From the NCBI RefSeq assembly GCF_014191255.1, contig NZ_JACHWH010000008.1, positions 135,001-199,000 of the forward strand: a stretch of 64,000 nucleotides of DNA, in the 5' to 3' direction. Below are positions 1 through 64,000 of the stretch, in pieces. The stretch comes from Amycolatopsis bartoniae. GTDB taxonomy: Bacteria; Actinomycetota; Actinomycetes; Mycobacteriales; Pseudonocardiaceae. The notes under the pieces were generated by a model. The model had not been told where the DNA came from and did no database searches. It worked only from the letters and a program-made list of their open reading frames with translations. The position numbers were made by a program, and so were the translations under genes. Position 1 is the first letter of the stretch. Each line of letters starts with the position of its first letter.

Positions 1-878
1 ACGCGGTCGGTGAACCAGCCGGACGCGATCGTGCCCGCCACGTCGAAGACCCCGACGAGCGCGAGCAGCGAGGCCGCGGTGGTCGGCGGCATGCCGTGCT
101 CGTGCGCGGCGGGCACGAAGTGGGTGCCGACCAGCCCGTTCGTGGACGCGCCGCAAATCGCGAACCCGCCCGCGAGCAGCCAGAACGTCGGCGTCTTCGC
201 GGCCTGTCCCAGCACCTGGAGCGCGCGCCGGGCCGCGCCTGAGGTCGGGGCCGGACGCTCCTCGGCCTCGACAGCGCCATACGCCGTCGTGCCCACGTCC
301 TTCGGGTGGTCGTGCAGGAAGATCAGCGTGATCGGCACGACCGCCAACGCGGCGAAGGCCACCACCAGTGACGCCGTGCGCCAGCCGTCGTGCGCGGCCA
401 GTGCCGCGAGCACCGGCAGGAACACCAGCTGGCCCGCCGCGCCCGCCGCCGTCAGGACGCCGCTGACCAGGCCGCGCTGGCGGACGAACCAGCGTGCGGT
501 GACCGTGGCGACGAAGGCCAGCGCCATCGACCCGGTGCCCAGTCCGACGAGCACTCCCCAGCACAGCAGCAGCTGCCAGCTCGCGGTCATGAACACCGTG
601 AGCCCGCTGCCCGCGGCGACCAGGACGAGCGCGCCGGTGACGACCCGGCGCATGCCCAGCCGCTCCATCAACGCTGCCGCGAACGGCGCGGTCAGCCCGT
701 AGAGCAGGAGGTTGATCGAGACGGCCGCGGAGATCGTGGCGGTGGACCAGCCGAACTCCTCGTGCAGCGGGTCGATCAGGACGCTCGGAGTGGCGCGGAA
801 ACCGGCCGCGCCAACGAGGGCGACGAAGGCCGCGAAGGCCACCAGCCAGGCTCGGTGGAGTCGGGTTGTCGTGGTCAC
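1..878 (-). CDS. MFS transporter, 3' end outside window
   Basis: A membrane transporter of the major facilitator superfamily; 292 codons are visible and the gene runs off the left edge. Read on the minus strand, the protein begins MTTTTRLHRAW and continues with a series of hydrophobic segments. The stretch after the second helix (LMERLGMRR) resembles the MFS motif A loop. The chosen start is GTG at 878. An in-frame ATG at 950 would add 24 residues but would overlap the start of the divergent regulator and the inverted repeat, so it is less likely. The substrate is unknown. The divergent GlxA-type regulator suggests that it controls this transporter. Confidence 0.85.
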   Translation of the reverse strand, partial: MTTTTRLHRAWLVAFAAFVALVGAAGFRATPSVLIDPLHEEFGWSTATISAAVSINLLLYGLTAPFAAALMERLGMRRVVTGALVLVAAGSGLTVFMTASWQLLLCWGVLVGLGTGSMALAFVATVTARWFVRQRGLVSGVLTAAGAAGQLVFLPVLAALAAHDGWRTASLVVAFAALAVVPITLIFLHDHPKDVGTTAYGAVEAEERPAPTSGAARRALQVLGQAAKTPTFWLLAGGFAICGASTNGLVGTHFVPAAHEHGMPPTTAASLLALVGVFDVAGTIASGWFTDR

Positions 879-914
879 GGCACCAGCTTCGGCGATCTCC
901 GAAGGCGTGACGAG

Positions 915-949
915 TGGCCGAAGCGCCAATATGTGCAAAGATTCGGCCA
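915..949. promoter_or_regulatory. Inverted repeat between MFS and GlxA-type regulator
   Basis: TGGCCGAA at 915-922 and TTCGGCCA at 942-949 form a perfect 8-bp inverted repeat with a 19-bp spacer. It lies in the 70-bp gap between the divergent genes and touches the regulator's start codon. The arm spacing is about two and a half helical turns. It is a candidate operator for the neighbouring AraC-domain regulator; binding is inferred. Confidence 0.45.
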
Positions 950-1902
950 TGCACCGGATCGCCGTGCTCGCCCTGTCCGAGGTGATCGGGTACGACCTCA
1001 ACATCCCGCCGCAGGTGTTCAACTCCGCCGAGAAGGACGGGAAACGCCTCTACGACGTGCGGATCTGCGGCGTCGACGACCAGCCCGTACGCGTCAGCTA
1101 CGGCTACTCCGCGCAACTGGAGCACGGGCCAAAGGCGCTCGCGGAGGCCGACACGGTCATCGTGCCGGGCACGCGGGTCGCCGGGCCCCGGCAGGACGGC
1201 ACGCTCTCCCCCGCACTGGCCGCCGCGCTCGCCCGCATCCGGCCCGGCACCCGGGTGATGTCCATCTGCACGGGTGCGTTCGTGCTGGCCGCCGCCGGTT
1301 TCCTCGACGGGCGGCGGGCCACCACCCACTGGGCGCACGCGGAGGCGTTCCGGCGGCTGTACCCCCGCGTCGAGCTGGACGAGGACGTGCTGTTCGTCGA
1401 CGACGGTGACGTGCTCACCTCGGCCGGGCTGTCCGCCGGGGTGGACCTGTGCCTGCACGTCGTCCGGTCCGATCACGGCAGTGCCGTCGCCAACCAGGCC
1501 GCGCGGTACTGCGTGGTACCGCCGTGGCGTGACGGCGGGCAGTCGCAGTTCATCGACCGGCCGCTACCTGGGCCCGACGCCGGCAGCACCGCGGCGACCA
1601 GGACGTGGGCGCTCGAACGGCTCGGCGAACCGCTGGGGCTGGCGGACCTGGCGCGGCACGCGCGGATGAGCGTGCGCACGTTCAGCAGGCGGTTTCGCGC
1701 CGAGACCGGACTGTCCGCGCGGGCGTGGCTCAACCAGCAGCGCGTCCTGCACGCACGGCACCTGCTGGAGACGACGAACCTGCCGGTGGACCGGATCGCG
1801 GCGGAGTCCGGGCTCGGCACCGCCGCGTCCCTGCGCCAGCACCTCAACGCCGCGATCGGTGTCTCACCACTCGCCTACCGGCGCACCTTCTCCCGCTCCT
1901 GA
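949..1902 (+). CDS. GlxA-family transcriptional regulator (DJ-1/PfpI + AraC HTH)
   Basis: A 317-aa cytoplasmic regulator. Residues 1 to about 170 form a DJ-1/PfpI-like class I glutamine-amidotransferase fold, with the usual nucleophile-elbow cysteine (SICTGAF, Cys107). Residues from about 225 to the end carry two helix-turn-helix motifs of the AraC type (LADLARHARMSVRTFSRRF, then IAAESGLGTAASLRQHL). In this family the N-terminal domain senses a ligand and is not usually an enzyme. The start at ATG 949 begins MHRIAVLAL, right at the DJ-1 fold. An ATG at 931 would add six residues. No strong ribosome-binding site is visible for either. It is probably autoregulated and controls the divergent MFS gene. 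Confidence 0.85.
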   Translation: MHRIAVLALSEVIGYDLNIPPQVFNSAEKDGKRLYDVRICGVDDQPVRVSYGYSAQLEHGPKALAEADTVIVPGTRVAGPRQDGTLSPALAAALARIRPGTRVMSICTGAFVLAAAGFLDGRRATTHWAHAEAFRRLYPRVELDEDVLFVDDGDVLTSAGLSAGVDLCLHVVRSDHGSAVANQAARYCVVPPWRDGGQSQFIDRPLPGPDAGSTAATRTWALERLGEPLGLADLARHARMSVRTFSRRFRAETGLSARAWLNQQRVLHARHLLETTNLPVDRIAAESGLGTAASLRQHLNAAIGVSPLAYRRTFSRS

Positions 1903-1925
1903 CCGGCCCCGCTACGGTAATCGGC

Positions 1926-2615
1926 ATGCTCCGCCGCACTGCGAGTGTCCTCGTGCTGATCCTGGCGCTCGCCTGCGGCTGCGCCGCGTCGCCCGACACG
2001 CGTGGCCCGCTGCCCGCCGCGCCCGAACTGGTCACCGCCGCGGCGGGCTCGCTCGGCGGTGTCACCAGCGTGCAGTTCGACTTCAGCGTCAGCGGGATCG
2101 TCCCCGGTCTCGACGTGCGCGAGGTGAAGGGCTGGGCGAGCCGCGCGGGCGGGCAGTACGGGTCGGCCGTCGGGCAGGCGGACATGCAGGAGTCGACCAA
2201 CCGGTTCGAGCTGAGCTACGAGATCACCGGGGACGAGCTGGTGCTGACCGACCAGCACGGCGCGCAGACCCGCGAACCCGTGCCGGCCGAGTACGCGCCG
2301 GCCGCCCTGCTGTCGCACGGGCTGCCGAAGCTGCTGACGAGCGCGACCGGGCTCAAGACGGAGACGAAGGAAGACGTCAAGGGCGTCCAGACGTACCGGG
2401 TGACCGCGGAACTGAGCAAGGACGCCGTGTCGAGTGTCCTGCCGCAGATCCAGTCGGATGTCGACGTCAAGTTCTGGGTCACGCAGAGCGAGCCGCGCAC
2501 CCTCGTCCGGGTGTGGATGCAGGTGCCGCCGCGTCAGCCGAACGAGGGCGCCGTGATGCTCGAACTGGGGCTTTCCGGGTTCAACACGCCGCCGAGCGCC
2601 ACGCCGGAAGGCTAG
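1926..2615 (+). CDS. LppX/LprAFG-like lipoprotein
   Basis: A 229-aa exported protein. A charged start (MLRR) is followed by a hydrophobic run ending LALACGC, so lipidation at Cys17 or Cys19 is likely, though neither matches the lipobox perfectly. The mature part has the pattern of the LppX/LprG family: VTSVQFDFSVSG, a VKGWASRAGG strand, and a C-terminal PRTLVRVWMQV region. In mycobacteria these proteins have a lipid-binding U-shaped beta fold and help carry glycolipids or other lipids across the envelope. The start at ATG 1926 gives a proper signal peptide. The stop shares the tetranucleotide CTAG with the stop of the convergent TetR gene. Confidence 0.8.
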   Translation: MLRRTASVLVLILALACGCAASPDTRGPLPAAPELVTAAAGSLGGVTSVQFDFSVSGIVPGLDVREVKGWASRAGGQYGSAVGQADMQESTNRFELSYEITGDELVLTDQHGAQTREPVPAEYAPAALLSHGLPKLLTSATGLKTETKEDVKGVQTYRVTAELSKDAVSSVLPQIQSDVDVKFWVTQSEPRTLVRVWMQVPPRQPNEGAVMLELGLSGFNTPPSATPEG

Positions 2616-3187
2616 ACCCGGCACCCGTCGAGCAGCAGCCGGACGGTCAGGCGCGCGTCGTACGCCGGGTCGGTCATCTCCGCGCCCGCGGAGATGTCCC
2701 CGATCGCGCGGAGCAGCTGGTACGCGCCGATCTCCGCCTTGACCTCGCCCGACTTGCGGGCCGCGGTGAGGATGTCGTCGAGCACCGGCACGAGGCGATC
2801 GACGAAGAGCCCGTGCAGGGCGGTGAAACCCTCGGGATCGTTGCGCAGCGCGGCGGCGAGCCCGTGCTTGGTCACCAGGAAGTCGACGAACAGCTCCACC
2901 CACTGGCGCAGCGCGGCGAACGGTGACGGCGCTGTCGCCAGCAGCTCGGGACCGGCTTCGGCACAGGCGTCGACCTGGTGCCGGTAGACGGCCGCGACCA
3001 GGTCGGCGCGCTTGGGGAAGTGCCGGTAGATCGTGCCCATCCCGACCCCCGCCTCGGCGGCGATGCGGCGCACCGGGGCATCCACTCCGTGCGTGACGAA
3101 CACCGCCGCGGCGGCGTCGAGCAATGCCCGTTCGTTGCGCCGGGCGTCCGCGCGCTTGGCCGCCTTCGGCTCCTCCGCAGCACTCAT
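2612..3187 (-). CDS. TetR-family repressor
   Basis: A 191-aa regulator with an N-terminal TetR DNA-binding domain at about residues 18-65 (PVRRIAAEAGVGMGTIYRHF) and an all-helical ligand domain typical of the family. The ATG at 3187 is preceded by a good AAGGGG ribosome-binding site. It is divergent from an alpha/beta-hydrolase gene, and two palindromes in the 93-bp gap are its obvious operators. The simplest reading is that it represses itself and the hydrolase and is released by the hydrolase's substrate or product. Confidence 0.9.
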   Translation of the reverse strand: MSAAEEPKAAKRADARRNERALLDAAAAVFVTHGVDAPVRRIAAEAGVGMGTIYRHFPKRADLVAAVYRHQVDACAEAGPELLATAPSPFAALRQWVELFVDFLVTKHGLAAALRNDPEGFTALHGLFVDRLVPVLDDILTAARKSGEVKAEIGAYQLLRAIGDISAGAEMTDPAYDARLTVRLLLDGCRV

Positions 3188-3210
3188 GCCGCAACCCCTT
3201 CCTCGACAAG

Positions 3211-3246
3211 CGGAGCAATGTTCCGTATAGTCGGAGCAACGCTCCG
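3211..3246. promoter_or_regulatory. Twin TetR operators
   Basis: CGGAGCAATGTTCCG (3211-3225) and CGGAGCAACGCTCCG (3232-3246) are two 15-bp palindromes whose centres are 21 bp apart, two helical turns. The second is perfect (6-3-6). TATAGT at 3226-3231 between them fits a -10 box for the hydrolase, so binding would block that promoter. Confidence 0.75.
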
Positions 3247-3280
3247 GTTAGGAGTGTACGGATCGAGAGAGAGCTTTCCC

Positions 3281-4216
3281 ATGTCTGCACCTGTCAGTGC
3301 CGTTCCCGCCCTGACCACCCCGATCGTCAGCGTCAAGCCCGTCGTCCTCACCGCGCCACCCGAGCGCGGCGAGGACCTGCAGGTCCGCCTGTCGGCGCCA
3401 GCTTCGGGCAACGGCCTTCCGGTCGTCGTCTTCGCCCACGGTTTCGGCCAGTCGATGTCCTCCTACGACCCGCTGGTCGACTTCTGGGCCGGCAACGGGT
3501 TCGTCGTCATCCAGCCCACGTTCCTCGACTCGCTGACCCTCGGCATCGCCCCCACCGACCCGCGGTACCCGGACATCTGGCGCATCCGCGTCCGCGACGT
3601 GAAGCAGGTCCTCGACCAGCTCGACCACATCGTCGCCGCCATCCCGGGGCTCAGCGAGCGCATCGACCGCGACCGCATCGCCGTGGCAGGACACTCCTGG
3701 GGCGGGCAAACCGTCAGCATGCTCCTCGGCGCACGCGTCGTCGGCCCGGACGGACAGCCCGGCCCCGCGGAAACCGACGCTCGCGTGAAGGCCGGTGTGC
3801 TGCTCGCGACGACCGGCTTCGGCGGCGATGACCTGACGCCCTTCGCGGCGGAGAACTTCTCCTTCATGAGCCCCGACTTCGACGCCCTCACCACGCCGAG
3901 CCTGGTGGTCGCCGGCGACCACGACCAGTCCCAGCTCTCGACGCGCGGCCCCGACTGGTTCACCGACGTCTACCGGTACAGCCCCGGTGCGCAGAGCCTG
4001 CTCACCGTGTTCGGCGCGGAACACTCGCTCGGCGGAATCCACGGCTACAACGCCGCGGACACCACGGACGAGAGCCCCGAACGCGTCGCCCTGATCCGCG
4101 AGGCTTCGTGGGCCTACCTCCGCAGCGCGCTCGGGATCGACGACACGGCGTGGAAGCAGGTGCAGGCCGAGCTCGCGGAGAGCACGGACCCGGCCGGGCG
4201 CATCGACAACAAGTAG
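3281..4216 (+). CDS. Alpha/beta-hydrolase (lipase/chlorophyllase-like)
   Basis: A 311-aa serine hydrolase without a signal peptide. The nucleophile elbow is GHSWGG with Ser139. The oxyanion region is VVFAHGFGQS. An acid residue is likely in VVAGDHDQS, and the catalytic His in FGAEHSLGG. The fold resembles the platelet-activating-factor acetylhydrolase/chlorophyllase-type carboxylesterases often annotated as alpha/beta-hydrolase with unknown substrate. The start at ATG 3281 is preceded by a GAGAGAG purine run. It is controlled by the divergent TetR gene through the twin operators. Its substrate cannot be read from the sequence. Confidence 0.85.
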   Translation: MSAPVSAVPALTTPIVSVKPVVLTAPPERGEDLQVRLSAPASGNGLPVVVFAHGFGQSMSSYDPLVDFWAGNGFVVIQPTFLDSLTLGIAPTDPRYPDIWRIRVRDVKQVLDQLDHIVAAIPGLSERIDRDRIAVAGHSWGGQTVSMLLGARVVGPDGQPGPAETDARVKAGVLLATTGFGGDDLTPFAAENFSFMSPDFDALTTPSLVVAGDHDQSQLSTRGPDWFTDVYRYSPGAQSLLTVFGAEHSLGGIHGYNAADTTDESPERVALIREASWAYLRSALGIDDTAWKQVQAELAESTDPAGRIDNK

Positions 4217-4221
4217 CGGCG

Positions 4222-5790
4222 TCAAGCCGGACAGCTGGTGTTCGGCGGCGGCAGGGTGCCATCGACGAGGTAGGCCAGTGCGTTGACGTCCACGCACTGG
4301 TTCCCGTGCAGGAAGGCCGTGTGCTGCGCGCCTTCGTAGGTCACCAGGCCGCCGCCCATCTCGGCGGCGAGGTCGACGCCCGCCTGGTACGGGGTGGCGG
4401 GGTCGTTCCGGGTGGAGATCACCAGCGGCGGCGGCACGCCGGGCAGGAACGGGCGGTGCGGCTGGGAGGTGCTGGGCACCGGCCAGGACGCGCAGACGTC
4501 CGGCTCGCCCTCGTCCGGGCGGCCGCCGCCGAGGAACGGGGCCGCGGCGAGCATCCGGTCGTGGACCTCGGTGACGCCGGCGGGATCCTGCACGCGCGGG
4601 TTGTCGACGCAGCGGACGGCGTAGTACGCGTCCTGCAGCGAGGAGTAGCGGCCGTCCGGGCCGCGCTCGTAGTAGGAGTCGGCGAGCTGGAGCAGCAGGC
4701 TGCCGTCGCCGGACTTCAGCAGGTTCAACGCCGCGTTCAGCGTCGGCCACGACTGCTGGGAGTACATCGCCTCGACGACACCCGTCATCCCGTCGCCGTA
4801 GGACAGCGAGCGCGTGCCGGCCCGGGCGGCGTGGGTGAGCAGTGGCTTCGTGAGGTTCTCGAAGGTCTGCACGGCCCGTGCCGGGTCCTGGCCGACCGCA
4901 CAGCCGCTGTGCTTCGCGCACTCCGCCGCGAACAGGCCGAACGCGCGGGAGAAGCCTTCACCTTGCCCCACCAGGGAATCCGACTCGTCCTCGGTCGGGT
5001 CGATCGCGCCGTCGAGCACCATGGCCCGCACTCGCGTGGGGAACGCTTCGGCGTAGCTGTACCCGATCTGCGTGCCGTAGGAGTAGCCGAGGTAGCTCAG
5101 CTTGTCGTCGCCGAGTGCGGCCCGCAGGACGTCCAGGTCCTTGACGACGTCCCGGGTGCCGACGTTCGCCAGCATCGCCGCACCGGTGCGTTGCGCGCAC
5201 TTCGCCGCGAAGTCCCGCGCCTGTGCCGTCCACGCGGCGGCTGACGCGGGCGTGGTGCCGTCGCCCGGCTGCGCCGCGCGTTCGGCGTCGCGTTCGGCGT
5301 CCGTCAGGCAGTGCACCCGTGGCTCGCTGGCGCCGACGCCGCGCGGGTCGAAGCCCACGAGGTCGAAGCGCAGGCCGATCGCGTTGTCCGCGACCGTCGG
5401 CACCAGGCGGGCCGCCGCCTCCATGCCCGAACCGCCCGGCCCGCCCGGGTTGAGCACCAGCGAGCCGAGGCGGTCCGCCGGATCCGCCGCCTTGTGCCGC
5501 AGCACACCGACGGTAATCGTGTCGCCCCGCGGTTTCGCGTAGTCCAGCGGAACCGTCAGCCGGGCGCATTCCACACCGGGCGTGCGGAACGCGTCCTGGC
5601 TCTGCTGTCCGGTGGCGTAGGGCGCGCAGTTCCCCCAGGACAGCTTTTGCTCGTAGAACCTGTCGAGCGCGTGGACGTCGGACACCGGGGGCGGCTGGGG
5701 CCGGGGCACGACCCGCACCGGTGTGCACGCGATCAGCAGGCACAACAGGAGGCCGAGCACGGCGGGCAGCCGGCAGCGTCGAAAAGGCAT
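4222..5790 (-). CDS. Secreted S33-family peptidase (tripeptidyl aminopeptidase-like), copy 2
   Basis: A 522-aa exported lipoprotein-type hydrolase; the signal peptide ends LLIAC. It belongs to the alpha/beta-hydrolase group that includes Streptomyces SlpD/SlpE and tripeptidyl aminopeptidases (MEROPS S33). The nucleophile sits in LGYSYGTQ, the oxyanion loop in LNPGGPGGSG, the acid in STRNDPATPY and the histidine in GAQHTAFL. The C-terminal TAP-type domain with paired cysteines (NQCVD, NTSCPA) is present. It probably trims N-terminal peptides outside the cell. It follows its paralogue by 22 bp on the same strand, so the pair is likely co-transcribed and arose by tandem duplication. Confidence 0.88.
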   Translation of the reverse strand: MPFRRCRLPAVLGLLLCLLIACTPVRVVPRPQPPPVSDVHALDRFYEQKLSWGNCAPYATGQQSQDAFRTPGVECARLTVPLDYAKPRGDTITVGVLRHKAADPADRLGSLVLNPGGPGGSGMEAAARLVPTVADNAIGLRFDLVGFDPRGVGASEPRVHCLTDAERDAERAAQPGDGTTPASAAAWTAQARDFAAKCAQRTGAAMLANVGTRDVVKDLDVLRAALGDDKLSYLGYSYGTQIGYSYAEAFPTRVRAMVLDGAIDPTEDESDSLVGQGEGFSRAFGLFAAECAKHSGCAVGQDPARAVQTFENLTKPLLTHAARAGTRSLSYGDGMTGVVEAMYSQQSWPTLNAALNLLKSGDGSLLLQLADSYYERGPDGRYSSLQDAYYAVRCVDNPRVQDPAGVTEVHDRMLAAAPFLGGGRPDEGEPDVCASWPVPSTSQPHRPFLPGVPPPLVISTRNDPATPYQAGVDLAAEMGGGLVTYEGAQHTAFLHGNQCVDVNALAYLVDGTLPPPNTSCPA

Positions 5791-5812
5791 CTACCTCATC
5801 GTGCCAGGCCGG

Positions 5813-7432
5813 TCACTGAGCGGCACAGCGCTTCCCGGCAGCCGGGAGCGTGCCGTCGACGAGGTAGTCGGTGCCCACCTGGTCGACACACGAATTCCCT
5901 TGCAGGAAAACGGTGTGCTGCGTGCCCTCGAACGTCAGCAGTGCGCCGTTCATCGCCTTCGCGAGGTTCACCCCCGCGTCGTACGGGGTGGCCGGATCAT
6001 TCGTCGTCGAGATCACCAGCACCGGCGGGACACCGGCGACCTTCGGCTCGTGCGGCTGCGAAGTGTTGGGCACGGGCCAGAACGCGCACGCGTCGAGCGC
6101 CGCGCCGTTGGGCCTGCCGTCGTCGAGGAACGGGGCGACCTGGTCGTACCGGTTCTCGGCGTCGAGGATCTCGGCCTTGTCGGTGACCCGCGGGTCGTCG
6201 ACGCAGCGGACGGCGGTGAAGACGTCCTGCGTGTTGGTGTAGTGGCCGCTCGAATCGCGTTCGTTGTACTGGTCCGCCAGCGCCATGAGCGTGGTGCCGC
6301 GGCCGTTCTTCAGCTCGTTGAGGCCGGAGTTGAGCGACTCCCACAGCTGCTGGGAGTACAGGGCCTGGATCGCGCCGAGCGTCGCGTCGTCGAACGTGAG
6401 CCTGCGGCCGTCGTCGAGCGTGATGGGGTTGTCGACCAGCGGGCGCACGAGGTCCTGGAACGCCTTGGTGGCGCCGGCGGCGTTCTGCCCCAGCGCGCAG
6501 TCCTGGCGCGCGGCGCACCACGCGGCGAACTGGTTGAACGCCACGCCGAAACCGGCGCCCTGCGCGACGAGCGACTCCGTCTCGTCCTGGTTCGGGTCGA
6601 GCGCACCGTCGAGGATCATCGCGCGCACGTTGGTCGGGAACTCTTCGGCGTAGGTGTAGCCGATGCGCGTGCCGTAGGAATAGCCCAGGTAGGTCAGCTT
6701 CTGCTCGCCCAGCGCGGAACGCAGCACGTCCATGTCCCTGGCGACATCCCGCGTACCGAGGTTGGCGAGCATCTCCGTGCCGTGCTGGGTCCGCTGCACG
6801 CACTTGGCGGCGAAGTCCTTCGCCTCGGCCTCCTGCTTCGCGACCCCGGCGGGCGAGCCGTCGGTGTCGAGCTCCTCGCTGCGCTCGGTGTCCCGTTCCT
6901 GGTCGGTCAGGCAGGTCACCTCGGGCTCGCTCGCGCCGATCCCCCGCGGGTCGAAGCCCACGAAGTCGAACCGCTTCCCCAGCTCGCTGCCGGAAACCTG
7001 CGAGGCGAGGCTCGCTGCGGCAACCATGCCGGAGGCGCCGGGACCGCCCGGGTTGAGCACCAGCGCGCCCATCCGATCACCGCTCGCGGTGTGACGCAGG
7101 ACACCGAGGGTGATCGTGTCGCCCTGCGGGTTCGCGTAGTCCAGCGGAACGGTCAGCCTCGCGCACTGGAGACCTTTCGTACCAAAGAGGGATCGCGCGT
7201 CCTGCGAAGTCGCGTAGGGTGCGCAATCGCCCCAGGTCAAGGGCTGCGCGTAGAACCGGTCCAGACCGGCAGGAACCGGACCGGCCGGACCGCGCTGTTC
7301 GGTCACTTCCTGCTGCGGCTGCTGCGTGCCGGTCTGCTCCGAGGTGCAGGCGGCGAGCGGCGTCAGCAGGCAGACACCGAGGAGAACGGCTGCACGCGCG
7401 GTTCGCGACCGGGCTCGCTGTAGGAGGGACAC
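5813..7432 (-). CDS. Secreted S33-family peptidase (tripeptidyl aminopeptidase-like), copy 1
   Basis: A 539-aa exported paralogue of the downstream gene. The signal peptide ends LTPLAAC, a good lipobox. It has the oxyanion loop NPGGPGASG, the nucleophile LGYSYGTR, the acid STTNDPATPY and the histidine GTQHTVFL, plus conserved C-terminal cysteines (NSCVD, KRCAAQ). Start: the GTG at 7432 gives VSLLQRARSRTARAAVLL, a normal signal peptide. The frame stays open further upstream, but that part overlaps the divergent secA2 and lacks family similarity. The function is probably extracellular peptide trimming. The two copies share the whole architecture but differ through the lid domain. Confidence 0.88.
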   Translation of the reverse strand: MSLLQRARSRTARAAVLLGVCLLTPLAACTSEQTGTQQPQQEVTEQRGPAGPVPAGLDRFYAQPLTWGDCAPYATSQDARSLFGTKGLQCARLTVPLDYANPQGDTITLGVLRHTASGDRMGALVLNPGGPGASGMVAAASLASQVSGSELGKRFDFVGFDPRGIGASEPEVTCLTDQERDTERSEELDTDGSPAGVAKQEAEAKDFAAKCVQRTQHGTEMLANLGTRDVARDMDVLRSALGEQKLTYLGYSYGTRIGYTYAEEFPTNVRAMILDGALDPNQDETESLVAQGAGFGVAFNQFAAWCAARQDCALGQNAAGATKAFQDLVRPLVDNPITLDDGRRLTFDDATLGAIQALYSQQLWESLNSGLNELKNGRGTTLMALADQYNERDSSGHYTNTQDVFTAVRCVDDPRVTDKAEILDAENRYDQVAPFLDDGRPNGAALDACAFWPVPNTSQPHEPKVAGVPPVLVISTTNDPATPYDAGVNLAKAMNGALLTFEGTQHTVFLQGNSCVDQVGTDYLVDGTLPAAGKRCAAQ

Positions 7433-7517
7433 GGGCCGATCGTGCCATCCTGGCGGGGAACACCGGACCACCACCACCTCGTTGGCGGGTCGGACAGAGA
7501 GAGACAGGAGACCAGGG

Positions 7518-9839
7518 GTGCCAGCACTGATCACCCGCATGGGCAAGCGGCTGCGCAGGCTCATCGAGCGGCCGGGCAGCGCCGAGCTGAGCCGGTACGA
7601 GGCACTGCTGCCCACCATCGGCGAGCTGGAGAGCGAGCTGGCGGAGCTCGACGACGCCGCGCTGACCGAGCGGGCGGGCAAACTGCGGCTCGAAGCGGAG
7701 TTCGGCGACACGCAGCTCGTCGAGGTGTGCGCGCTGGGCCGCGAAGCGGCGAAGCGGGCGCTGGGCGAGCGCGCGTTCGACGTGCAGCTGCTGGGCACCA
7801 TGGGCCTGCTGACCGGACACGTCGTGCAGATGGAGACCGGTGAGGGCAAGACGCTGTCCGGTGCGCTCGCCGCGGCCGGCTTCGCGCTGCAGGGCAAGCG
7901 CGTGCACGTCACCACGGTCAACGACTACCTGGCCCGCCGCGACGCCGAGTGGATGCGGCCGGTCTACGACCTGCTCGGCGTGTCGGTGTCCTGGGTCGGC
8001 CCGACGCTGACCCGCGACGAGCGCCGCGAGGCGTACTCGCGCGAGGTCACGTACGGCGCGGTCAGCGAGATCGGTTTCGACGTGCTGCGCGACCGCCTGG
8101 TCACCCGCGTCGAGGACCTCGTGCAGCCGGAGCCCGAGGTCGCGATCGTCGACGAGGCCGACTCGGTGCTGGTCGACGAGGCGCGCGTGCCGCTGGTGAT
8201 GGCGGGCTCGGTGGACCACACCGACGCGGACGTCGAGGTGGCGAACGTCGTGCGGCGGCTGCGGCTGGGCCTGCACTACGAGACCGACTCCGACGGGCGC
8301 AACGCGTGGCTGACCGCCGCCGGCGCCTCCGTCGTCGAGAAGGCGCTCGGCGGAATCGACCTCTACGACGACTCCGGCGCGGACCGGCTCGCCGCGGTGA
8401 ACGTCGCGTTGCACGCACACGCGCTGCTCACCCGCGACGTCGACTACCTCGTGCGCGACGGCAAGGTGCAGCTGATCAACGCGTCGCGCGGGCGCGTCGC
8501 GGAGCTGCAGCGCTGGCCGGACGGGCTGCAGGCCGCCGTCGAGGCGAAGGAGCAGGTGGCCGCCACCGACCGCGGCGAGATCCTGGACTCGATCACCGTG
8601 CAGGCGCTGATGGCCCGCTACCCGCAGGTCGCGGGCATGACCGGGACAGCGGTGGCAGTGGCGGAGCAGCTGCGGGAGTTCTACAAGCTCGAAGTCGCGG
8701 TGATCCCGCCGAATACGCCGAACATCCGCACCGACGAGCCCGACCGCATCTACGCGTCCCCGTCGCAGAAGCTGCGCGCGATCGAGGCCGAGATCCGGGA
8801 GGTGCACGAGACCGGGCGGCCGATCCTCGTCGGCACGCAGGACGTCGCCGAGTCCGAGGAGCTGGCGGAGAAGCTGGAGAAGGACGGCATGCCGTGCGTC
8901 GTCCTCAACGCGCGCAACGACGCCGAAGAGGCGGCGATCATCGCCGAGGCGGGCAAGTACGGCGCGGTCACGGTGTCCACGCAGATGGCGGGCCGCGGTA
9001 CCGACATCCGCCTCGGCGGCGCCGACGGTGCCGACCGCGAGCGCGTCGCCGAGCTGGGCGGGCTGCACGTGATCGGTACCGCGCGGTACCCGTCGAGCCG
9101 GCTCGACGGGCAGCTGCGCGGCCGGTCCGGGCGCCAGGGCGACCCGGGCAGCGCGGTGTTCTTCGCGTCGCTGAACGACGAGCTGGTGCTGTCGAACGCG
9201 CCGGACGTGCCGGAGGGCATCCACGCGGACGAGGAGACCGGGCTCATCACCGATCCGGCGGCGCAGCGGCAGATCAACCACGCGCAGCGGGTCGCCGAGG
9301 GCGTGCACCTGGAGATCCACCGCAACACGTGGCGCTACACGCGGCTGATCGAGCACCAGCGCGGCGAGCTGCTCAAGCACCGCGACGAGCTGCTGCGCAC
9401 CGGGCTGGCCGCGGAGAAGCTCAAGGAGGCCGCGCCGAAGCGGTACGAGGAGCTCGCGGAGAAGCTCGACGAAGAGGCGCTGGCGCAGCTGTGCCGGGAG
9501 ATCATGCTGTTCCACCTGGACGAGCTGTGGTCGGACCACCTGGCGTACCTCACCGACGTGCGCGAGAGCATCCACCTGCGCGCGATCGCGCGGGAGACGC
9601 CGCTGGACGAGTTCCACCGGCTCGCGATCCCGGAGTTCCACAAGATCGTGCCCACGATCGAGGAACGCTCGGTGAAGACGTTCGAGGAGGCCGAGGTCGG
9701 CGACGACGGCATCGACCTGGGCGCCTCCGGCGTGCGGCGGCCGAGCTCGACGTGGACGTACCTCGTGCACGACAGCCCGTTCGACTCGGACTTCGAGCAG
9801 ACGCTCAAGCAGGTGCGGAGCCTGATCAAGCGCAAGTAG
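7518..9839 (+). CDS. secA2: Accessory preprotein translocase ATPase SecA2
   Basis: A 773-aa SecA-type motor, shorter than housekeeping SecA (about 900 aa) and lacking the C-terminal zinc-binding tail; this is typical of actinobacterial SecA2. Walker A is METGEGKT (residues about 105-112), Walker B is VDEADSVLVDEA (around 212), and the NBD2 motifs VSTQMAGRGTDI and GQLRGRSGRQGDPG are intact. The protein ends at KQVRSLIKRK. SecA2 in this group exports a small subset of proteins with the SecYEG channel. GTG 7518 has an AGGAG ribosome-binding site seven bases upstream; ATG 7539 is an alternative. It is divergent from the S33 peptidase pair. Confidence 0.95.
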   Translation: MPALITRMGKRLRRLIERPGSAELSRYEALLPTIGELESELAELDDAALTERAGKLRLEAEFGDTQLVEVCALGREAAKRALGERAFDVQLLGTMGLLTGHVVQMETGEGKTLSGALAAAGFALQGKRVHVTTVNDYLARRDAEWMRPVYDLLGVSVSWVGPTLTRDERREAYSREVTYGAVSEIGFDVLRDRLVTRVEDLVQPEPEVAIVDEADSVLVDEARVPLVMAGSVDHTDADVEVANVVRRLRLGLHYETDSDGRNAWLTAAGASVVEKALGGIDLYDDSGADRLAAVNVALHAHALLTRDVDYLVRDGKVQLINASRGRVAELQRWPDGLQAAVEAKEQVAATDRGEILDSITVQALMARYPQVAGMTGTAVAVAEQLREFYKLEVAVIPPNTPNIRTDEPDRIYASPSQKLRAIEAEIREVHETGRPILVGTQDVAESEELAEKLEKDGMPCVVLNARNDAEEAAIIAEAGKYGAVTVSTQMAGRGTDIRLGGADGADRERVAELGGLHVIGTARYPSSRLDGQLRGRSGRQGDPGSAVFFASLNDELVLSNAPDVPEGIHADEETGLITDPAAQRQINHAQRVAEGVHLEIHRNTWRYTRLIEHQRGELLKHRDELLRTGLAAEKLKEAAPKRYEELAEKLDEEALAQLCREIMLFHLDELWSDHLAYLTDVRESIHLRAIARETPLDEFHRLAIPEFHKIVPTIEERSVKTFEEAEVGDDGIDLGASGVRRPSSTWTYLVHDSPFDSDFEQTLKQVRSLIKRK

Positions 9840-9894
9840 GTTCGGTCGCGCACATTCCGCTGTGAGGAGCGGGGGTCTGGGCGAGAATGACCTC

Positions 9895-11616
9895 ATGCCG
9901 CAACTGAGGATCGCGCTCGCCCAGATCAACGCGACGGTCGGGGACATCGCGGGCAACGCCCAGCTCCACGTCGACTGGGCGAAGAAAGCCGCCGAAGCGG
10001 GAGCACACGTGGTGGTGTTCCCCGAGATGTCGCTGACCGGCTACCCGGTCGAGGACCTGACCCTGCGCAAGACGTTCGCGCAGGGGTCCTGCCAGGCCGT
10101 CGACGACCTGGCGCGGCGGCTGGTCGACGCCGGGTGCGGCGAGCTGCTCGTGTACGCGGGGTACCTCGACAACGACGAGGTGGGCCCGCGAGACGCGGCC
10201 GTCGCCCTGTACGGCGGCGAAGTGGTGGGGCGGCAGTTCAAGCACCACCTGCCGAACTACGGCGTGTTCGACGAGCACCGGTACTTCAAGCCGGGGCAGA
10301 CGCTCGACGTCGTGCGGCTGCACGGGCTCGACATCGGCATGGTGATCTGCGAGGACATCTGGCAGGACGGCGGGCCGGTGACGGCGCTGGGCGAGGCGGG
10401 GGTGGACCTCGTGGTCGCGCCGAACGCGTCGCCGTACGAGCGGTCCAAGGACGACATCCGGCTGCCGCTGGTCGCGCGCCGCGCGGCCGAGGCGCGGGCG
10501 CCGCTGGTGTACACGAACCTCGTCGGCGGGCAGGACGACCTGGTGTTCGACGGCGACTCGATCGTGGTCGGCGCGGACGGGTCGCTGCTGGCGCGGGCGC
10601 CGCAGTTCGTGGAGCACCTGCTGGTGGTGGACCTGGAGCTGCCGTCGGGCGGCCACAGCGCGGAAGGAACCTTCGAGGGGCTTTCGGTGCGGCGGCGGGT
10701 GTTGTCGTCCGAGGCGTTGGCGCCGTACGAGCCTCTGGTGCCGCCGGTTGCGGAGCCGCTGCCGGACGAGGCGGAGGTGTGGTCGGCGCTCGTCGTCGGG
10801 TTGCGGGACTACGTGCAGAAGAACGGTTTCCGGTCGGTGATGTTCGGTTTCTCGGGCGGGATCGACTCGGCGGTCACGGCGGCGCTCGCGGCGGACGCGC
10901 TGGGGCCGGACGCGGTGTACGGCGTGTCGATGCCGTCGGCGTACTCCTCTTCGCATTCCCGGGAAGACGCGGCGGAGCTGGCGCGGCGGCTCGGGTGCCA
11001 CTTCCGGACCGAGTCGGTCGAGGACATGGTGCGGGTGTACGTCGAGCAGCTGAAGCTGACCGGGTTGGCGGAGGAGAACATCCAGGCGCGGGTGCGCGGG
11101 ATGCTGCTGATGTCACTGTCCAACCAGGACGGTCACCTCGTGCTGGCGACGGGCAACAAGACCGAGCTGGCGGTCGGGTACTCGACGATCTACGGGGACG
11201 CGGTGGGCGGGTTCGCGCCGATCAAGGACGTGTTCAAGACGCACGTGTGGGAGCTGGCGCGCTGGCGGAACGCGGAGGCGGAGAAGCGCGGCGAGGTGCC
11301 GCCGATCCCGGAGAACTCGATCACGAAGCCGCCGTCGGCGGAGCTGCGGCCGGGCCAGCTGGACACCGACTCGCTGCCGGACTACCCGCTGCTGGACGAC
11401 ATCCTGGACGACTACGTCGAGGGCGACCGCGGTTACGCGGACCTGATCGCGGCGGGCTTCGAGGCGGAGACGATCGACCGGGTGATCCGGATGGTCGACC
11501 GGGCGGAGTACAAGCGCCGCCAGTACCCGATCGGCACGAAGATCACGTTCAAGGCCTTCGGCCGGGACCGTCGATTGCCGATCACGAACGGCTGGCGTGA
11601 GGGGGATCAGCGGTAG
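9895..11616 (+). CDS. nadE: Glutamine-dependent NAD+ synthetase
   Basis: A 573-aa enzyme that amidates nicotinic acid adenine dinucleotide to NAD+ using glutamine and ATP. Residues 1 to about 270 form the nitrilase-like glutaminase domain with the triad Glu (FPEMSLTGYP), Lys (KHHLPNYGVFDE) and Cys152 (ICEDIW). The C-terminal synthetase domain has the PP-loop GFSGGIDSA near residue 320 and the ATGNKTELAVGYSTIYGD region. ATG 9895 begins directly at the glutaminase fold (MPQLRIALAQI); a 5' in-frame extension looks non-coding. It follows secA2 by 55 bp and might share its transcript. Confidence 0.95.
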   Translation: MPQLRIALAQINATVGDIAGNAQLHVDWAKKAAEAGAHVVVFPEMSLTGYPVEDLTLRKTFAQGSCQAVDDLARRLVDAGCGELLVYAGYLDNDEVGPRDAAVALYGGEVVGRQFKHHLPNYGVFDEHRYFKPGQTLDVVRLHGLDIGMVICEDIWQDGGPVTALGEAGVDLVVAPNASPYERSKDDIRLPLVARRAAEARAPLVYTNLVGGQDDLVFDGDSIVVGADGSLLARAPQFVEHLLVVDLELPSGGHSAEGTFEGLSVRRRVLSSEALAPYEPLVPPVAEPLPDEAEVWSALVVGLRDYVQKNGFRSVMFGFSGGIDSAVTAALAADALGPDAVYGVSMPSAYSSSHSREDAAELARRLGCHFRTESVEDMVRVYVEQLKLTGLAEENIQARVRGMLLMSLSNQDGHLVLATGNKTELAVGYSTIYGDAVGGFAPIKDVFKTHVWELARWRNAEAEKRGEVPPIPENSITKPPSAELRPGQLDTDSLPDYPLLDDILDDYVEGDRGYADLIAAGFEAETIDRVIRMVDRAEYKRRQYPIGTKITFKAFGRDRRLPITNGWREGDQR

Positions 11617-12763
11617 GGGTTGTGGGGGCCGGTTCGGCGGGGGCCGGGGGCCGGGGTCGGTTCGGCGGGGTCGGTGGGCCGCCGGGTTGTGACGGCTGGA
11701 GCCGCTGGGTCAGGGCCGGGTCCGAGCTCGTGGCGGGCTGGAGCCGCTGGGCCGGGGCGGCTGGACCGGAGTCGGGTGGCGGGCTGGCATCGGTGGGCCG
11801 GGACAGGTGGCCGCCGTCGGACTGCCGCGCCGGAGCCGGGTGGCCGGGTGGCCGGGTCGCCGGGCCCAGGGCCGAGCAGGCGGCGGGCTGGCGCCGCTGG
11901 GTCGGGGCCGGTTCGGCGGGGTCGGTGGGCCGCCGGGTTGTGACGGCTGGAGCCGCTGGGTCAGGGCCGGGTCCGAGCTCGTGGCGGGCTGGAGCCGCTG
12001 GGCCGGGGCCGGACGGCGGGCTGGAGCCGCTGGGCCGGGGCCGGACGGCGGGCTGGCACCGCCGGGCCGGGACAGGTGGCCGCCGTCGGACTGCCGCGCC
12101 GGAGCCGGGTGACCGGGGCCCGGCCGCCGGGACCGGGTCGCCGGGCGACCGGGACCGGGTCGCCGGGACCGGGGCCGAGCAGGCGGCGGGCTGGCGCCGC
12201 TGGGGCGGAGCCGCTGGACCGGAGTCGGGTGGCGGGCTGGAGCTGCTGAGCCGGAGCAGGTGGTCGCGGTCGGGCCGCCTGGCCATGGCGGGCGGGCGGC
12301 GGCAGGGGTCCGGGCCACGGCGTCCGCCATCGAGATGGTGGCCGTTGGTCGCGGTCGAGGTGGTGGGCCGCGACTGCCGCGGTCGGTGGTGGGTATGGGC
12401 GGATGGCTGCGGTTGGAGTGATAGCAGGGGCGCGGCCCTCGCGGTGGGGGTGACTGTGGCCGCGGAGGGTGGTTGCGGTCGGTGGCCGACCGGCGCCCGT
12501 CCGGTGGCTGCGGTTCGTGGATGGTTGCGGTCGGTTGGGTGAACGGCTGCGGTGAGGTACGGGCTGCGACTGCGGTGGACGCGGCTGAGATCCGAGCTAG
12601 CGGCGGCTGATGGGTGGTGGTTGCGGGGTGTAGTTGGTCGACGGCCGCGGTCTGCGAGGGCGGTGGCGGTGGGATCGCGCTCGGTCGTGACGAGACGTGG
12701 CGGCGGAAGGGGGCGGCGAGGGTCCCGTCCGGCGGCGGACGCCAGTGGCAGGATGCGCCCGGG
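11617..12763. repeat. Gene-free degenerate minisatellite tract
   Basis: About 1.15 kb between nadE and the AraC gene with no convincing gene. The left half (11617-12250) is built from shuffled copies of G-rich units such as GGAGCCGCTGGGCCGGGGCC and GGCGGGCTGG. The right half (about 12330-12640) carries variants of TGGTTGCGGTCGGT. Long open frames exist on both strands, but they translate to low-complexity G/W/R or P/A/Q strings, lack ribosome-binding sites and overlap each other. A proline-rich minus-strand frame (12286 to 11582) is the only one that could conceivably be a disordered protein, and I do not support it. The strong G bias on the plus strand could allow G-quadruplexes. Confidence 0.7.
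11659..12009. repeat. 100-bp exact direct repeat (two copies, 251 bp apart)
   Basis: Bases 11659-11758 recur without a mismatch at 11910-12009. A second pair, 48 bp exact, is at 11795-11842 and 12064-12111. A third, 33 bp, is at 11869-11901 and 12172-12204. A 32-bp unit is doubled in tandem at 11989-12052. The order of the units suggests a roughly 250-300-bp duplication that has since been rearranged. Confidence 0.9.
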
Positions 12764-13531
12764 TCAGGGGTGGAGTAGTTGGCGTAGGGCGGTGGGGGTG
12801 TGGCCGCAGTGGGTGTGAATCGTGCGGGTCAGGTGGGGCTGGTCGGCGAAACCCAGGTCCGCCGCGAGGGTCGCCAGGTTCTGTTCCCCTGCCTCCAGGC
12901 GGTCCAGCGCCCGGCCCACCCGGACTCGGTTGCGGTAACGGGTGAGTGAGATTCCCAGCTCCCGGGTGAAGGCGCGGCTCAGGCGGTAGGGCGAAACCTC
13001 CAGCAGCTCCGCCAGCGGCAGCAGGCCCTGCGCGGCCGGGTGGTTCTCCAGGATCGCCGTGCGGGCTCGGGCTGCCAGGGCGCGGTCGGTCTTCGACGGA
13101 GCGTGTGGCGTGGGCAGGACTTCGGTCAACAGGGCCAGCAGTTGCTCAACCGCGGCGTAGGCGGCGTCGCCGGTGGTGGTTGCTGCCAGGAGCCGCCGGT
13201 GGGCCACGTCCGTGCGTGCGTTGACGTAGAGGGTTCGGTTCTCGGGCAATGACTCCCACAGTTCCGGGGCCAGCGTGATGGAAGTGCAGACGTCACCGCC
13301 CGCCGGGTGGGCGAAGCACTCCTCGTCACCGGGCAGCGTTACGTAACCGATCGTCCTGTCGACGTCGGTGACCGAACCGGCCGCCCGGCGGCGGAACCGG
13401 CCGCGGCGCACCAGAACCAGCCCGTAGCCCGAGCGTTGTTCGGGCGCGGACCAGCCCCGGTGGTCGTCCCGGCACCACACCGTGTGCACGGCGAACTCCG
13501 GCCGCACGATCAGTTCCACCGCACTGCGCAT
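12764..13531 (-). CDS. AraC-family transcriptional regulator
   Basis: A 255-aa regulator with an N-terminal cupin-like sensing region (MRSAVELIVRPEFAVHTVWC; GYGLVLVRRGRFRRR) and a C-terminal AraC domain with two helix-turn-helix motifs (LPLAELLEVSPYRLSRAF and LATLAADLGFADQPHLTR). The terminal CGHTPTALRQLL matches the usual end of the domain. It is separated by 200 bp from the divergent ogt gene. That neighbourhood recalls AraC-linked alkylation-repair loci, but the protein has no Ada cysteine-methyl-acceptor domain, so control of ogt is only a suggestion. Confidence 0.85.
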   Translation of the reverse strand: MRSAVELIVRPEFAVHTVWCRDDHRGWSAPEQRSGYGLVLVRRGRFRRRAAGSVTDVDRTIGYVTLPGDEECFAHPAGGDVCTSITLAPELWESLPENRTLYVNARTDVAHRRLLAATTTGDAAYAAVEQLLALLTEVLPTPHAPSKTDRALAARARTAILENHPAAQGLLPLAELLEVSPYRLSRAFTRELGISLTRYRNRVRVGRALDRLEAGEQNLATLAADLGFADQPHLTRTIHTHCGHTPTALRQLLHP

Positions 13532-13731
13532 GCGCGCAAGCTACGCCCGGGGTACGACAAATCCCGAGCACCGGCGGCCCCGGTGCAAGAATCTTCAATA
13601 CCCTCGGCAGGGCGACGGGCAGACTGGTCGCCGACACGAACCCCGCTGCGCGGAGTCAGTTCGGCGACGACACTGACCACCGTCGTGAGGGGTTCGAGGA
13701 CCTCCTTCCTGTCTCGTACCGGAGAATCGAA

Positions 13732-14274
13732 ATGGTCATGACGGCACAGGGCTTCGCGGTCTTCCCGACCGCACTCGGGCACTGCGGCATCGCCTGGGGC
13801 GAGCGCGGTGTGATCGGCGTGCGCCTGCCCGATGGCAGCGCGGCGCTGACCCGCGCCCGGCTGCACCTCAACTTCCCGGACGCCACCGAAACGGAACCGC
13901 CCGAACACGTCCGGCTCGCGATCGGCGAGATCGTGGCGCTCCTGCGCGGCGAGTCCCGCGACCTCGCGACCATCGAGCTCGACTTCACGGGCGTGCCCGA
14001 CTTCCACCGCCGGGTCTACGAGATCGCGCGTGCGATCCCGCCCGGCAAGACGCTCACCTACGGCGAAGTGGCGGACCGGCTGGGGCTGCCCGGCTCGGCG
14101 CAGGCCGTGGGGCGGGCGTTGGGGCGCAACCCCTTCCCCATCGTCGTGCCGTGCCATCGCGTGCTCGGTGCGAAAGGCGCGATGGTGGGTTTCTCCGCAC
14201 CTGGAGGTGTGGACACGAAGCGCAGGATGCTCGTGATCGAAGGCGCACGCGCCGAGGAACCGACCTTGTTCTAG
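13732..14274 (+). CDS. ogt: Methylated-DNA--protein-cysteine methyltransferase
   Basis: A 180-aa suicide repair protein that moves alkyl groups from O6-alkylguanine in DNA to its own cysteine. The active site VVPCHRVLG has the acceptor Cys141. The preceding helix-turn-helix region (TYGEVADRLGLPGSAQAVGRALGRNP) contains the arginine finger. The length is normal for Ogt without an Ada N-terminal domain. ATG 13732 has GGAGA six bases upstream; ATG 13738 is two codons inside. It stands alone, divergent from the AraC regulator. Confidence 0.95.
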   Translation: MVMTAQGFAVFPTALGHCGIAWGERGVIGVRLPDGSAALTRARLHLNFPDATETEPPEHVRLAIGEIVALLRGESRDLATIELDFTGVPDFHRRVYEIARAIPPGKTLTYGEVADRLGLPGSAQAVGRALGRNPFPIVVPCHRVLGAKGAMVGFSAPGGVDTKRRMLVIEGARAEEPTLF

Positions 14275-14312
14275 GAATGCCCTCCTTTCAGGCTGGCCGG
14301 GGTGAACGGCTG

Positions 14313-14900
14313 TCAGACCGGATCAGGTTTCCAGGGCTTGATCCACGGCGTCTCGGGCCAGCCTTCGGCCGCCGCCATCAGGGGGAAGGCCGTGGCGCCG
14401 TCGAGGTGCTCGCGGATGATGTCCGCGTGCCCGGCGTGGCGGGCGGTCTCCTGGATCAGGTGCAGCAGGACCCAGCGGACCGACCACTCGTCGACGTCCG
14501 GCGGGAACCACGGCACTCCCTTCGGCACCGGGACCGGCTTACCGAGATCCGGGATGGCGGAGATGACCTCCTCCGTCTCGCGGCCGGCCTGGCGGTACTC
14601 GGCGATGACGTCGGCGAGGGTCTCCGAACCGGTCAGCTGGAAGTCGGCGAGGTACTGCTCCGCTCTCTGCTGGAGCGTGCCTTCCGGTCTTCGTTGCAGG
14701 ACAGTGTCCATCCAGCCGCGCTCGGTGCGCGCGGCATGCTTGATCAGGCCACCGATGCTCAGCGCGCTGCGGCTGGGCACCCGGCGCGCCTGCTCGTCGG
14801 TGAGGCCGTGCGCGGCGAGGCTCAGGACGTAGCGCTGCTGGGCGAGGAAGGCGAGCAGGCCGTCGCGCTCGTCGCGGACCGGGCGGACGTTGGTACTCAT
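14313..14900 (-). CDS. DinB-superfamily protein (DUF664)
   Basis: A 195-aa predicted four-helix-bundle protein of the DinB/YfiT group (DUF664). It has the metal-ligand histidines expected for the fold: one in LIKHAARTERGW and two in the C-terminal HLIQETARHAGHADI segment. Members are metal-dependent thiol transferases (for example mycothiol-dependent) or of unknown function. ATG 14900 is preceded by GAGAGGAG. It is convergent with ogt and divergent from panB. Which thiol it uses, if any, cannot be read here. Confidence 0.82.
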   Translation of the reverse strand: MSTNVRPVRDERDGLLAFLAQQRYVLSLAAHGLTDEQARRVPSRSALSIGGLIKHAARTERGWMDTVLQRRPEGTLQQRAEQYLADFQLTGSETLADVIAEYRQAGRETEEVISAIPDLGKPVPVPKGVPWFPPDVDEWSVRWVLLHLIQETARHAGHADIIREHLDGATAFPLMAAAEGWPETPWIKPWKPDPV

Positions 14901-15160
14901 TTCGGGGCTCCTCTCGGGCGGGTTCGATGGGGACATCTTGGCGAGGGGGTCTGACAATTTGGCCTCTTTTGCTTGTGGGGCAACCCCTTTCGGGCGATAG
15001 CGCGCGCTAGTAGGGCTCGCGGGAGGGGCCGTTTTCACCGCCTGGTGTGAAGCTCATCGCAGGCGCTTGGGCGGGCCGGGCGGGCGGTGCGACCCTGGAC
15101 GTTCCAGATCCACGACCCGGGGACCCGACGAGGGCCTCGAGGGAAGGTTGGTCGACGACG

Positions 15161-16021
15161 ATGTCCACCCCCACTGGTGAGACCGCTGCGCCCTACGGCA
15201 ACGGCCCACAGCAGAGCGCGCCCGCCAAGAAGGTGCGCATTCCCCACCTCCAGCAGCTGAAGGACCGCGGCGAGCCGTGGCCGATGCTCACGACGTACGA
15301 CATGTACACGGCGGAACTGTTCGACGAGGCGGGGATTCCCGTGCTGCTCGTCGGTGACTCGGCCGCGAACAACGTGTTCGGCTACGAGACGTCGCTGCCC
15401 GTCACCGTCGACGAGCTGCTACCGCTGGTCCGGGCGGTGACCAGGGCCGCCAAGCGCGCGCTCGTGGTCGCCGACCTGCCGTTCGGCTCGTACCAGCTCT
15501 CCCCCGAGCAGGCGCTCGCCACCGCCGTCCGGTTCATGAAGGAGGGCCGGGCGCACGCCGTGAAGCTCGAGGGCGGGCGCCGGTTCGCCGCGCACGTCGA
15601 GGCGCTGACCAGCGCCGGTGTCCCCGTGATGGGGCACATCGGGTTCACGCCGCAGAGTGAGCACAACCTCGGCGGGTACCGGGTGCAGGGGCGCGGCGAG
15701 GCCGGTGAGGCGCTGGTCGCCGACGCGCTCGGGCTGCAGGAGGCCGGGGCGTTCGCGGTGGTGCTCGAGATGGTGCCCGCGGAGGTCGCGAAGCGGGTCA
15801 CGCACGAGCTGAAGATCCCGACGGTCGGCATCGGCGCCGGGCCGCACTGTGACGCCCAGGTGCTGGTGTGGCAGGACATGGCGGGGTTGCGGCGCGGGAA
15901 GGCGCCGCGGTTCGTCAAGCGGTACGCCGACCTGGCCGGTGCGCTGTCCGGGGCCGCGACGGCGTTCGCGGACGAGGTGCGGCGCGGCGAGTTCCCGGCC
16001 CCGGAGCACGCCTTCCACTAG
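15161..16021 (+). CDS. panB: 3-methyl-2-oxobutanoate hydroxymethyltransferase
   Basis: A 286-aa TIM-barrel enzyme that transfers a hydroxymethyl group from methylene-tetrahydrofolate to ketoisovalerate to form ketopantoate, the first step of pantothenate/CoA synthesis. Characteristic segments are all present: [36 protein letters not shown] (Mg-binding Asp), [15 protein letters not shown] and [24 protein letters not shown] 15161 adds about 25 residues before the conserved core, common in actinobacteria. The GGGAAGG purine run upstream is rather far from the start. No panC or panD is adjacent. Confidence 0.95.
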
Positions 16022-16036
16022 CGGTGGAGCGTTTGG

Positions 16037-16942
16037 TCATTGGCGTTTGAAGCGTTCCGCGAGCTGCGGGTCGTTCTCCCACCACAGGCCGGAGCTGGGT
16101 CGTTCCTGCGACTGCTCCTGCTCGTCCAGCTCGCGGTCGATCTTCTCGGCCTGCCGGTCGTCGTCGCGCATCCAGCGGGTGAACAGCGCGCCGACGAACG
16201 GCAGGCCGGCGAGGTCGCCGCCGATCCACAGGATTCCGGCGCCCACGATCTGGTCCGTGCGCAGGTCGGGACCCCAGGTGCGGGCGAGCGCGTGGTAGTA
16301 GTCCGCCGCCCGCAGCGGGCCCAGCCACAGCACCAGTCCCAGCGCGGCGTCGACGACCACCTCGGCGAAGCTGATGCTGAACGACACCAGGTGGTGGTCC
16401 TCCCGCGGCGTCGGGTCCAGCCGCAGGCGCGTCCAGAAGTAGACGAACCCGCAGCAGATCAAACCCAGCCGGACGAGCTCGTCGACGGCGCCGTGGCGCA
16501 GGGTCAGCTCGTACAGCGGGGTGAGGTAGATCAGGAACGGCGGCACGATCAGCAGCACCGTGATCACGAGCGGGAACGTGAGCGTCCGCGCGACCGTGCC
16601 GCGGCCGAGCCTGCGCAGCCGGTCCGCGAACGGCACCACCGCGAGCACGAGCGTCAGCGGGGCGCCCAGCGCCAGCAGCAGCGGCGTGACCATCAGCAGC
16701 ACGACCACCTGCAGTGCCCGCACCCAGAACAGCACGTCGTCGTACACGCCGAGGAACGAGCACGTCAGCAGCAGGATCGTGGCCAGCCCGGCGAGGAACG
16801 CCGTGGTGCGGCCGCGCGCCCACCCGGGCACGCGCCGCGCGGCGAACAGGTAACCGCCACCCAGGAGCAGGACGAAGACGATCGCCGGGACGTCGGCCGT
16901 CCAGGCGGTACACACTCTCCCCCAGGAAAGCGGAACACTCAT
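16037..16942 (-). CDS. CtaG-like cytochrome c oxidase assembly membrane protein
   Basis: A 301-aa polytopic protein with about seven to nine hydrophobic segments, matching the Caa3-type CtaG family (PF09678). It has the conserved IVPPFLIYLTPLY and HLVSFSISFAEVVVDAALGLVLWL segments and late-helix GILWIGGDLAGLPF. The C-terminus is a charged cytoplasmic tail (QAEKIDRELDEQEQSQER). Family members are implicated in copper delivery or oxidase assembly. The start overlaps the stop of uppP by four bases (ATGA), so the two are translationally coupled. That links an envelope lipid phosphatase with a putative metal-handling membrane protein, perhaps only by convenience. Confidence 0.8.
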   Translation of the reverse strand: MSVPLSWGRVCTAWTADVPAIVFVLLLGGGYLFAARRVPGWARGRTTAFLAGLATILLLTCSFLGVYDDVLFWVRALQVVVLLMVTPLLLALGAPLTLVLAVVPFADRLRRLGRGTVARTLTFPLVITVLLIVPPFLIYLTPLYELTLRHGAVDELVRLGLICCGFVYFWTRLRLDPTPREDHHLVSFSISFAEVVVDAALGLVLWLGPLRAADYYHALARTWGPDLRTDQIVGAGILWIGGDLAGLPFVGALFTRWMRDDDRQAEKIDRELDEQEQSQERPSSGLWWENDPQLAERFKRQ

Positions 16943-17883
16943 ACCAGGAAATATGCCAGACTACCGATTCCGGCGACCACGCAATACACCGCGAACGGGG
17001 TCAGCGTCCGCGTTTCGAAATACGACGTCAGGAATCGGACGGCGATATAAGCCGCAATTCCGGCGACCAGGCTCCCGGCGAGTGCCGGGCCGAGCGACGC
17101 GCGGTTCTCCTCGCTGAACAGCGACGGCATCTTGAGCACGCCCGCCGCCAGGATCACCGGCGTGGCGAGGAGGAACGCGAACCGCGCGGAATCCTCGTGG
17201 TCGAGGCCGCGGCGCAGCCCCGCGACCATCGTGATGCCGGACCGGCTGATCCCGGGGAACAGGGCCAGGATCTGCGCCGCGCCGATCAGGATCGCCTCGC
17301 CGACGCCGAGCTTCGACAGGCGCCGGTCCGACGCCTCCTCGGTGCTGATCGCCCGCATCGGCATGGTGACCTCGGCGGAGAAGTCGATCGTCTGCTCGGC
17401 GGCGACGGGCACCGGGGGAACCTTCTGCCGGCTGCGGCCGAACCGCTCGACGGCCAGCAGCACGGCGCCGTTGAGCGCGAGGAAGATCGCGGTGGGCACG
17501 GGTTTCCCGAGGAAGTTGCGCAGCGCGCTCTCCAGCAGCAGCCCCGCGATGCCGACGGGGATCGTGGCCAGCACGAGCAGCCACGCCAGGCGCTGGTCGG
17601 AGTCGACGACCTGGCGGTCGCGGATCGACGTCCACAGCCCGCGCAGGATGCGCACCCAGTCGCGCCAGAAGAACACGACGAGCGCGATCGCGGTGGCCAC
17701 GTGCATCGCGACGAGGACCGCCAGGTACGGCGAGTCCTTGCCCATGCTCAGGTCCTGCGCCCACTTCCCCCCGATCCACGCGGGCAGCAGAATGCTGTGC
17801 CCGAGACTGGACACTGGGAACAATTCGGACACACCCTGCAGGGCGCCGACGACAATCGCCTCGAAATATGTCACGGCGGACAT
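16939..17883 (-). CDS. uppP: Undecaprenyl-diphosphatase UppP/BacA
   Basis: A 314-aa integral membrane enzyme that removes a phosphate from undecaprenyl pyrophosphate to recycle the cell-wall lipid carrier; it also confers bacitracin tolerance. The two signature regions are complete: EAIVVGALQGVSELFPVSSLGHS near the N-terminus and LFPGISRSGITMVAGLRRGL in the second half. An insert before the second motif (about residues 160-185, EQTIDFSAEV...) is longer than in E. coli. ATG 17883 has GAGAGG seven bases upstream. Confidence 0.95.
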   Translation of the reverse strand: MSAVTYFEAIVVGALQGVSELFPVSSLGHSILLPAWIGGKWAQDLSMGKDSPYLAVLVAMHVATAIALVVFFWRDWVRILRGLWTSIRDRQVVDSDQRLAWLLVLATIPVGIAGLLLESALRNFLGKPVPTAIFLALNGAVLLAVERFGRSRQKVPPVPVAAEQTIDFSAEVTMPMRAISTEEASDRRLSKLGVGEAILIGAAQILALFPGISRSGITMVAGLRRGLDHEDSARFAFLLATPVILAAGVLKMPSLFSEENRASLGPALAGSLVAGIAAYIAVRFLTSYFETRTLTPFAVYCVVAGIGSLAYFLV

Positions 17884-18022
17884 TGCGGACCTCTCATGGA
17901 AGGCAACGCGGAAACCGGGTCGAACGTACCCGACCGATGATGAGCGGACGGCAAAGGCGTCCGTCCGCAATCGGGCGAAGTGGTGCGGTATGGGCGCGAT
18001 GCCGGGAGTGCCGCGGGCGCGC

Positions 18023-18811
18023 TTAGAGCCTGCCGCCGCTCGTGGTGTCTCCGGACAGGCGTTGTGCCAGGTAGACCGGGACTGTGGAGACGACCACCAG
18101 CACCGCTGCCACCACGTTCACCACCGGGGCCTGGTTGGGGCGGAACAGGTTGTCGAGGATCCAGATCGGCAACGTCTGCTGTCCCGCGCCCAGGGTGAAC
18201 GTTGTCACGATGATCTCGTCGAAGGACAGGGCGAACGCCAGCAGGCCACCCGCCAGCAGTGCCGAGCGGAGCATCGGGAAGGTCACCAGGCGGAACGTCT
18301 GCACGCCGTTCGCGCCCAGGTCCGCCGAGGCCTCCTCCAGGCTGCCACCCAGGCGCCGGAGACGCGCGACCACGTTGTTGAACACCACGACGATGCAGAA
18401 CGTCGCATGGGCGATGATCGCCGTCAGCAGGCCCAGGTTCAGGCCCAGGATGGTCCGGAAAGCGTTGTTCAGCGCGATTCCCGTGACGATGCCGGGCAGT
18501 GCGATGGGCAGGATTATCAACAACGACACCGTATCCCGCCCGAAGAAACGGTGTCGTTGCAACGCGAAAGCCGCCATCGTGCCCAGGACCAGTGCCACCG
18601 CCGTCGCCGAGAGGCCCGCCACCAGGCTTGTCCACAGTGCACTCAGAACACCTGCGTTGCCGGCCGCGCGGGACCACCATTCCAGGGTGAAACCCGAAGG
18701 GGGCCAGCCGAACGTCGGATCGCTGTTCACGGAGTTCAGCAGCACCACCAGCAATGGTACGTAGATCACCGCCAGGCCGAGCACCAGCGCGGCTCTCATC
18801 GCGTGTTTCAC
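18023..18811 (-). CDS. potC: ABC transporter permease, PotC-like
   Basis: A 262-aa inner-membrane permease of the spermidine/putrescine class with six predicted helices. The EAA loop SLEEASADLGANGVQTFRLVTFPML contacts the ATPase. GTG 18811 overlaps the stop of the upstream permease by four bases (GTGA). It is the last gene of the five-gene unit aldehyde dehydrogenase, ATPase, binding protein, PotB, PotC, transcribed leftwards. Gene names follow the E. coli pot system; the true substrate could be putrescine, spermidine, GABA or a related amine. Confidence 0.88.
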   Translation of the reverse strand: MKHAMRAALVLGLAVIYVPLLVVLLNSVNSDPTFGWPPSGFTLEWWSRAAGNAGVLSALWTSLVAGLSATAVALVLGTMAAFALQRHRFFGRDTVSLLIILPIALPGIVTGIALNNAFRTILGLNLGLLTAIIAHATFCIVVVFNNVVARLRRLGGSLEEASADLGANGVQTFRLVTFPMLRSALLAGGLLAFALSFDEIIVTTFTLGAGQQTLPIWILDNLFRPNQAPVVNVVAAVLVVVSTVPVYLAQRLSGDTTSGGRL

Positions 18812-19668
18812 AGGTTCTCCAATGCGCCCGTGCGCCGCACGACGGCGAGGTATCCCAGCATGATCACCACCGGCACGAGGGCGACCGTCGCCGCGAAGGG
18901 GAGGTTGTTCGCCGCGCCGATGTTGTCGTACACGACGTTTCCCAGCATCTGGCTGGCACCGCCGACGATCTTCACCGTGATGTAGTCGCCCAGCGACAAC
19001 GAGAACGTGAAGATCGAACCCGCCACGATCGCCGGGAACGTCAGCGGCAGGATCACCGACCAGAACGTGCGGAACGGGCGCGCGCCCAGGTCGCCCGCCG
19101 CGTCGAGGAGCGAATCCGGCAGGCGCTCCAGGCCCGCGTAGATCGGCAGGATCATGTACGGCAACCACAGGTACGACAACGTGAGCACCGTCGCCGTGAC
19201 CCCGTAACCCGGCGTCGACCCGAACGCCCAGCCCCACAAACCGTTACCCGACAACATGACCCGCCACGAGTACGCCTTCACCAGGTAGCTCGCCCACAAC
19301 GGGGTCATCACCGCGATCACCAGCAACCGCTGGGCGCGTGGGGAGCAGAACCTGGCCATCGCGAACGCCATCGGGAACGCGACCACCGCGTCCACCACCG
19401 TCACCAGCACCGCGATTCCCAGCGTGCGCAATGTGATCGTGCGGTACACACCCTCGGTGAACAGTGTGCCGAAGTTGTCCAGCGACCACGAGGTCACCAC
19501 CTGACCGGTGAACGTGTCCGTGGTCCAGAACGCGGTGACGAACAACGCCGCCAGCGCGCCGAGGTACGCCAGCCCGAGCCACAACAGCGGCGCGGACAGC
19601 AGCAGGCCCAGCCGCAGTTTCGGGTTGCGGTGCAGGAAACTCGAAGCGGCGAGGGTCACCGAGGTCAC
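18808..19668 (-). CDS. potB: ABC transporter permease, PotB-like
   Basis: A 286-aa permease with six hydrophobic segments and the EAA loop LLDAAGDLGARPFRTFWSVILPL. The start is GTG 19668, overlapping the stop of the binding protein gene (GTGA); a second GTG four codons later is possible. The N-terminal helix (LLLSAPLLWLGLAYLGAL) and the SWRVMLSGNG periplasmic part are typical of PotB. It pairs with the downstream PotC-like permease. Confidence 0.88.
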   Translation of the reverse strand: MTSVTLAASSFLHRNPKLRLGLLLSAPLLWLGLAYLGALAALFVTAFWTTDTFTGQVVTSWSLDNFGTLFTEGVYRTITLRTLGIAVLVTVVDAVVAFPMAFAMARFCSPRAQRLLVIAVMTPLWASYLVKAYSWRVMLSGNGLWGWAFGSTPGYGVTATVLTLSYLWLPYMILPIYAGLERLPDSLLDAAGDLGARPFRTFWSVILPLTFPAIVAGSIFTFSLSLGDYITVKIVGGASQMLGNVVYDNIGAANNLPFAATVALVPVVIMLGYLAVVRRTGALENL

Positions 19669-20864
19669 CCCTTGATCTCGGTCCAGGCGCGCGTCCACTC
19701 GCCGTAGTCCTTGCACCGGACGTCGGTGCGGCCGTCGACGCACTGTGTGATCGGCGTCGTCCAGTACCAGATCTGCGACGCGTAGGCGGCGTCCCCGGCG
19801 TGGTAGGAGTCGCAGAACTTCGGGTCCGACATCTGCGCGCACGCCTTCGAGTTCGCGGGCGCCTCGCCGAAGTACTCCGCCACCTGCGCGTTCGCCTTCG
19901 GGCTCACGATGTAGTCCAGCCACTTGTAGGCGCACGTCTTGTGCGCGGACTTCGCCGCCACCATCCACGTGTCCGACCAGCCCGTCGCACCCTCGGACGG
20001 CACCGCCGACGCCAACGGCGCGCCCTCGCCCTCGGTGAGGTTCACCGTCACCTGCCACGCCGTGCCGACGACCGAGTCGCCGTTCTTCAGCGCCTGACTC
20101 TCCTTGAGGTAGTCCGACCAGTACTCCGACACCAGCGGCCGCTGCTGCTTGAGCAGGTCGACCGCGGCGGCGAACTGCTTGTCGTCCAACGCGTACGGGT
20201 TCTTGATGCCCAGGTCCGGGTTGTGCTTCATCAGGTACAGCGCCGCGTCCGCGATGTAGATCGGCGAGTCGTACGCGATCACCTTGCCCTTGTACGGTGA
20301 GTTCGGGTCGAACATCACCGACCACGACGTGGGCGCGGGCCGCACCTTGTCGGTGCGCCACGTCAGGACGTTCGCGCCCCAGCCGTGCGGCACGCCGTAC
20401 GCGACGTTGTTCACGCTGTTCCAGGGCTTGTTCTTGAGGAAGTCGTACACGTCCGCGTAGTTCGGCACGAGCGCGGTGTTGACCGGTTCGACGTCGCCGG
20501 ACGCGATCAGCCGCAACGACGCGTCGCCGGACGCGGACACCACGTCGTACTGCCCGGTCTTCATCAGGTTCACGGCCTCGTCCGACGTGCCGAACGTCTT
20601 GACGTTGACCTGGCAGCCGGTCTGCTGCTCGAAGGGGGTGACCCAGTTGACATTCGGGTCGTTGGAGCCGTCCTCCGCGTACCCGGGCCAGGCCAGCACG
20701 TTCAGCGCGCCCTCCGGCTGACCGAGCTGGGCCAGGGGTTCGAGCTTCGGCGGCGTGAAGCCCGTCCCGCCGGACGAGCTCGTGCTGGAGGTGCCACAGG
20801 CCGCGACCGCCGTGCCCGCGCACAGCAGCCCGGCGAGCAGGCGCAGTGTCCGGCTCTTACGCAT
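19665..20864 (-). CDS. potD: Polyamine-type substrate-binding lipoprotein, PotD-like
   Basis: A 399-aa exported binding protein. The signal sequence ends AVAACGTSS (lipobox VAAC), then a Ser/Gly linker. The mature part follows the PotD/PotF pattern: LNVLAWPGYAEDG, FEQQTGCQVNVKTFGTSDE, YDVVSASGDASLRLIASGDVEPVN, VPHGWGANVLTWRTDKV. It is larger than E. coli PotD (348 aa), with a C-terminal extension containing four cysteines (CAQMSDPKFCD, QCVDGRTDVRC) that could form disulphides. It overlaps the ATPase gene by eight bases. Confidence 0.88.
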   Translation of the reverse strand: MRKSRTLRLLAGLLCAGTAVAACGTSSTSSSGGTGFTPPKLEPLAQLGQPEGALNVLAWPGYAEDGSNDPNVNWVTPFEQQTGCQVNVKTFGTSDEAVNLMKTGQYDVVSASGDASLRLIASGDVEPVNTALVPNYADVYDFLKNKPWNSVNNVAYGVPHGWGANVLTWRTDKVRPAPTSWSVMFDPNSPYKGKVIAYDSPIYIADAALYLMKHNPDLGIKNPYALDDKQFAAAVDLLKQQRPLVSEYWSDYLKESQALKNGDSVVGTAWQVTVNLTEGEGAPLASAVPSEGATGWSDTWMVAAKSAHKTCAYKWLDYIVSPKANAQVAEYFGEAPANSKACAQMSDPKFCDSYHAGDAAYASQIWYWTTPITQCVDGRTDVRCKDYGEWTRAWTEIKG

Positions 20865-21948
20865 CGGTGTGCTCCTTGTCCTCGGGGATACGGAAGTTGT
20901 GCTCGTGCCGCCAGGCGAGGCGGACTCGGCCGTCGGCGAGTTCGGGGGCCGGTTCGGAGTTCTGGCGCACCACGGACAGCTGCCCGCCGGCGTCGAGCGA
21001 CACCACGTAGCGCACCGTGGCGCCCGCGTAGAACGTGTCGGTCACCGTGCCCGTCGCGCTCACCTCGCCGGGCGCGGCGGGACGGGACAGGTCGGGGTCG
21101 AGGCGGATCTTCTCCGGGCGGATGCTGTACACCCCGCTGCGCCCGATCACGGCTTCCGCGCCCCGGCCGGACAACAGGTTCGACGTGCCGACGAACCCGG
21201 CGACGAAAGCGCTTGCGGGGTGCTCGTAGACCTCGACCGGGGTGCCGACCTGCTCGACGCGGCCCGCGTTGAACACCGCGATCCGGTCGCTCATGGTGAG
21301 CGCCTCGTCCTGGTCGTGCGTGACGAAGACGAACGTGATGCCCACGTCGCGCTGGATCTGCTTCAGCTCCGCCTGCATCGCGTGGCGCAGCTTGAGGTCC
21401 AGCGCGCCGAGCGGTTCGTCGAGCAGCAGCACCTTCGGCCGGTTCACCAGCGCGCGGGCGAGCGCGACGCGTTGCCGCTGGCCGCCGGAAAGCTGCGAAG
21501 GCTTGCGTGACCCGAAGTCCTCCAGCCGGACCGTCCGCAACGCCTCCTGCGCGCGTTGCCGCCGTTCGGCTCGCGGCACCCGCTTGACGCGCAGCCCGTA
21601 CTCGACGTTCTGCCGCACGTTCAGGTGCGGGAACAGGGCGTAGTCCTGGAAGACGGTGTTGACGTCGCGCTGGAACGGCGCGAGCCGCGTGACGTCGCGC
21701 CCGCCGAGGTCGACCGACCCGGCGGTGGGCTGCTCGAACCCGGCGATCAGGCGCAGCACCGTGGTCTTGCCCGAACCGGACGGCCCGAGCATCGAGAAGA
21801 ACTCGCCCTCGACGATCTCCAGATCGACCCCGTCGACGGCGGTGACCGGACCGAACTCCTTGCGCAGCCCGGACAACCGGACGGCGGCGATCCCGGCCGG
21901 GGCCTGTGGTGCGGTCTGCGGCAGCGAGGGGGCTTGGTTCGGCGACAT
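20857..21948 (-). CDS. potA: ABC transporter ATP-binding protein, PotA-like
   Basis: A 363-aa ATPase. Walker A GPSGSGKTT, Q-loop VFQDYALFPH, signature LSGGQRQRVALARAL, Walker B VLLLDEP and the H-loop VTHDQDEA are intact. The C-terminal part (about residues 255-350) is the TOBE regulatory domain of the CUT1/MOI group. The start at ATG 21948 overlaps the aldehyde dehydrogenase stop by one base; a GTG one codon upstream is equally possible. It drives import through the PotB/PotC-like permeases encoded next. Confidence 0.92.
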   Translation of the reverse strand: MSPNQAPSLPQTAPQAPAGIAAVRLSGLRKEFGPVTAVDGVDLEIVEGEFFSMLGPSGSGKTTVLRLIAGFEQPTAGSVDLGGRDVTRLAPFQRDVNTVFQDYALFPHLNVRQNVEYGLRVKRVPRAERRQRAQEALRTVRLEDFGSRKPSQLSGGQRQRVALARALVNRPKVLLLDEPLGALDLKLRHAMQAELKQIQRDVGITFVFVTHDQDEALTMSDRIAVFNAGRVEQVGTPVEVYEHPASAFVAGFVGTSNLLSGRGAEAVIGRSGVYSIRPEKIRLDPDLSRPAAPGEVSATGTVTDTFYAGATVRYVVSLDAGGQLSVVRQNSEPAPELADGRVRLAWRHEHNFRIPEDKEHTDA

Positions 21949-23372
21949 CACGACCACGCCGTCATGACGTGCTTGACGCGGGTGTAGTCCTCCAGCCCGT
22001 ACAGCGAGAGATCCTTGCCGTAGCCGGACTTCTTGAACCCGCCGTGCGGCATCTCGGCGACCAGCGGGATGTGCGTGTTGATCCACACGCAGCCGAAGTC
22101 GAGCTTCGCGGCCAGGCGCATCGCGCGGGAGTGGTCGCTGGTCCACACCGAAGACGCGAGCCCGTACTGGACGTCGTTCGCGTGGGCCAGCGCCTCGTCC
22201 TCGCTTTTGACGCTCTGCACGGTGACCACCGGCCCGAACACCTCGTTCTGCACGATCTCGTCGGTCTGCCGCAGGCCGGAAACCACCGTGGGCGCGTAGA
22301 AGAAGCCCTCGTCGCGCGCCCGTTTCCCTCCCGTGTGGACGGTCGCGTGGTCTGGCAACCGGTCGACGAACCCGCTGACCTTCGCCAGCTGGCCGGCGCT
22401 GTTGAGCGGTCCGTACGCCACGTCCGGGTCGTCGGGCAGGCCGGTCTTCGTGCCCTCCGCCTGCCGCGTCAGCGCCGCCACGAACTCGTCGGCGACGTCC
22501 TGGTGCACGAGGACCCGGGTGGCGGCCGTGCAGTCCTGGCCCGCGTTGAAGTACCCGGCCATCGCGATCGTTTCCGCGGCGGCCTCGAGGTCGGCGTCCG
22601 GGAAGACCAGCACCGGGGCCTTGCCGCCGAGCTCCAGGTGCACCCGTTTGACGTCGGCGGCGGCCGCTCCCGCGACCTCGATCCCCGCCCGCACGGACCC
22701 GGTGATCGACACCATCGCGGGGATCTCGTGCGCGACGAGCGCGCGCCCGGTGTCCCGATCGCCGCACACGACGTTGAACACGCCCGCGGGCAGGAATTCG
22801 GCGGCGATCTCGGCGAGCAGCAGCGTCGAGGCCGGGGTCGTGTCGGACGGCTTGAGCACCACGGTGTTCCCGGCGGCGAGCGCGGGCGCGATCTTCCAGA
22901 TGGCCATCAGCAGCGGGTAGTTCCACGGCGTCACCTGCGCGCAGACCCCGACGGGCTCGCGGCGGACGAACGACGTGTGCCCCGCCAGGTACTCCCCCGC
23001 CGACCGGCCTTCGAGCGCCCGCGCGGCTCCGGCGAAGAACCGCAGCTGGTCGGTGACCATCGGCAGCTCTTCGGTCCTGGTCAGTTCGACCGGCTTGCCG
23101 GTGTTCGCGGACTCGACGCGGACGAGCTCGTCGCCGCGGGCTTCGACGGCGTCGGCGAGCTTCAGCAGCGCGAGCTGCCGGTCTCCCGGCGTCGTCCCGC
23201 GCCACGACTCGAACGCCGTGGCAGCGGCACGCAGGGCGCGGTCGACGTCCTCGGGTCCACCGACCGACGCCGTGCAGTACGGGCGTCCGGTGACGGGATC
23301 GACCACGTCGGCGCTGCGACCGTCCGCGGAGTCCACCTGCTCACCGGCGATGAAGTGCCTGAGCTGAGCCAC
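21948..23372 (-). CDS. Aldehyde dehydrogenase (gamma-aminobutyraldehyde dehydrogenase-like)
   Basis: A 474-aa NAD(P)-dependent aldehyde dehydrogenase. Catalytic Cys lies in FNAGQDCTAATR, the general base Glu in HLELGGKAPVLVF, and the cofactor fold contains ITGSVRAGIEVA. The set of motifs (QVTPWNYPLLMAIWKIAPALAAGN; PTVVSGLRQTDEIVQNEVFGPV) is closest to the PuuC/PatD/YdcW type acting on 4-aminobutanal or related amino-aldehydes. GTG 23372 has AGGAGG five bases upstream. As the first gene of a polyamine-type transporter operon it probably turns imported putrescine-derived aldehyde into GABA. The assignment of substrate rests on context. Confidence 0.9.
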   Translation of the reverse strand: MAQLRHFIAGEQVDSADGRSADVVDPVTGRPYCTASVGGPEDVDRALRAAATAFESWRGTTPGDRQLALLKLADAVEARGDELVRVESANTGKPVELTRTEELPMVTDQLRFFAGAARALEGRSAGEYLAGHTSFVRREPVGVCAQVTPWNYPLLMAIWKIAPALAAGNTVVLKPSDTTPASTLLLAEIAAEFLPAGVFNVVCGDRDTGRALVAHEIPAMVSITGSVRAGIEVAGAAAADVKRVHLELGGKAPVLVFPDADLEAAAETIAMAGYFNAGQDCTAATRVLVHQDVADEFVAALTRQAEGTKTGLPDDPDVAYGPLNSAGQLAKVSGFVDRLPDHATVHTGGKRARDEGFFYAPTVVSGLRQTDEIVQNEVFGPVVTVQSVKSEDEALAHANDVQYGLASSVWTSDHSRAMRLAAKLDFGCVWINTHIPLVAEMPHGGFKKSGYGKDLSLYGLEDYTRVKHVMTAWS

Positions 23373-23485
23373 ATCTGCCTCCTGGTTCGGCGGAGATCGG
23401 CAAAACATATAAGACCATATTTCATATGACAAGATGGTGAGGCAGGATTGAAACCCGGCGGCACCCGAAAGACGCAAGGAGCGCG
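23373..23485. promoter_or_regulatory. AT-rich divergent promoter region of the polyamine operon
   Basis: The 113-bp gap holds the only AT-rich patch nearby (23403-23434), with ATAT at 23408 and again at 23418, and CATATG at 23423-23428. On the minus strand, TTGTCA followed 17 bases later by TATGTT could be -35/-10 boxes for the aldehyde dehydrogenase operon. The dyad-like ATAT-N6-ATAT and CATATG overlap these boxes and are candidate GntR operator sites. The exact site is not proven. Confidence 0.5.
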
Positions 23486-24226
23486 ATGCGCAAGTCACCC
23501 AGCGCGAGATCAGTGCTGTTCGCGCCGCTGGACCAGACCGGAAGGGTCGAAGCGGTGACCCGGCGCCTCGTCGACGCGATCACCCTCGGTCTGCTGGCGG
23601 ACGAGGAGCAGCTGCCCAGCGAGGCCGAGCTCGCCGGGCAGTTCGGCGTCTCCACGGTGACCGTCCGGGAAGCGCTCATGGCGCTGCGGCAGCAGGGGCT
23701 GCTCGAAACCCGGCGCGGGCGCGGCGGCGGCAGCTTCGTGCGCGCGCCGCGGGACGAGAGCAGGCACGCGACGACGTGGCGCGAACGCCTGCGGGAGGTG
23801 TCGCTGAGCGAGCTGCGCGACATCGGCGACCACTACGTCGCCATCGCGGGCACGGCCGCGCGGCTGGCCGCCGAGCGAAGCTCCACTGAGGACCTGACGC
23901 GGCTCGAACTGGCCGCCGAGGACCTCCGCGGCGCCACGGGCGCCGCGGCATCCCGCGCCGAGCGCCAGTTTCACCTGGAGGTGGCGGCGGCGTCGCAGTC
24001 CCCACGATTGACCCAGCAGGAGGTGTGGCTGCAAAGTGAGCAGGGCGCACTCCTCTGGCTGCCGCTCGGGCACGACCCGGACGACACCGCCTGCACCGAA
24101 CACCGCGCGATCACCGCGGCGATCGGCCAGGCCGACGGGGACCTGGCACGCAAGCTCACCGAGGAACACATCCTGAACACCGTCGACCGGCTGGCAGAGC
24201 TGCACCTGGACCTGCTCGGCTCGTGA
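23486..24226 (+). CDS. GntR/FadR-family regulator
   Basis: A 246-aa regulator. A winged helix-turn-helix at about residues 22-90 (LPSEAELAGQFGVSTVTVREALMALRQQGLLETRRGRGGGSF in pieces) is followed by an all-helical FCD-type ligand domain with the expected metal or ligand residues (FHLEVAAAS; HRAITAAI). It is divergent from the aldehyde dehydrogenase/polyamine transporter operon and probably represses it. The next gene, 18 bp downstream on the same strand, encodes a soluble Cache-domain protein. Confidence 0.88.
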   Translation: MRKSPSARSVLFAPLDQTGRVEAVTRRLVDAITLGLLADEEQLPSEAELAGQFGVSTVTVREALMALRQQGLLETRRGRGGGSFVRAPRDESRHATTWRERLREVSLSELRDIGDHYVAIAGTAARLAAERSSTEDLTRLELAAEDLRGATGAAASRAERQFHLEVAAASQSPRLTQQEVWLQSEQGALLWLPLGHDPDDTACTEHRAITAAIGQADGDLARKLTEEHILNTVDRLAELHLDLLGS

Positions 24227-24244
24227 GCCGCGAGAACAAGGGGC

Positions 24245-24970
24245 GTGAACGCGTTGACTGGCGACGAGATCGTCGAAGAGGTGTCCGGACTCGTCGAGGC
24301 TGTCTTCGAGCGGCTGAAGCCGATCGTCGCGACGGCCGAGACCATCCTGGACCAGCCGGAGGTCCACGCCACCGACCTGGACCGGCTGCGGCCGCGGATC
24401 GAGCGGGGGCTCGGCGGCATCGTCGTCGGCGCCGGGTTCATCGCCGCGCCGGACACGCTCGCCGACCAGCGGTTCGGCTTCGAGTGGTGGACCACCACCG
24501 CGGACGGGACGCCGACGCAGCTGTTCATCAGCCTGGACCCGAACAGCGAGCGCTTCCTGGACTACACGCGCCAGTCGTGGTTCACCGTGCCCCGCGACAC
24601 CGGCCGCCGCCACATCACCGGCCCGTACGTCGACTACCTGTGCACCGACACGTACACACTGACCTTCACGATCCCGGTGCGGCGTGACGGGCGCTTCGCC
24701 GGTGTCGTCGGCGCGGACGTCGTGGTGCGCGAGCTCGAACGAACGTTGCTGCCCCGGCTGCGCACGCTCGGCGGGCGCGCCGCGCTGGTCAACGCGCAGA
24801 GCCGGGTGATCGCGTCGAACAACGCGCGGCAGGCCACCGGCTCGCTCGTGCGAGACCCGGACATCCCGGCGTGGTGGGCTTCGGGCGCGAACGCGCTCCA
24901 GTCCGACGGCACGACGTTGCGCCGCTGCGGCGACTCCCCGATCGCGCTGCTGGTCACAACACCGCGCTGA
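24245..24970 (+). CDS. Soluble Cache (PDC-sensor) domain protein
   Basis: A 241-aa protein with no signal peptide, membrane helix or output domain. The central part looks like a Cache/PDC sensor: FGFEWWTTTADGTP, LDYTRQSWFTVPRDTGRRHITGPYVDY and LTFTIPVRRDGRFAGVVGADVVV. This fold normally binds amino acids, polyamines or carboxylates in extracytoplasmic receptors. Here it is predicted to be cytoplasmic. Placed directly behind the GntR regulator and opposite a polyamine transporter operon, it may bind the same ligand. GTG 24245 is the start. Its 3' end overlaps the convergent gene by 17 bp. Confidence 0.75.
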   Translation: MNALTGDEIVEEVSGLVEAVFERLKPIVATAETILDQPEVHATDLDRLRPRIERGLGGIVVGAGFIAAPDTLADQRFGFEWWTTTADGTPTQLFISLDPNSERFLDYTRQSWFTVPRDTGRRHITGPYVDYLCTDTYTLTFTIPVRRDGRFAGVVGADVVVRELERTLLPRLRTLGGRAALVNAQSRVIASNNARQATGSLVRDPDIPAWWASGANALQSDGTTLRRCGDSPIALLVTTPR

Positions 24971-25718
24971 GCTCGGCGTGCGCGGCCACCAGTGAGGGCC
25001 CGTACCAGGTCAGATACCGCCCGGACACCAGCACGTAAGGCACGTCCGGGAAGGCTTCCGGGCCGTCCTCGGCGGTGAACTCGTACGGCTCGTCGGGCAG
25101 GACCAGCAGGTCCGCCGTGCCGTCGGCGAACCACGAACGCAGCTCGTCCAGCTTCGGGCGGGGATACCGGTCCTCGTGCTCACCGTACACAGTGCACACT
25201 CCGAGCCTGTGCAGCACGTCGCCACCGAAGGTGTCCCGGCCGAGGATCACCCACGGTTTGCGCCAGACCGGCACCACCGCCCGCCGCCGGACCGGCCTCG
25301 TCTCCCGCCACAGCTCCTCGGCCTCGACGAGCCAGCGTGGTTCGGCCGCCTCGAACACCTGCGTCAGCAGCCGCCGCAGGGAGGCGAGCGCGTGCGGCAC
25401 GGTCGCGGGCGCCGCCATGACCCACACGGGGAAACCGTTGGCCCGCAGGCGTTCCACGTCCTCCGGGCGGTTCTCCTCCGAGTTCGCCAGCACGAGGTCC
25501 GGCCGCAGGTCGAACACCCTGTCCAGCTTCGGGTACTTCGAGCCGCCCACGCGCGGTACGTCCAAATCGGACGGATGCGTGCAGTAGTCCGTCGCGCCCG
25601 CGAGCGCTCCCGGCACGGTCGTCGCCACCGCCTCCGTCAACGACGGCACGAGCGACACCACCCGCCGCGGCACCCCGCGCAGCGGCACGTCCTCGCCGAG
25701 GTCGTCGAACAGCGTCAT
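24954..25718 (-). CDS. Cytoplasmic B12-binding-protein-like (helical-backbone metal receptor)
   Basis: A 254-aa protein of the BtuF/helical-backbone metal-receptor fold: RVVSLVPSLTEAVATT, LRPDLVLANSEENRPEDVERLRANGFPVWV and LVLPDEPYEFT. The usual BtuF family has a signal peptide or lipobox. This one starts MTLFDDLGEDVPLRG and has none, so it is expected in the cytoplasm. It could bind cobalamin or another metal chelate there, or act in a different role. ATG 25718 overlaps the stop of the DUF4326 gene (ATGA), indicating coupled translation. Confidence 0.75.
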   Translation of the reverse strand: MTLFDDLGEDVPLRGVPRRVVSLVPSLTEAVATTVPGALAGATDYCTHPSDLDVPRVGGSKYPKLDRVFDLRPDLVLANSEENRPEDVERLRANGFPVWVMAAPATVPHALASLRRLLTQVFEAAEPRWLVEAEELWRETRPVRRRAVVPVWRKPWVILGRDTFGGDVLHRLGVCTVYGEHEDRYPRPKLDELRSWFADGTADLLVLPDEPYEFTAEDGPEAFPDVPYVLVSGRYLTWYGPSLVAAHAELSAVL

Positions 25719-26080
25719 GCCAGCCGCTCCAGCAGGACGTCGCCGTGGCACGGCTGCGGCGCGCACCAGCAGCCGAGCGCGCGGCCCTTCAGCTCGTCCA
25801 GCCGCGCGAGCAGGTCCGGCCGGCCGTCGAGGTACTCGCGGTAATGCCGGACCATCGCCTCGCGGTCGGTCTTCGCCTCACGCACGAACGGGTTCGCGAA
25901 GTCGGACTCGGGCCACGAGTGCCGCGGCCCGGCGTGGCCGATGTAGGTGATCAGGTCGCGTTCGACGAGCCACGGCACGAGGTGCTTGTGCGGCCCGGAC
26001 TTGCGTACGTTCACCAGCACCGCGTGCCCGGCCGCCACCCGTTCGGCCAGCTCGCGTTCCGCATCGGTCCACTTGTCCAC
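25715..26080 (-). CDS. DUF4326 protein
   Basis: A 121-aa small protein of the DUF4326 family, recognised by the ending GRALGCWCAPQPCHGDVLLERL and the central HSWPESDFANPFVREAKTDRE. Family members occur in phages and actinobacteria and have no established function; the clustered Cys/His (C-x-C-x4-CH) suggest metal binding. It is translationally coupled to the B12-binding-like gene and lies three bases after the RNB nuclease stop region, so the three genes probably share a transcript in the order RNB nuclease, DUF4326, receptor-like protein only if DUF4326 is read through from 27487. Confidence 0.75.
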   Translation of the reverse strand: MDKWTDAERELAERVAAGHAVLVNVRKSGPHKHLVPWLVERDLITYIGHAGPRHSWPESDFANPFVREAKTDREAMVRHYREYLDGRPDLLARLDELKGRALGCWCAPQPCHGDVLLERLA

Positions 26081-26083
26081 TGT

Positions 26084-27487
26084 TCACGCCCGTTCGAACG
26101 ACACCTTGCGCTTCGTCACGTCCACGGCCGTCAGCCGCACGGGAATCCGCTCGCCCTCCGGCAGGTTCGCGCCGGCGCACCGGCCCGTCACCGGCGGGTC
26201 CTCCACCAGGATCTCCGCGCGGGCCTCCTCCGCCCGCAGCACCACCGCCTCGAACGTACCGCCGATCCGCTCGGCCAGCAGCCACGCCTCGACCTGGTCG
26301 ATGCACGCCCGCTCGACGCGCGAGGCCAGGCCGTCCGAGGAGCTCATCAATACCGGCAGCTCGGGCAACGCGGCACGGACCCAGTCCGGCACCGGTCGGC
26401 CGGCGGTCACCGCCAGGCACACCTCGGCGGCGAAGCGGTCCACGAGCCGCCGGATCGGCGCGGTCACGTGCGCGTACGGCGCGCCGATGCCCGCGTGCGC
26501 GGTCGACGGCGGAAGCCCTCCGGCGAACGAGGTGTAACCGGCGCCACGCAGCAGGCGCGTCGTGCACGTGTAGAGCGCCATCGACTCCGGGCGCTTCGGA
26601 TCCAGCCCGGCGAGCAGCTCGGCCACGCCCTTCCCTTCGGGCCAGTCGATGCCGAGCGCCTGCGCGGAGCGGCGTAACCAGGCGATGGAGGCCTCATCCG
26701 GATCGGGCAGCGTGCGCAGGACGCCGATCCCGGCCTCGATCATGATCGACGCGGCCGCCATCCCGGTCAGCAGCGAGATCTCCGCGTTCCACGCCTCCAC
26801 GTCGTTGCGTGGGCGCGTGCCCAGCTGCCAGGCGCCCACGTCCCCGGTGACGATCGGCTCGGGCAGCTGCAGCTCGACGGCGCCGCGCTCGACCGCCAGC
26901 TGCCGCCGCAGCCTGCCCAGCTCCGGCAACGCGGTGACCGACGGGTGCGCGGTGCCCGTCTCCAGTGCCGCTTGGACGGTCTCGTAGTCGAACTGCTCGA
27001 CCGACCGCACGAACGCGCGCCGCACCCGGGTCGCGGTCGGCTCGCCGCGCGAGTCCAGGTCGACCGTCCACAGCACCGCGGCCCGGACCTCCCCGGGCAG
27101 CAGGCTCGTGGCGCCTTCGGACAGCACGGGCGGGTGCAGCGGGACCGCCCCGTCCGGCAGGTAGATCGTCTGGCCGCGCCGGCGCGCCTCGCGGTCGACC
27201 GGGCCGCCGGGGGTGACGAACGCGCCGACGTCCGCGATCGCGTAGTGCACCCGGAATCCGTTCCCGCGGCGGCTGAGCACCATGGCCTGGTCCAGGTCCT
27301 TGGCGCCCGGCGGGTCGATGGTCACGAACGGGAGCGCGGTGGCGTCCTCGCGCCCGGCGTCGTCGGGATCGACGGCCTCGGCTTCGGCGAGCACGTCGGC
27401 CGGAAAGGACTCCGGCAGGTCGAACTCGGCGCGCAGGTGACCGAAGCCCCCGTCCGCCGAAGGTGGGCCGACCGCCGAGCGAGGCAC
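26084..27487 (-). CDS. RNB-domain ribonuclease (RNase II/R family, short)
   Basis: A 467-aa 3'-5' exoribonuclease-type protein. The catalytic RNB core is clear: TIDPPGAKDLDQAM (metal-binding Asp residues), HYAIADVGAFV, LPLHPPVLS-type segment (VPLHPPVLSEGATSLLPGE), and IGAPYAHVTAPIRRLVDRF. It lacks the full cold-shock domains of RNase R and ends with an apparent short S1/OB-like segment (GERIPVRLTAVDVTKRKVSF). This compact form is common in actinobacteria. It should degrade single-stranded RNA. ATG 27487 starts it, divergent from the ATPase gene at 27604. Confidence 0.88.
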   Translation of the reverse strand: MPRSAVGPPSADGGFGHLRAEFDLPESFPADVLAEAEAVDPDDAGREDATALPFVTIDPPGAKDLDQAMVLSRRGNGFRVHYAIADVGAFVTPGGPVDREARRRGQTIYLPDGAVPLHPPVLSEGATSLLPGEVRAAVLWTVDLDSRGEPTATRVRRAFVRSVEQFDYETVQAALETGTAHPSVTALPELGRLRRQLAVERGAVELQLPEPIVTGDVGAWQLGTRPRNDVEAWNAEISLLTGMAAASIMIEAGIGVLRTLPDPDEASIAWLRRSAQALGIDWPEGKGVAELLAGLDPKRPESMALYTCTTRLLRGAGYTSFAGGLPPSTAHAGIGAPYAHVTAPIRRLVDRFAAEVCLAVTAGRPVPDWVRAALPELPVLMSSSDGLASRVERACIDQVEAWLLAERIGGTFEAVVLRAEEARAEILVEDPPVTGRCAGANLPEGERIPVRLTAVDVTKRKVSFERA

Positions 27488-27553
27488 GTTCCCACCCTAA
27501 CCCCCGGAACGGGTGTTGATCCCTCGTTCGTGATTGGGCCACCCGGGTGTATC

Positions 27554-27591
27554 TTGCGCTCCTGATACTGAAAACCACTATCGTTTTCGAA
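27554..27591 (+). promoter_or_regulatory. Promoter with Fur-family-like palindrome
   Basis: TTGCGC (27554-27559) and ACTATC (27577-27582) are spaced 17 bp and could be -35/-10 boxes for the ATPase gene. Over the -10 lies an AT-rich inverted repeat, GAAAAC (27570-27575) and GTTTTC (27583-27588), with TGAT just upstream. The composition recalls Zur/Fur boxes, but the arm spacing (7 bp) is not the classical one. Confidence 0.45.
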
Positions 27592-27603
27592 ATGGAGTTC
27601 GCC

Positions 27604-28554
27604 GTGAAGGTCGCCTTCGTCGGCAAGGGCGGCAGCGGGAAGACCACGCTGACCTCCCTGTTCGCCGCCTACCTCGCCGCGTCCGGCAAGCCCGTGCTCG
27701 CCATCGACGCGGACATCAACCAGCACCTGGCCGTCGCGCTCGGCGCGAGCGAGGAGGAGGCCGCCGCGCTGCCGACGCTCGGCGAGCACCTGCCGCTGAT
27801 CAAGGACTACCTGCGCGGCGACAACCCGCGGATCGCGAGCGCGGACGCGATGATCAAGACCACCCCGCCGGGGCGCGGTTCACGGCTGGTCCGGCCGTTC
27901 GAGAGCAACCCCGTGCTGGACACGTGCTTCCGGGAGGTCGGCGGCGTGCGCCTCGGCGTCACCGGGCGGTTCACCGAGGACGACCTGGGCGTCGCCTGCT
28001 ACCACTCGAAGGTCGGCGCGGCCGAGCTGCTGCTCAACCACCTGGTGGACGAGCGCGGCGAGTACGTCGTGATGGACATGACCGCGGGCGCCGACGCCTT
28101 CGCGTCCGGGCTGTTCACCCGCTTCGACGTGACGTTCCTGGTGTGCGAACCGACGCGCCGCAGCGTCGGCGTGTACCGGCAGTACGCCGACTACGCGCGC
28201 GACTTCGGCGTGCGGCTCGCGGTGGTGGGCAACAAGGTCGCCGACGAGGAGGACGTGGCGTTCCTGCGTGACGAGCTCGGCGACGACCTGCTGTGCTGGC
28301 TCACCGGCTCGGGCCACGTCCGCGCGGCGGAGCGCGGCCGCGCCCGCCCGGTCACCGCGCTGGAGGAGCACAACCTGACGGCGCTGGCTCACATCTTGTC
28401 CACTGTGGACTCGTGCGAGCGCGACTGGGTGCGGTACCACCGGCAGGCGGTGGAGTTCCACCTGCGCAACGCCCGTTCGTGGGCTGGGGCGGACCTGGCG
28501 GAGCAGGTCGACCCCGAGTTCGTCCCCGGCCCGCTGGCCGGGGTAACCGAGTGA
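27604..28554 (+). CDS. CooC/MinD-like P-loop ATPase
   Basis: A 316-aa ATPase of the SIMIBI class. The N-terminus KVAFVGKGGSGKTTL is a deviant Walker A with the signature first lysine. IDADINQHLAVALG is the switch region and EYVVMDMTAGADAF the Walker B region. The family includes CooC, which inserts nickel into CO dehydrogenase, and MinD/ArsA proteins, so a metal-insertion or maturation role is possible. GTG 27604 is chosen because GGAG lies six bases upstream, inside an alternative ATG 27592 start. The next gene begins 13 bp later and is surely co-expressed. Confidence 0.78.
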   Translation: MKVAFVGKGGSGKTTLTSLFAAYLAASGKPVLAIDADINQHLAVALGASEEEAAALPTLGEHLPLIKDYLRGDNPRIASADAMIKTTPPGRGSRLVRPFESNPVLDTCFREVGGVRLGVTGRFTEDDLGVACYHSKVGAAELLLNHLVDERGEYVVMDMTAGADAFASGLFTRFDVTFLVCEPTRRSVGVYRQYADYARDFGVRLAVVGNKVADEEDVAFLRDELGDDLLCWLTGSGHVRAAERGRARPVTALEEHNLTALAHILSTVDSCERDWVRYHRQAVEFHLRNARSWAGADLAEQVDPEFVPGPLAGVTE

Positions 28555-28567
28555 GAAGGAGAAACCG

Positions 28568-28954
28568 TTGTCCCTGGACGTACCCGCCGCCCTGCTGGAG
28601 CGAGCCGAATCGGGCGAGGTGACGGACGCGGAGTTCGTCGCGTGCGTGCGCGACTCGCTGCCGTACGCGTGGCAGATCATCAGCGAGGTCGCCGCGGGCC
28701 TGGACGGCACCGACTTCGCCGACCACGCGACGCCGCCGCCGAGCGAGGCCGAGCGCGGCCAGCTACTGCGGGCGCTGGCGTCGGACGCGATCCGCGGCGG
28801 GCTGGAGCGGCACTTCGGGATGAAGCTGGCGTTCCAGAACTGCCACCGCGTCGCGGCCTTCCGCCCGGCCGCCGTGGACAGCGATGCCTACCGGGAGTTC
28901 ATCTCGCCCGCCGGGCAGCTGCGCAACCAGAGCCCGGAACTGCGGGACTGCTGA
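28568..28954 (+). CDS. Conserved hypothetical protein, partner of the ATPase
   Basis: A 128-aa protein with no family I recognise. It is acidic at the N-terminus and has a conserved-looking centre GGLERHFGMKLAFQNCHRVAAFRP, with a Cys-His pair and a final cysteine. There is no signal peptide or membrane helix. The start codon is TTG 28568, supported by AAGGAG six bases upstream. It follows the CooC-like ATPase by 13 bp. Context suggests a partner or substrate of the ATPase; the function is unknown. Confidence 0.7.
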   Translation: MSLDVPAALLERAESGEVTDAEFVACVRDSLPYAWQIISEVAAGLDGTDFADHATPPPSEAERGQLLRALASDAIRGGLERHFGMKLAFQNCHRVAAFRPAAVDSDAYREFISPAGQLRNQSPELRDC

Positions 28955-28960
28955 GGTTCT

Positions 28961-28988
28961 GCCCCCGGTCGCGACGGCGGCCGGGGGC
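28961..28988. terminator. Bidirectional hairpin between convergent genes
   Basis: GCCCCCGG (28961-28968) pairs perfectly with CCGGGGGC (28981-28988) around a 12-base loop. It sits exactly between two convergent stop codons. There is no T-run, so it is a terminator-like hairpin of the actinobacterial type. Confidence 0.6.
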
Positions 28989-28990
28989 GT

Positions 28991-29545
28991 TCAGCCCAGG
29001 CTGTGGACCTCGGCGAAGGACTGCGCTATCAACGCGTGCGGGTCCCGCGACGGGTCCGCCCGCCACTCCCGCGCGGCGCGCTCGAACGCCGCCATGCCGA
29101 CCTTCGCCGCCAGCAGCGCCAGCGACTCGGACAGACCGCGTTCCCGCAGGGCGTCGGCCATCGCGTGGTTCAGCGCCTCCACCTTGGCCAGCTCGCGCTC
29201 CCGCAGCTGCGGCGTGGCCGCGATGACCTTGATCCGCGGCCCGAGGAGAGGCCGGTTGCCCTCGATGATCGGCAGCACCGCGGAAAACGCCTCGCGCAGC
29301 ACGGCGAGCGGCGGAAGGTCGGCAGGCGCCTCGGCGATCGCCGTCACGAGCGCCTCGCGCAGACCCGCTTCGCCCTCGAAGAACACCTCCCGCTTGTCGG
29401 CGAAGTGCCGGAAGAACGTCCGCTCGGTCACGCCTGCCCGCTCGGCGATCTGGGCCGTCGTCGTCGCGTCGTAGCCCCGGTCCAGGTACAGCTCCAGCGC
29501 CGCCTCCTGCAGCCGACGCCTCGCTTCCTCTCCGCTCCTGGGCAT
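28991..29545 (-). CDS. TetR-family repressor
   Basis: A 184-aa regulator with a clear TetR helix-turn-helix (TTTAQIAERAGVTERTFFRHFADKREV, given here in two halves around residues 28-55). It is divergent from a shortened quinone oxidoreductase-like gene, across an 84-bp gap filled by a 56-bp palindrome. It presumably represses both genes. In related loci such regulators respond to small electrophiles or drugs, but the ligand is unknown. Confidence 0.88.
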   Translation of the reverse strand: MPRSGEEARRRLQEAALELYLDRGYDATTTAQIAERAGVTERTFFRHFADKREVFFEGEAGLREALVTAIAEAPADLPPLAVLREAFSAVLPIIEGNRPLLGPRIKVIAATPQLRERELAKVEALNHAMADALRERGLSESLALLAAKVGMAAFERAAREWRADPSRDPHALIAQSFAEVHSLG

Positions 29546-29559
29546 GTCGCCGATCCTAC

Positions 29560-29615
29560 CTCGTTGTGACAGTTCCTGTCGCTACCGTGGTAGCGTCAGG
29601 AACTGTCACAACGAG
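29560..29615. promoter_or_regulatory. 56-bp palindromic TetR operator
   Basis: The arms CTCGTTGTGACAGTTCCTG (29560-29578) and its exact complement (29597-29615) are 19 bp long. Inside them, CGCTACC (29580-29586) pairs with GGTAGCG (29589-29595). In total 26 of 28 pairs match. Each arm also contains its own dyad (GACAG-N3-CTGTC at left), so two TetR dimers could bind. It fills the gap between the two divergent genes. Confidence 0.8.
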
Positions 29616-29629
29616 CAGGAGGCCTTCCC

Positions 29630-30238
29630 ATGAGGACCATCCGATTTCACGAGTACGGCGAGCCCGCGGACGTGCTGCGCCTGGAGGACGCCGCCGCACC
29701 CGAACCGGGCCCGGGACGCGTCCGCGTGGCCGTGCACGCCGTCGCCCTGAACCCCGCGGACTGGGCGTTGTGCCGGGGCCTGTTGCCCGGCACGCTGCCG
29801 CGCGGCATCGGCCTCGACGTGTCCGGCACCGTCGACGCCGTCGGCGAAGGAGTCACCGATGTCGTTGTGGGAGACCGCGTTCTGGGCAGCGCCGACTACG
29901 CGGGCCAGCCGACGGCGGGCGCGGGCGACCAGGCCGTCCTGGACCACTGGGCACTCGTGCCCGACGGGCTGGACCTCACTCAGGCGGCCGCCCTGCCGAT
30001 GGCGGTGATGACCGCCGCCAACACGCTCGACCTCTTCGGTCTCACCGCCGGCCAGAGCATCCTGATCCACGGTGCGGGCTCGACGATCGGGTACGCCGCA
30101 ACGCAGATGGCCCTCCTCCGCGGCGCGCGGGTGTACGCCACCGCCGGCGAGACCTACGCGGGCGACCTCGCCGCATTGGGCGCGAAGGTCACGAGCTACG
30201 GCGACGGCATGGCCGGGAAACTGATCCTGCTCCCGTGA
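29630..30238 (+). CDS. Truncated zinc-independent quinone oxidoreductase-like protein
   Basis: A 202-aa member of the medium-chain dehydrogenase/reductase superfamily (QOR group); family proteins are usually around 300-330 aa. The N-terminal GroES-like domain is intact (ALNPADWALCRG, GLDVSGTVDAVGEGV). The NADP-binding fold begins (LIHGAGSTIGYAATQMALLRGA). The frame then ends soon after LAALGAKVTSYGDGM, where the second half of the Rossmann fold should follow. The last residues (AGKLILLP) do not look like the family. AGGAGG lies seven bases before ATG 29630, and the operator is intact, so it may still be expressed. It is probably a 3' deletion remnant. Confidence 0.75.
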   Translation: MRTIRFHEYGEPADVLRLEDAAAPEPGPGRVRVAVHAVALNPADWALCRGLLPGTLPRGIGLDVSGTVDAVGEGVTDVVVGDRVLGSADYAGQPTAGAGDQAVLDHWALVPDGLDLTQAAALPMAVMTAANTLDLFGLTAGQSILIHGAGSTIGYAATQMALLRGARVYATAGETYAGDLAALGAKVTSYGDGMAGKLILLP

Positions 30239-30242
30239 GCAC

Positions 30243-30431
30243 TCAGTTCCAGTCGGCGTCCTCGGCGTCCGCCTTCTTGGTCCGCTCCCGGGCGATGTCG
30301 AGCGCCCGCCGGGCGGTCGCCTCGTCCGGGTACGGGCCGAGGAGGTCGATCGAACGGGAGCGTTCGAGGTGCTCCACCTCGCCGGTCTTCGTGTTGTAGT
30401 ACCAACCCTGATCGGGGTTCGCGTCCTTCAT
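30243..30431 (-). CDS. Small SPOR-like conserved protein
   Basis: A 62-aa protein starting MKDANPDQGWYYNTKTGEVE, with SIDLLGPYPDEATARRALDIARERTKKAD following. Similar short actinobacterial proteins are often labelled SPOR-domain-containing, since the pattern DLLGPYPDEATARRAL resembles the SPOR GPY-x-s-x-x-x-A core. No signal peptide is seen. It is convergent with the truncated oxidoreductase, with a gap of four bases. Function is not established. Confidence 0.75.
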   Translation of the reverse strand: MKDANPDQGWYYNTKTGEVEHLERSRSIDLLGPYPDEATARRALDIARERTKKADAEDADWN

Positions 30432-30484
30432 GGCACGAGCTTCGCATTTCCCCCGGCCGCTGTCATGCCGGTGCGGTTTATGGT

Positions 30485-30507
30485 TAGTTAGGTTGAGTAA
30501 CCAACTA
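30485..30507. promoter_or_regulatory. Inverted repeat upstream of the DHA2 exporter
   Basis: TAGTT (30485-30489) with GGTT (30491-30494) pairs with AACC (30499-30502) and AACTA (30503-30507), with one bulged base. The pattern resembles MarR/TetR-type operators and lies directly before the exporter's ribosome-binding site. No regulator gene is adjacent. Confidence 0.45.
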
Positions 30508-30523
30508 GGGGAAGTGGTGGAGC

Positions 30524-32257
30524 GTGGATCGGCAGGCTCGGGCCGCGATCGCGGTGCGGAACCCTCGGTACAAGTGGATCGCGTTGTCCAACACGACGCT
30601 GGGCGTGCTGATCGCGACGATCAACTCCTCCATCCTGTTGATCGCGCTGCCCGACATCTTCCGCGGTGTCCGGATCGATCCGCTCGCGCCCGGCAACACG
30701 AGTCTCCTGCTGTGGCTGATCATGGGTTACCTCGTGGTGACCGCGGTGCTCGTGGTGAGCTTCGGCCGCCTCGGTGACATGTACGGCCGCGTCCGGATGT
30801 ACAACGCCGGGTTCGCCGTGTTCACGGTGTTTTCGATCCTGTTGTCCGTCACCTGGCTGCACGGGACGGCGGGTGCACTGTGGCTGATCGTCATGCGGAT
30901 CCTGCAGGGCGTCGGCGGCGCGCTGCTGATGGCGAACTCGACGGCGATCATCACCGACGCGTTCCCCGTCGAGCAGCGCGGGCTGGCGCTGGGGCTCAAC
31001 CAGGTCGCGGGTATCGCCGGGTCGTTCATCGGGCTGGTGCTGGGCGGGCTGCTGGGGCCGGTCGAGTGGCACACGGTGTTCCTGGTGTCGGTGCCGATCG
31101 GGGTGTTCGGCACGGTGTGGGCGTACTGGAAACTGCACGACACGGGCGTGCGCAACCCCGCGCGGCTCGACTGGTGGGGCAACCTCACGTTCGCGGTCGG
31201 GCTCATCGCGGTGCTCGTCGGGATCACCTACGGCATCCAGCCCTACGCCGGGCACACCATGGGCTGGACCAACCCGTTCGTGCTCGCGATGCTCATCGGC
31301 GGCGTGGTGGTGCTCGGCGTCTTCTGCGTGATCGAGACGAAGGTGCCGGACCCGATGTTCCGGCTGCGGCTGTTCCGGATCCGCGCGTTCACGGCGGGCA
31401 ACCTGGCGAGCCTGCTGGCGTCGCTCGGGCGCGGCGGGCTGCAGTTCATCCTGATCATCTGGCTGCAGGGGATCTGGCTGCCGCGCCACGGTTACAGCTT
31501 CGAGTCGACGCCACTGTGGGCGGGCATCTACATGCTGCCCGTGACGGTCGGGTTCCTCGTCGCCGGGCCGCTGTCGGGCTGGCTGTCCGACCGGTTCGGC
31601 GCGCGCCCGTTCGCGACGGGTGGCATGGCCATCGCGGCGGTGAGCTTCCTGTGGCTGTTGCTGTTGCCGGTGAACTTCGCGTACTGGCAGTTCGCGTTGG
31701 CACTGCTGCTCAACGGGCTGGGCATGGGCCTGTTCGCGTCACCCAACCGCGCCGGGATCATGAACGCTCTGCCGCCGCACCGGCGGGGCGTCGGCGCGGG
31801 GATCAGCACGACGTTCCAGAACTCGGCGATGGTTCTGTCGATCGGGATCTTCTTCAGCCTGATGATCACGGGTATCGCGCGGGACCTGCCGTCGACGCTG
31901 ACGAACGGCCTTGTGGCGCAAGGGGTTCCAGCGTCGAGCGCGGGTGCGCTGGGAGCGCTGCCACCGGTGGCGGTGCTGTTCGCGTCGCTGCTGGGCTACA
32001 ACCCGCTCGGGACACTGCTGGATCCGAGCGTGCTGCACCAGCTGCCGCAGTCGCGTGTGGACGTCCTGACCGGACGCGAGTTCTTCCCGGACCTGATCTC
32101 GGGCCCGTTCGCCACGGGGTTGACGGTGGCGTTCGGGTTCGCGATCGCGGCGTGCCTGGTGGCGGGCGTCGCGTCGTGGCTGCGGGGCGGGAAGTACGTG
32201 GCGGAGGAGCCGGTCAGGGACGGTAGCGGTACGGAAGCTCCGTCGGCTGCCCGGTAG
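30524..32257 (+). CDS. MFS exporter, DHA2 (14-helix) family
   Basis: A 577-aa multidrug-exporter-type protein with about 14 hydrophobic segments. It has the DHA2 hallmarks LGVLIATINSSILLIALPDI in helix 1, the loop GRLGDMYGRVRMY after helix 2, and the motif C-like GLNQVAGIAGSFIGLVLGGLLG. Substrates of this group include drugs and other amphiphiles. The start is GTG 30524 with AGGGGAAG upstream. An inverted repeat just ahead suggests repressor control. The 3' end overlaps the convergent Pro-rich gene by 44 bp. Confidence 0.9.
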   Translation: MDRQARAAIAVRNPRYKWIALSNTTLGVLIATINSSILLIALPDIFRGVRIDPLAPGNTSLLLWLIMGYLVVTAVLVVSFGRLGDMYGRVRMYNAGFAVFTVFSILLSVTWLHGTAGALWLIVMRILQGVGGALLMANSTAIITDAFPVEQRGLALGLNQVAGIAGSFIGLVLGGLLGPVEWHTVFLVSVPIGVFGTVWAYWKLHDTGVRNPARLDWWGNLTFAVGLIAVLVGITYGIQPYAGHTMGWTNPFVLAMLIGGVVVLGVFCVIETKVPDPMFRLRLFRIRAFTAGNLASLLASLGRGGLQFILIIWLQGIWLPRHGYSFESTPLWAGIYMLPVTVGFLVAGPLSGWLSDRFGARPFATGGMAIAAVSFLWLLLLPVNFAYWQFALALLLNGLGMGLFASPNRAGIMNALPPHRRGVGAGISTTFQNSAMVLSIGIFFSLMITGIARDLPSTLTNGLVAQGVPASSAGALGALPPVAVLFASLLGYNPLGTLLDPSVLHQLPQSRVDVLTGREFFPDLISGPFATGLTVAFGFAIAACLVAGVASWLRGGKYVAEEPVRDGSGTEAPSAAR

Positions 32258-34217
32258 GACCGAACCGGGGCTGCTCGCCGTCCTCCGGGTACTCGTCGAA
32301 CCACCCCCGCTCGGCGGCGGGAATCCCGCGGGGCGGGGTCTCCTCGCCGGACAGCGCGGACTCCACGCGGGACGGCCCCTCGGCGGCGGGCGTGGGGGGC
32401 GTTTCGGGCTGGAGGCGGCTGGTCCAGTCGGGCGCCGGAGGCGGAGTCCACGTGGCGACCCGCTTCGGCGCGGGCGCCAGCGGCGGCGCGGGGGGCTGGG
32501 GGGTGGCTTCCGGGGCCGGGGGGTGAGGTGCGGTCTCGGGAGCCGCGGCGGCCGGTGGTTGCGCGGCTTCCGGGGCCGAGGCGGCGGGCTGCGGCGCGGT
32601 CTCCGAAGCCGGGGGCTGGGGGGCGGTCTCCGGGCTCGGAACGGCCAGTCGCTGGAGTGGGGACTCCGACACCCAGGCGGCCGGTGGCTGGCGCGTGGCT
32701 TCCTGAGCCGCGGCGGCCGGTGCCTGGGGGGCGGCCTCCGGAGCCGGGGCAGCCGGAGGCTGGGGGGCAATGGTCTCCGGAGCCGGGGTGGCAGGGGCCT
32801 GGAATGCGGCTTCCGAAGCCGCGGCGGCCGGTGGCTGAGAAACGGTGACTTCCGGAGCGGGAGTGGTCGGGGGCTGAGGTGCGGTCTCCGGAGCCGAGGT
32901 GGCCGGAAGCTGAGGGGCACCCTCAGCAGCGGCGGGCGGGTGCGGCGTTTCCGGCGCAGGGGCTTCGGCCTCCCCGGCCGGGGGCTGGGTGAACGGTGCC
33001 TGCGCTGCGGCCTCCGCGGCAGGAGGCTGGGTGAACGGTGGCTGCGCTGCAGACTCGGCGGGGGGCTGGATGAACGGTGGCTGGGCTTCGGCCTCCCCCG
33101 CCGGAGGCTGGGTGACCGGTCGCTGCGCCGCGGCCTCGGCGGGGGGCTGGAGTGGGCCTTCCGAAGCCGGGGCGGCCGGAGGGTGGGGCTGCGCGGCCGG
33201 AGCTTCTAATGCCGGAGCCTGGGCGACCGGCTCTCCGGGAGCTTCCGGCGCCGGAGGCTCGGAGTGCGCGACCGGCGGCAGAGGCGAGGCATCCGAGGGC
33301 TGGAAGTGCCCCGTGGCCTCGGCGGCGGGCGGCGGAGAGTACGCGGGCGGGGCCGCCGGAGACTCAGCCGCCGAGGACTGGGCCGACGCAGCCTGGGCCG
33401 CCGGGGACTCAGCCTGCCGGGACTGGGCCGCCGGGGACTCAGCCGACGCAGCCTGGGCCGTCGGGACCTCAGCCACCGGAGACTGAGCGGCCGAGACCTC
33501 AGCCACCGGAGGCTGGGCGGCCGAGACCTCAGCCGACGCAGCCTGGGCCGCCGGGGACTCAGCCGCCGGAGGCTGGGCGGCCGGAGCCCGGAACTCCGCC
33601 GTCCCGGGAACCGCCTGCTCCGTCGCCCCCGGGTCGGGAGTCGCTGCGCTCTGGGGTGCAGGAGGTGGCGTGGTGCGCCACACCGGTGCGGGCGGGATGT
33701 TCATCGGCACCGCCCTCGCCCGCTGCTGGCCGGGGTCCGCCGGTTGCCTCCGGGCGGTGCTGCGCGGCGGGATCGGGTCCAGCACCGACACCAGGACGCG
33801 CGTGTGCTCCGGGTCCTCCACCTTCCGGCCGCTGCGCTCGCGATAGACCATGTCCCCGTCGGCGTCGATCTCCACCAGGTAGCCGGCCTCGGCGAGTTGC
33901 TCCTCGTCCAGGTCGACCAGGTTCTCGTACCTCGACGGCACCACCCGGTACACCGGCCACGACAGGTTCCCGTGCGCCTGGTGGAACTGCGCCAGCATCG
34001 CCGACATCTGCTGCTGCCACGGCAACGACATGCCCTCAGCCAGCGACCGCGGCAGCACCACGTAGTTCTCGTCCACCCCGGGCCAGCCGGGCGCCAGGTA
34101 GTCCGCCAGCGGGGTGCTCGACGCGGGACGCGCGGCCGAGCGCGGCGGCGGAACCGGCGCGCCGAACAGCTCGGCCGGGTCCTTCCCGGTCTTCCGCTTC
34201 CCGAATTTCTTAGCCAC
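32214..34217 (-). CDS. Large Pro/Ala-rich protein at the end of the VirB-like operon
   Basis: A 667-aa protein. Residues 1 to about 165 are ordered in character: KKFGKRKTGKDPAELFG, LADYLAPGWPGVDENYVVLPRSLAEGM, WQQQMSAMLAQFHQAHG and a VLVSVLDPIPP segment. Residues about 190-600 are a low-complexity region of Pro, Ala, Gln and Glu in PPAAxA-type repeats, encoded by imperfect 30-33-bp DNA repeats (33382-33414 recurs exactly at 33532-33564). The C-terminus ends WFDEYPEDGEQPRFGPTGQPTELPYRYRP-like, again conserved in look. GTG 34217 has GGAGAGG five bases upstream. The intracellular or wall-spanning role is unknown. Being last in the operon, it may be a scaffold or linker. Confidence 0.75.
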   Translation of the reverse strand: MAKKFGKRKTGKDPAELFGAPVPPPRSAARPASSTPLADYLAPGWPGVDENYVVLPRSLAEGMSLPWQQQMSAMLAQFHQAHGNLSWPVYRVVPSRYENLVDLDEEQLAEAGYLVEIDADGDMVYRERSGRKVEDPEHTRVLVSVLDPIPPRSTARRQPADPGQQRARAVPMNIPPAPVWRTTPPPAPQSAATPDPGATEQAVPGTAEFRAPAAQPPAAESPAAQAASAEVSAAQPPVAEVSAAQSPVAEVPTAQAASAESPAAQSRQAESPAAQAASAQSSAAESPAAPPAYSPPPAAEATGHFQPSDASPLPPVAHSEPPAPEAPGEPVAQAPALEAPAAQPHPPAAPASEGPLQPPAEAAAQRPVTQPPAGEAEAQPPFIQPPAESAAQPPFTQPPAAEAAAQAPFTQPPAGEAEAPAPETPHPPAAAEGAPQLPATSAPETAPQPPTTPAPEVTVSQPPAAAASEAAFQAPATPAPETIAPQPPAAPAPEAAPQAPAAAAQEATRQPPAAWVSESPLQRLAVPSPETAPQPPASETAPQPAASAPEAAQPPAAAAPETAPHPPAPEATPQPPAPPLAPAPKRVATWTPPPAPDWTSRLQPETPPTPAAEGPSRVESALSGEETPPRGIPAAERGWFDEYPEDGEQPRFGPTGQPTELPYRYRP

Positions 34218-34234
34218 GAGAACCTCTCCGCCTC

Positions 34235-35230
34235 TCACACACCCGGCCGCACGGCCTGCGGCACGAGCTCGTTCTCGTCGAACGACACCGAACGGACGTG
34301 CACCGGCACGCCGGTCTGCTGGGCCTCCACTATCTTCCCACCGCCCAGGTACATCGCCACATGGTGAATGGTGTTCGGGTTAGACGGGTCGTACGCCCAG
34401 AACAGCAGGTCACCGGGCTGTGCACTGCGCACCGGCAGCATCGCGCCGTCGTGGTACTGGTCCCTCGACACCCGGTCGAGCGTGATGCCCGCGGCCTCGT
34501 ACGCCCGCAGCATCAGGCCCGAGCAGTCGTACGAATCCGGGCCCGTCGCGCCCCACACGTACGGCTTGCCCTGCTCCCCCAGCGCGAACTCGATCGCCGA
34601 GGCCGCCGCCCCGTTCGCCGGCAGCGCCAGCCCCACGCTCTGCCCGCAGCCCACCGCGTCACTGACCTGGCCGACGTTCTGCACCAGGTTCGCCGCCATC
34701 GGCTCCCAGCGGTGGTAGCGGTCGGGGAACGCCGAGCGCTCCACGTCCTGCGCCGAGTCGCCCGGCCGCTGCCCGTCCCAGTTCGGCACCGACAGCAGCA
34801 CGTCGTAGAACTTGTTGATCTCGTACGTGACGTCCTGCAGCTGACCGACGGTGCCCCAGCCCATCGACGGGCGCATCTGGAAGATGCCCAGCGAGTCGCG
34901 GTCACCGAACGCGAGGTTGCGCAGGCCGGACTCGGTCATGCCCGCCTGGATCGCGATCTGCCACGCCCGCGGCGACAGCCCGCGCTGCTTGCCGATCGCG
35001 ATGATCTGCGCGACGATCCCCCGCTGCGTGGCGTCGAGCCGGTCGGCCTGCCCCTGCGCCGTCTGCGCGTCACCCGCGTCAGTGGGGCCGATCGCCGCGT
35101 CGCAGCTGAGGTTCTGCACCCGCGCCTGCGCGGCCTGCTGGTCGGTGACCACCTTCGCGACGACACCCGTGGTGAACACCGCCGCGAACAACGCGGCGAC
35201 CACCACGCCGATGATCACCCCGAGCCGCAT
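34235..35230 (-). CDS. VirB1-like bifunctional cell-wall hydrolase (transglycosylase + NlpC/P60)
   Basis: A 331-aa membrane-anchored protein. An N-terminal helix (VIIGVVVAALFAAVFTTGVV) is followed by a lysozyme-like domain with catalytic Glu100 (MTESGLRN) and the SLGIFQMRPSMGWG motif. It ends in an NlpC/P60 peptidase domain with Cys236 (YDCSGLMLRAY) and His290 (IHHVAMYLG). This two-domain layout matches the CwlT/TcpG-type hydrolases that open peptidoglycan for Gram-positive type IV secretion systems. It starts two bases after the VirB8-like gene and ends 17 bases before the Pro-rich gene. Confidence 0.88.
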   Translation of the reverse strand: MRLGVIIGVVVAALFAAVFTTGVVAKVVTDQQAAQARVQNLSCDAAIGPTDAGDAQTAQGQADRLDATQRGIVAQIIAIGKQRGLSPRAWQIAIQAGMTESGLRNLAFGDRDSLGIFQMRPSMGWGTVGQLQDVTYEINKFYDVLLSVPNWDGQRPGDSAQDVERSAFPDRYHRWEPMAANLVQNVGQVSDAVGCGQSVGLALPANGAAASAIEFALGEQGKPYVWGATGPDSYDCSGLMLRAYEAAGITLDRVSRDQYHDGAMLPVRSAQPGDLLFWAYDPSNPNTIHHVAMYLGGGKIVEAQQTGVPVHVRSVSFDENELVPQAVRPGV

Positions 35231-35232
35231 CG

Positions 35233-35829
35233 TCAGCTCGCCTGGTCGTAGCCGGTCACGCGCCAGCCCGCGGCGGTCTGCGCGACGGTGATGCTCAGCT
35301 GCGGCCCGTCGGTGGGCACGAGCACGAGCACGGAACTCGTGTAGGACTCGGTGACCCGGGGATCACCGGTCAGCCTGGTCGCGGGGATGTTCGCCGGGTC
35401 CACTGTGGACATCTGTGGCAGGTACTCGTCGGTGGTGTACGGCCGCAGCCCGTCGAGCCACTGCGCGTTGGTCATGCCCGCCGGGTGCGTGACCCACGCC
35501 TGCGCCCACAGCTTCGCGACGTTGAGCGCCTCCGGGTTCGGCGCCGCCGACGTCGGCTGCAGCAGTGGCGCGGTGAGCCGGGAGGACATCGGCGTCGACG
35601 TGGTGCCCGCGGGCACCTTTGCCGCCGACGACGCGGGATCGGGCACGCGCGCGGGCGTGACCTTGCTGCCCGCGGGCGACCCGAGCAGCTGCGGCACGGC
35701 GATCCCGATCGCGATGATCAGGATCAGCACGGCCACCGCGGTGCCCGCGAGGTGCCGCGGCGAGCGCAGCGGAAAGCCCCACAGGCGCCGGTAGACCGCG
35801 GCGCGCCCACGATTCGTCCTGATCGGCAT
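35233..35829 (-). CDS. VirB8/TcpC-like membrane protein
   Basis: A 198-aa protein with a basic N-terminus, one membrane helix (AVAVLILIIAIGIAVPQLLG, residues about 31-50), a Pro/Ser/Thr linker and an extracytoplasmic domain with an NTF2-like pattern (AKLWAQAWVTHPAGMTNAQWLDGLRPYT; TVAQTAAGWRVTGYD). This topology and fold pattern match VirB8/TcpC scaffolding proteins of conjugation systems, although identity would be low. It lies between the VirB6-like and VirB1-like genes, the position expected for this component. A GAGGTGAG site precedes ATG 35829. Confidence 0.72.
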   Translation of the reverse strand: MPIRTNRGRAAVYRRLWGFPLRSPRHLAGTAVAVLILIIAIGIAVPQLLGSPAGSKVTPARVPDPASSAAKVPAGTTSTPMSSRLTAPLLQPTSAAPNPEALNVAKLWAQAWVTHPAGMTNAQWLDGLRPYTTDEYLPQMSTVDPANIPATRLTGDPRVTESYTSSVLVLVPTDGPQLSITVAQTAAGWRVTGYDQAS

Positions 35830-35837
35830 CGCTCACC

Positions 35838-37868
35838 TCACCGCACGACCTGGTCGGTGTCGCGCACTTCGAGCCCGCGCGACGGGCGGTACAGCACGTG
35901 CACCGGCTTGCCGCCCACCAGCTCCGGCTCCACGCGGCGCGGCCGCGGCACGGGCACCCTGGCGGCCTGCGGCGCCGGTTGCAGCCGCGACGGCACCACC
36001 ACGGAGTCGGCCTGTTCGGTGTCGCCATCGAACACCGGCGACGTGTCGACCCGCCTGCTCGGCTGCGCGACCCAGCCCGCGTCCGCGCGGCGGGTGCTGC
36101 CCGGCGGGGCGGAGTACACGTAGTCGTCCGGGCTGCCGCCGGCAGGCGCGTAGCCCGGGTACGCCCCGGCACCACCGCCGCCCGCGGGCAACGCCTGGCG
36201 CGGCCGGTTCCCCGGCAGCGCACCCGACCAAGCCGCGGCGGGGCGGGAAGCCATCGAGCCGGAGCCGTCGAGCCGCTGTGAGCTGGCGAAGATCGTCGCC
36301 TCCGGGCGGTAACGGCCACCGCCCGCCGTCGCACCGATCGGCCCGCGTGTTTCGAGGTCGCTGTCGTCGGAGTCCCGCACGTTCTGCCAGAACTCGTCCT
36401 GCGGCGTCGGGCCCTGCTTGCGGCGGAAGCGCGAGAAGAGACCCGACGGCGCCGGCACACCCGAACCGACCATGCCGACCGACATCTCGACCATCTGCCA
36501 CAGCCGCCGCACCGGCCGCCCCACGAGGAACAGCAGCACGGTGACCAGGCCCGCCATCGCCATCTGCGTGAGCATCGACAACGCGCTGCCCGCCGCGAAG
36601 ATCGCCTGCAGCAGCAGCGCGTGCACCCCGGCGAGCACCGCGAGCACGATGAGGTTGAACCCGACCCCGCCCAGCACCTTCGCCACGCGGCGGAGAATGT
36701 CGTGGTGCACCAGCGCGACCAGGCCGATGAGCGGCGCCGTGAGCGCGAACAGCCGGATGAGCACCTGCGCCAGGAGCACCGAAGCCTTGGCCAGCAGCTG
36801 GAACAGCGCGTACACGATGCTCTGCAGCAACGCCAGGAACCCCGCGCCGGTGCGGCTGCCGCCCTCGCCGGTGAAGTACGGCGTGGCGGTGCCCAGCTGC
36901 CCGGCGATGTTCTTGTACGACGCCTTCTTCGCGTCCACGACGGCCTGGTTCGCGTCGTCGCCGTTGCGCACCTGGTCCCACGTGAACGCCTGCGCGTCCA
37001 GCAGCGGCCTGCCGAACTGCGTCGCCTGCGAAGCGTCGGGCGCGCCGAACTCCCCGCGCAGCCAGTTGTTGTAGACCACCTGCGTGTGCAGCTCGGTGGG
37101 CAGGATCTCGCGGACCACACGGTCACCCGAGTCGTCGACGAACCCGGCCTGGATGTTGGTGGTGGTCTGGACGATCGCCTTGTCGATCGGGTCGAAGTAC
37201 CGCAGCATCGCGAGCGACGACGCGGCGAGCCACACCGCGCCCAGCCCGTACAGCGCGCGTTTGCTGACCGCGGCCAGGTCGCCGCGCCAGATGTTGCGGA
37301 ACATCAGGATCGCCAGCAGCAGCGCGGCGATGCCGAACAGCTGCGCGTAGATGTTGTTGTAGACCTTCTCGGCCCCGCTCTTGACCGCGTCGTAGATCGG
37401 GTTGAGCAGGCCGCCTTCCATCACCGTGTAGTGCAGCGAGTTGGTGGCGCCGACGATGTTCTTGCCGATGTTGAACAGCTCGTTGCCCGCCCACGTGTCG
37501 ATGGTCGAGTTCGGGCTGGAGAGCCCGGACAGCGGGCCGCAGTCGGTCTGGAAGACGTACCAGACCATGCCGGCGTAGCTGTAGTCCAGGTACGCGCTGC
37601 CGTTCTCGCCGTGCGTCGCGGGCGGGTCGATGGCGCCGACCATGCCCGCGCCGGGGCGTTCGGGCGTGGGCGCCTCACCGCAGGCCGCCGCCGAGGCGGC
37701 CGGGGCCGTGGCCACCGCCTGCAGGCCGAGCACCAGCGCGACCATGGCCACCGTCGCCCAGCGGCCGGGTCTTTTGCCGCGGAACCCTCCCCTGCGGAGG
37801 AATCCCTTGAACGCGTGCCACCCCCAAGCGCAGGCCAGCACGAATCCCAGCGTCAGGACGGTCGTCAT
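35838..37868 (-). CDS. VirB6/TrbL-like polytopic membrane protein
   Basis: A 676-aa protein. It begins with a hydrophobic segment and a signal-like stretch (VALVLGLQAVATAPAASAAAC). A large extracytoplasmic loop follows, then about six further helices between residues 165 and 420 (AALLLAILMFRNIWR; ALYGLGAVWLAASSLAML; LIVLAVLAGVHALLLQ). The C-terminal 200 residues are a disordered Gly/Pro/Arg-rich cytoplasmic tail. The layout is that of TrbL/VirB6 or TcpH channel components. It overlaps the VirB4-like gene by four bases (ATGA). Confidence 0.78.
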   Translation of the reverse strand: MTTVLTLGFVLACAWGWHAFKGFLRRGGFRGKRPGRWATVAMVALVLGLQAVATAPAASAAACGEAPTPERPGAGMVGAIDPPATHGENGSAYLDYSYAGMVWYVFQTDCGPLSGLSSPNSTIDTWAGNELFNIGKNIVGATNSLHYTVMEGGLLNPIYDAVKSGAEKVYNNIYAQLFGIAALLLAILMFRNIWRGDLAAVSKRALYGLGAVWLAASSLAMLRYFDPIDKAIVQTTTNIQAGFVDDSGDRVVREILPTELHTQVVYNNWLRGEFGAPDASQATQFGRPLLDAQAFTWDQVRNGDDANQAVVDAKKASYKNIAGQLGTATPYFTGEGGSRTGAGFLALLQSIVYALFQLLAKASVLLAQVLIRLFALTAPLIGLVALVHHDILRRVAKVLGGVGFNLIVLAVLAGVHALLLQAIFAAGSALSMLTQMAMAGLVTVLLFLVGRPVRRLWQMVEMSVGMVGSGVPAPSGLFSRFRRKQGPTPQDEFWQNVRDSDDSDLETRGPIGATAGGGRYRPEATIFASSQRLDGSGSMASRPAAAWSGALPGNRPRQALPAGGGGAGAYPGYAPAGGSPDDYVYSAPPGSTRRADAGWVAQPSRRVDTSPVFDGDTEQADSVVVPSRLQPAPQAARVPVPRPRRVEPELVGGKPVHVLYRPSRGLEVRDTDQVVR

Positions 37869-40759
37869 GCGGCGTCCCGGCCATGACCGCCCCGTTTGCC
37901 CGCCGTCGCGTGCTCGGCGCCGCCGGGCACGTCCTCGGCGAGGATCTGCTCCTCGGTGAGCCCGACCTCGCGCTCCGCCGCGAGCTCCAGGTCCTCCTCC
38001 AGCTCGTCGTCCGGAGGCGGCACGGGCACGTGCGGCTTCTCCTCCTGCTCGGCCTCGCGCGCCGCGCGGTTGTCGGCGGGCAGCGCGTCCTTGGAACCCG
38101 GCGTGGTGTCCATGACCGCACGCAGGTGCTCCAGGTGCGGCCCGGAGAAGTCGACGCGGATGCGCTCCACGCCACCGGCACCGTCACCGAAGATGAACTG
38201 CCGCGGCTCACGGTCGCGCTCGGCGTCGCGGTGCGCGCCGGGGCGGCGGCCCAGCGCCGCGACGACCTGCTCGTACCCGACGCCGACCGGCACCTTCAGC
38301 AGGCGCAACGCGTCGGCCTGCGCCTCGTCGTCGTCGAGGCGGCCGACGAACACCGAGTCCAGCAACGCCACGAAACCCTGGATCTTCAGGAAGTCCGCGG
38401 GGATCTGCGACGACAGCAGCACCCGGACGTTCCACTTCCGCGAGTCACGCGCGAACCGGTTCATCAGCACGCGCCCCGTCGGCACCTCGGACAGGAAGAA
38501 CGCCTCGTCGATCCAGACGCCCTTGCGCAGGTCCTTCGGCTTCTCGTACACCGAACGCTGCGTGAGCCACGCGGCGAGGTTCAGCATCTCCACGCCGAGC
38601 GCCTCGGCGTCGGTCCAGTGCTCGCGGCCCACGCCGTCCTTGGGCAGGGTCAGGCCCGCCATGGTCAGCACCGTCAGCCGGTCGTCGCGGGTCTCGGAGT
38701 ACGGGTCGGCGTCGTCCTCCGGGATGAGCAGCGACATGCGCTCGCGCATCTCGTCGAGGAAGTCCGCGACGACGACGGCGTGCTCGTGGTGCTCGCTGGA
38801 GTCGCGCCGCAGCGCGTCGATCACCTGCCCGGGGTCGGCGTCGTAGCGGCCGCCGACCGTGCGGACCGCGCGCAGCAGCACGATCCGGCTCTGCGGCATC
38901 CGCGCCACCTCGTACGGCAGGATCCCGGTCAGCACGTCGAGGACCAACCGCCGTCGGGTCGCGCCGGCCAGCGCCCGTTCTCGCCGCCACGCCCGCTCGG
39001 GGTCGTCCTCGTCCAGGAAGTGCTCCAGCAGCGGCTCCGCCACCACCCGGTAGGGGTTCAGGATGCCGGGTTGTGCATTGAGCAAGTTGATGGGCCGCGC
39101 GTACGGCCGCAGCTCCGGCAGGTCGCACAACCTCGACAGCGGGCCCGACGGGTCCAGCAGCGTCCAGTGCGCGCCCGCGCGGATCGTCTTGTAGACGATG
39201 CCGCCACCGAGGAACGACTTGCCGCCACCGAGGCCCGCGACCATCGCGGTCAGACCAGAGCCGTCGCGGATCTCCTGCGCCATCCACGGGTCCCACGCCA
39301 CCGGGCGCCGGGTCGCCGTGACCGTCTCGCCGAGCAGGATGCCCCGCCGGTCGCCGACCTCCGCGGTCGCCGTCGGCACCGCCGCCGCGGCCCACACGAC
39401 CGAACCCCGGCGCATGTACGCCGAGGACGCGAGCGGCTCGCCCGGGATGAACTCCCGCGCCATCGCGTACTGCGCCTCGGGGTGCTCGATGGCGACCTTC
39501 GGCTTGTACAGGTCGAGCAGCTGCTGGGCCAGGCGCAGCGCCTCGCGCTCGGTCTGCCCCGACACCGCCAGCCGCCACCACGAGCGCACCCGCGTGGCCA
39601 GCGCGGTGAAGCCCGACGTCATCTCGTCGTCGATCTCCAGCACGCGGGACGCCTGGCGCGCGAGCGACTGCGGTGGCTCCAGCTCGTGCTCGTCGGTGTA
39701 GTGCTTGACCTGCGAGCGCACCTTGTTCATCTGGCGCTGCAGCTCACCGGCCACCTCCTCGGGGCGGCGCACGTAGATCCGGGCGGACCACTCCACGGCG
39801 GCCGGCAGCCGGTCGGCGTGCTGCACCCACGGGTCGTCGACCTCGGGGATCTGCAGGCCGTGCATCTGCCCCACGGTGAGCACCGCGACGTGCCGCTTCA
39901 GCCCGGCGTTCGACCCGGTGCGCCCGCGAACGGTCAGCGTCGGCGCGTACGGCTCGGCGTGGAAGTCCGCGGCGTCGGTGAAGCTCGCGAGGTCCTCCGG
40001 CTCCCACTCGGTACCCGGCACGGCGGGCAGGTTCCGCGGCGCGGGCAGCCCCAGCGAGCACGAGCGGTGCATCAGCCAGGACATCTCCTCCGCGTGCACC
40101 GGCCGCCCCTCCAGTCCGGAGGAGCCGATGACCTGGTCGAGGTGCTCGACCTCGGAGTCCAGCGCGGTCAGCTCGGCGTCCACGGCCTCGGGCAGGATCT
40201 TGCGCAACAGCGGCGCGGCGCTCTCGACCGCGCGGTCCACCATCCGCCGGGTCTGCACCTGGACGCCGATGTAGACCTCCTTCTCGGCCATCGAACGGCC
40301 CATGAGCTGCTGCTGCTCGCCGATCAGGTAGTCGTCGAACGACAGCGTGCCCGGCACGTCCTGCGGGCGGCCGACGGCGTTGTGCACGTGCGCCTCGGCC
40401 CACATCCGGATCGGGTACGGGCGCGTGGTGACCCGCAGGTGCAGCCAGCGGCCCTGCAGCTCCGCGTACTGCCCGGCGATCGCCGCGATGAGGTCCCGGC
40501 GCTGCGAGTCGGACCGGAACGACCAGCGCTGCGGCGCCAGCCGGTACCAGGCGTAGACCTCGTGCCCGGTGCGCAGCAGGTGCCCGTCGATGCTGCGGGC
40601 CGCGATGGACGGGGTGTAGCTGGGAATCGCCTGCTCACCCGGCAGTCGCCGGCTTCCCTGGTTCTTCTTCGCGCCCGCCGGGGCGCCACGGCCGCGCTGC
40701 GGCTGCCACTCGGTGGCACCGCCCGCGTCGCGCTCCCGGTCCTTCCGGCGACCGAACAA
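37865..40759 (-). CDS. VirB4-like secretion ATPase
   Basis: A 964-aa ATPase, the largest and best recognised component of this operon. The N-terminal half carries the VirB4/TcpF substrate-binding type domain. The C-terminal half has a Walker A of the form A-x4-GKS (GLGGGKSF, Lys514) and a Walker B KGVWIDEAFFL (Asp751-Glu752), followed by VRVLLSSQIPADF, as in VirB4/TraC proteins. There are no membrane helices. The start codon is TTG 40759, strongly supported by AGGAGG six bases upstream, which itself overlaps the end of the preceding gene. It should power assembly or transport by the membrane complex encoded downstream. Confidence 0.9.
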   Translation of the reverse strand: MFGRRKDRERDAGGATEWQPQRGRGAPAGAKKNQGSRRLPGEQAIPSYTPSIAARSIDGHLLRTGHEVYAWYRLAPQRWSFRSDSQRRDLIAAIAGQYAELQGRWLHLRVTTRPYPIRMWAEAHVHNAVGRPQDVPGTLSFDDYLIGEQQQLMGRSMAEKEVYIGVQVQTRRMVDRAVESAAPLLRKILPEAVDAELTALDSEVEHLDQVIGSSGLEGRPVHAEEMSWLMHRSCSLGLPAPRNLPAVPGTEWEPEDLASFTDAADFHAEPYAPTLTVRGRTGSNAGLKRHVAVLTVGQMHGLQIPEVDDPWVQHADRLPAAVEWSARIYVRRPEEVAGELQRQMNKVRSQVKHYTDEHELEPPQSLARQASRVLEIDDEMTSGFTALATRVRSWWRLAVSGQTEREALRLAQQLLDLYKPKVAIEHPEAQYAMAREFIPGEPLASSAYMRRGSVVWAAAAVPTATAEVGDRRGILLGETVTATRRPVAWDPWMAQEIRDGSGLTAMVAGLGGGKSFLGGGIVYKTIRAGAHWTLLDPSGPLSRLCDLPELRPYARPINLLNAQPGILNPYRVVAEPLLEHFLDEDDPERAWRRERALAGATRRRLVLDVLTGILPYEVARMPQSRIVLLRAVRTVGGRYDADPGQVIDALRRDSSEHHEHAVVVADFLDEMRERMSLLIPEDDADPYSETRDDRLTVLTMAGLTLPKDGVGREHWTDAEALGVEMLNLAAWLTQRSVYEKPKDLRKGVWIDEAFFLSEVPTGRVLMNRFARDSRKWNVRVLLSSQIPADFLKIQGFVALLDSVFVGRLDDDEAQADALRLLKVPVGVGYEQVVAALGRRPGAHRDAERDREPRQFIFGDGAGGVERIRVDFSGPHLEHLRAVMDTTPGSKDALPADNRAAREAEQEEKPHVPVPPPDDELEEDLELAAEREVGLTEEQILAEDVPGGAEHATAGKRGGHGRDAA

Positions 40760-40762
40760 CAG

Positions 40763-41188
40763 CTACCTCCTCGCCGGAGCCGCGCCACGGCGTGCTCGGG
40801 ACCTGTCAGGGCGTTTGTTCCTTGGCAACGGGCGCTGCGAGCGGACGCGCAGCTTGCCGGCGGTCACCGCACCGCCCTCCCCTCGCGGTTTCTCGCGCGG
40901 CGTGTGCAGCTCTCGCAGCCACATCGTGAACACCGCGCCGAGCGGGCGCTCGTGACTGATCTTTCTCGTGATCAGTCTGGTGATCAAGATCGTTGCCACG
41001 AACGCCCACGCCGTGGAGAAGAACCCGAACCCGACGCCGAGCTGGCGTTCGACCGTCAGGACCACCAGGAAGACGGCGATGCCGACACCCCACGCGACGT
41101 ACCTCGCGCGCCAGGGGAACGTGGCCTTCGGGGGGCCGAGCCACACCGCGTCGACCCGGTAGACCTCGTCATCGGTTCGAATCCGCAC
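40763..41188 (-). CDS. PrgI/VirB3-like membrane protein
   Basis: A 141-aa protein with two adjacent membrane helices (about residues 29-45, YVAWGVGIAVFLVVLTV, and 53-72, FFSTAWAFVATILITRLI) and a basic C-terminal tail. Small two-helix proteins directly ahead of a VirB4 ATPase are typically PrgI/TcpE/VirB3 equivalents. The start is GTG 41188; the ribosome-binding site is weak. It ends three bases before the VirB4 start. Confidence 0.72.
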   Translation of the reverse strand: MRIRTDDEVYRVDAVWLGPPKATFPWRARYVAWGVGIAVFLVVLTVERQLGVGFGFFSTAWAFVATILITRLITRKISHERPLGAVFTMWLRELHTPREKPRGEGGAVTAGKLRVRSQRPLPRNKRPDRSRARRGAAPARR

Positions 41189-41199
41189 GGGGTCTCGTC

Positions 41200-41466
41200 T
41201 CAGCCGGTGAACAGGCCGGCGATCCACTCGCCGACGTTCACGCCCAGCCCGCTCACGGCGAGGCCGACGATCGCGAGCGCGATCACCACACCTGCCAGGC
41301 GGCGCATGACGCCGGCGTTGTCGCCCTTGCCGCCGCCCAGCCAGAGCAGCAGCAACGCGACGGCCAGCAATACGAGCGGGATAACGTTGTCGAGCATCCA
41401 CTGCTGGACGCCTCGGGTCTTGATCTCGCCCTCAGCGAGGTGCTGCACAAGCGTCATCATGGTCAT
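41200..41466 (-). CDS. Small two-helix protein, VirB2/TcpD-like, first gene of the operon
   Basis: An 88-aa protein with an amphipathic start (MTMMTLVQHLAEGEIKTRG) and two hydrophobic helices (VIPLVLLAVALLLLWLGGG and LAGVVIALAIVGLAVSGLG) separated by a short basic loop. The topology matches VirB2/TrbC pilin-type or TcpD-type subunits. The proof of processing or polymerisation is absent. ATG 41466 has GGGAG seven bases upstream and is preferred over ATG 41523. It is the promoter-proximal gene of the seven-gene operon; a 61-bp element begins 95 bp upstream. Confidence 0.7.
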   Translation of the reverse strand: MTMMTLVQHLAEGEIKTRGVQQWMLDNVIPLVLLAVALLLLWLGGGKGDNAGVMRRLAGVVIALAIVGLAVSGLGVNVGEWIAGLFTG

Positions 41467-41561
41467 CGCGTACTCCCGGGTGCGAGGAGTGTGGTCGGGT
41501 GGGTCTCGCCGGGCGGGGCCCACGGGGTGTGGAGCTTGTCCGGTCTGGTCTACATCATGAT

Positions 41562-41622
41562 GGCGTGACTACCGGTAACGGTCAAAGTGCTCTCCGTCGC
41601 CGGACAGTCGAACCTCACCAGG
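41562..41622 (-). promoter_or_regulatory. Shared 61-bp upstream element, copy A
   Basis: Matches 42260-42320 at 47 of 61 positions with no gaps. It lies 95 bp upstream of the first VirB-like gene. Conserved blocks include GGCGTGACTACC and TGCTCTC. GTGAC at 41565 and GTAAC at 41575 are 10 bp apart, one helical turn. Differences do not favour any codon position, so it looks regulatory and not coding. Confidence 0.55.
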
Positions 41623-42053
41623 CACAGTACGGCCACTCTCCCTGAACTCGTCGCCCTCCATCATCGTTGCAAGGCCGCCCAGGATTAACCCCGTCCACCC
41701 GTATTTCGTAGTTTGCGTACGCACTCGCTCGAAATGAGCGTTTCTGCTCACTCTGCGTCCGTAGCACGCGCCGCAGGGACAGTGTGACAGACCCGATCGG
41801 TGGCAGTCCCGCTACCCGGCGGTGACGACTTCTCCGCCCTAGTCGATCATGGTCCGTTGCCCACCGGCATGACAGCTCCCCGACTTCATCACTGTCCGTG
41901 CAGGTCGGGAGGAAGATTTGGCTCGACCGCCGGAGCGCCGGCGTCGAGAAGGGGACAGGCTGCCCTGTTCGGAGCTAGCCCGCTCCGGGGCGGACAGCCT
42001 ATCCTTGACGGGCCCGTTCGAGCACCGGTGGCCGCCGGCGCTCAGGGGCAGGG
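41623..42053. other. Intergenic stretch without a supported gene
   Basis: About 430 bp with only short, unsupported frames. A hairpin with AGGCTG (41957-41962) and CAGCCT (41995-42000) enclosing GGAGC/GCTCC could terminate the small gene transcribed leftwards from 42185. A minus-strand frame ending at 41569 would overlap copy A of the shared element and has no ribosome-binding site. Confidence 0.5.
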
Positions 42054-42185
42054 TCAACAGTTGTGCACGCCGCGCCAGACGATGATCGCGGCCTTCGCCA
42101 GTGCGATGAGCAACTGGGAGACGGGGCCGGTGTACCGCAGCCAACTCGGTTGCCGGCCCTGCTTCTTCTTGTGGGTCTTGGACAT
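42054..42185 (-). CDS. 43-aa basic membrane peptide
   Basis: A very short gene missed by length filters. ATG 42185 is preceded by an excellent AGGAGG at six bases. The product has a strongly basic start (MSKTHKKKQGRQPSWLRY) and one hydrophobic helix (VSQLLIALAKAAIIVW), ending RGVHNC. It could be a membrane-associated peptide. I recognise no family. Copy B of the 61-bp element lies 75 bp upstream, in the same relative position as copy A before the VirB-like operon, so the two units may be co-regulated. Confidence 0.6.
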   Translation of the reverse strand: MSKTHKKKQGRQPSWLRYTGPVSQLLIALAKAAIIVWRGVHNC

Positions 42186-42259
42186 GGTTCCTCCTCTCGC
42201 GCCGATTTCGTGAAAAGCTGTCGAAATCCGGACACGTTCAGTCTGAGCCACGTCAGTGG

Positions 42260-42320
42260 GGCGTGACTACCCGTGACAGCCAAACTGCTCTCTGTTGTCG
42301 GGTAGCCGAATTCCACCAGG
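42260..42320 (-). promoter_or_regulatory. Shared 61-bp upstream element, copy B
   Basis: 77% identical to 41562-41622 and in the same orientation. It carries GTGAC at 42263 and again at 42273, an exact 10-bp-spaced direct repeat. It precedes the 43-aa peptide gene by 75 bp. Such helically phased repeats are typical of response-regulator or activator sites; the binder is unknown. Confidence 0.55.
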
Positions 42321-42427
42321 ATGCCGTGGTTCGGGAGGAGGGCTTCCGCGCTGGTCAGGCGCGGCTGGGCGAACATGTTCGGCGGGGAGGCGGGCCGCTG
42401 CCCGCCAGCGCCCCGCCACTACTCCGT

Positions 42428-43297
42428 TCAGGCGCGCGGCGCCGCGAACACACCCGACGGGAAGGCGCCCGCCGCCACCGCGGCCCGGCTCAGCGTGCGG
42501 CCCAGTTCGTGCAGCCGGGCCGCCCGGTCGGCGCCGAGGCGTCGCCACGGGGCCACCGCGGAGGCGTTCGTCTGGGTCTCGATGCTCTCCCGCAGCGCGA
42601 GGCCCTGCTCGGTGAGCGCGCCGTCCGCGTCCAGGACGCCCTCGGCCTTCAGGTGGTCGCTCTCGGCGTCCCACTCCTCGTCCGACCAGCCTCGCGTCGC
42701 CTTGGCGGCCGACGGCAGAAAGCCCTTTCCCGTGGCCGTGTGGGTGATCAGCGCACCCAGGCCGCTCACGCCGTGCCCGACGAGCGCGGCGATGTGCCCG
42801 TCACCGCGGTACTCGCGCAGCAACGTGATCGCGTGCCACAGCACCACGTGCGGCTCGGACGGCCACGCCAGCTCCGCGTGGGCCGCGTACAGCGGGCGCC
42901 CGTCGCCGGTGCACGCCTCACTCGCCTCCCGGGCCAGCGAAGCCGCTTCGGCGGTCTCGTCGCTCGACACCGCTTCGCCGAGCAGGCGCCGCATCACGGC
43001 GTCGGCCACGGCGAAGCGCGTCTCGACGATCTGCGCGGGCGAAGCGAGCGTCCACGCCAGCGGGATGTGCTTCGCGACGAGCGCGGGGTTGAAGTTGTAG
43101 AACGTGGCGGCGACGGTGCCCGCGCTCACCGGCCCCATCGGAGCCGAGCGGCTCGCGAAGTACGCCATGCGACCGCGCCGCAGTCCGAGCCCGGACAACA
43201 GCTCTTCGGCCTCGGGCGCGAAGTAGATCATCGAGTGCAGGGGGTCAAGGACGCGGTGGCACCGGTGGGCCAGCGCGCGGGCTTCTTCGCTCTCCAC
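42428..43297 (-). CDS. SCO6745-family conserved protein
   Basis: A 289-aa soluble protein of the helical actinobacterial family named after Streptomyces SCO6745. Hallmarks are the N-terminal RCHRVLDPLHSMIYFAPEAEELLSGLGL region, MAYFASRSAPMG and FYNFNPALVAKHIPLAW. The C-terminal third has a winged-helix look (KATRGWSDEEWDAESDHLKAEGVL). No biochemical role is established that I know of. GTG 43297 is chosen because GGAAGG stands seven bases upstream. It ends the stretch between the small peptide gene and rnpB. Confidence 0.75.
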   Translation of the reverse strand: MESEEARALAHRCHRVLDPLHSMIYFAPEAEELLSGLGLRRGRMAYFASRSAPMGPVSAGTVAATFYNFNPALVAKHIPLAWTLASPAQIVETRFAVADAVMRRLLGEAVSSDETAEAASLAREASEACTGDGRPLYAAHAELAWPSEPHVVLWHAITLLREYRGDGHIAALVGHGVSGLGALITHTATGKGFLPSAAKATRGWSDEEWDAESDHLKAEGVLDADGALTEQGLALRESIETQTNASAVAPWRRLGADRAARLHELGRTLSRAAVAAGAFPSGVFAAPRA

Positions 43298-43323
43298 GCC
43301 GGTACCTTCCCACATCGGGGAAG

Positions 43324-43720
43324 CGGACGAGTTGGCCTGTAAGCCGGATCCTGTTCCGCGCGCGAAGGCGCGGCGGCGGCCATCCATCTAGACCTGCCGT
43401 TGCCGGCAGGTTCGAGCGGCCTACCCGCAGGCTCGGGCGGGCAGCCCTCGAACGCCTGCGCAGGCGCCTGTCGCCAGGCGCCCTCTTGGCCTTGCTCCGG
43501 GTGGGGTTTACCGAGCCACCCCGGTCACCCGGGGTGCTGGTGGTCTCTTACACCACCGTTTCACCCTTACCCCGGCTCGGAAGCCGGGGCGGTCTGTTTT
43601 CTGTGGCACTGTCCCGCGGGTCGCCCCGGGTTGCCGTTAGCAACCACCCTGCCCTGTGGAGTCCGGACTTTCCTCGAAGGACCCGAAGGCCCCTCGCGAC
43701 CGCCCGGCCAACTCGTCCGC
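43324..43720 (-). ncRNA. rnpB: RNase P RNA
   Basis: The catalytic RNA that trims tRNA 5' leaders, about 397 nt. The minus strand contains the universal 5' block GAGGAAAGTCCGGACTCC (43675-43658), the GAAACGGTGGTGTAAGAGAC region and GGTAAACCCC seen in bacterial type A RNAs. The ends pair over 15 bp to make helix P1: GGCCAACTCGTCCGC is the 3' strand (43338-43324) and its complement is at 43720-43706. The 3' part contains GATCCGGCTTACAGG. Ends are set from P1. Confidence 0.95.
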
Positions 43721-43742
43721 GCACTCAGGGTAACTTGTCCGG

Positions 43743-44984
43743 GTGCTGGCGGCGGGCGGGAGTCTGGTTCTGCTCGCCGCCGTCCTCGCGTTCGCCACCG
43801 CGCGCCCACGCGGGCTGCCGGAGGCGACGGTCGCGCTGCCCGCCGCGGGGATCGTGCTGCTGCTGGGCTGGGTGCCGCCCGCCGACGCCGGGCACCAGGC
43901 GCTGACCATCCTGCCGACGCTCGGGTTCCTCGCCGCGATCCTGCTGCTGGCGCACCTCGCGGACCTCGACGGCGTGTTCACGTGGCTCGGCGCCCGGCTC
44001 GCCCGCGCCTGCCGCGGGCGGCCCCGGCGGCTGCTCGTGCTGACCTTCGCGGCCGCGGCGGGCACCACGGCGGTGCTCAGCCTCGACGCCACGGTCGTGC
44101 TGCTCACCCCCGTCGTCTTCGCCACGGCGAAACGCCTGGAGCTGCCACCGCGGCCGCACCTCTACGCGTGTGCGCACCTGTCCAACTCGGCCTCGACGCT
44201 GCTGCCGGTGTCGAACCTGACGAACCTGCTCGCGTTCTCCGCGTCGGGTCTGAGCTTCGCCGGGTTCACCGCGTTGATGGCGTTGCCGTGGCTGGTGACG
44301 ATCGCGATCGAGCTGGGGGTGTTCTTCCGGTTCTTCGCGCGCGACCTGACCGGCGAGGCGGGCGCACCCGCGGGCGAGATCCCGCCGACGCCGGTGTTCG
44401 CGCTCGTCGTGCTGGCCGTGACGCTGGCGGGGTTCGGCGTGGCGCCGCTGATGCACGTCGAACCGGTGGTGGTCGCCGCGATCGCCGCCGTGGTGCTCGC
44501 CGCGCGGGCGCTGTCGGCGCGCCGCGTCCGCGTGCCGACGCTCATCGCGGAGGCGAACCCGCTGCTGTGCCTGTTCGTGCTCGGGCTCGCGGTCGTGGTC
44601 GAGGCGGTGTCGCGGCACCTGCTGGGCGAACCGCTGCGCGCGCTCCTGCCGGACACGCCCGGGCTGCCACAGCTGCTGCTCACCGCGGGAGTCGCGGCCG
44701 TGCTCGCGAACCTGGTGAACAACCTGCCCGCGACGCTGCTCCTGCTGTCGGTGCTCGGGCCGCATCCCGCGCCCGGCATCCTGCTGGCCGTGCTGCTGGG
44801 CGTGAACCTCGGCCCGAACGCCACCTACCTCGGCTCGCTCGCGACGCTGCTGTGGCGGCGGGTACTGCTCGGACAGGGCGAATCCCCGCGCTGGCGGGAC
44901 TTCCTGCGCTTGGGCACGCTGACCGTGCCCACCACACTCGCCGCGTCGACGGCCGCGCTGTGGCTAGCTCTTCAGCTCAAGTGA
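43743..44984 (+). CDS. SLC13/ArsB-type permease
   Basis: A 413-aa membrane protein of the ion-transporter superfamily (ArsB, CitMHS and SLC13 relatives) with about eleven hydrophobic segments. It has the inverted-repeat hallmark loops SLDATVVLLTPVV and LANLVNNLPATLLLLSVLG, each resembling the paired substrate-binding hairpins of the group (SNLTNLL in the first half, GVNLGPNATYLGS in the second). The substrate may be arsenite, a dicarboxylate or another anion. The GTG start lies only 22 bp from the 5' end of the divergent rnpB. Its 3' end overlaps the convergent gene by 13 bp. Confidence 0.8.
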   Translation: MLAAGGSLVLLAAVLAFATARPRGLPEATVALPAAGIVLLLGWVPPADAGHQALTILPTLGFLAAILLLAHLADLDGVFTWLGARLARACRGRPRRLLVLTFAAAAGTTAVLSLDATVVLLTPVVFATAKRLELPPRPHLYACAHLSNSASTLLPVSNLTNLLAFSASGLSFAGFTALMALPWLVTIAIELGVFFRFFARDLTGEAGAPAGEIPPTPVFALVVLAVTLAGFGVAPLMHVEPVVVAAIAAVVLAARALSARRVRVPTLIAEANPLLCLFVLGLAVVVEAVSRHLLGEPLRALLPDTPGLPQLLLTAGVAAVLANLVNNLPATLLLLSVLGPHPAPGILLAVLLGVNLGPNATYLGSLATLLWRRVLLGQGESPRWRDFLRLGTLTVPTTLAASTAALWLALQLK

Positions 44985-46081
44985 CAGGTGTCGTTCACGA
45001 GCCGCACCGAAGCGTTGCCGTCCGGGTAGAACTCGACGATCGACAGCGACGCGAGGTCCAGGTGCAGCCGGAACAGCAGCGAGGGACCGGCGTCGAGCCC
45101 CATGCGCAGCAACGACTTGATCGGCGTCACGTGGCTCACCACGATCACCGTGCGGCCGGCGTGCGTCTCGAACAGCTCGTCGCGGAACGCCAGCACCCGC
45201 CGGTGCACGCGCTCGAAGCTCTCGCCGCCCGGCGAAGGCACCGTGAAATCGCGCAGCCAGCGGGAATGCAGCTCGGGATCGCGCTCAGCCGCCTCCGCGA
45301 AGGTCAGGCCCTCCCAGTCGCCGAAGTCGGTCTCCAGCAGACCCTGGCGCGTCTCGACACGGCCACCGACCACGTCCGCGACCGCCTGCGCCGTCTGCAT
45401 CGTGCGGGTCAGCGGGGACGCGAGGATCGGCGTGGGCTCGTCCGCGTCCGCCACGCCGGGCAGCGCCGCGATCCGCTTCGCGGCGGCCGCGGCCTGCTGG
45501 CGGCCCAGCTCGGTGAGCGGGACGTCGCCGCGCCCGGAGTACCGGCGGTCGACGGACATCTCGGTCTGCCCGTGCCGCAACAGGAGCAGCCGGGTGGGCT
45601 TGCCCTGTGCACCCGTCCAGCGCGCGGGCGAGTTGGCGGGCACCTCGGTGCGGGTCGCGGGCACCTCGGTGCGCTTGCCCGCCTGCGCGTCCATCGCCTC
45701 GTTGGCGAGCCGGTCGGCGTGCGAGTTCTGTGCCCGCGGCACCCACTCGTAGCGGACCCGCTCGAACCGCTCCGCCAGCTCGCGCGCCTCCTGCGCGAGC
45801 GGCTGCAGCGCGGCGTGCTTGATCTTCCAGCGCCCGGACATCTGCTCCACGACGAGCTTCGAGTCCATCCGGACGTCCACTGTGGACGCTCCGAGCTCCG
45901 CCGCGGCGGCCAGCCCCGCGACGAGGCCCTGGTACTCGGCCACGTTGTTCGTGGTGACGCCCAGCCCCTCGGCGCGCTCGGCGAGCACCTCGCCCGTCGC
46001 CGCGTCCTTGACCACCGCGCCGTACCCGGCGGGCCCCGGGTTGCCCCGCGAACCGCCGTCGGCCTCGACGACCACGTTCAC
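44972..46081 (-). CDS. Bifunctional RNase HI / CobC-like acid phosphatase
   Basis: A 369-aa fusion. Residues 1-140 form an RNase H type I domain (VEADGGSRGNPGPAGYG, NNVAEYQGLVAGL, MDSKLVVEQMSG and ADRLANEAMD carry the acidic catalytic residues). Residues from about 165 form a histidine-phosphatase domain (LLLLRHGQTEMSVDRRYSG; VVSHVTPIKSLL). The same fusion is known in mycobacteria (Rv2228c), where the enzyme removes RNA-DNA hybrids and shows alpha-ribazole phosphatase activity. GTG 46081 overlaps the stop of the upstream gene (GTGA). It belongs to a three-gene operon with the Nif3-like and zinc-ribbon genes. Confidence 0.93.
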   Translation of the reverse strand: MNVVVEADGGSRGNPGPAGYGAVVKDAATGEVLAERAEGLGVTTNNVAEYQGLVAGLAAAAELGASTVDVRMDSKLVVEQMSGRWKIKHAALQPLAQEARELAERFERVRYEWVPRAQNSHADRLANEAMDAQAGKRTEVPATRTEVPANSPARWTGAQGKPTRLLLLRHGQTEMSVDRRYSGRGDVPLTELGRQQAAAAAKRIAALPGVADADEPTPILASPLTRTMQTAQAVADVVGGRVETRQGLLETDFGDWEGLTFAEAAERDPELHSRWLRDFTVPSPGGESFERVHRRVLAFRDELFETHAGRTVIVVSHVTPIKSLLRMGLDAGPSLLFRLHLDLASLSIVEFYPDGNASVRLVNDTCHLS

Positions 46082-46815
46082 AGACCGGACTCCAGGGTGC
46101 GCACCAGGATCGCGCCGCAGTTCTCGCACTGCACGACCTCGTCCTCGGCCGCCGACTTGATCTCCGAGATGGCCGCGCGGTCGATGTCCAGCTGGCAGGC
46201 CCCGCACCGGCGTGCCCGCAGCAGCGCGGCGCCGATGCCCTTGTGCTCGCGGGTGCGCTCGTAGAGCTTGAGCAGCGGCTCCGGGAACCGCGGCAGCAGC
46301 TTCGCGCGGTCCTCGTCGCGGCGCGCCTGCGTGGTGTCGAGGTCGAGCACGTTCTCGTCCCGGCGGCGCTGCGCGTCGGCCAGCTCCTGCTGGGCCTTGT
46401 CGACCTCCGCACCGGTGCGCTGCGCGTCCAGCTCCAGCGCCTCGCGGCGCTCCATCAGCTCCAGCAGGTCGTCCTCCAGCGCGGCCTGGCGGCGGGCGAG
46501 GGTCTCCAGCTCGTGCTGGAGGTCGTTCATCTGCTTGGCCTGGATCGAGCCGGACTCCAGCAGCTTGCGGTCGCGGTCCTCGCGGGCGCGGACGGACTCG
46601 ATCTCCTTCTCCTGCCGCGCGATCTCGCGGTCGAGGTCCGACGCCGCGGTCTGGGTGGCGACGAGCGCGTCGCGGCGGGAGCGCAGCGTCTTCTCGATCG
46701 CGTCGATCTCGGCCAGCTCGGGCAGGGTGCGGCGGCGGTGCTCGACGCGGGACAGCTCGGCGTCCACCTTGGCGAGTTCGAGCAGCTGACGCTGGACGGC
46801 GGGGTCTGCCTTCAC
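46078..46815 (-). CDS. Coiled-coil protein with C4 zinc ribbon
   Basis: A 245-aa protein made of a long antiparallel coiled coil (residues about 10-185, heptad-rich, many Glu/Arg/Leu) and a C-terminal zinc ribbon with Cys pairs C-G-A-C and C-E-N-C ([20 protein letters not shown]). It corresponds to the family of CT398 and mycobacterial Rv2229c. A nucleic-acid or secretion-related role has been proposed for relatives, but none is settled. GTG 46815 (GGGAG upstream) is preferred over ATG 46848. It is translationally coupled on both sides in the order Nif3-like, this gene, RNase HI/phosphatase. Confidence 0.88.
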
Positions 46816-47627
46816 TGGTTGCGCTCCCTTGAGGTTCGGATGGTCCACGGGTCGGTGCGCCGGGTGGACACGTGGGTCTCGACGTTACCCGCAAACGCCC
46901 GGCGCAGGACTGCCGAGGCTTGCTCGCACCACGGCCATTCGCTGGCCCAGTGCGTGAGGCCGACCAGCGCGGGGCCACCCGCGGCGAGGTGCTCGCCCGC
47001 GGGGTGGTGCCGCAGGTCCGCGGTCACGTACGCGTCGACGCCGGCCTGCGCCGCGACGGCGAGGTGGCTGTCCCCCGCGCCGCCCGCCACCGCGACCGTC
47101 CTGATTGGACGGTCCGGGTCACCGGCGCCGAGCACGCCGGGTTCGGTCTCCGGCAGTGCCTCGGCGACGCGCTGCACGAAGACCGAAAACGGCTCCGGCT
47201 CGGGCAGCTCCCCGATGCGGCCGAGGCCGGTGCGCTCGCCGATCGGGTCGAGCGGGCGCAGCACGCGCAGCCCGATGGCCTCGGCGAGGGCGTCGGAGAC
47301 ACCGGGGTCGGCAGAGTCGGCGTTGGTGTGCGCGCAGTACAGGGCGACGCCCTCGCGGATGAGCCGGTGCACCAAGGCGCCCTTGGGGGTGTCGGCCGGC
47401 ACACCGTGCACGCCGCGCAGCAGCAGCGGATGGTGGGTGACGAGCAGCTGGGCGCCGAGGTCGAGCGCCTCGTCGACGGTCTCGCTGGTCGGGTCGACGC
47501 AGATCAGCACAGTTCTGACCGGCTCGGCCGGGTCCCCGCAGACGAGCCCGATCGCGTCCCAGCTCTCCGCGAGCTCGGGCGGGTAGGCGTCCTCCAGTGC
47601 GGCGATGACTTCGGCGAGTGCGGGCAT
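46812..47627 (-). CDS. Nif3-like dinuclear metal-centre protein
   Basis: A 271-aa protein of the NIF3/YbgI/DUF34 family, without the extra middle domain of longer members. Metal-binding residues are visible in [32 protein letters not shown] and, near the end, [10 protein letters not shown]. The [12 protein letters not shown] start segment is typical. The family forms ring-shaped hexamers with two metals per subunit. Proposed roles include GTP cyclohydrolase-like or metal-chaperone activities. ATG 47627 begins [13 protein letters not shown]. It overlaps the downstream gene by four bases. Confidence 0.92.
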
Positions 47628-47743
47628 GACGGGGATCTTCGCATCCGGCGTCGGCGGGAGTCCGCTGACCCGATCCGGTGACGTCCGGAACTCCGGCCGA
47701 TTCATGCGCGACCATCGATGGAACGCCGACGATGGGAGCGACC

Positions 47744-47842
47744 ATGGAACACGAGCACGAGGTACCGGCGCCGGGCTGCTGCGGCAACGCCTGCGGGAAG
47801 TGCACCGGTCCGGGCTGCGGCTGCTGTTCGAGCTGCGGCTAG
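47744..47842 (+). CDS. 32-aa metallothionein-like Cys-rich peptide
   Basis: A tiny gene below usual length cut-offs. ATG 47744 has GGGAG five bases upstream and a strong terminator follows the stop. The product begins [11 protein letters not shown] and carries 8 cysteines at positions 12, 13, 17, 20, 25, 27, 28 and 31, in the pattern CC-x3-C-x2-C-x4-C-x-CC-x2-C, rich in glycine. Cysteine clusters of this density bind soft metals such as Cu(I) or Zn(II) in metallothioneins. Two N-terminal histidines may add ligands. I see no close match to MymT. A 10-bp perfect palindrome (47712-47721) lies upstream. Confidence 0.7.
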
Positions 47843-47853
47843 CGTCGAGGACG

Positions 47854-47883
47854 GCCCCTGGCGAACGCTTCGCCAGGGGCTTT
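47854..47883 (+). terminator. Intrinsic terminator after the Cys-rich peptide gene
   Basis: A perfect 12-bp stem, GCCCCTGGCGAA (47854-47865) with its complement at 47869-47880, has a three-base loop and is followed by TTT. It begins 11 bases after the peptide stop codon, so the peptide is a single-gene transcript. Confidence 0.85.
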
Positions 47884-47920
47884 CTCGTGCCCGCCGTGGT
47901 CCGTGCGAGAAGGTGTGGCC

Positions 47921-48418
47921 ATGAGTTCTCCCACGGACAAGGCGCTGCACGTCTGTTTCGTCTGCTCCGGCAACATCTGCCGCTCCCCGATGGCCGCCAT
48001 CGTGTTCCGCGACCACCTGGACCGCGAGGGCCTTGGTGACCGGGTGCGCGTCAGCAGCGGCGGCACCGGCCCGTGGCACGTGGGCGAGCCCGCCGACGCC
48101 CGCGCGCTGGCGACCCTGCACGCGCACGGCTACGACGACAAGCACATCGCCACGCAGGTCGACGAGGAACACCTGTCCGCCGACCTGCTGCTCGCCGCGG
48201 ACGCCGGGCACCTGCGCGACCTGCGGCGCCTGCTCGACGACCCGTCCCGCGTGCGCCTGCTGCGCTCGTTCGACCCGGCCGCGCCCGAAGGCGCCGAGGT
48301 CCCGGACCCGTACTACGGCGGCGACGAGGGGTTCGACGAGGTGCTGGCGATGATCGAGCGCACGGTCCCGGGCCTGCTGGAATGGGTGCGCGGCGAACTG
48401 GGCACACTGCACGCGTGA
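47921..48418 (+). CDS. Low-molecular-weight protein-tyrosine phosphatase
   Basis: A 165-aa phosphatase. The P-loop C-x5-R is [10 protein letters not shown] with Cys15 and Arg21, and the catalytic acid is in VPDPYYGG. The pattern resembles mycobacterial PtpA. It would dephosphorylate tyrosine residues on proteins. ATG 47921 follows a GAGAAGG purine run; the 5' in-frame GTG at 47903 is less likely. The stop overlaps the next start (GTGA), so it is coupled to the kinase-like gene, making a putative phosphatase/kinase pair. Confidence 0.93.
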
Positions 48419-49275
48419 ACGCACGTGAGGCCGTGGAGCGGCTGTACGGCGGCGAAGTGACGGGTGTGCGCCGCGCCGGCGGGGCGATCTTCCTGGTCAC
48501 CCTGGCGAGCGGCGAGGCCGTGATCGCCAAGGAGGGCGTCGGGCCGGGGGCGACGGCGGCCGAGGCCACGGGCCTGCGCTGGCTCGGCGAATACGGCGAC
48601 GTGCCCACGCCCAGGGTGCACGGCCACGACGAGCAGTGGCTCGTCATGCAGTACCTCCCGCCCGGCGCGCCGACCGTCGAGGCCGCCGAGGAGTTCGGCC
48701 GGGGCCTGGCGAAGCTGCACCTGCGGGGCGCGGACGCGTACGGCTGCCCGCCGCCGGGCGGTCCGGTGGACGCGTGGATGGGCGTCGCGCCGATGCGCAA
48801 CGAGCCGTGCCCCGACTGGCCGACGTTCTACGCGGAGCACCGCGTCCTGCCGTACGTGCGGGACTGCGTCGACCAGGGCCTGTTCACCACCGACGACGCC
48901 GGGCTGTTCGAGAAGCTCGGCGACCGGCTCGGCGAACTCGGCGTGCCCGCCGAACCGCCCGCGCGCATTCACGGCGACCTGTGGAGCGGGAACGTGCACT
49001 GGGGCACCGACCGGGTGTGGCTGATCGACCCGGCCGCGCACGGCGGGCACCGCGAGGCGGACCTCGCCATGCTGCAACTGTTCGGTACGTCACTGCTCGG
49101 CTCGATCCTCGGCGGCTACGCCGAAGGTGCCGAGGACGAGGGCGCCCCGCTGGCCGAGGGCTGGCGCGACCGCGTGCCGCTGCACCAGCTGTTCCCGCTG
49201 CTCATGCACGCGGCGGTGTTCGGCGGCGGCTACGCGCGGCAGGCGTTGTCGGCGGCCCGGTCCTGCCTGCGCTGA
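48415..49275 (+). CDS. Fructosamine kinase-family protein
   Basis: A 286-aa protein of the fructosamine/ketosamine-3-kinase group within the protein-kinase-like fold. IFLVTLASGEAVIAKEGVG contains the ATP-binding lysine. RIHGDLWSGNVHWGTD is the catalytic loop with Asp and Asn. LIDPAAHGGHREADLAML is the metal-binding segment. Bacterial members phosphorylate ribulosamines or fructosamines on glycated proteins and so help repair them. GTG 48415 overlaps the phosphatase stop; adjacent low-molecular-weight phosphatase and fructosamine kinase genes are a recurrent bacterial pairing, fitting protein deglycation. Confidence 0.88.
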   Translation: MNAREAVERLYGGEVTGVRRAGGAIFLVTLASGEAVIAKEGVGPGATAAEATGLRWLGEYGDVPTPRVHGHDEQWLVMQYLPPGAPTVEAAEEFGRGLAKLHLRGADAYGCPPPGGPVDAWMGVAPMRNEPCPDWPTFYAEHRVLPYVRDCVDQGLFTTDDAGLFEKLGDRLGELGVPAEPPARIHGDLWSGNVHWGTDRVWLIDPAAHGGHREADLAMLQLFGTSLLGSILGGYAEGAEDEGAPLAEGWRDRVPLHQLFPLLMHAAVFGGGYARQALSAARSCLR

Positions 49276-49299
49276 ACCCCCGGGGCTACCGTGGACGGC

Positions 49300-50172
49300 G
49301 TGCGGTGGAAGTTCCTGCTCAGGCCCAGCTGGCTCGCCCTCGTCGCGGGCGTGCTGATTTTCGCTTTCGCCTGTTTCTGGCTGCTCTCGCCGTGGCAGTT
49401 CAGCCGCAACTCCGAGCGCGAGGCCCAGAACTCCGCGGTACAGGCGTCGATGACCGCCCAGCCGAAGCCGCTCGACACCGTGCTCGCGCCGGGCGTCGCG
49501 CCGGACCGGAAGACGGAGTGGACGCGCGTCACGATCACCGGCACGTACCTGCCGGAGTACGAGGTGGTCGCGCGGCTGCGAACGGTTCAGGGCGAGCCGG
49601 CGTTCGAGGTGCTCACGCCGCTGCGCACCACCACCGGCGAGGTCGTGCTGATCGACCGCGGTTACGTCCAGCCGGGTGAGCACAACTCGGTCCCGCCGTA
49701 CGCCGCGCCGCCCGCGGGCGTGGTCGACGTCGTGGGGCGGATCCGCCAGGACGAGACGGACCCGAAGAACCGCGACGCGTTCGCCGACGCCTCCACTGGC
49801 GGCAAGCTGCAGAGCTACGACGTGGACTCGCGCGTGGTGGCCCGCTCCAGCGGACTGCCCATCCGGCCGGGCTACTTCCAGCTGGACCAGAACACGCCCG
49901 GCGTGCTCAACGCCCTGCCGCTCCCCCAGCTCGACGCGGGCCCGTTCTTCTCGTACGCGCTGCAGTGGATCGCGTTCGGCGTGATGGCCCTTGGCGGCCT
50001 GGCGTACTTCACCATCCGGGAGCTCAAGCCCGGTGGCGTGCTCGCCGAAATGGGCGAGCGGCAGAAGGAGAAGAAGGCGCGCAAGCGGAAGTCCGTGGCG
50101 GAGATTCTCGCTGAGGACGAGGCTAACGAGAGCGGCGAAGACCGGTCAGAAGAGCCAGCACGGCAGAACTGA
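49300..50172 (+). CDS. SURF1-family protein
   Basis: A 290-aa membrane protein that helps assemble haem-copper cytochrome oxidase. It has the family layout: an N-terminal helix (LVAGVLIFAFACFWLLSPWQF), a large extracytoplasmic loop with VTITGTYLPEYEVVARLR and VLIDRGYVQPGE, and a C-terminal helix (FSYALQWIAFGVMALGGLAYF). A charged tail follows (EKKARKRKSVAEILAEDEA). GTG 49300 is preferred (VRWKFLLRPSWLAL); GTG 49291 is possible. The 3' end overlaps the convergent cobD by 50 bp, a long overlap. Confidence 0.9.
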   Translation: MRWKFLLRPSWLALVAGVLIFAFACFWLLSPWQFSRNSEREAQNSAVQASMTAQPKPLDTVLAPGVAPDRKTEWTRVTITGTYLPEYEVVARLRTVQGEPAFEVLTPLRTTTGEVVLIDRGYVQPGEHNSVPPYAAPPAGVVDVVGRIRQDETDPKNRDAFADASTGGKLQSYDVDSRVVARSSGLPIRPGYFQLDQNTPGVLNALPLPQLDAGPFFSYALQWIAFGVMALGGLAYFTIRELKPGGVLAEMGERQKEKKARKRKSVAEILAEDEANESGEDRSEEPARQN

Positions 50173-50992
50173 CCGCGGTCAGCAGCCCCACCACCCGGGA
50201 CAGCTCCACCGCGCGCGTCACGTGCCCGGCGTCCGGGTTGCGGCCGTCGCCGAGCACCGGCAGCTCCGCCACCCCGTCCGGGTACACCGTCCGCCCGCCG
50301 AGGCGGATCTCCAGCGCCCCCGCGAAGGCGGCCTCGATGCGGCCCGCGTTCGGGCTCGGGTGCGCCGTCGTGTCGCGGCGCCACGCCCGCCACGCGCCGC
50401 TCGCGGACCCGCCGACCACCGGCGCGCCCGTCACGGTGAGCGCGGCGGCGACGCGGGTCGGCACCAGGTTCACCAGCTCGTCGAGCCGGGCGGCGAACCT
50501 CGTTCCCCGCAGCACGCTGAGCACCCGCGACACGAGGAGGCCGGGGATGCCGGCGACCGCGCCCCAGAACATGGGTGCCACCACGGAGTCCGAGGTGTGC
50601 TGTGCGACGGATTCGACCGACGCCCTCGACAGTCCGATGACGTCGAGCGACTTCGTGGTGCGCGCGTCGAGCCCGGAGAGCGTGTCGCGAGCGGAGTCGA
50701 GCTCGCCGTCTTCGAGGTCGCGGGCCAGGGACGTGCCGTCGGCGGCGAGCCCGGCTCCGCCGAGCACCGCCCACGTGGCGACGGCCGTTCCCGCCGCCTG
50801 CAGCACGGGACTCCGGCGCGTCGCGCGCTCGACCGCGATCCCCGCGACCACGAGACCGCCGACCAGACCGGCGGTGTAGGCGGGCCGCTTGCCTTCCAGC
50901 GCCCCGCAGAAGGCGGCGAGCGGCTCGCCGCGCCCGATCACGCCGTCGGCGGCCGCACCCAGCAGCAGCCCGATGGCTCGCGCCGCACTCAC
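50123..50992 (-). CDS. cobD: Adenosylcobinamide-phosphate synthase CobD/CbiB
   Basis: A 289-aa membrane enzyme that attaches the aminopropanol arm to adenosylcobyric acid in cobalamin biosynthesis. Family segments are visible: LEDGELDSARDTLSGLDARTTKSLD, SVESVAQHTSDSVVAPMFW, and HPSPNAGRIEAAFAGALEIRLGG. The start is GTG 50992. No other cobalamin genes and no cobalamin riboswitch are seen beside it. It overlaps the convergent SURF1 gene by 50 bp at the 3' end. Confidence 0.93.
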   Translation of the reverse strand: MSAARAIGLLLGAAADGVIGRGEPLAAFCGALEGKRPAYTAGLVGGLVVAGIAVERATRRSPVLQAAGTAVATWAVLGGAGLAADGTSLARDLEDGELDSARDTLSGLDARTTKSLDVIGLSRASVESVAQHTSDSVVAPMFWGAVAGIPGLLVSRVLSVLRGTRFAARLDELVNLVPTRVAAALTVTGAPVVGGSASGAWRAWRRDTTAHPSPNAGRIEAAFAGALEIRLGGRTVYPDGVAELPVLGDGRNPDAGHVTRAVELSRVVGLLTAVSSAVLALLTGLRRSR

Positions 50993-51028
50993 CCCGTGCC
51001 CCCCGGTTGTCCGTTTCCGCGGGGGAGG

Positions 51029-51721
51029 TTACTCGAACTGCTCGGCCACCTCGTCGCGCGCCTGCTCCATGATGCGGCGCATCGCCTCCTCGGCCTCGTC
51101 GGCGTTCCCGGCGTCGACCGCGAGCGCGACGCGGACGTGCAGCGCGACGGCTTCGGGCTGGGGTTCCGGCGGCATGAGGCCGTGCTCGGTGCGGCCGGTG
51201 AGCACCTGCGCGACGACGTCGGAGAGCTGCGCGAACATCGGGTTCCCCGACGCCGCGAGCACGACGTGGTGGAAGGCGATGTCGTGGTCGAGGAACGCGC
51301 CGAGGTCCCGCGCCTTGGCCGTGGTCTGCAGGTGGCTCGCCAGCGCCCGCAGCCGCCCGCGGTCCTCCGGCGTGGCGCGCAGCGCGGCGAACCGGGCGGC
51401 GGTGGGCTCGACGGCCCAGCGCAGCTCCATCAGCATCCGCAGCGCCTGCTCCCTGCCGCTGCCGTCGAGCTGCCAGCCGATCAGGCGCGGGTCGAAGTGG
51501 TTCCACTCGGCCGGATCCCGCACCGTGACGCCGACCCGGCGCTTGCTGCTGGTCAGGCGCATGACTTCGAGGGACCGCACGACCTCGCGCGCGACCGTCC
51601 GCGACGCGCCGTACTGCTCCTGCAGCTGTTCGAGCCGCAGGACCGTGCCTGGGGGGATTTCCCCCGACGCGATCGCGGTACCCAGTTCGTCGAGCACGCG
51701 TGCGTGCCTGCCGTCAGCCAC
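51029..51721 (-). CDS. gntR: GntR-family regulator of gluconate uptake
   Basis: A 230-aa FadR-type regulator. The winged helix-turn-helix (LEQLQEQYGASRTVAREVVRSLEVM region, about residues 28-60) is followed by an FCD ligand domain with metal-ligand residues (DHDIAFHHVVL; HVRVALAVDAG). It is divergent from gluconokinase and gluconate permease genes, and two identical palindromes lie between them. It most likely represses these genes in the absence of gluconate or gluconate-6-phosphate. It is upstream of nothing else on its strand except cobD, 36 bp before it. Confidence 0.9.
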   Translation of the reverse strand: MADGRHARVLDELGTAIASGEIPPGTVLRLEQLQEQYGASRTVAREVVRSLEVMRLTSSKRRVGVTVRDPAEWNHFDPRLIGWQLDGSGREQALRMLMELRWAVEPTAARFAALRATPEDRGRLRALASHLQTTAKARDLGAFLDHDIAFHHVVLAASGNPMFAQLSDVVAQVLTGRTEHGLMPPEPQPEAVALHVRVALAVDAGNADEAEEAMRRIMEQARDEVAEQFE

Positions 51722-51750
51722 GCCGCGAACACTAGAGGACTGATTCGATT

Positions 51751-51783
51751 AAGTAGTACTTGTGTCTTGAATAAGTAGTACTT
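51751..51783. promoter_or_regulatory. Twin GntR operators
   Basis: The perfect 11-bp palindrome AAGTAGTACTT occurs at 51751-51761 and again at 51773-51783. The centre spacing is 22 bp, about two helical turns, so two dimers would sit on one face. The sites are in the 106-bp gap between gntR and gntK. Confidence 0.8.
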
Positions 51784-51827
51784 TTGCGGTGCACTACTTC
51801 GAGGACGAAGAGGTCGGGAGACGAGAG

Positions 51828-52325
51828 ATGACCGTCATCGTGGTGATGGGCGTGGCCGGGTCGGGCAAGACGACTGTCGGCGCCGAGCTGGCCCGGCGCC
51901 TCGGCGTCGAGTACGCCGAGGCCGACACCTTTCACCCGGCGGCGAACATCGCGAAGATGTCGGCAGGCCATCCGCTCACCGACGAGGACCGGCAGCCGTG
52001 GCTGGCGGCGATCGCCGGCTGGATCCACGCGCACCAGGAGACCGGCGGCGTGGTGTCGTCGTCGGCGCTCAAACGCCGTTACCGCGATGTGCTGCGCAGC
52101 GGCGGGGACGTGTGGTTCCTGCACCTGGACGGGCCGCGGGAGCTGATCGCGGACCGGATGCGGAGCCGGTCGGGGCACTTCATGCCGGTGTCCCTTTTGG
52201 ACTCGCAGCTCGCCGACCTCGAACCACTGGAGAACGACGAGCGCGGGCTCGTGGCCGATATCGCCACTCCGCCCGAGGACATCGTGCGTGCCGCGCTCGA
52301 CGCACTGGCAAAGGAGCCGAAGTGA
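51828..52325 (+). CDS. gntK: Gluconokinase
   Basis: A 165-aa P-loop kinase that phosphorylates D-gluconate to 6-phosphogluconate for the pentose phosphate pathway. Walker A is GVAGSGKTT at residues 8-16. Signature family parts are AEADTFHPAANIAKMSAGHPLTDEDRQPWL, SSSALKRRYRDVLR and GHFMPVSLLDSQ. ATG 51828 has GGGAG seven bases upstream; a longer in-frame start would run into the operator. It is coupled to the permease gene by a GTGA overlap. Confidence 0.95.
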   Translation: MTVIVVMGVAGSGKTTVGAELARRLGVEYAEADTFHPAANIAKMSAGHPLTDEDRQPWLAAIAGWIHAHQETGGVVSSSALKRRYRDVLRSGGDVWFLHLDGPRELIADRMRSRSGHFMPVSLLDSQLADLEPLENDERGLVADIATPPEDIVRAALDALAKEPK

Positions 52326-53692
52326 TCACGCTGGCCGCCGGATGGACCGGGCACGACACCCGGTTGATCGTCGCGACACTCGTCGCGATCGCGCTGATCG
52401 TGGTGTTGATCAGCAAGTTCAAGCTGCACGCCTTCCTCGCGCTGATCCTGGGGTCGGGCGCGCTCGGGCTCATCGCCGGGCTGCCGGTCGACAAGTTGCT
52501 GAAGAGCTTCTCCAGCGGGGTGGGTTCGACGGTGGCGTCCGTCGGGGTGCTCATCGCGCTGGGCGCCATGATCGGCAAGCTGCTCGCTGATTCCGGTGGG
52601 GCGGAACAGATCGTGGACACGATCGTCTCCCGCTCGGGCAGGCGGGCGTTGCCTTGGGCGATGGCGTTGGTGGCGGCGCTGATCGGGTTGCCGATGTTCT
52701 TCGAGATCGGGCTCGTGCTGTTGATCCCGATCGTGCTGCTGGTGGTGAAGCGCACCGGGCGGCCGGTGATGCTGGTCGGAATTCCCGCGCTGGCCGGGCT
52801 TTCCGTGTTGCACGGCCTGGTGCCGCCCCACCCGGGCCCGCTCGCGGCGGCGGGTGCCCTGAACGCGAACGTCGGGATCGTGCTGGCGTTCGGCCTGCTC
52901 GTGGCCATTCCGACGGTGATCATCGCGGGTCCGCTGTTCGGCATGGTGGCGGCCCGCTGGGTGCCGGACGCCGTCGCCCCGGAGCGTCTCGTGCCCGCTG
53001 CTCACGAGGAGTCGGCGGAGGTGCGCCGCCCCAGCTTCGGAGCGACGCTGTGCACGGTGCTGCTACCGGTGGTGCTGATGCTGGCGAAAGCGCTCGCGGA
53101 CATCCTGGCGAAGAGCGGGAGCGAGGTCCGGCGGGTGCTGGACTTCATCGGCGACCCGCTGGTGGCGCTGTTGCTGACGGTGCTGCTGGCCATGTTCACC
53201 CTGGGCCGCGCGGCGGGCTTCACGAGGGACCGCCTGTCGTCGACGGTGGGCGATGCGCTGGGGCCCATCGCCGGAATCATCCTGATCGTGGCCGCGGGCG
53301 GCGGTTTCAAGCAGACCCTGGTGGACGCCGGCGTAGGGGACGTGATCACCCAACTCGCGACGGGCGCCTCCATCCCGGCACTGTTGTTGGGCTGGCTGGT
53401 CGCGGTGGCCATCCGCCTGGCCACCGGCTCTGCCACGGTGGCCACAGTCTCGGCGGCGGGCATCGTTTCGCCGCTGGCAGCCACCCTGGACCCAACCCAC
53501 AGCGCACTGTTGGTACTGGCCATCGGCGCAGGCTCACTGTTCTTCTCCCACGTGAACGACGCAGGCTTCTGGCTGGTGAAGGAATACTTCGGCCTGTCGG
53601 TGGGCCAGACGATCAAAAGCTGGTCGGTAATGGAAACAGTGATCTCAGTGGTGGCAATAGCAATCCTTTTGCCACTAGGCGCACTTTTCTAA
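52322..53692 (+). CDS. gntP: Gluconate:H+ symporter (GntP family)
   Basis: A 456-aa permease with about twelve hydrophobic segments. GntP-family hallmarks include GAMIGKLLADSGGAEQIVDTI, the LPMFFEIGLVLLIPIVL segment, and HGLVPPHPGPLAA, plus the late GSLFFSHVNDAGFWLVKEYF. It imports gluconate for the kinase encoded just upstream. GTG 52322 overlaps the kinase stop and has AAAGGAG five bases ahead. The 3' end of the operon is followed after 68 bp by an IS110 element boundary. Confidence 0.95.
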   Translation: MITLAAGWTGHDTRLIVATLVAIALIVVLISKFKLHAFLALILGSGALGLIAGLPVDKLLKSFSSGVGSTVASVGVLIALGAMIGKLLADSGGAEQIVDTIVSRSGRRALPWAMALVAALIGLPMFFEIGLVLLIPIVLLVVKRTGRPVMLVGIPALAGLSVLHGLVPPHPGPLAAAGALNANVGIVLAFGLLVAIPTVIIAGPLFGMVAARWVPDAVAPERLVPAAHEESAEVRRPSFGATLCTVLLPVVLMLAKALADILAKSGSEVRRVLDFIGDPLVALLLTVLLAMFTLGRAAGFTRDRLSSTVGDALGPIAGIILIVAAGGGFKQTLVDAGVGDVITQLATGASIPALLLGWLVAVAIRLATGSATVATVSAAGIVSPLAATLDPTHSALLVLAIGAGSLFFSHVNDAGFWLVKEYFGLSVGQTIKSWSVMETVISVVAIAILLPLGALF

Positions 53693-53823
53693 CGAAACGC
53701 GGCAACACAAAGACGCCCGGCACACGCCCGGACCTCCCCCGTCCCCGATCCCCAGCCTCATTAGCGGTTGGCTCGCCGTGTCAAGGGTCGCGCAGCGATC
53801 GCGAAGCGACGCCGAAGAAGCTT

Positions 53824-54852
53824 CTATGTCAAGTGGTGGTGGTCGGTTTGTAGTGCGTGGTAGATGACGTTGGTGAGGTGGCGTTTGAGGGCGCGGATGG
53901 CGGCTTTTTTGGTGGCGTGGGGGTGTTGCTGGGTCCAGCGGTCTCGGAATTGCTGGGCGGGTGGGTGGTGGATGAGCTGGATGAGGGCGATGCGGTGCAG
54001 GCAGGTGTTGAGTTGCCGGTTCCCGCCGCGGTTGAGCCGGTATTGGGGTGTGTTGGAGGACCAGACCGGGATGGGTGCGGTGCCGGTGTGCATGGCGAAC
54101 GCGGCGGGGCTGCGGAAACGGGTGATGTCGGCGACTTCCCCGATCAGTTTGGCCGCGGCGAGGACGTTGATTCCCACGATCGCCATCAGGGTGGGTGCGA
54201 TCGGGGTGACCAGCTCGCTCAGGCGTCGCTCGAGTATCAGGATCTGCTCGGTCAGCCGGGTGATGTCGGCCAGCAGGTCCAAGGCGATGTCGCGGCGGAC
54301 ACTGGCGGGCAGGGCCGCAACCATCCCGGTGAGGGCGTGCTGGCGGCGGCGCCCGGTCAGTGTCCGCGTCCCCTCGTCCAGCCCGGGTGCCAGGTCATGC
54401 AGGTGCCAGCGCAGCCGGCAGATCGCGGCGGTGCGGGCCGCCACCACCGTCTCCCGCCGGTCGATCAGCAACCGCAGGTCCAACGCGACCTGATCCAACC
54501 TCGCCGCAGGCAAACGCGGTTCACGCAGCGCGGCCCGGGCGATCGCGAGCGCGTCGATCGGGTCGGACTTGCCCCGGGTGCGGGCACTGGCCCGGCACGC
54601 GACCATCAGCTTGGGCGGTACCCACACCACCGCCGACCCCATCCCGATCAGCGTGCGCACCAGACGACCCGCCACCGCACGCCCGTCTTCCACCGCCCAC
54701 CGCCGCTGCCCGAACCGCCCGGCCCACACCCACAACCGCAACACCCCGGCCTCGTCAGCCGCCACCGTCACCTGACCGAGCTTGCGACCCACCTCGTCCA
54801 CCGCGACCGCGGTATGGGTGTGCTTGTGCGGATCAATCCCAATGACCACCAT
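53824..54852 (-). CDS. IS110-family transposase
   Basis: A 342-aa DEDD recombinase, apparently intact. The N-terminal RuvC-like DEDD domain has GIDPHKHTHT (first Asp), AVEDGRAVAG (Glu) and KSDPIDALAIARA (two Asp). A coiled-coil linker follows. The C-terminal Tnp domain has the HTGTAPIPVWSSNTPQYRLNRGGNRQLN segment (in parts), with the expected catalytic serine. ATG 54852 (MVVIGIDPHK) matches family starts; the open frame extends upstream into non-coding end DNA. The family uses a structured RNA from its non-coding end to choose targets. Confidence 0.92.
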   Translation of the reverse strand: MVVIGIDPHKHTHTAVAVDEVGRKLGQVTVAADEAGVLRLWVWAGRFGQRRWAVEDGRAVAGRLVRTLIGMGSAVVWVPPKLMVACRASARTRGKSDPIDALAIARAALREPRLPAARLDQVALDLRLLIDRRETVVAARTAAICRLRWHLHDLAPGLDEGTRTLTGRRRQHALTGMVAALPASVRRDIALDLLADITRLTEQILILERRLSELVTPIAPTLMAIVGINVLAAAKLIGEVADITRFRSPAAFAMHTGTAPIPVWSSNTPQYRLNRGGNRQLNTCLHRIALIQLIHHPPAQQFRDRWTQQHPHATKKAAIRALKRHLTNVIYHALQTDHHHLT

Positions 54853-55117
54853 GGTTCTCGCGTGTCCTTCCACTCCAGGGCAGGCATGCACCCCGGGCCA
54901 GGCTGGACGGACACACCTCAGTCGAGTTGATGGATGGCGTCTCGTCCACGCTTCTATCAAGTCACGCCCAGCCGGCCCGGGACCCCGGCCACGCTGGACA
55001 ATTCTTCGCCAAGCCAACCACCAACACGCAGGTGACAGCGCCCTTGAGAGTCACCACGCAACCGAGGACCAGACCCTAACCGCCACACGACGGCACCAAC
55101 ACCCCACCACTGAGGCG
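54853..55117 (-). ncRNA. Putative bridge/seeker RNA region of the IS110 element
   Basis: A 265-bp non-coding stretch 5' of the transposase on the same strand. In IS110-group elements this end encodes the bridge RNA that pairs with donor and target DNA. The region has several GC hairpins on the minus strand, including GGCCGGGGTCCCGGGCCGGC near 54990. RNA ends and loops cannot be set by eye, so only the location is proposed. Confidence 0.4.
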
Positions 55118-55308
55118 CCCTTGACGCGGTGAGCCAACCGTTAAACGATCAAGGGGATGGGGCGGGGGTGGCCGGGCATTGGAGGGCGCCCGCGCCCGGC
55201 CCACAGCAGGTGACCACGCTGGGACGAAAGAGGAAAAGAATGCCTCGCCGGCGGGCAGGCTCCAGGATGATGGGGGCCCAAAGGGATCTCACCTTGGGGT
55301 GGGTGGTC

Positions 55309-55462
55309 GAGTTGAGTGATCATCCCGTCGCCTGCGGTTTGTGCATATCACTTTGAGGACCAGCCGCAAGGTTGGGTAGCTCGGCCGCCGGTGAGCACGA
55401 ATGTTGCGGCTGCTCCTCAAAGTGATGGTCCTGAATCAGGCGACGGGATGATCACCCAACTC
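55309..55462. repeat. Foldback (inverted-repeat) element overlapping the DUF2568 gene end
   Basis: Two nested inverted repeats form a 154-bp hairpin. Outer arms 55309-55334 and 55437-55462 (26 bp, one mismatch) contain GTGATCATCCCGTCGCCTG. Inner arms 55347-55369 and 55404-55426 (23 bp, one mismatch) contain ATCACTTTGAGGA. The loop is 34 bases. The right outer arm is the last 26 bases of the DUF2568 coding sequence including its stop. The rest of the gap, 55145-55308, shows nothing else. Confidence 0.85.
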
Positions 55463-55801
55463 TTGGCTGCGCTTCCCCCGCGTCGCGGTTGTGTAGCTCA
55501 CGTTCGCCACCGCGACCACTCCCAGGAGCGCTCCCAGCACCGGGTGCCCGGTAACCACCAATGCGACCACAGCCGCTCCGAAGAACACCGCCTTCACCGC
55601 CAGCACCCCTACCACCGGCAGCCCGAAACTCGCCCGTGGGGCCGCGAAAAGCCCCCACACCACCGCCGCCACCACGGGTGCTCCGATGCCCAGCACGAAC
55701 TTCCACACGATCCCGTCACCGGTGGCGAAACCCCAGTACGCCAGCGCCGCCAAGGCCAGTAGTTCCAGCAGGAACGCGAGGCCCTCGTTGACGAGTCTCA
55801 C
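55436..55801 (-). CDS. DUF2568 (YrdB-like) membrane protein
   Basis: A 121-aa protein with four hydrophobic helices (LAFLLELLALAALAYWG; WKFVLGIGAPVVAAVVWGLF; VLAVKAVFFGAAVVALVV; LGALLGVVAVANVSY), matching the YrdB/DUF2568 family of unknown function. GTG 55801 overlaps the nudC stop (GTGA), so it is coupled to nudC. Its final codons (QELGDHPVA) lie in the right arm of the foldback element, so its natural C-terminus may have been altered by that event. Confidence 0.82.
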   Translation of the reverse strand: MRLVNEGLAFLLELLALAALAYWGFATGDGIVWKFVLGIGAPVVAAVVWGLFAAPRASFGLPVVGVLAVKAVFFGAAVVALVVTGHPVLGALLGVVAVANVSYTTATRGKRSQELGDHPVA

Positions 55802-56796
55802 TCCGCGTACGCCCACGCTTCCAGCATCACGCGGGCGATCGACGAGTTGCCCGGCAGCATGAGCGTTGACGTGCCGTCACCGATCGGGGTCGGTCTGCCC
55901 TCGTTCGCGAAGGCCGCCTGCACGTCCGCGCGGGACACCCACAGCGCCTCTTCGATCTCGCCCTCCGCCGGGTGCAGGGGTTGCGACGAGTCGGCCCGGG
56001 CGGTGAAGCCCAGCATGATCGAGCGCGGGAACGGCCAGGGCTGGCTGCCGAGGTACCGGACGTCGCCGACCTCGATCCCGGCCTCCTCCCGGATCTCGCG
56101 CGTCACGCAGCCTTCGAGGGACTCCCCCGCTTCGACGAAACCGGCCAGTACCGAGTACCGGCCCTGCGGCCAGATCGGCTGACGCGCCAGCAGCACGCGC
56201 TCGCCGTTGACCCCGGCCTCGTCGTGCACCAGACAGATGATCGCCGGGTCCGTGCGCGGGTACTCCTCGTGGCCCTTCGCCTCGCAGCGCGTCGCCCAGC
56301 CGAACTGCGTGACCTGCGTCGGGCTGCCGTCGCGGGCGCAGAACCGCGCCCGGCGGTGCCAGTTCCGCAACGCATGCGCGGTGGTGAACAGGCCCGCCGA
56401 CGTGTCGTCGAGCCGGTCGCCGTAACCACGCAGGTCGACCCACACCTCGCCGTCGGCCTTCGGGTAGCGCTCGGTCAGGCCCCAACTCCCGCGGGACTCC
56501 ACGACCTCCTGCTCCCCCGCCGGCTCGCCGGGCAGCGTCCAGTAGTCGACGCCCTGCCACTCACCGAGGAACATCGCCTCCTCGGGCGGGGCGTCACCGA
56601 AAGAAAGCGCTTTCCGGCACGAGAGCACGCCTTCGTCCTCGCGCACCGGCGTGCGGCCCTGCTCGTCGAGCAGCAGGACCTCGGCCTGCGGCCAGCGGGC
56701 CAGCAGGCGCTCCGGGTTGGTGCGCAACGTCTCCTGACGGTCCACAGTGGACCGCGACAGGGTGGGGAGCTTGCCGAGCTGGAACGGGACCGTCAT
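55798..56796 (-). CDS. nudC: NAD(+)/NADH pyrophosphatase NudC
   Basis: A 332-aa Nudix hydrolase that cleaves NADH and can remove NAD caps from RNA. The Nudix box is complete (GFVEAGESLEGCVTREIREEAGIEV, in two overlapping halves), followed by the NudC-type SQPWPFPRSIMLGF motif. The zinc ribbon before it (RFCARDGSPTQV...RCEAKGHEEYPR) keeps only one cysteine of each expected pair; Asp and Lys replace the partners. ATG 56796 overlaps the stop of the downstream-inactive M16 gene (ATGA). It is part of a four-gene operon with two M16 peptidases and the DUF2568 gene. Confidence 0.92.
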   Translation of the reverse strand: MTVPFQLGKLPTLSRSTVDRQETLRTNPERLLARWPQAEVLLLDEQGRTPVREDEGVLSCRKALSFGDAPPEEAMFLGEWQGVDYWTLPGEPAGEQEVVESRGSWGLTERYPKADGEVWVDLRGYGDRLDDTSAGLFTTAHALRNWHRRARFCARDGSPTQVTQFGWATRCEAKGHEEYPRTDPAIICLVHDEAGVNGERVLLARQPIWPQGRYSVLAGFVEAGESLEGCVTREIREEAGIEVGDVRYLGSQPWPFPRSIMLGFTARADSSQPLHPAEGEIEEALWVSRADVQAAFANEGRPTPIGDGTSTLMLPGNSSIARVMLEAWAYAE

Positions 56797-58178
56797 GACG
56801 CCGCGGGCTCTCCCACGGTGAACCCGCCGAGCGCGGCGAGCTTCGGCGCGAGGCTGTCCGCGTCGCCGACCACCACACCCGTGAACCGCGTCGGGGCGAA
56901 GAAGTCCAGCGCGGCCTGCGCGACCTCCTCCACCGTGACCGCCGCGAGCCGCACCGGGTGCTCCGCCAGCCACTCCGCGCCGAGCCCACCGGCCGCGAGC
57001 GCGGACAGCTGGCTGGCCAGCCCCGACTGCGAAGCCGTGGACGTCAGCAGCGAGCCGATCGCGTACTGCCGCACCGACTCGACCTCCTCCGCCGTCGGCG
57101 GCACGAGCCCGAGCCTGCCCAGCTCGTAGAAGGTCTCCAGCACGGCGGCGGCGGTGACGTCGTTCGCGGTGTCCGCGTCGACCCCGACCGTGGCCGTGCG
57201 GCCGGTGAACTCGAACCCGGAGTGCGCGCTGTACGTGTAACCCTTGTCCTCACGGATGTTCTCCACCAGCCGGGAGGAGAAGTACCCGCCGTAGGTGAGG
57301 TTCGCCAGCTGCAGTGCCGGATACCGCGGATCGGTCCGCGGCAGTGCCTGCGCGATCAGCCGGATCTGCGACTGCACCGCGCCCGCGCGCGGCACCAGCA
57401 GCACGTCCCCGCCTGCCACCAGCGGCAACGCCGGAAGCACGGACGCGGTGGTGTCCGACTGCCAGCCACCCAACGCCTCTTCCAGCCTGGACACGATCCC
57501 GTCCGGATCGAAGTCGCCGACGAGCGTCAGCACCGACCCACGCGGCAGCACCGAAGCGGCGTGCAGCGCGCGCACGGCGTCCGGCGTCACCCGCGCCACG
57601 TCCTCGGCCTGCGGCATCTCCCGCGTCACCGGGTGCTCGCCGTAGACGTGCTTGAGCAGCGCCTCGCGGGCGATCACCCGTGGCTGCGTACGCGAAACGG
57701 CCAGGCGCTCGACCAGGCGCGCCGACTCGCGGTTCACCTCGTTGTCCACATAGGACGCCGAGGTGAGCACGTCGGCCAGCACCTCGAACAACGTCGGCAG
57801 GCCACTGGCGAGCGCGCTGCCGTTGATCGACAGCCGTTCCGGGTCCACCGACGCGTTCAGCTCGCCGCCGATCAGCGCCAGCTCCGTGTCGATCCCGATC
57901 CGGTCGCGCCGCCCGGTGCCGGTGAACATCGTCTCGACGAGCACCTCGGCCGTGGCGGCGTGCAGCGGGTCCTCGCCCGCGAACGGGATCCGCAGGCGCA
58001 GCTCCACCAGCGGCACGGTCGCCTTGCGGACCGCGAGCACGCGCAGCCCGTTGCCCAGCGTGATGTCCACATGGGACAGATCCGCCGCCGCGCGCTGGTC
58101 GCCCAGCTCCGGCACCGGCCGCGGGCCCCGCGGCGTCCGGCCGATCTCCGCCGCGTCGCGATGGGTCGCAGTGCTCAC
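56793..58178 (-). CDS. M16-family peptidase, non-catalytic partner subunit
   Basis: A 461-aa insulinase-family protein without the zinc-binding HxxEH motif; the equivalent place reads EDPLHAATAEVLVETMF. It keeps the second-half motif FSSRLVENIREDKGYTYS, the R/Y pair that shapes the active site in two-subunit M16B enzymes. Together with the active subunit encoded just upstream it should form a heterodimeric clamshell peptidase, as in bacterial relatives of mitochondrial processing peptidase. It overlaps both neighbours by four bases. Confidence 0.9.
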   Translation of the reverse strand: MSTATHRDAAEIGRTPRGPRPVPELGDQRAAADLSHVDITLGNGLRVLAVRKATVPLVELRLRIPFAGEDPLHAATAEVLVETMFTGTGRRDRIGIDTELALIGGELNASVDPERLSINGSALASGLPTLFEVLADVLTSASYVDNEVNRESARLVERLAVSRTQPRVIAREALLKHVYGEHPVTREMPQAEDVARVTPDAVRALHAASVLPRGSVLTLVGDFDPDGIVSRLEEALGGWQSDTTASVLPALPLVAGGDVLLVPRAGAVQSQIRLIAQALPRTDPRYPALQLANLTYGGYFSSRLVENIREDKGYTYSAHSGFEFTGRTATVGVDADTANDVTAAAVLETFYELGRLGLVPPTAEEVESVRQYAIGSLLTSTASQSGLASQLSALAAGGLGAEWLAEHPVRLAAVTVEEVAQAALDFFAPTRFTGVVVGDADSLAPKLAALGGFTVGEPAAS

Positions 58179-59455
58179 TTGCTCTCCTCCGTGTTGGGCT
58201 CGACCAGCAGGACCGCGCGCGAGTCGGGCCGCAGGGCCTTCGCGGCCGCCGAGACGTCCGCGGCGCTGACGGCCGCCATCCGGTCGGCCAGCCGGTAGAT
58301 CAGGGACGAGTCGCCGTAGAGCAGCTCGAACGCGCCGAGGCCCAGCGTCCGCGACACCAGCCTGTCGTGCTCCGAGTGCAGGCTCGACGCCCAGCGCGCC
58401 GTGACCTTCTTCAGCTCCTGCTCGTCCGGCGGCGTCGCGGCGAGCTTCTCCAGCTCCTCGTCGATGGCGGACAGCACCCGCTCCGGCGCGACCTCCGAGG
58501 CGTGGATCGCGGTGATCGAGAACGTGTCGGGGTCGCGGGCCTCGAACGGGCCGAACAGCCCGGCGCCCGCACCGATGTCGGTGACCAGCGGCTCGCGGTG
58601 CACCAGGCGCTGCTGCAGGCGCGAGCCGTCGCCGTCGGTCAGCACGCCCGCCAGCACGAGGTTGGCCAGGTAGCCGTCGAGCTCGTTGACCGGGTCGGGC
58701 ATCCGGTAGCCCACGGCGAGCGCGGGCAGCGGCGCGTGCGGGTCCACGTGCGTGTCGCGGACCTCGCCCGAGGGCGGCGGCTCGGCGAACGAGCGCTGCG
58801 GTGGCGCGGGCCGGTGCGGCACGTCGCCGAAGTGCTTCTCGATCAGCTCACGCGCCCTGTCCGGCTCCACGTCCCCGGCGACGGTGAGGACCGCGTTCGC
58901 CGGGGAGTAGTAGGTGTCGAAGAAGGCCGCGCAGTCGTCCAGGCTCGCCTGCTCCAGGTCGGTGAAGTCACCGTAACCGTTGTGCGCGTTGGGGAACGTG
59001 GAGTACAGGACCGGGGGCAGGAGGATCCACGGGAACCCGCCGTAGGGCCGGTTCAGCACGTTGAGCCGAATCTCCTCCTTGACCACGTCGATCTGGTTGG
59101 CGAGGTTCTCCCGCGTCAGCTTCGGCGCGCGCATCCGGTCGGCTTCGAGGAACAGCGCGCGCTCCAGCGCCGCCGAGGGCAGGACCTCGTAGTAGTCGGT
59201 GTAGTCCGGGTGCGTCGACCCGTTGAACGTGCCGCCGCTGGACTGCACCAGCTTGAAGTGCGCCAGCTTTTCGAGGCTCTCGCTGCCCTGGAACATCAGG
59301 TGCTCGAACAGGTGCGCGAACCCGGTGCGCCCCTCCGGCTCCGAGCGGAAGCCCACGTCGTAGTGCACGGAGACGCCGACCACGGGCGCGGTCGGGTCCG
59401 GCGCCACCACGACGCGCAGACCGTTGTCCAGGGTGAAGCGCGAGTTCTCGGGCAT
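58175..59455 (-). CDS. M16-family zinc peptidase, catalytic subunit
   Basis: A 426-aa insulinase-family peptidase with the inverted zinc motif HLFEH (His48, Glu51, His52) and a downstream Glu in the ADRMRAPKLTRENLANQIDVVKEEIR segment. No signal peptide is seen, so it is cytoplasmic. It is the first gene of an operon running into the inactive M16 subunit, nudC and the DUF2568 gene, with ATGA/GTGA overlaps throughout. The likely role is breakdown of peptides by the heterodimer. Confidence 0.93.
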   Translation of the reverse strand: MPENSRFTLDNGLRVVVAPDPTAPVVGVSVHYDVGFRSEPEGRTGFAHLFEHLMFQGSESLEKLAHFKLVQSSGGTFNGSTHPDYTDYYEVLPSAALERALFLEADRMRAPKLTRENLANQIDVVKEEIRLNVLNRPYGGFPWILLPPVLYSTFPNAHNGYGDFTDLEQASLDDCAAFFDTYYSPANAVLTVAGDVEPDRARELIEKHFGDVPHRPAPPQRSFAEPPPSGEVRDTHVDPHAPLPALAVGYRMPDPVNELDGYLANLVLAGVLTDGDGSRLQQRLVHREPLVTDIGAGAGLFGPFEARDPDTFSITAIHASEVAPERVLSAIDEELEKLAATPPDEQELKKVTARWASSLHSEHDRLVSRTLGLGAFELLYGDSSLIYRLADRMAAVSAADVSAAAKALRPDSRAVLLVEPNTEESK

Positions 59456-59613
59456 GCGGCCACTCTACGGCCAACCGGCCCACCCCGGCCGGGGGATCAC
59501 CGGGCGGGAAGGTGCGCGCCGCGGACGATCTTCGCGTTTTCCGCCGGTGCCCCCGCGCGGACCCTCTATGCTGCGAGGCGCACGCTTCGAAACCTCCGGG
59601 AGACCATGCGGCG

Positions 59614-60654
59614 ATGAGCCAACCGCCACCAGGCCACTGGCCGCCGCCGTGGGGTCCGTACCCGCCGCGGCCGCCGATGCCGCCCCCGCCGAAGAAGCAC
59701 ACCGGCGCCGTCGTGGCCGGGGTGCTCGCCGGGGTCGTGGTGCTGGCGGTGACGCTCGTGGTCACGCTGACGGCCGGCTCGTCCGGGTCCAGCACGGCGG
59801 CGTCGTCGAACACGATCCCGACGCTGACGTTCTCCTCCACCCCGTCGAGCTCGTCACGGCTGCCGACGTCCCGGAGCACGACCTCCTCGTCGAGCCGGTC
59901 CAGTTCGTCGCCGTCACCGACGTCGAGCGAGCCGCGCAAGATCTACACCCTTGCCGACCACCCGCTGCTGGCGAATCCGAACGCCGGGCTCGCCAACGCG
60001 CCGTGCGACGTGCCGGGCTGGCCGAGCAGCCCGGCGGCGTCGCAGGCGTTCTTCACCGCGGCCGCGCAGTGCCTCAACGCGCGCTGGGGCCAGGTGCTGA
60101 ACGCGATGAACCTGCCGTTCCACCCGCCGCAGCTGGAGTTCCCCACCGGTTCGAGCTTCACGAGCGAGTGCGGCACGATCGACGTCGGCGTCACCACCGC
60201 GGCGTACTACTGCAAGGACCACCTGTACGTGCCCTACCGCGGGCTGCAGACCGACCAGTACGGCGACAAGCCGGGCGTGTACCTGGCGCTGTTCGCGCAC
60301 GAATACGGCCACCACGTGCAGGACCTGGTGGGGCTGATGGACGCGGCGTGGGACGTCATCTACGCCGACGGGCAGAACAGCCCGGACGGCCTGGAGATGT
60401 CGCGCCGCAAGGAGTTGCAGGCCCAGTGCTTCTCGGGCATGTTCCTCGGCTCGACGGCCAACCACGGCGGCACGGTGACGCAGCAGGTGTTCGACGTGGC
60501 GTGGAACGATCAGGAAACCCGCGGCGACAACACGTCCGGCAGTCACGACCACGGCACCAACGCGCACTACGCGGCCTGGTGGCGCAAGGGCGCGGAGAGC
60601 GACCGGCTGGCGCAGTGCAACACCTTCGCGGCCCCGTCGAGCGAGGTCAGTTAG
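59614..60654 (+). CDS. Membrane-anchored neutral zinc metallopeptidase (YpfJ-like)
   Basis: A 346-aa protein. A Pro-rich cytoplasmic start is followed by one membrane helix (AVVAGVLAGVVVLAVTLVVTL, residues about 30-50), a Ser/Thr-rich linker, and an extracellular metallopeptidase domain with HEYGHH (His229, Glu230, His233) and the family segments AYYCKDHLYVPY and RRKELQAQCFSGMFLGS. This matches the YpfJ/neutral zinc metallopeptidase family (PF04228). Several cysteines suggest disulphides. ATG 59614 is the chosen start. Its stop overlaps that of the convergent epoxide hydrolase. Confidence 0.9.
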   Translation: MSQPPPGHWPPPWGPYPPRPPMPPPPKKHTGAVVAGVLAGVVVLAVTLVVTLTAGSSGSSTAASSNTIPTLTFSSTPSSSSRLPTSRSTTSSSSRSSSSPSPTSSEPRKIYTLADHPLLANPNAGLANAPCDVPGWPSSPAASQAFFTAAAQCLNARWGQVLNAMNLPFHPPQLEFPTGSSFTSECGTIDVGVTTAAYYCKDHLYVPYRGLQTDQYGDKPGVYLALFAHEYGHHVQDLVGLMDAAWDVIYADGQNSPDGLEMSRRKELQAQCFSGMFLGSTANHGGTVTQQVFDVAWNDQETRGDNTSGSHDHGTNAHYAAWWRKGAESDRLAQCNTFAAPSSEVS

Positions 60655-61697
60655 GACTGCGTACCGAGCTCGACCGCGCGGTGCACGTCGGCGGCGTAGG
60701 CCTCGGGCTGTTCCCAGGCGGCGAAGTGGCCGCCCGCGGGGTGTGCCACGTACTCGCGGACGTTCAGGAACACCTCGGCGTAGCTTCTCGGCTCCGGTTT
60801 GGTGTCGTGGGCGAACACCGAGAGCACCGTCGGCGTCTCGATCCGGGCCGGGAGGGCGGCCGGTTCGGTGTAGGTGGCGAACGACGTACCGATCGTGCCG
60901 GTGACCCAGTAGGCCGTGACCCAGGTGAGCAGCTCGTCCGGGGTGAAGGCCGATTCGCCGGACCAGGACTCCAGTTTCTCGACGAGCCATGCCGCGAGAC
61001 CGGCGGGCGAGTCGCCGAGGGCGACGGCGAGCGTGTTCGGCCGCGTCGACTGCTCGGCGATGTACCCGCCATCGGTGCGGAACCACTGCGCCGCCCGGGC
61101 GAGGTACGCCGCCGCGTCGGGCGCGAGCCGCGCCGGATCCACCGCGAACGCGTGCTGCGGGGCGACGTTCGTGAGGTGCAGGGAGGCCACCCGGTCTGGG
61201 TGTTCGCCCGCGAGGACCTCCGCGACGGCACCACCCACGTCTCCGCCGGACAGGGTGTACCGCGAGTACCCCAGCTCATCGAGGGCGTCCGCGACGACCC
61301 GCACGATCCGGTTGACGGACATCCCGGGCGCGGTGAGCGGAGCCGCGAACGGGAAGCCCGGCAACGCGGGAACCACCACGTGCACGTCCGCGAGCAGGGG
61401 CAGCACGCGCTCGAACCGCAACACCGAGTCCGGCCAGCCGTGCAGCAGCACGACCACCGGCGCACCGGGATCCGCGGACCGCTGGTGGATCATCCGCAGC
61501 TCGGTGTCGCCCGCCCCCGCCGTCACCCACGGGAACGCCCGGATGCGGCGTTCGTGCACGTCCCAGTCGTAGGCGTTCGCCCAGTGTTCGAGCAGGCCGT
61601 CGAGGTGGGCGCCGTCGGTGCCGCGCGTGCTGTCGTCGCGCCACGGAGTCGCGACGCGCCGCGTCCGCCGGATTCGTTCCCGCAGTTCAGGTGTCAT
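60651..61697 (-). CDS. Epoxide hydrolase-like alpha/beta-hydrolase
   Basis: A 348-aa enzyme of the epoxide-hydrolase N-terminal-domain group. It has the N-terminal EHN region (LRERIRRTRRVATPWRDDS; RIRAFPWV), the oxyanion HGWPDS, the nucleophile Asp in LSGGDVGGAVAEVL, and a catalytic His in HPAGGHFAAWEQPEAY. It would open epoxides to diols. ATG 61697 lies inside the 42-bp palindrome shared with the divergent TetR gene, so the mRNA may be leaderless. The TetR protein very likely represses it. Confidence 0.88.
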   Translation of the reverse strand: MTPELRERIRRTRRVATPWRDDSTRGTDGAHLDGLLEHWANAYDWDVHERRIRAFPWVTAGAGDTELRMIHQRSADPGAPVVVLLHGWPDSVLRFERVLPLLADVHVVVPALPGFPFAAPLTAPGMSVNRIVRVVADALDELGYSRYTLSGGDVGGAVAEVLAGEHPDRVASLHLTNVAPQHAFAVDPARLAPDAAAYLARAAQWFRTDGGYIAEQSTRPNTLAVALGDSPAGLAAWLVEKLESWSGESAFTPDELLTWVTAYWVTGTIGTSFATYTEPAALPARIETPTVLSVFAHDTKPEPRSYAEVFLNVREYVAHPAGGHFAAWEQPEAYAADVHRAVELGTQS

Positions 61698-61737
61698 GTG
61701 TACGACCATACACATCAATGTGTATGGTCGTACACAT
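61696..61737. promoter_or_regulatory. Perfect 42-bp palindrome holding both divergent starts
   Basis: ATGTGTACGACCATACACAT (61696-61715) and its exact complement (61718-61737) flank a two-base centre. Both divergent start codons fall at its ends. On each strand the same TATGGT precedes the ATG by seven bases (TATGGTCGTACACATG), as expected for -10 boxes of leaderless transcripts. It is the clear operator of the TetR protein. Confidence 0.85.
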
Positions 61738-62302
61738 GATTTCCCGTGATGCTGCGGCGACCAGGCAGCGGATCCTGGAACACGCGCGACGGCAGTTCGC
61801 CCGGCACGGGTACACGACGGTCACGGTCAAGGGCGTGGCCGACGCGGCCGGGGTGTCGCCCAACCTGATCACGCGCTACTTCGGCGGCAAGGACGGCCTT
61901 TTCCTGGCGGCGGCCCGGGTGGAGATCCCGGTCGCGGACTCCATCCACGGCGACCGTGCCGGCCTTGGCGCGCGCCTCGCGGCGAGCATCGTCCAGCGCT
62001 GGCTCGGTGCCCACGGGGAGGATCCGCTGCTCGTGCTGCAACGCGCGTCCGGCGAGCGCCCGGAGGCGGCGGAGGCGCTGGCCGCCTTCCTCGACACGAA
62101 CTCGCTGGAGCCGCTGCACCGCTACCTGCGCGACAGCGGCCTGGCCGACGCGGAGGCCCGTGACCGAGCCGCGGCGATCGACGCCTTCGTGCTCGGGGTC
62201 TCGACCCGCCGCCGGATCCTGCGTGCCGAACTGGGCGACCCCGCCGCTCTCGAAGCCTGGCTGGGCGCCACCATCCAACGCCTGGCAGACGGGTTGGGCT
62301 AA
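61736..62302 (+). CDS. TetR-family repressor
   Basis: A 188-aa regulator with a TetR DNA-binding domain (TVKGVADAAGVSPNLITRYFGGKDGL, around residues 25-50, given whole only as its key part VADAAGVSPNLITRYF). It is divergent from an epoxide hydrolase. ATG 61736 lies at the edge of the 42-bp palindrome and lacks a ribosome-binding site, consistent with a leaderless mRNA. In-frame ATGs at 61718 and 61724 would lie inside the palindrome. It ends in a four-base overlap with the convergent RDD gene. Confidence 0.88.
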   Translation: MISRDAAATRQRILEHARRQFARHGYTTVTVKGVADAAGVSPNLITRYFGGKDGLFLAAARVEIPVADSIHGDRAGLGARLAASIVQRWLGAHGEDPLLVLQRASGERPEAAEALAAFLDTNSLEPLHRYLRDSGLADAEARDRAAAIDAFVLGVSTRRRILRAELGDPAALEAWLGATIQRLADGLG

Positions 62303-63057
62303 CCGCCGAACGGCCCGGCGGCGCGCCTGCGCCGCTCCGCCAGCACCGCCATCAGATACGCCCACACCGGGGCGCCCGGTGGCACCGGGGCGCCGATCCG
62401 CGCCGCGACCTCCTGCGCGAGGCTCTGGCCCAGGTGCTCCCGCGCGTCCTCCCGCAGCGACTGGTAGCGCGCCAGGTACTGCCGCACCGCCAGCGCCAGG
62501 TCGTCGGTCAGGCCGGTCAGGTCCAGGCCCGCGGCCCAGGACGCGAGCGGCGGCGGCATCTCGATGTCCGGCGCGGCGACCTCCGGCGCGTGCTCCTGCA
62601 CCACCACGGTGCCGGCCAGGAAGTCGCCCACCCGCTTCGACTTCTCCGACACCAGCGACACCACCATCGCCACCGCGCCCCACACGAACGCGGGCCCGAA
62701 GTCGACCACCGCGCCCGCCAGTCCCCGCGTCAGCGCGTGCCGGAACCGGATCGGCCCGCCGTCGTCCCGCACCACGCGCAGCCCGAACGCCGCCTTGCCC
62801 GGCGTCCGCCCGCGGGTGAGCGTCTCGCACAACACCGGATAACCGACGCGCACGAGTACCAGCAGCGACAACAGGATCGCGGCGGCGGCCGCCCCGTCGT
62901 CGGGCCCCGCGAAGACCACCACGAGCAGCCCGGCGACCAGGATCACCACCTGGATGATCACGTCGATGGCGAACGCGAGCGCGCGGCTGGCCAGCCGGGC
63001 CAGGCGCAGGTCCAGTACCACGGCGTCGCCGGTCACCAGATCGGGTTCGGGATGCAC
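62299..63057 (-). CDS. RDD-family membrane protein
   Basis: A 252-aa protein with the RDD signature: LASRALAFAIDVIIQVV in the first helix and TRGRTPGKAAFGLRVVRDDGGPI after the second. Helices near residues 27-50, 60-78 and 115-135 make an RDD core. The C-terminal 90 residues are soluble and helical (LALAVRQYLARYQSLREDAREHL). In actinobacteria such genes often pair with a SpoIIM-like membrane gene, as here (divergent, 23 bp away). The function is not established; transport or sporulation roles are proposed for relatives. Confidence 0.85.
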   Translation of the reverse strand: MHPEPDLVTGDAVVLDLRLARLASRALAFAIDVIIQVVILVAGLLVVVFAGPDDGAAAAAILLSLLVLVRVGYPVLCETLTRGRTPGKAAFGLRVVRDDGGPIRFRHALTRGLAGAVVDFGPAFVWGAVAMVVSLVSEKSKRVGDFLAGTVVVQEHAPEVAAPDIEMPPPLASWAAGLDLTGLTDDLALAVRQYLARYQSLREDAREHLGQSLAQEVAARIGAPVPPGAPVWAYLMAVLAERRRRAAGPFGG

Positions 63058-63080
63058 CCGGCAACTGTAGTCTGAGCCGC

Positions 63081-64000
63081 GTGGACGTCGATCTGTTCGT
63101 CGCGGCCCACCGCGCCGAATGGGAGCGGCTGGCCGACCTGCTCGACCGCCGCCGCCTGCGCGGCCCCGAGGCGGACGAGCTGATCACGTTGTACCAGCGC
63201 ACGGCGACCCACCTGTCGGTCGTGCGGTCGTCGGCGCCCGATCCCGCCCTGCTGTCCCGGCTTTCGTCACTGGTCACCCGCGCCCGTTCCGCCGTCACCG
63301 GCACGCACAACCCGGCGTGGCGCGAGGTCGGGCTGTTCTTCGCGCAGCGCTTTCCCGCCGCCGTCTACCGCGCCCGCCGCTGGTGGCTGTCCACCGCGCT
63401 GGTCACGATCGTGGTGAGCGCGCTGCTCGCCGCGTGGGTCGCGACCGACGCGCACGTGCGGGCGAGCATCGCCGCGCCGGAGCAGATCCGGCAGCTCACC
63501 GAGCCCGGCGGCGAGTTCGAGACGTACTACTCGGCCAACCCGGCGAGCTCGTTCGCCGCGCAGGTGTGGACGAACAACGCGTGGGTCGCGGCGACGTGCC
63601 TGTTCTTCGGTGTCCTGCTGGGGCTTCCGGTGCTGTACGCGTTGTGGGCCAACGCGGCGAACGTCGGCGTCAGCGCGGGCCTGATGAGCGCGGCCGGGCG
63701 GCTCGACATCTTCTTCGGCCTGATCACCCCGCACGGCCTGCTGGAGCTGACGGCGGTGTTCGTCGCCGCGGGCACCGGGCTGCGGCTGGGCTGGGCGGTG
63801 GTCGCCCCGGGCCCGCGCAGCCGTGCGGCGGCGCTGGCGCAGGAGGGGCGCGCGACGGCGGCGATGGCGCTCGGGCTCGCGTGCGTGCTGCTGGTGTCCG
63901 GGGTGATCGAGGCTTTCGTGACCCCGTCCGGACTGCCGACGTGGGCGCGGATCGGGATCGGCGCGGTGGCCGAAATCCTGTTCCTGGCGTACGTGTTCGT
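63081..64000 (+). CDS. Stage II sporulation protein M-like membrane protein, 3' end outside window
   Basis: 306 codons are visible; the gene runs off the right edge. The N-terminus VDVDLFVAAHRAEWERLADLLDRRRLRGPEADEL (read here in parts) and the segments LITLYQRTATHLSVVRS and ALWANAANVGVSAGLM match the SpoIIM/DUF95 family. There are about five hydrophobic helices so far. GTG 63081 is the start. It is divergent from the RDD-protein gene with a 23-bp gap, a combination found across actinobacteria next to DUF58/MoxR-type genes, which may follow beyond the window. Confidence 0.85.
   Translation, partial: MDVDLFVAAHRAEWERLADLLDRRRLRGPEADELITLYQRTATHLSVVRSSAPDPALLSRLSSLVTRARSAVTGTHNPAWREVGLFFAQRFPAAVYRARRWWLSTALVTIVVSALLAAWVATDAHVRASIAAPEQIRQLTEPGGEFETYYSANPASSFAAQVWTNNAWVAATCLFFGVLLGLPVLYALWANAANVGVSAGLMSAAGRLDIFFGLITPHGLLELTAVFVAAGTGLRLGWAVVAPGPRSRAAALAQEGRATAAMALGLACVLLVSGVIEAFVTPSGLPTWARIGIGAVAEILFLAYVF

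Follow-up and report, generated by a model that had tools for sequence, protein, structure and literature searches.

What can a VirB-like operon, in which an initial annotation had noticed neither relaxase nor coupling protein, do on the chromosome of a member of the Pseudonocardiaceae? The window (the whole stretch of DNA analysed, 64 kb long) carries seven genes on the minus strand at positions 32214-41466, in the order VirB2-, VirB3-, VirB4-, VirB6-, VirB8- and VirB1-like, followed by a seventh component named PA. All seven genes were found where the initial annotation had placed them, and they are tightly packed: neighbouring genes are at most 17 bases apart or overlap, and the overlap between the VirB6-like gene and virB4 is 4 bases. 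The features are as follows:

41200-41466 (minus strand): VirB2/TcpD-like membrane protein, 88 aa, with two hydrophobic segments
40763-41188 (minus strand): membrane protein of 141 aa, VirB3/PrgI-like, starting at GTG
37865-40759 (minus strand): VirB4/TcpF-type ATPase, 964 aa, TTG start, Walker A GLGGGKS, Walker B WIDEAF
35838-37868 (minus strand): polytopic membrane protein of 676 aa, VirB6-like, whose C-terminal part is long and hydrophilic
35233-35829 (minus strand): VirB8-like protein, 198 aa, N-tail MPIRTNRGRAAVYRR, one hydrophobic segment and then about 145 residues
34235-35230 (minus strand): VirB1-like wall hydrolase, 331 aa, with a hydrophobic anchor, a muramidase-like domain and an NlpC/P60 peptidase
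32214-34217 (minus strand): PA, seventh component, 667 aa, with a conserved domain at residues ~30-150 and a Pro/Ala-rich tail
33762-34217 (minus strand): coding DNA of the conserved N-terminal PA domain (the 152 aa that were aligned and modelled)
41748-41758 (minus strand): AC-N5-GTGA upstream element ACGCAGAGTGA, a BldD box minus its first T
41467-41866 (minus strand): intergenic DNA upstream of the operon, conserved, with several footprints that include TTTGACC and CATGATG
43324-43715 (minus strand): rnpB, the usual chromosomal neighbour, outside the machine and given for context only

A further reading frame of 43 aa (42054-42185, minus strand), basic and partly hydrophobic, lies between rnpB and the operon; it had no match in 80 other loci (tblastn, 1e-3).

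Conservation within the family: A search with the ATPase returned a VirB4 relative from 150 of 150 sampled genomes of the family (Pseudonocardiaceae, judging by the named loci), representing 46 of 46 genera. Among the matches listed, VirB4 was 63-65% identical in 11 genomes from two divergent genera and at least 80% identical in nearly all others; two genomes among these matches carried one in-frame TGA inside VirB4. Counts of named loci refer to the best 80 of 294 loci found, the window's own locus (L001) being additional. All seven genes were present in the same order in 76 of the 80 named loci; the four exceptions were two loci at contig ends (L055, L059) and two with a run of N inside the operon (L043, L061). 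For 68 of the 80 named loci the fetched flank included rnpB upstream of the operon, and in all 68 it had the direction of the operon. The median identity of the ATPase was 85%, compared with 62-78% for four chromosomal neighbours (each found in at least 17 loci). dN/dS values of the operon were well below 1 (0.06-0.39 against L002; 0.09-0.33 against L005), with 0.06 for the VirB4-like ATPase and 0.39 for PA against L002. In the four loci examined from the divergent genera the operon lies elsewhere; dnaK adjoins it in three of four and a Dcd-like frame in three of four (labels assigned from sequence). Judged on sequence comparison, the operon is a chromosomal core locus, probably inherited vertically, and no decayed element.

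Identity of the channel proteins: The VirB4-like ATPase matched Pfam AAA_10 (1.5e-18), and its nearest NCBIfam model was TcpF (6.5e-19, far below the family cut-off). Walker A (GLG[GA]GKS) and Walker B (W[IL]DEAF) were each kept in 80 of the 80 named loci, in agreement with the intact motifs recorded initially for this protein. The VirB6-like protein gave a weak match to CD3337_EF1877 (3.4e-7), below the NCBIfam cut-off. The VirB1-like protein combines an NlpC/P60 match (1.2e-22) with a muramidase-like N-terminus (PDB 8b2e, 1.1e-13); its DCS motif was present in 76 of 76 loci, MTES in 74 of 76 and HHVA in 52 of 76. VirB2-like and VirB3-like genes were each found in 79 of the 80 named loci (L001 left out). 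No Pfam family matched the VirB2-like protein, none above cut-off matched the VirB3-like protein, and neither Pfam nor NCBIfam gave a match to the VirB8-like protein, the N-tail of which is nearly invariant across loci. Three plasmid relatives of the VirB3-like protein occupy the same gene position (4e-27 to 6e-21). Of the VirB names given at the outset, those of VirB4 and VirB1 were confirmed by domain content and for VirB6 the match stays below cut-off; VirB2, VirB3 and VirB8 are names by position, assigned from gene order, size, hydropathy and relatives at the same place in plasmid cassettes, with no family match above cut-off.

Mobility functions: The whole genome of the window's organism (7.76 Mb, 99.98% complete) was searched. 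It contained no match to PF12696 (TraG-D_C, VirD4/TraG-type coupling proteins) or to the two relaxase families searched, PF08751 (TrwC) and PF03432; what the initial annotation had said of relaxase and TcpA/VirD4 in the window holds genome-wide for these three families. No coupling ATPase was detected in the operon or among ten flanking proteins scanned with Pfam, and no mobility gene, integrase included, was among these ten; the flanks are ordinary chromosome, as first described, with rnpB at 43324-43715. The 64-kb window contains no tRNA gene. Eleven FtsK_SpoIIIE matches were obtained in the genome, among them proteins read as FtsK, EccC-like and TraB-like of an integrated element. When FtsK-like proteins of the genome were compared with two plasmid coupling ATPases, the best identity was 26-27% over ~200-225 residues. 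Two FtsK-domain frames, taken as EccC (G000:C1:905877-907685 and G000:C14:105477-107285), had identical scores on two contigs and represent either a duplicated locus or an assembly repeat.

These searches bear on the reading of the operon as a decayed or complete integrative conjugative element, which is largely refuted and in our judgement highly improbable. The recognisable parts do derive from conjugation systems, and a second copy of the locus in one genome (G542; L118, 806-10835, on a 64-kb contig, 73% identical) does adjoin a TrwB-like coupling protein, but all 150 sampled genomes of the family have the operon, its chromosomal place is steady and its reading frames are open; the window contains no tRNA gene, the ten neighbours scanned include no mobility gene, and the genome gave neither a TrwC nor a PF03432 relaxase match. 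The result by which the initial annotation would have recognised such an element (a relaxase, a coupling protein and att sites around the region in related genomes) was not seen at the core locus as far as the Pfam scan of the window's neighbours shows, and its description of a machine made from type IV parts fits a chromosomal core operon. The missing relaxase alone says little, because 58 of 93 plasmid relatives were also typed non-mobilizable. The core locus is distinguished by a place that stays fixed, by having no coupling ATPase and by the PA gene that has been added to it.

Plasmid relatives: The closest relatives of the operon are cassettes on actinobacterial plasmids, found in Streptomyces, Pseudonocardia, Rhodococcus, Nonomuraea and Gordonia. 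Three cassettes tested with profiles (Streptomyces sp. 891-h, Pseudonocardia DSM 110487 p1 and Rhodococcus pdjl-6-4) have the same VirB2-3-4-6-8-1-like order and, unlike the core locus, gave no match to PA; VirB4 was 33-43% identical to that of the core among the 30 of 93 records listed. A further difference from the core locus is an FtsK/SpoIIIE-domain ATPase encoded within ~5 kb in five of seven plasmid cassettes examined. No FtsK/SpoIIIE protein was annotated in the stretch examined of the FR-008 plasmid or within 15 kb on Pseudonocardia p1. In a tree of VirB4, one side of a branch (100/100) consisted of 16 core rows together with a single mobile copy. The mobile copy of G542, which had no PA match, was nested among core rows, so the core system may have re-mobilised once.

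The pairing of plasmid cassettes with FtsK-like ATPases means that this type of channel can be tied to DNA transfer. A VirB4-like protein, CedB, also belongs to the archaeal Ced system. A relaxase-free movement of DNA between hyphae, or a DNA import like that by Ced, which takes up chromosomal DNA (PMC11868833), is an alternative for the core operon, albeit an unlikely one: the core locus has no FtsK-like partner of the kind found beside the same cassette on plasmids, the FtsK-like proteins of the genome that were compared are not close to the plasmid ones, and deletion of the Streptomyces operon cmd (see below) is reported not to have significantly altered transfer of an SLP2-derived plasmid (PMC2782261).

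PA, the seventh protein: In 76 of the 80 named loci the gene for PA comes immediately after the VirB1-like gene, and the proposal that the Pro-rich protein is a new component of the machine gains a conserved seventh gene. It was complete in 70 of these 76 loci (157 to 1041 aa) and cut by a contig end in six. In an alignment of 70 sequences the conserved part corresponded to residues 30-150, with 40 invariant columns. The tail of PA in the window has 515 residues, of which 25% are Pro and 27% Ala; the Pro/Ala richness by which the 667-aa protein was first characterised is real, but belongs to the variable tail and not to the conserved part. Tail length ranged from almost none to ~900 residues, and the entire protein measured 157 aa in ten Lentzea loci; what is essential in PA is therefore not the tail. 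PA was not found in the two loci examined from one divergent genus (L100, L119), so it is not indispensable; it was present in the two loci of the other. No segment of PA exceeded the hydropathy threshold, no Pfam or NCBIfam family matched it, and the predicted structure of the 152-aa domain matched no known fold. Our guess is that the PA domain is an adaptor that replaces the coupling protein, because of its gene position, the lack of a clear membrane segment and its restriction, as tested, to the coupling-free core locus.

Proposed function: The channel genes sit on the chromosome in every sampled family member without DNA-handling parts, suggesting that the host recruited the channel for some task in its own life cycle. 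We regard it as about evenly balanced whether the operon encodes a channel that descends from a TcpF-type (Gram-positive) conjugation system, has been domesticated, is inherited vertically and is used in the mycelial life cycle or differentiation. At the level of sequence, it is established that the operon is chromosomal in all sampled genomes, that it preserves the motifs of the ATPase and most of those of the hydrolase, that the genome lacks the relaxase and VirD4/TraG-type families searched and that the plasmid relatives with six of the genes are, where tested, without PA. The VirB2-, VirB3-, VirB6- and VirB8-like subunits would form a membrane channel, the bifunctional hydrolase would open the peptidoglycan and VirB4 would power assembly or transport; the PA domain, probably cytosolic, would stand in for the missing coupling protein in docking. 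With less certainty, the machine may act in hyphal differentiation, septation or sporulation and not in plasmid transfer, like the non-orthologous cmd; a role in differentiation appears the likeliest. In favour of the life-cycle link are the BldD-box core upstream of the operon and the reported cmd phenotypes (both below). Coupling-type ATPases encoded elsewhere (FtsK, EccC and TraB-like, as read) could serve in trans, which is counted against this explanation, as are the imperfect BldD element, the divergent genus in which PA was not found and the positional naming of VirB2, VirB3 and VirB8.

A machine for protein secretion or contact-dependent delivery that works independently of a coupling protein, with PA or the VirB6 tail recruiting the secreted proteins, would have precedents in Ptl and Brucella VirB, which lack a coupling protein and are named as exceptions in this respect (PMC12102498). 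The channel-like set with its wall hydrolase, for which a coupling protein was not found, is compatible with such a machine; as the scan of ten flanking proteins recognised neither a toxin nor an effector, there is no candidate substrate and the operon is present in every sampled family genome, we consider it rather improbable.

Upstream control region: Several conserved footprints were present in the ~400 bases upstream of the operon (17 sequences aligned). Blocks conserved over genera within 41467-41866 (minus strand) include GATGATGG, CTTTGACC and CATGATG, among others. The element AC-N5-GTGA was found in 78 of 79 upstream regions, whereas among pieces taken from these loci it occurred in 61 of 207 when GC-matched and in 307 of 3160 when unmatched, the loci being related and their counts not independent; it was on the sense strand in 77 regions, at a steady distance (median position -273). 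The consensus of the BldD box is given as TNAC-N5-GTNA (PMC4151990). The full box was present in 22 of 79 upstream regions, against 12 of 207 GC-matched and 48 of 3160 unmatched pieces, and its first T is missing at most operon loci. The element of the window is the only ACNCAGAGTGA in its 64 kb. L100 and L119, from the divergent genus in which PA was not found, had no match to the upstream element. Upstream of cmd, the full BldD box was found in three of three Streptomyces genomes, and two of these upstream regions also contain ACACAGAGTGA. BldD-box-like sites before the operon and before cmd are taken as a lead towards possible developmental control, and as a lead only.

Comparison with Streptomyces cmd: The cmd operon (cmdABCDEF, SCO4126-4131) was located in three Streptomyces genomes by using a pattern derived from a published cmdB primer. 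The gene order is a 105-aa membrane protein, CmdE, CmdD, CmdC, CmdB and CmdA. CmdD is SCO6881-like (1.6e-7), CmdC belongs to the SCO6880 family (8e-53) and CmdB (475 aa) is a VirB4-like ATPase (AAA_10, 5.6e-13) nearest to CD1110-type VirB4; we infer that CmdC and CmdB are a split VirB3/VirB4. CmdA (L095:7748-9358) gave a TraG-D_C match below cut-off (6.6e-4) and no P-loop family match, and is perhaps a worn-down coupling protein. Deletions of cmd are reported to cause defective sporulation and segregation (PMC2782261), and cmdBCDEF mutants have been linked to antibiotic overproduction (PMC6585502); the word cmd is absent from the main text of a T4SS review (PMC12857230).

The initial annotation had considered the present operon a possible counterpart of cmd. 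Both are chromosomal T4SS-like operons with similar BldD-box-like sites upstream, and among 42 profile pairs the best was CmdE with the VirB8-like protein (34% probability; shallow alignments, with one to three cmd sequences), a weak match. Direct orthology with cmdABCDEF is nevertheless scarcely credible: the window's VirB4 profile had no match in the three cmd-bearing genomes, even at E 10; with CmdC of the SCO6880 family, CmdB nearest to CD1110-type VirB4 and a weak TraG-D_C match in CmdA, cmd is of another type IV subtype, whereas the window's ATPase is nearest to TcpF; and no reading frame in L095, L096 and L098 matched the VirB1-like (wall hydrolase) or PA profiles. As the VirB4 profile is unmatched and the subtype differs, cmd is a parallel and not an orthologue. 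The counterpart idea thus fails for descent and stands for the chromosomal type IV-like operon; a parallel in role is possible, given the poor sporulation reported for cmd mutants and the BldD-box-like sites upstream of both loci.

Other families: In family f3, inferred to be Micromonosporaceae, a VirB4 relative was found in 57 of 61 genomes and 41 of 44 genera. The six channel genes were in the same order in all six chromosomal loci examined, and folP adjoins five of the six (label from sequence). VirB4 was ~40% identical to that of the core, and the seventh gene was a different one in five of the six loci. This gene follows the six channel genes in L097, L139, L140, L142 and L143 as a frame of 201-361 aa; the other four proteins are 61-75% identical to that of L097, and two that were scanned had no Pfam match. 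Five f3 upstream regions contained no full BldD box. Core and f3 may have been domesticated separately or in a single event (p-AU 0.093). More distant chromosomal relatives occur in family f90 (L145-L150), where the VirB4-like gene is preceded by a long frame (890-1607 aa); this frame begins with a TcpE-like domain (tested in L149), and a TcpC match was obtained in L150. In wider samples, matches were found in 7 of 396 genomes of the phylum and 39 of 296 genomes of the class (coarse sensitivity).

A more general proposal is that mycelial actinobacteria have more than once made such channels into core organelles of differentiation. In Pseudonocardiaceae this would be controlled by BldD, with parallels in f3, f90 and cmd; the usual coupling protein would be absent, its place being taken by an adaptor specific to the lineage (PA, or the seventh protein of f3). 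We put it forward tentatively, as somewhat doubtful.

Significance: No paper on conserved type IV secretion in Pseudonocardiaceae was found in a search of open-licence literature, and a conserved envelope machine of a large family of antibiotic producers, present in every sampled genome of the family, seems to be without a described function. The operon may illustrate how the channel of a mobile element turns into a core cell part, and PA is a candidate for what replaced the coupling protein. It would also set the puzzling Streptomyces cmd result in a wider frame with a testable common theme.

Comparison with known systems: The operon resembles Gram-positive conjugation systems of the TcpF/Tn916 kind in its VirB4, which is nearest to TcpF, in its VirB6-like protein, which has weak similarity to CD3337/EF1877, and in its bifunctional wall hydrolase; it differs in being chromosomal, in having no relaxase or coupling protein of the families searched and in scores far below the family cut-offs. 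The chromosomal T4SS described for Patescibacteria (PMC12102498) belongs to another phylum and to an epibiont lifestyle, but, like the operon, is reported to be relaxase-poor, broadly conserved and of monoderm origin.
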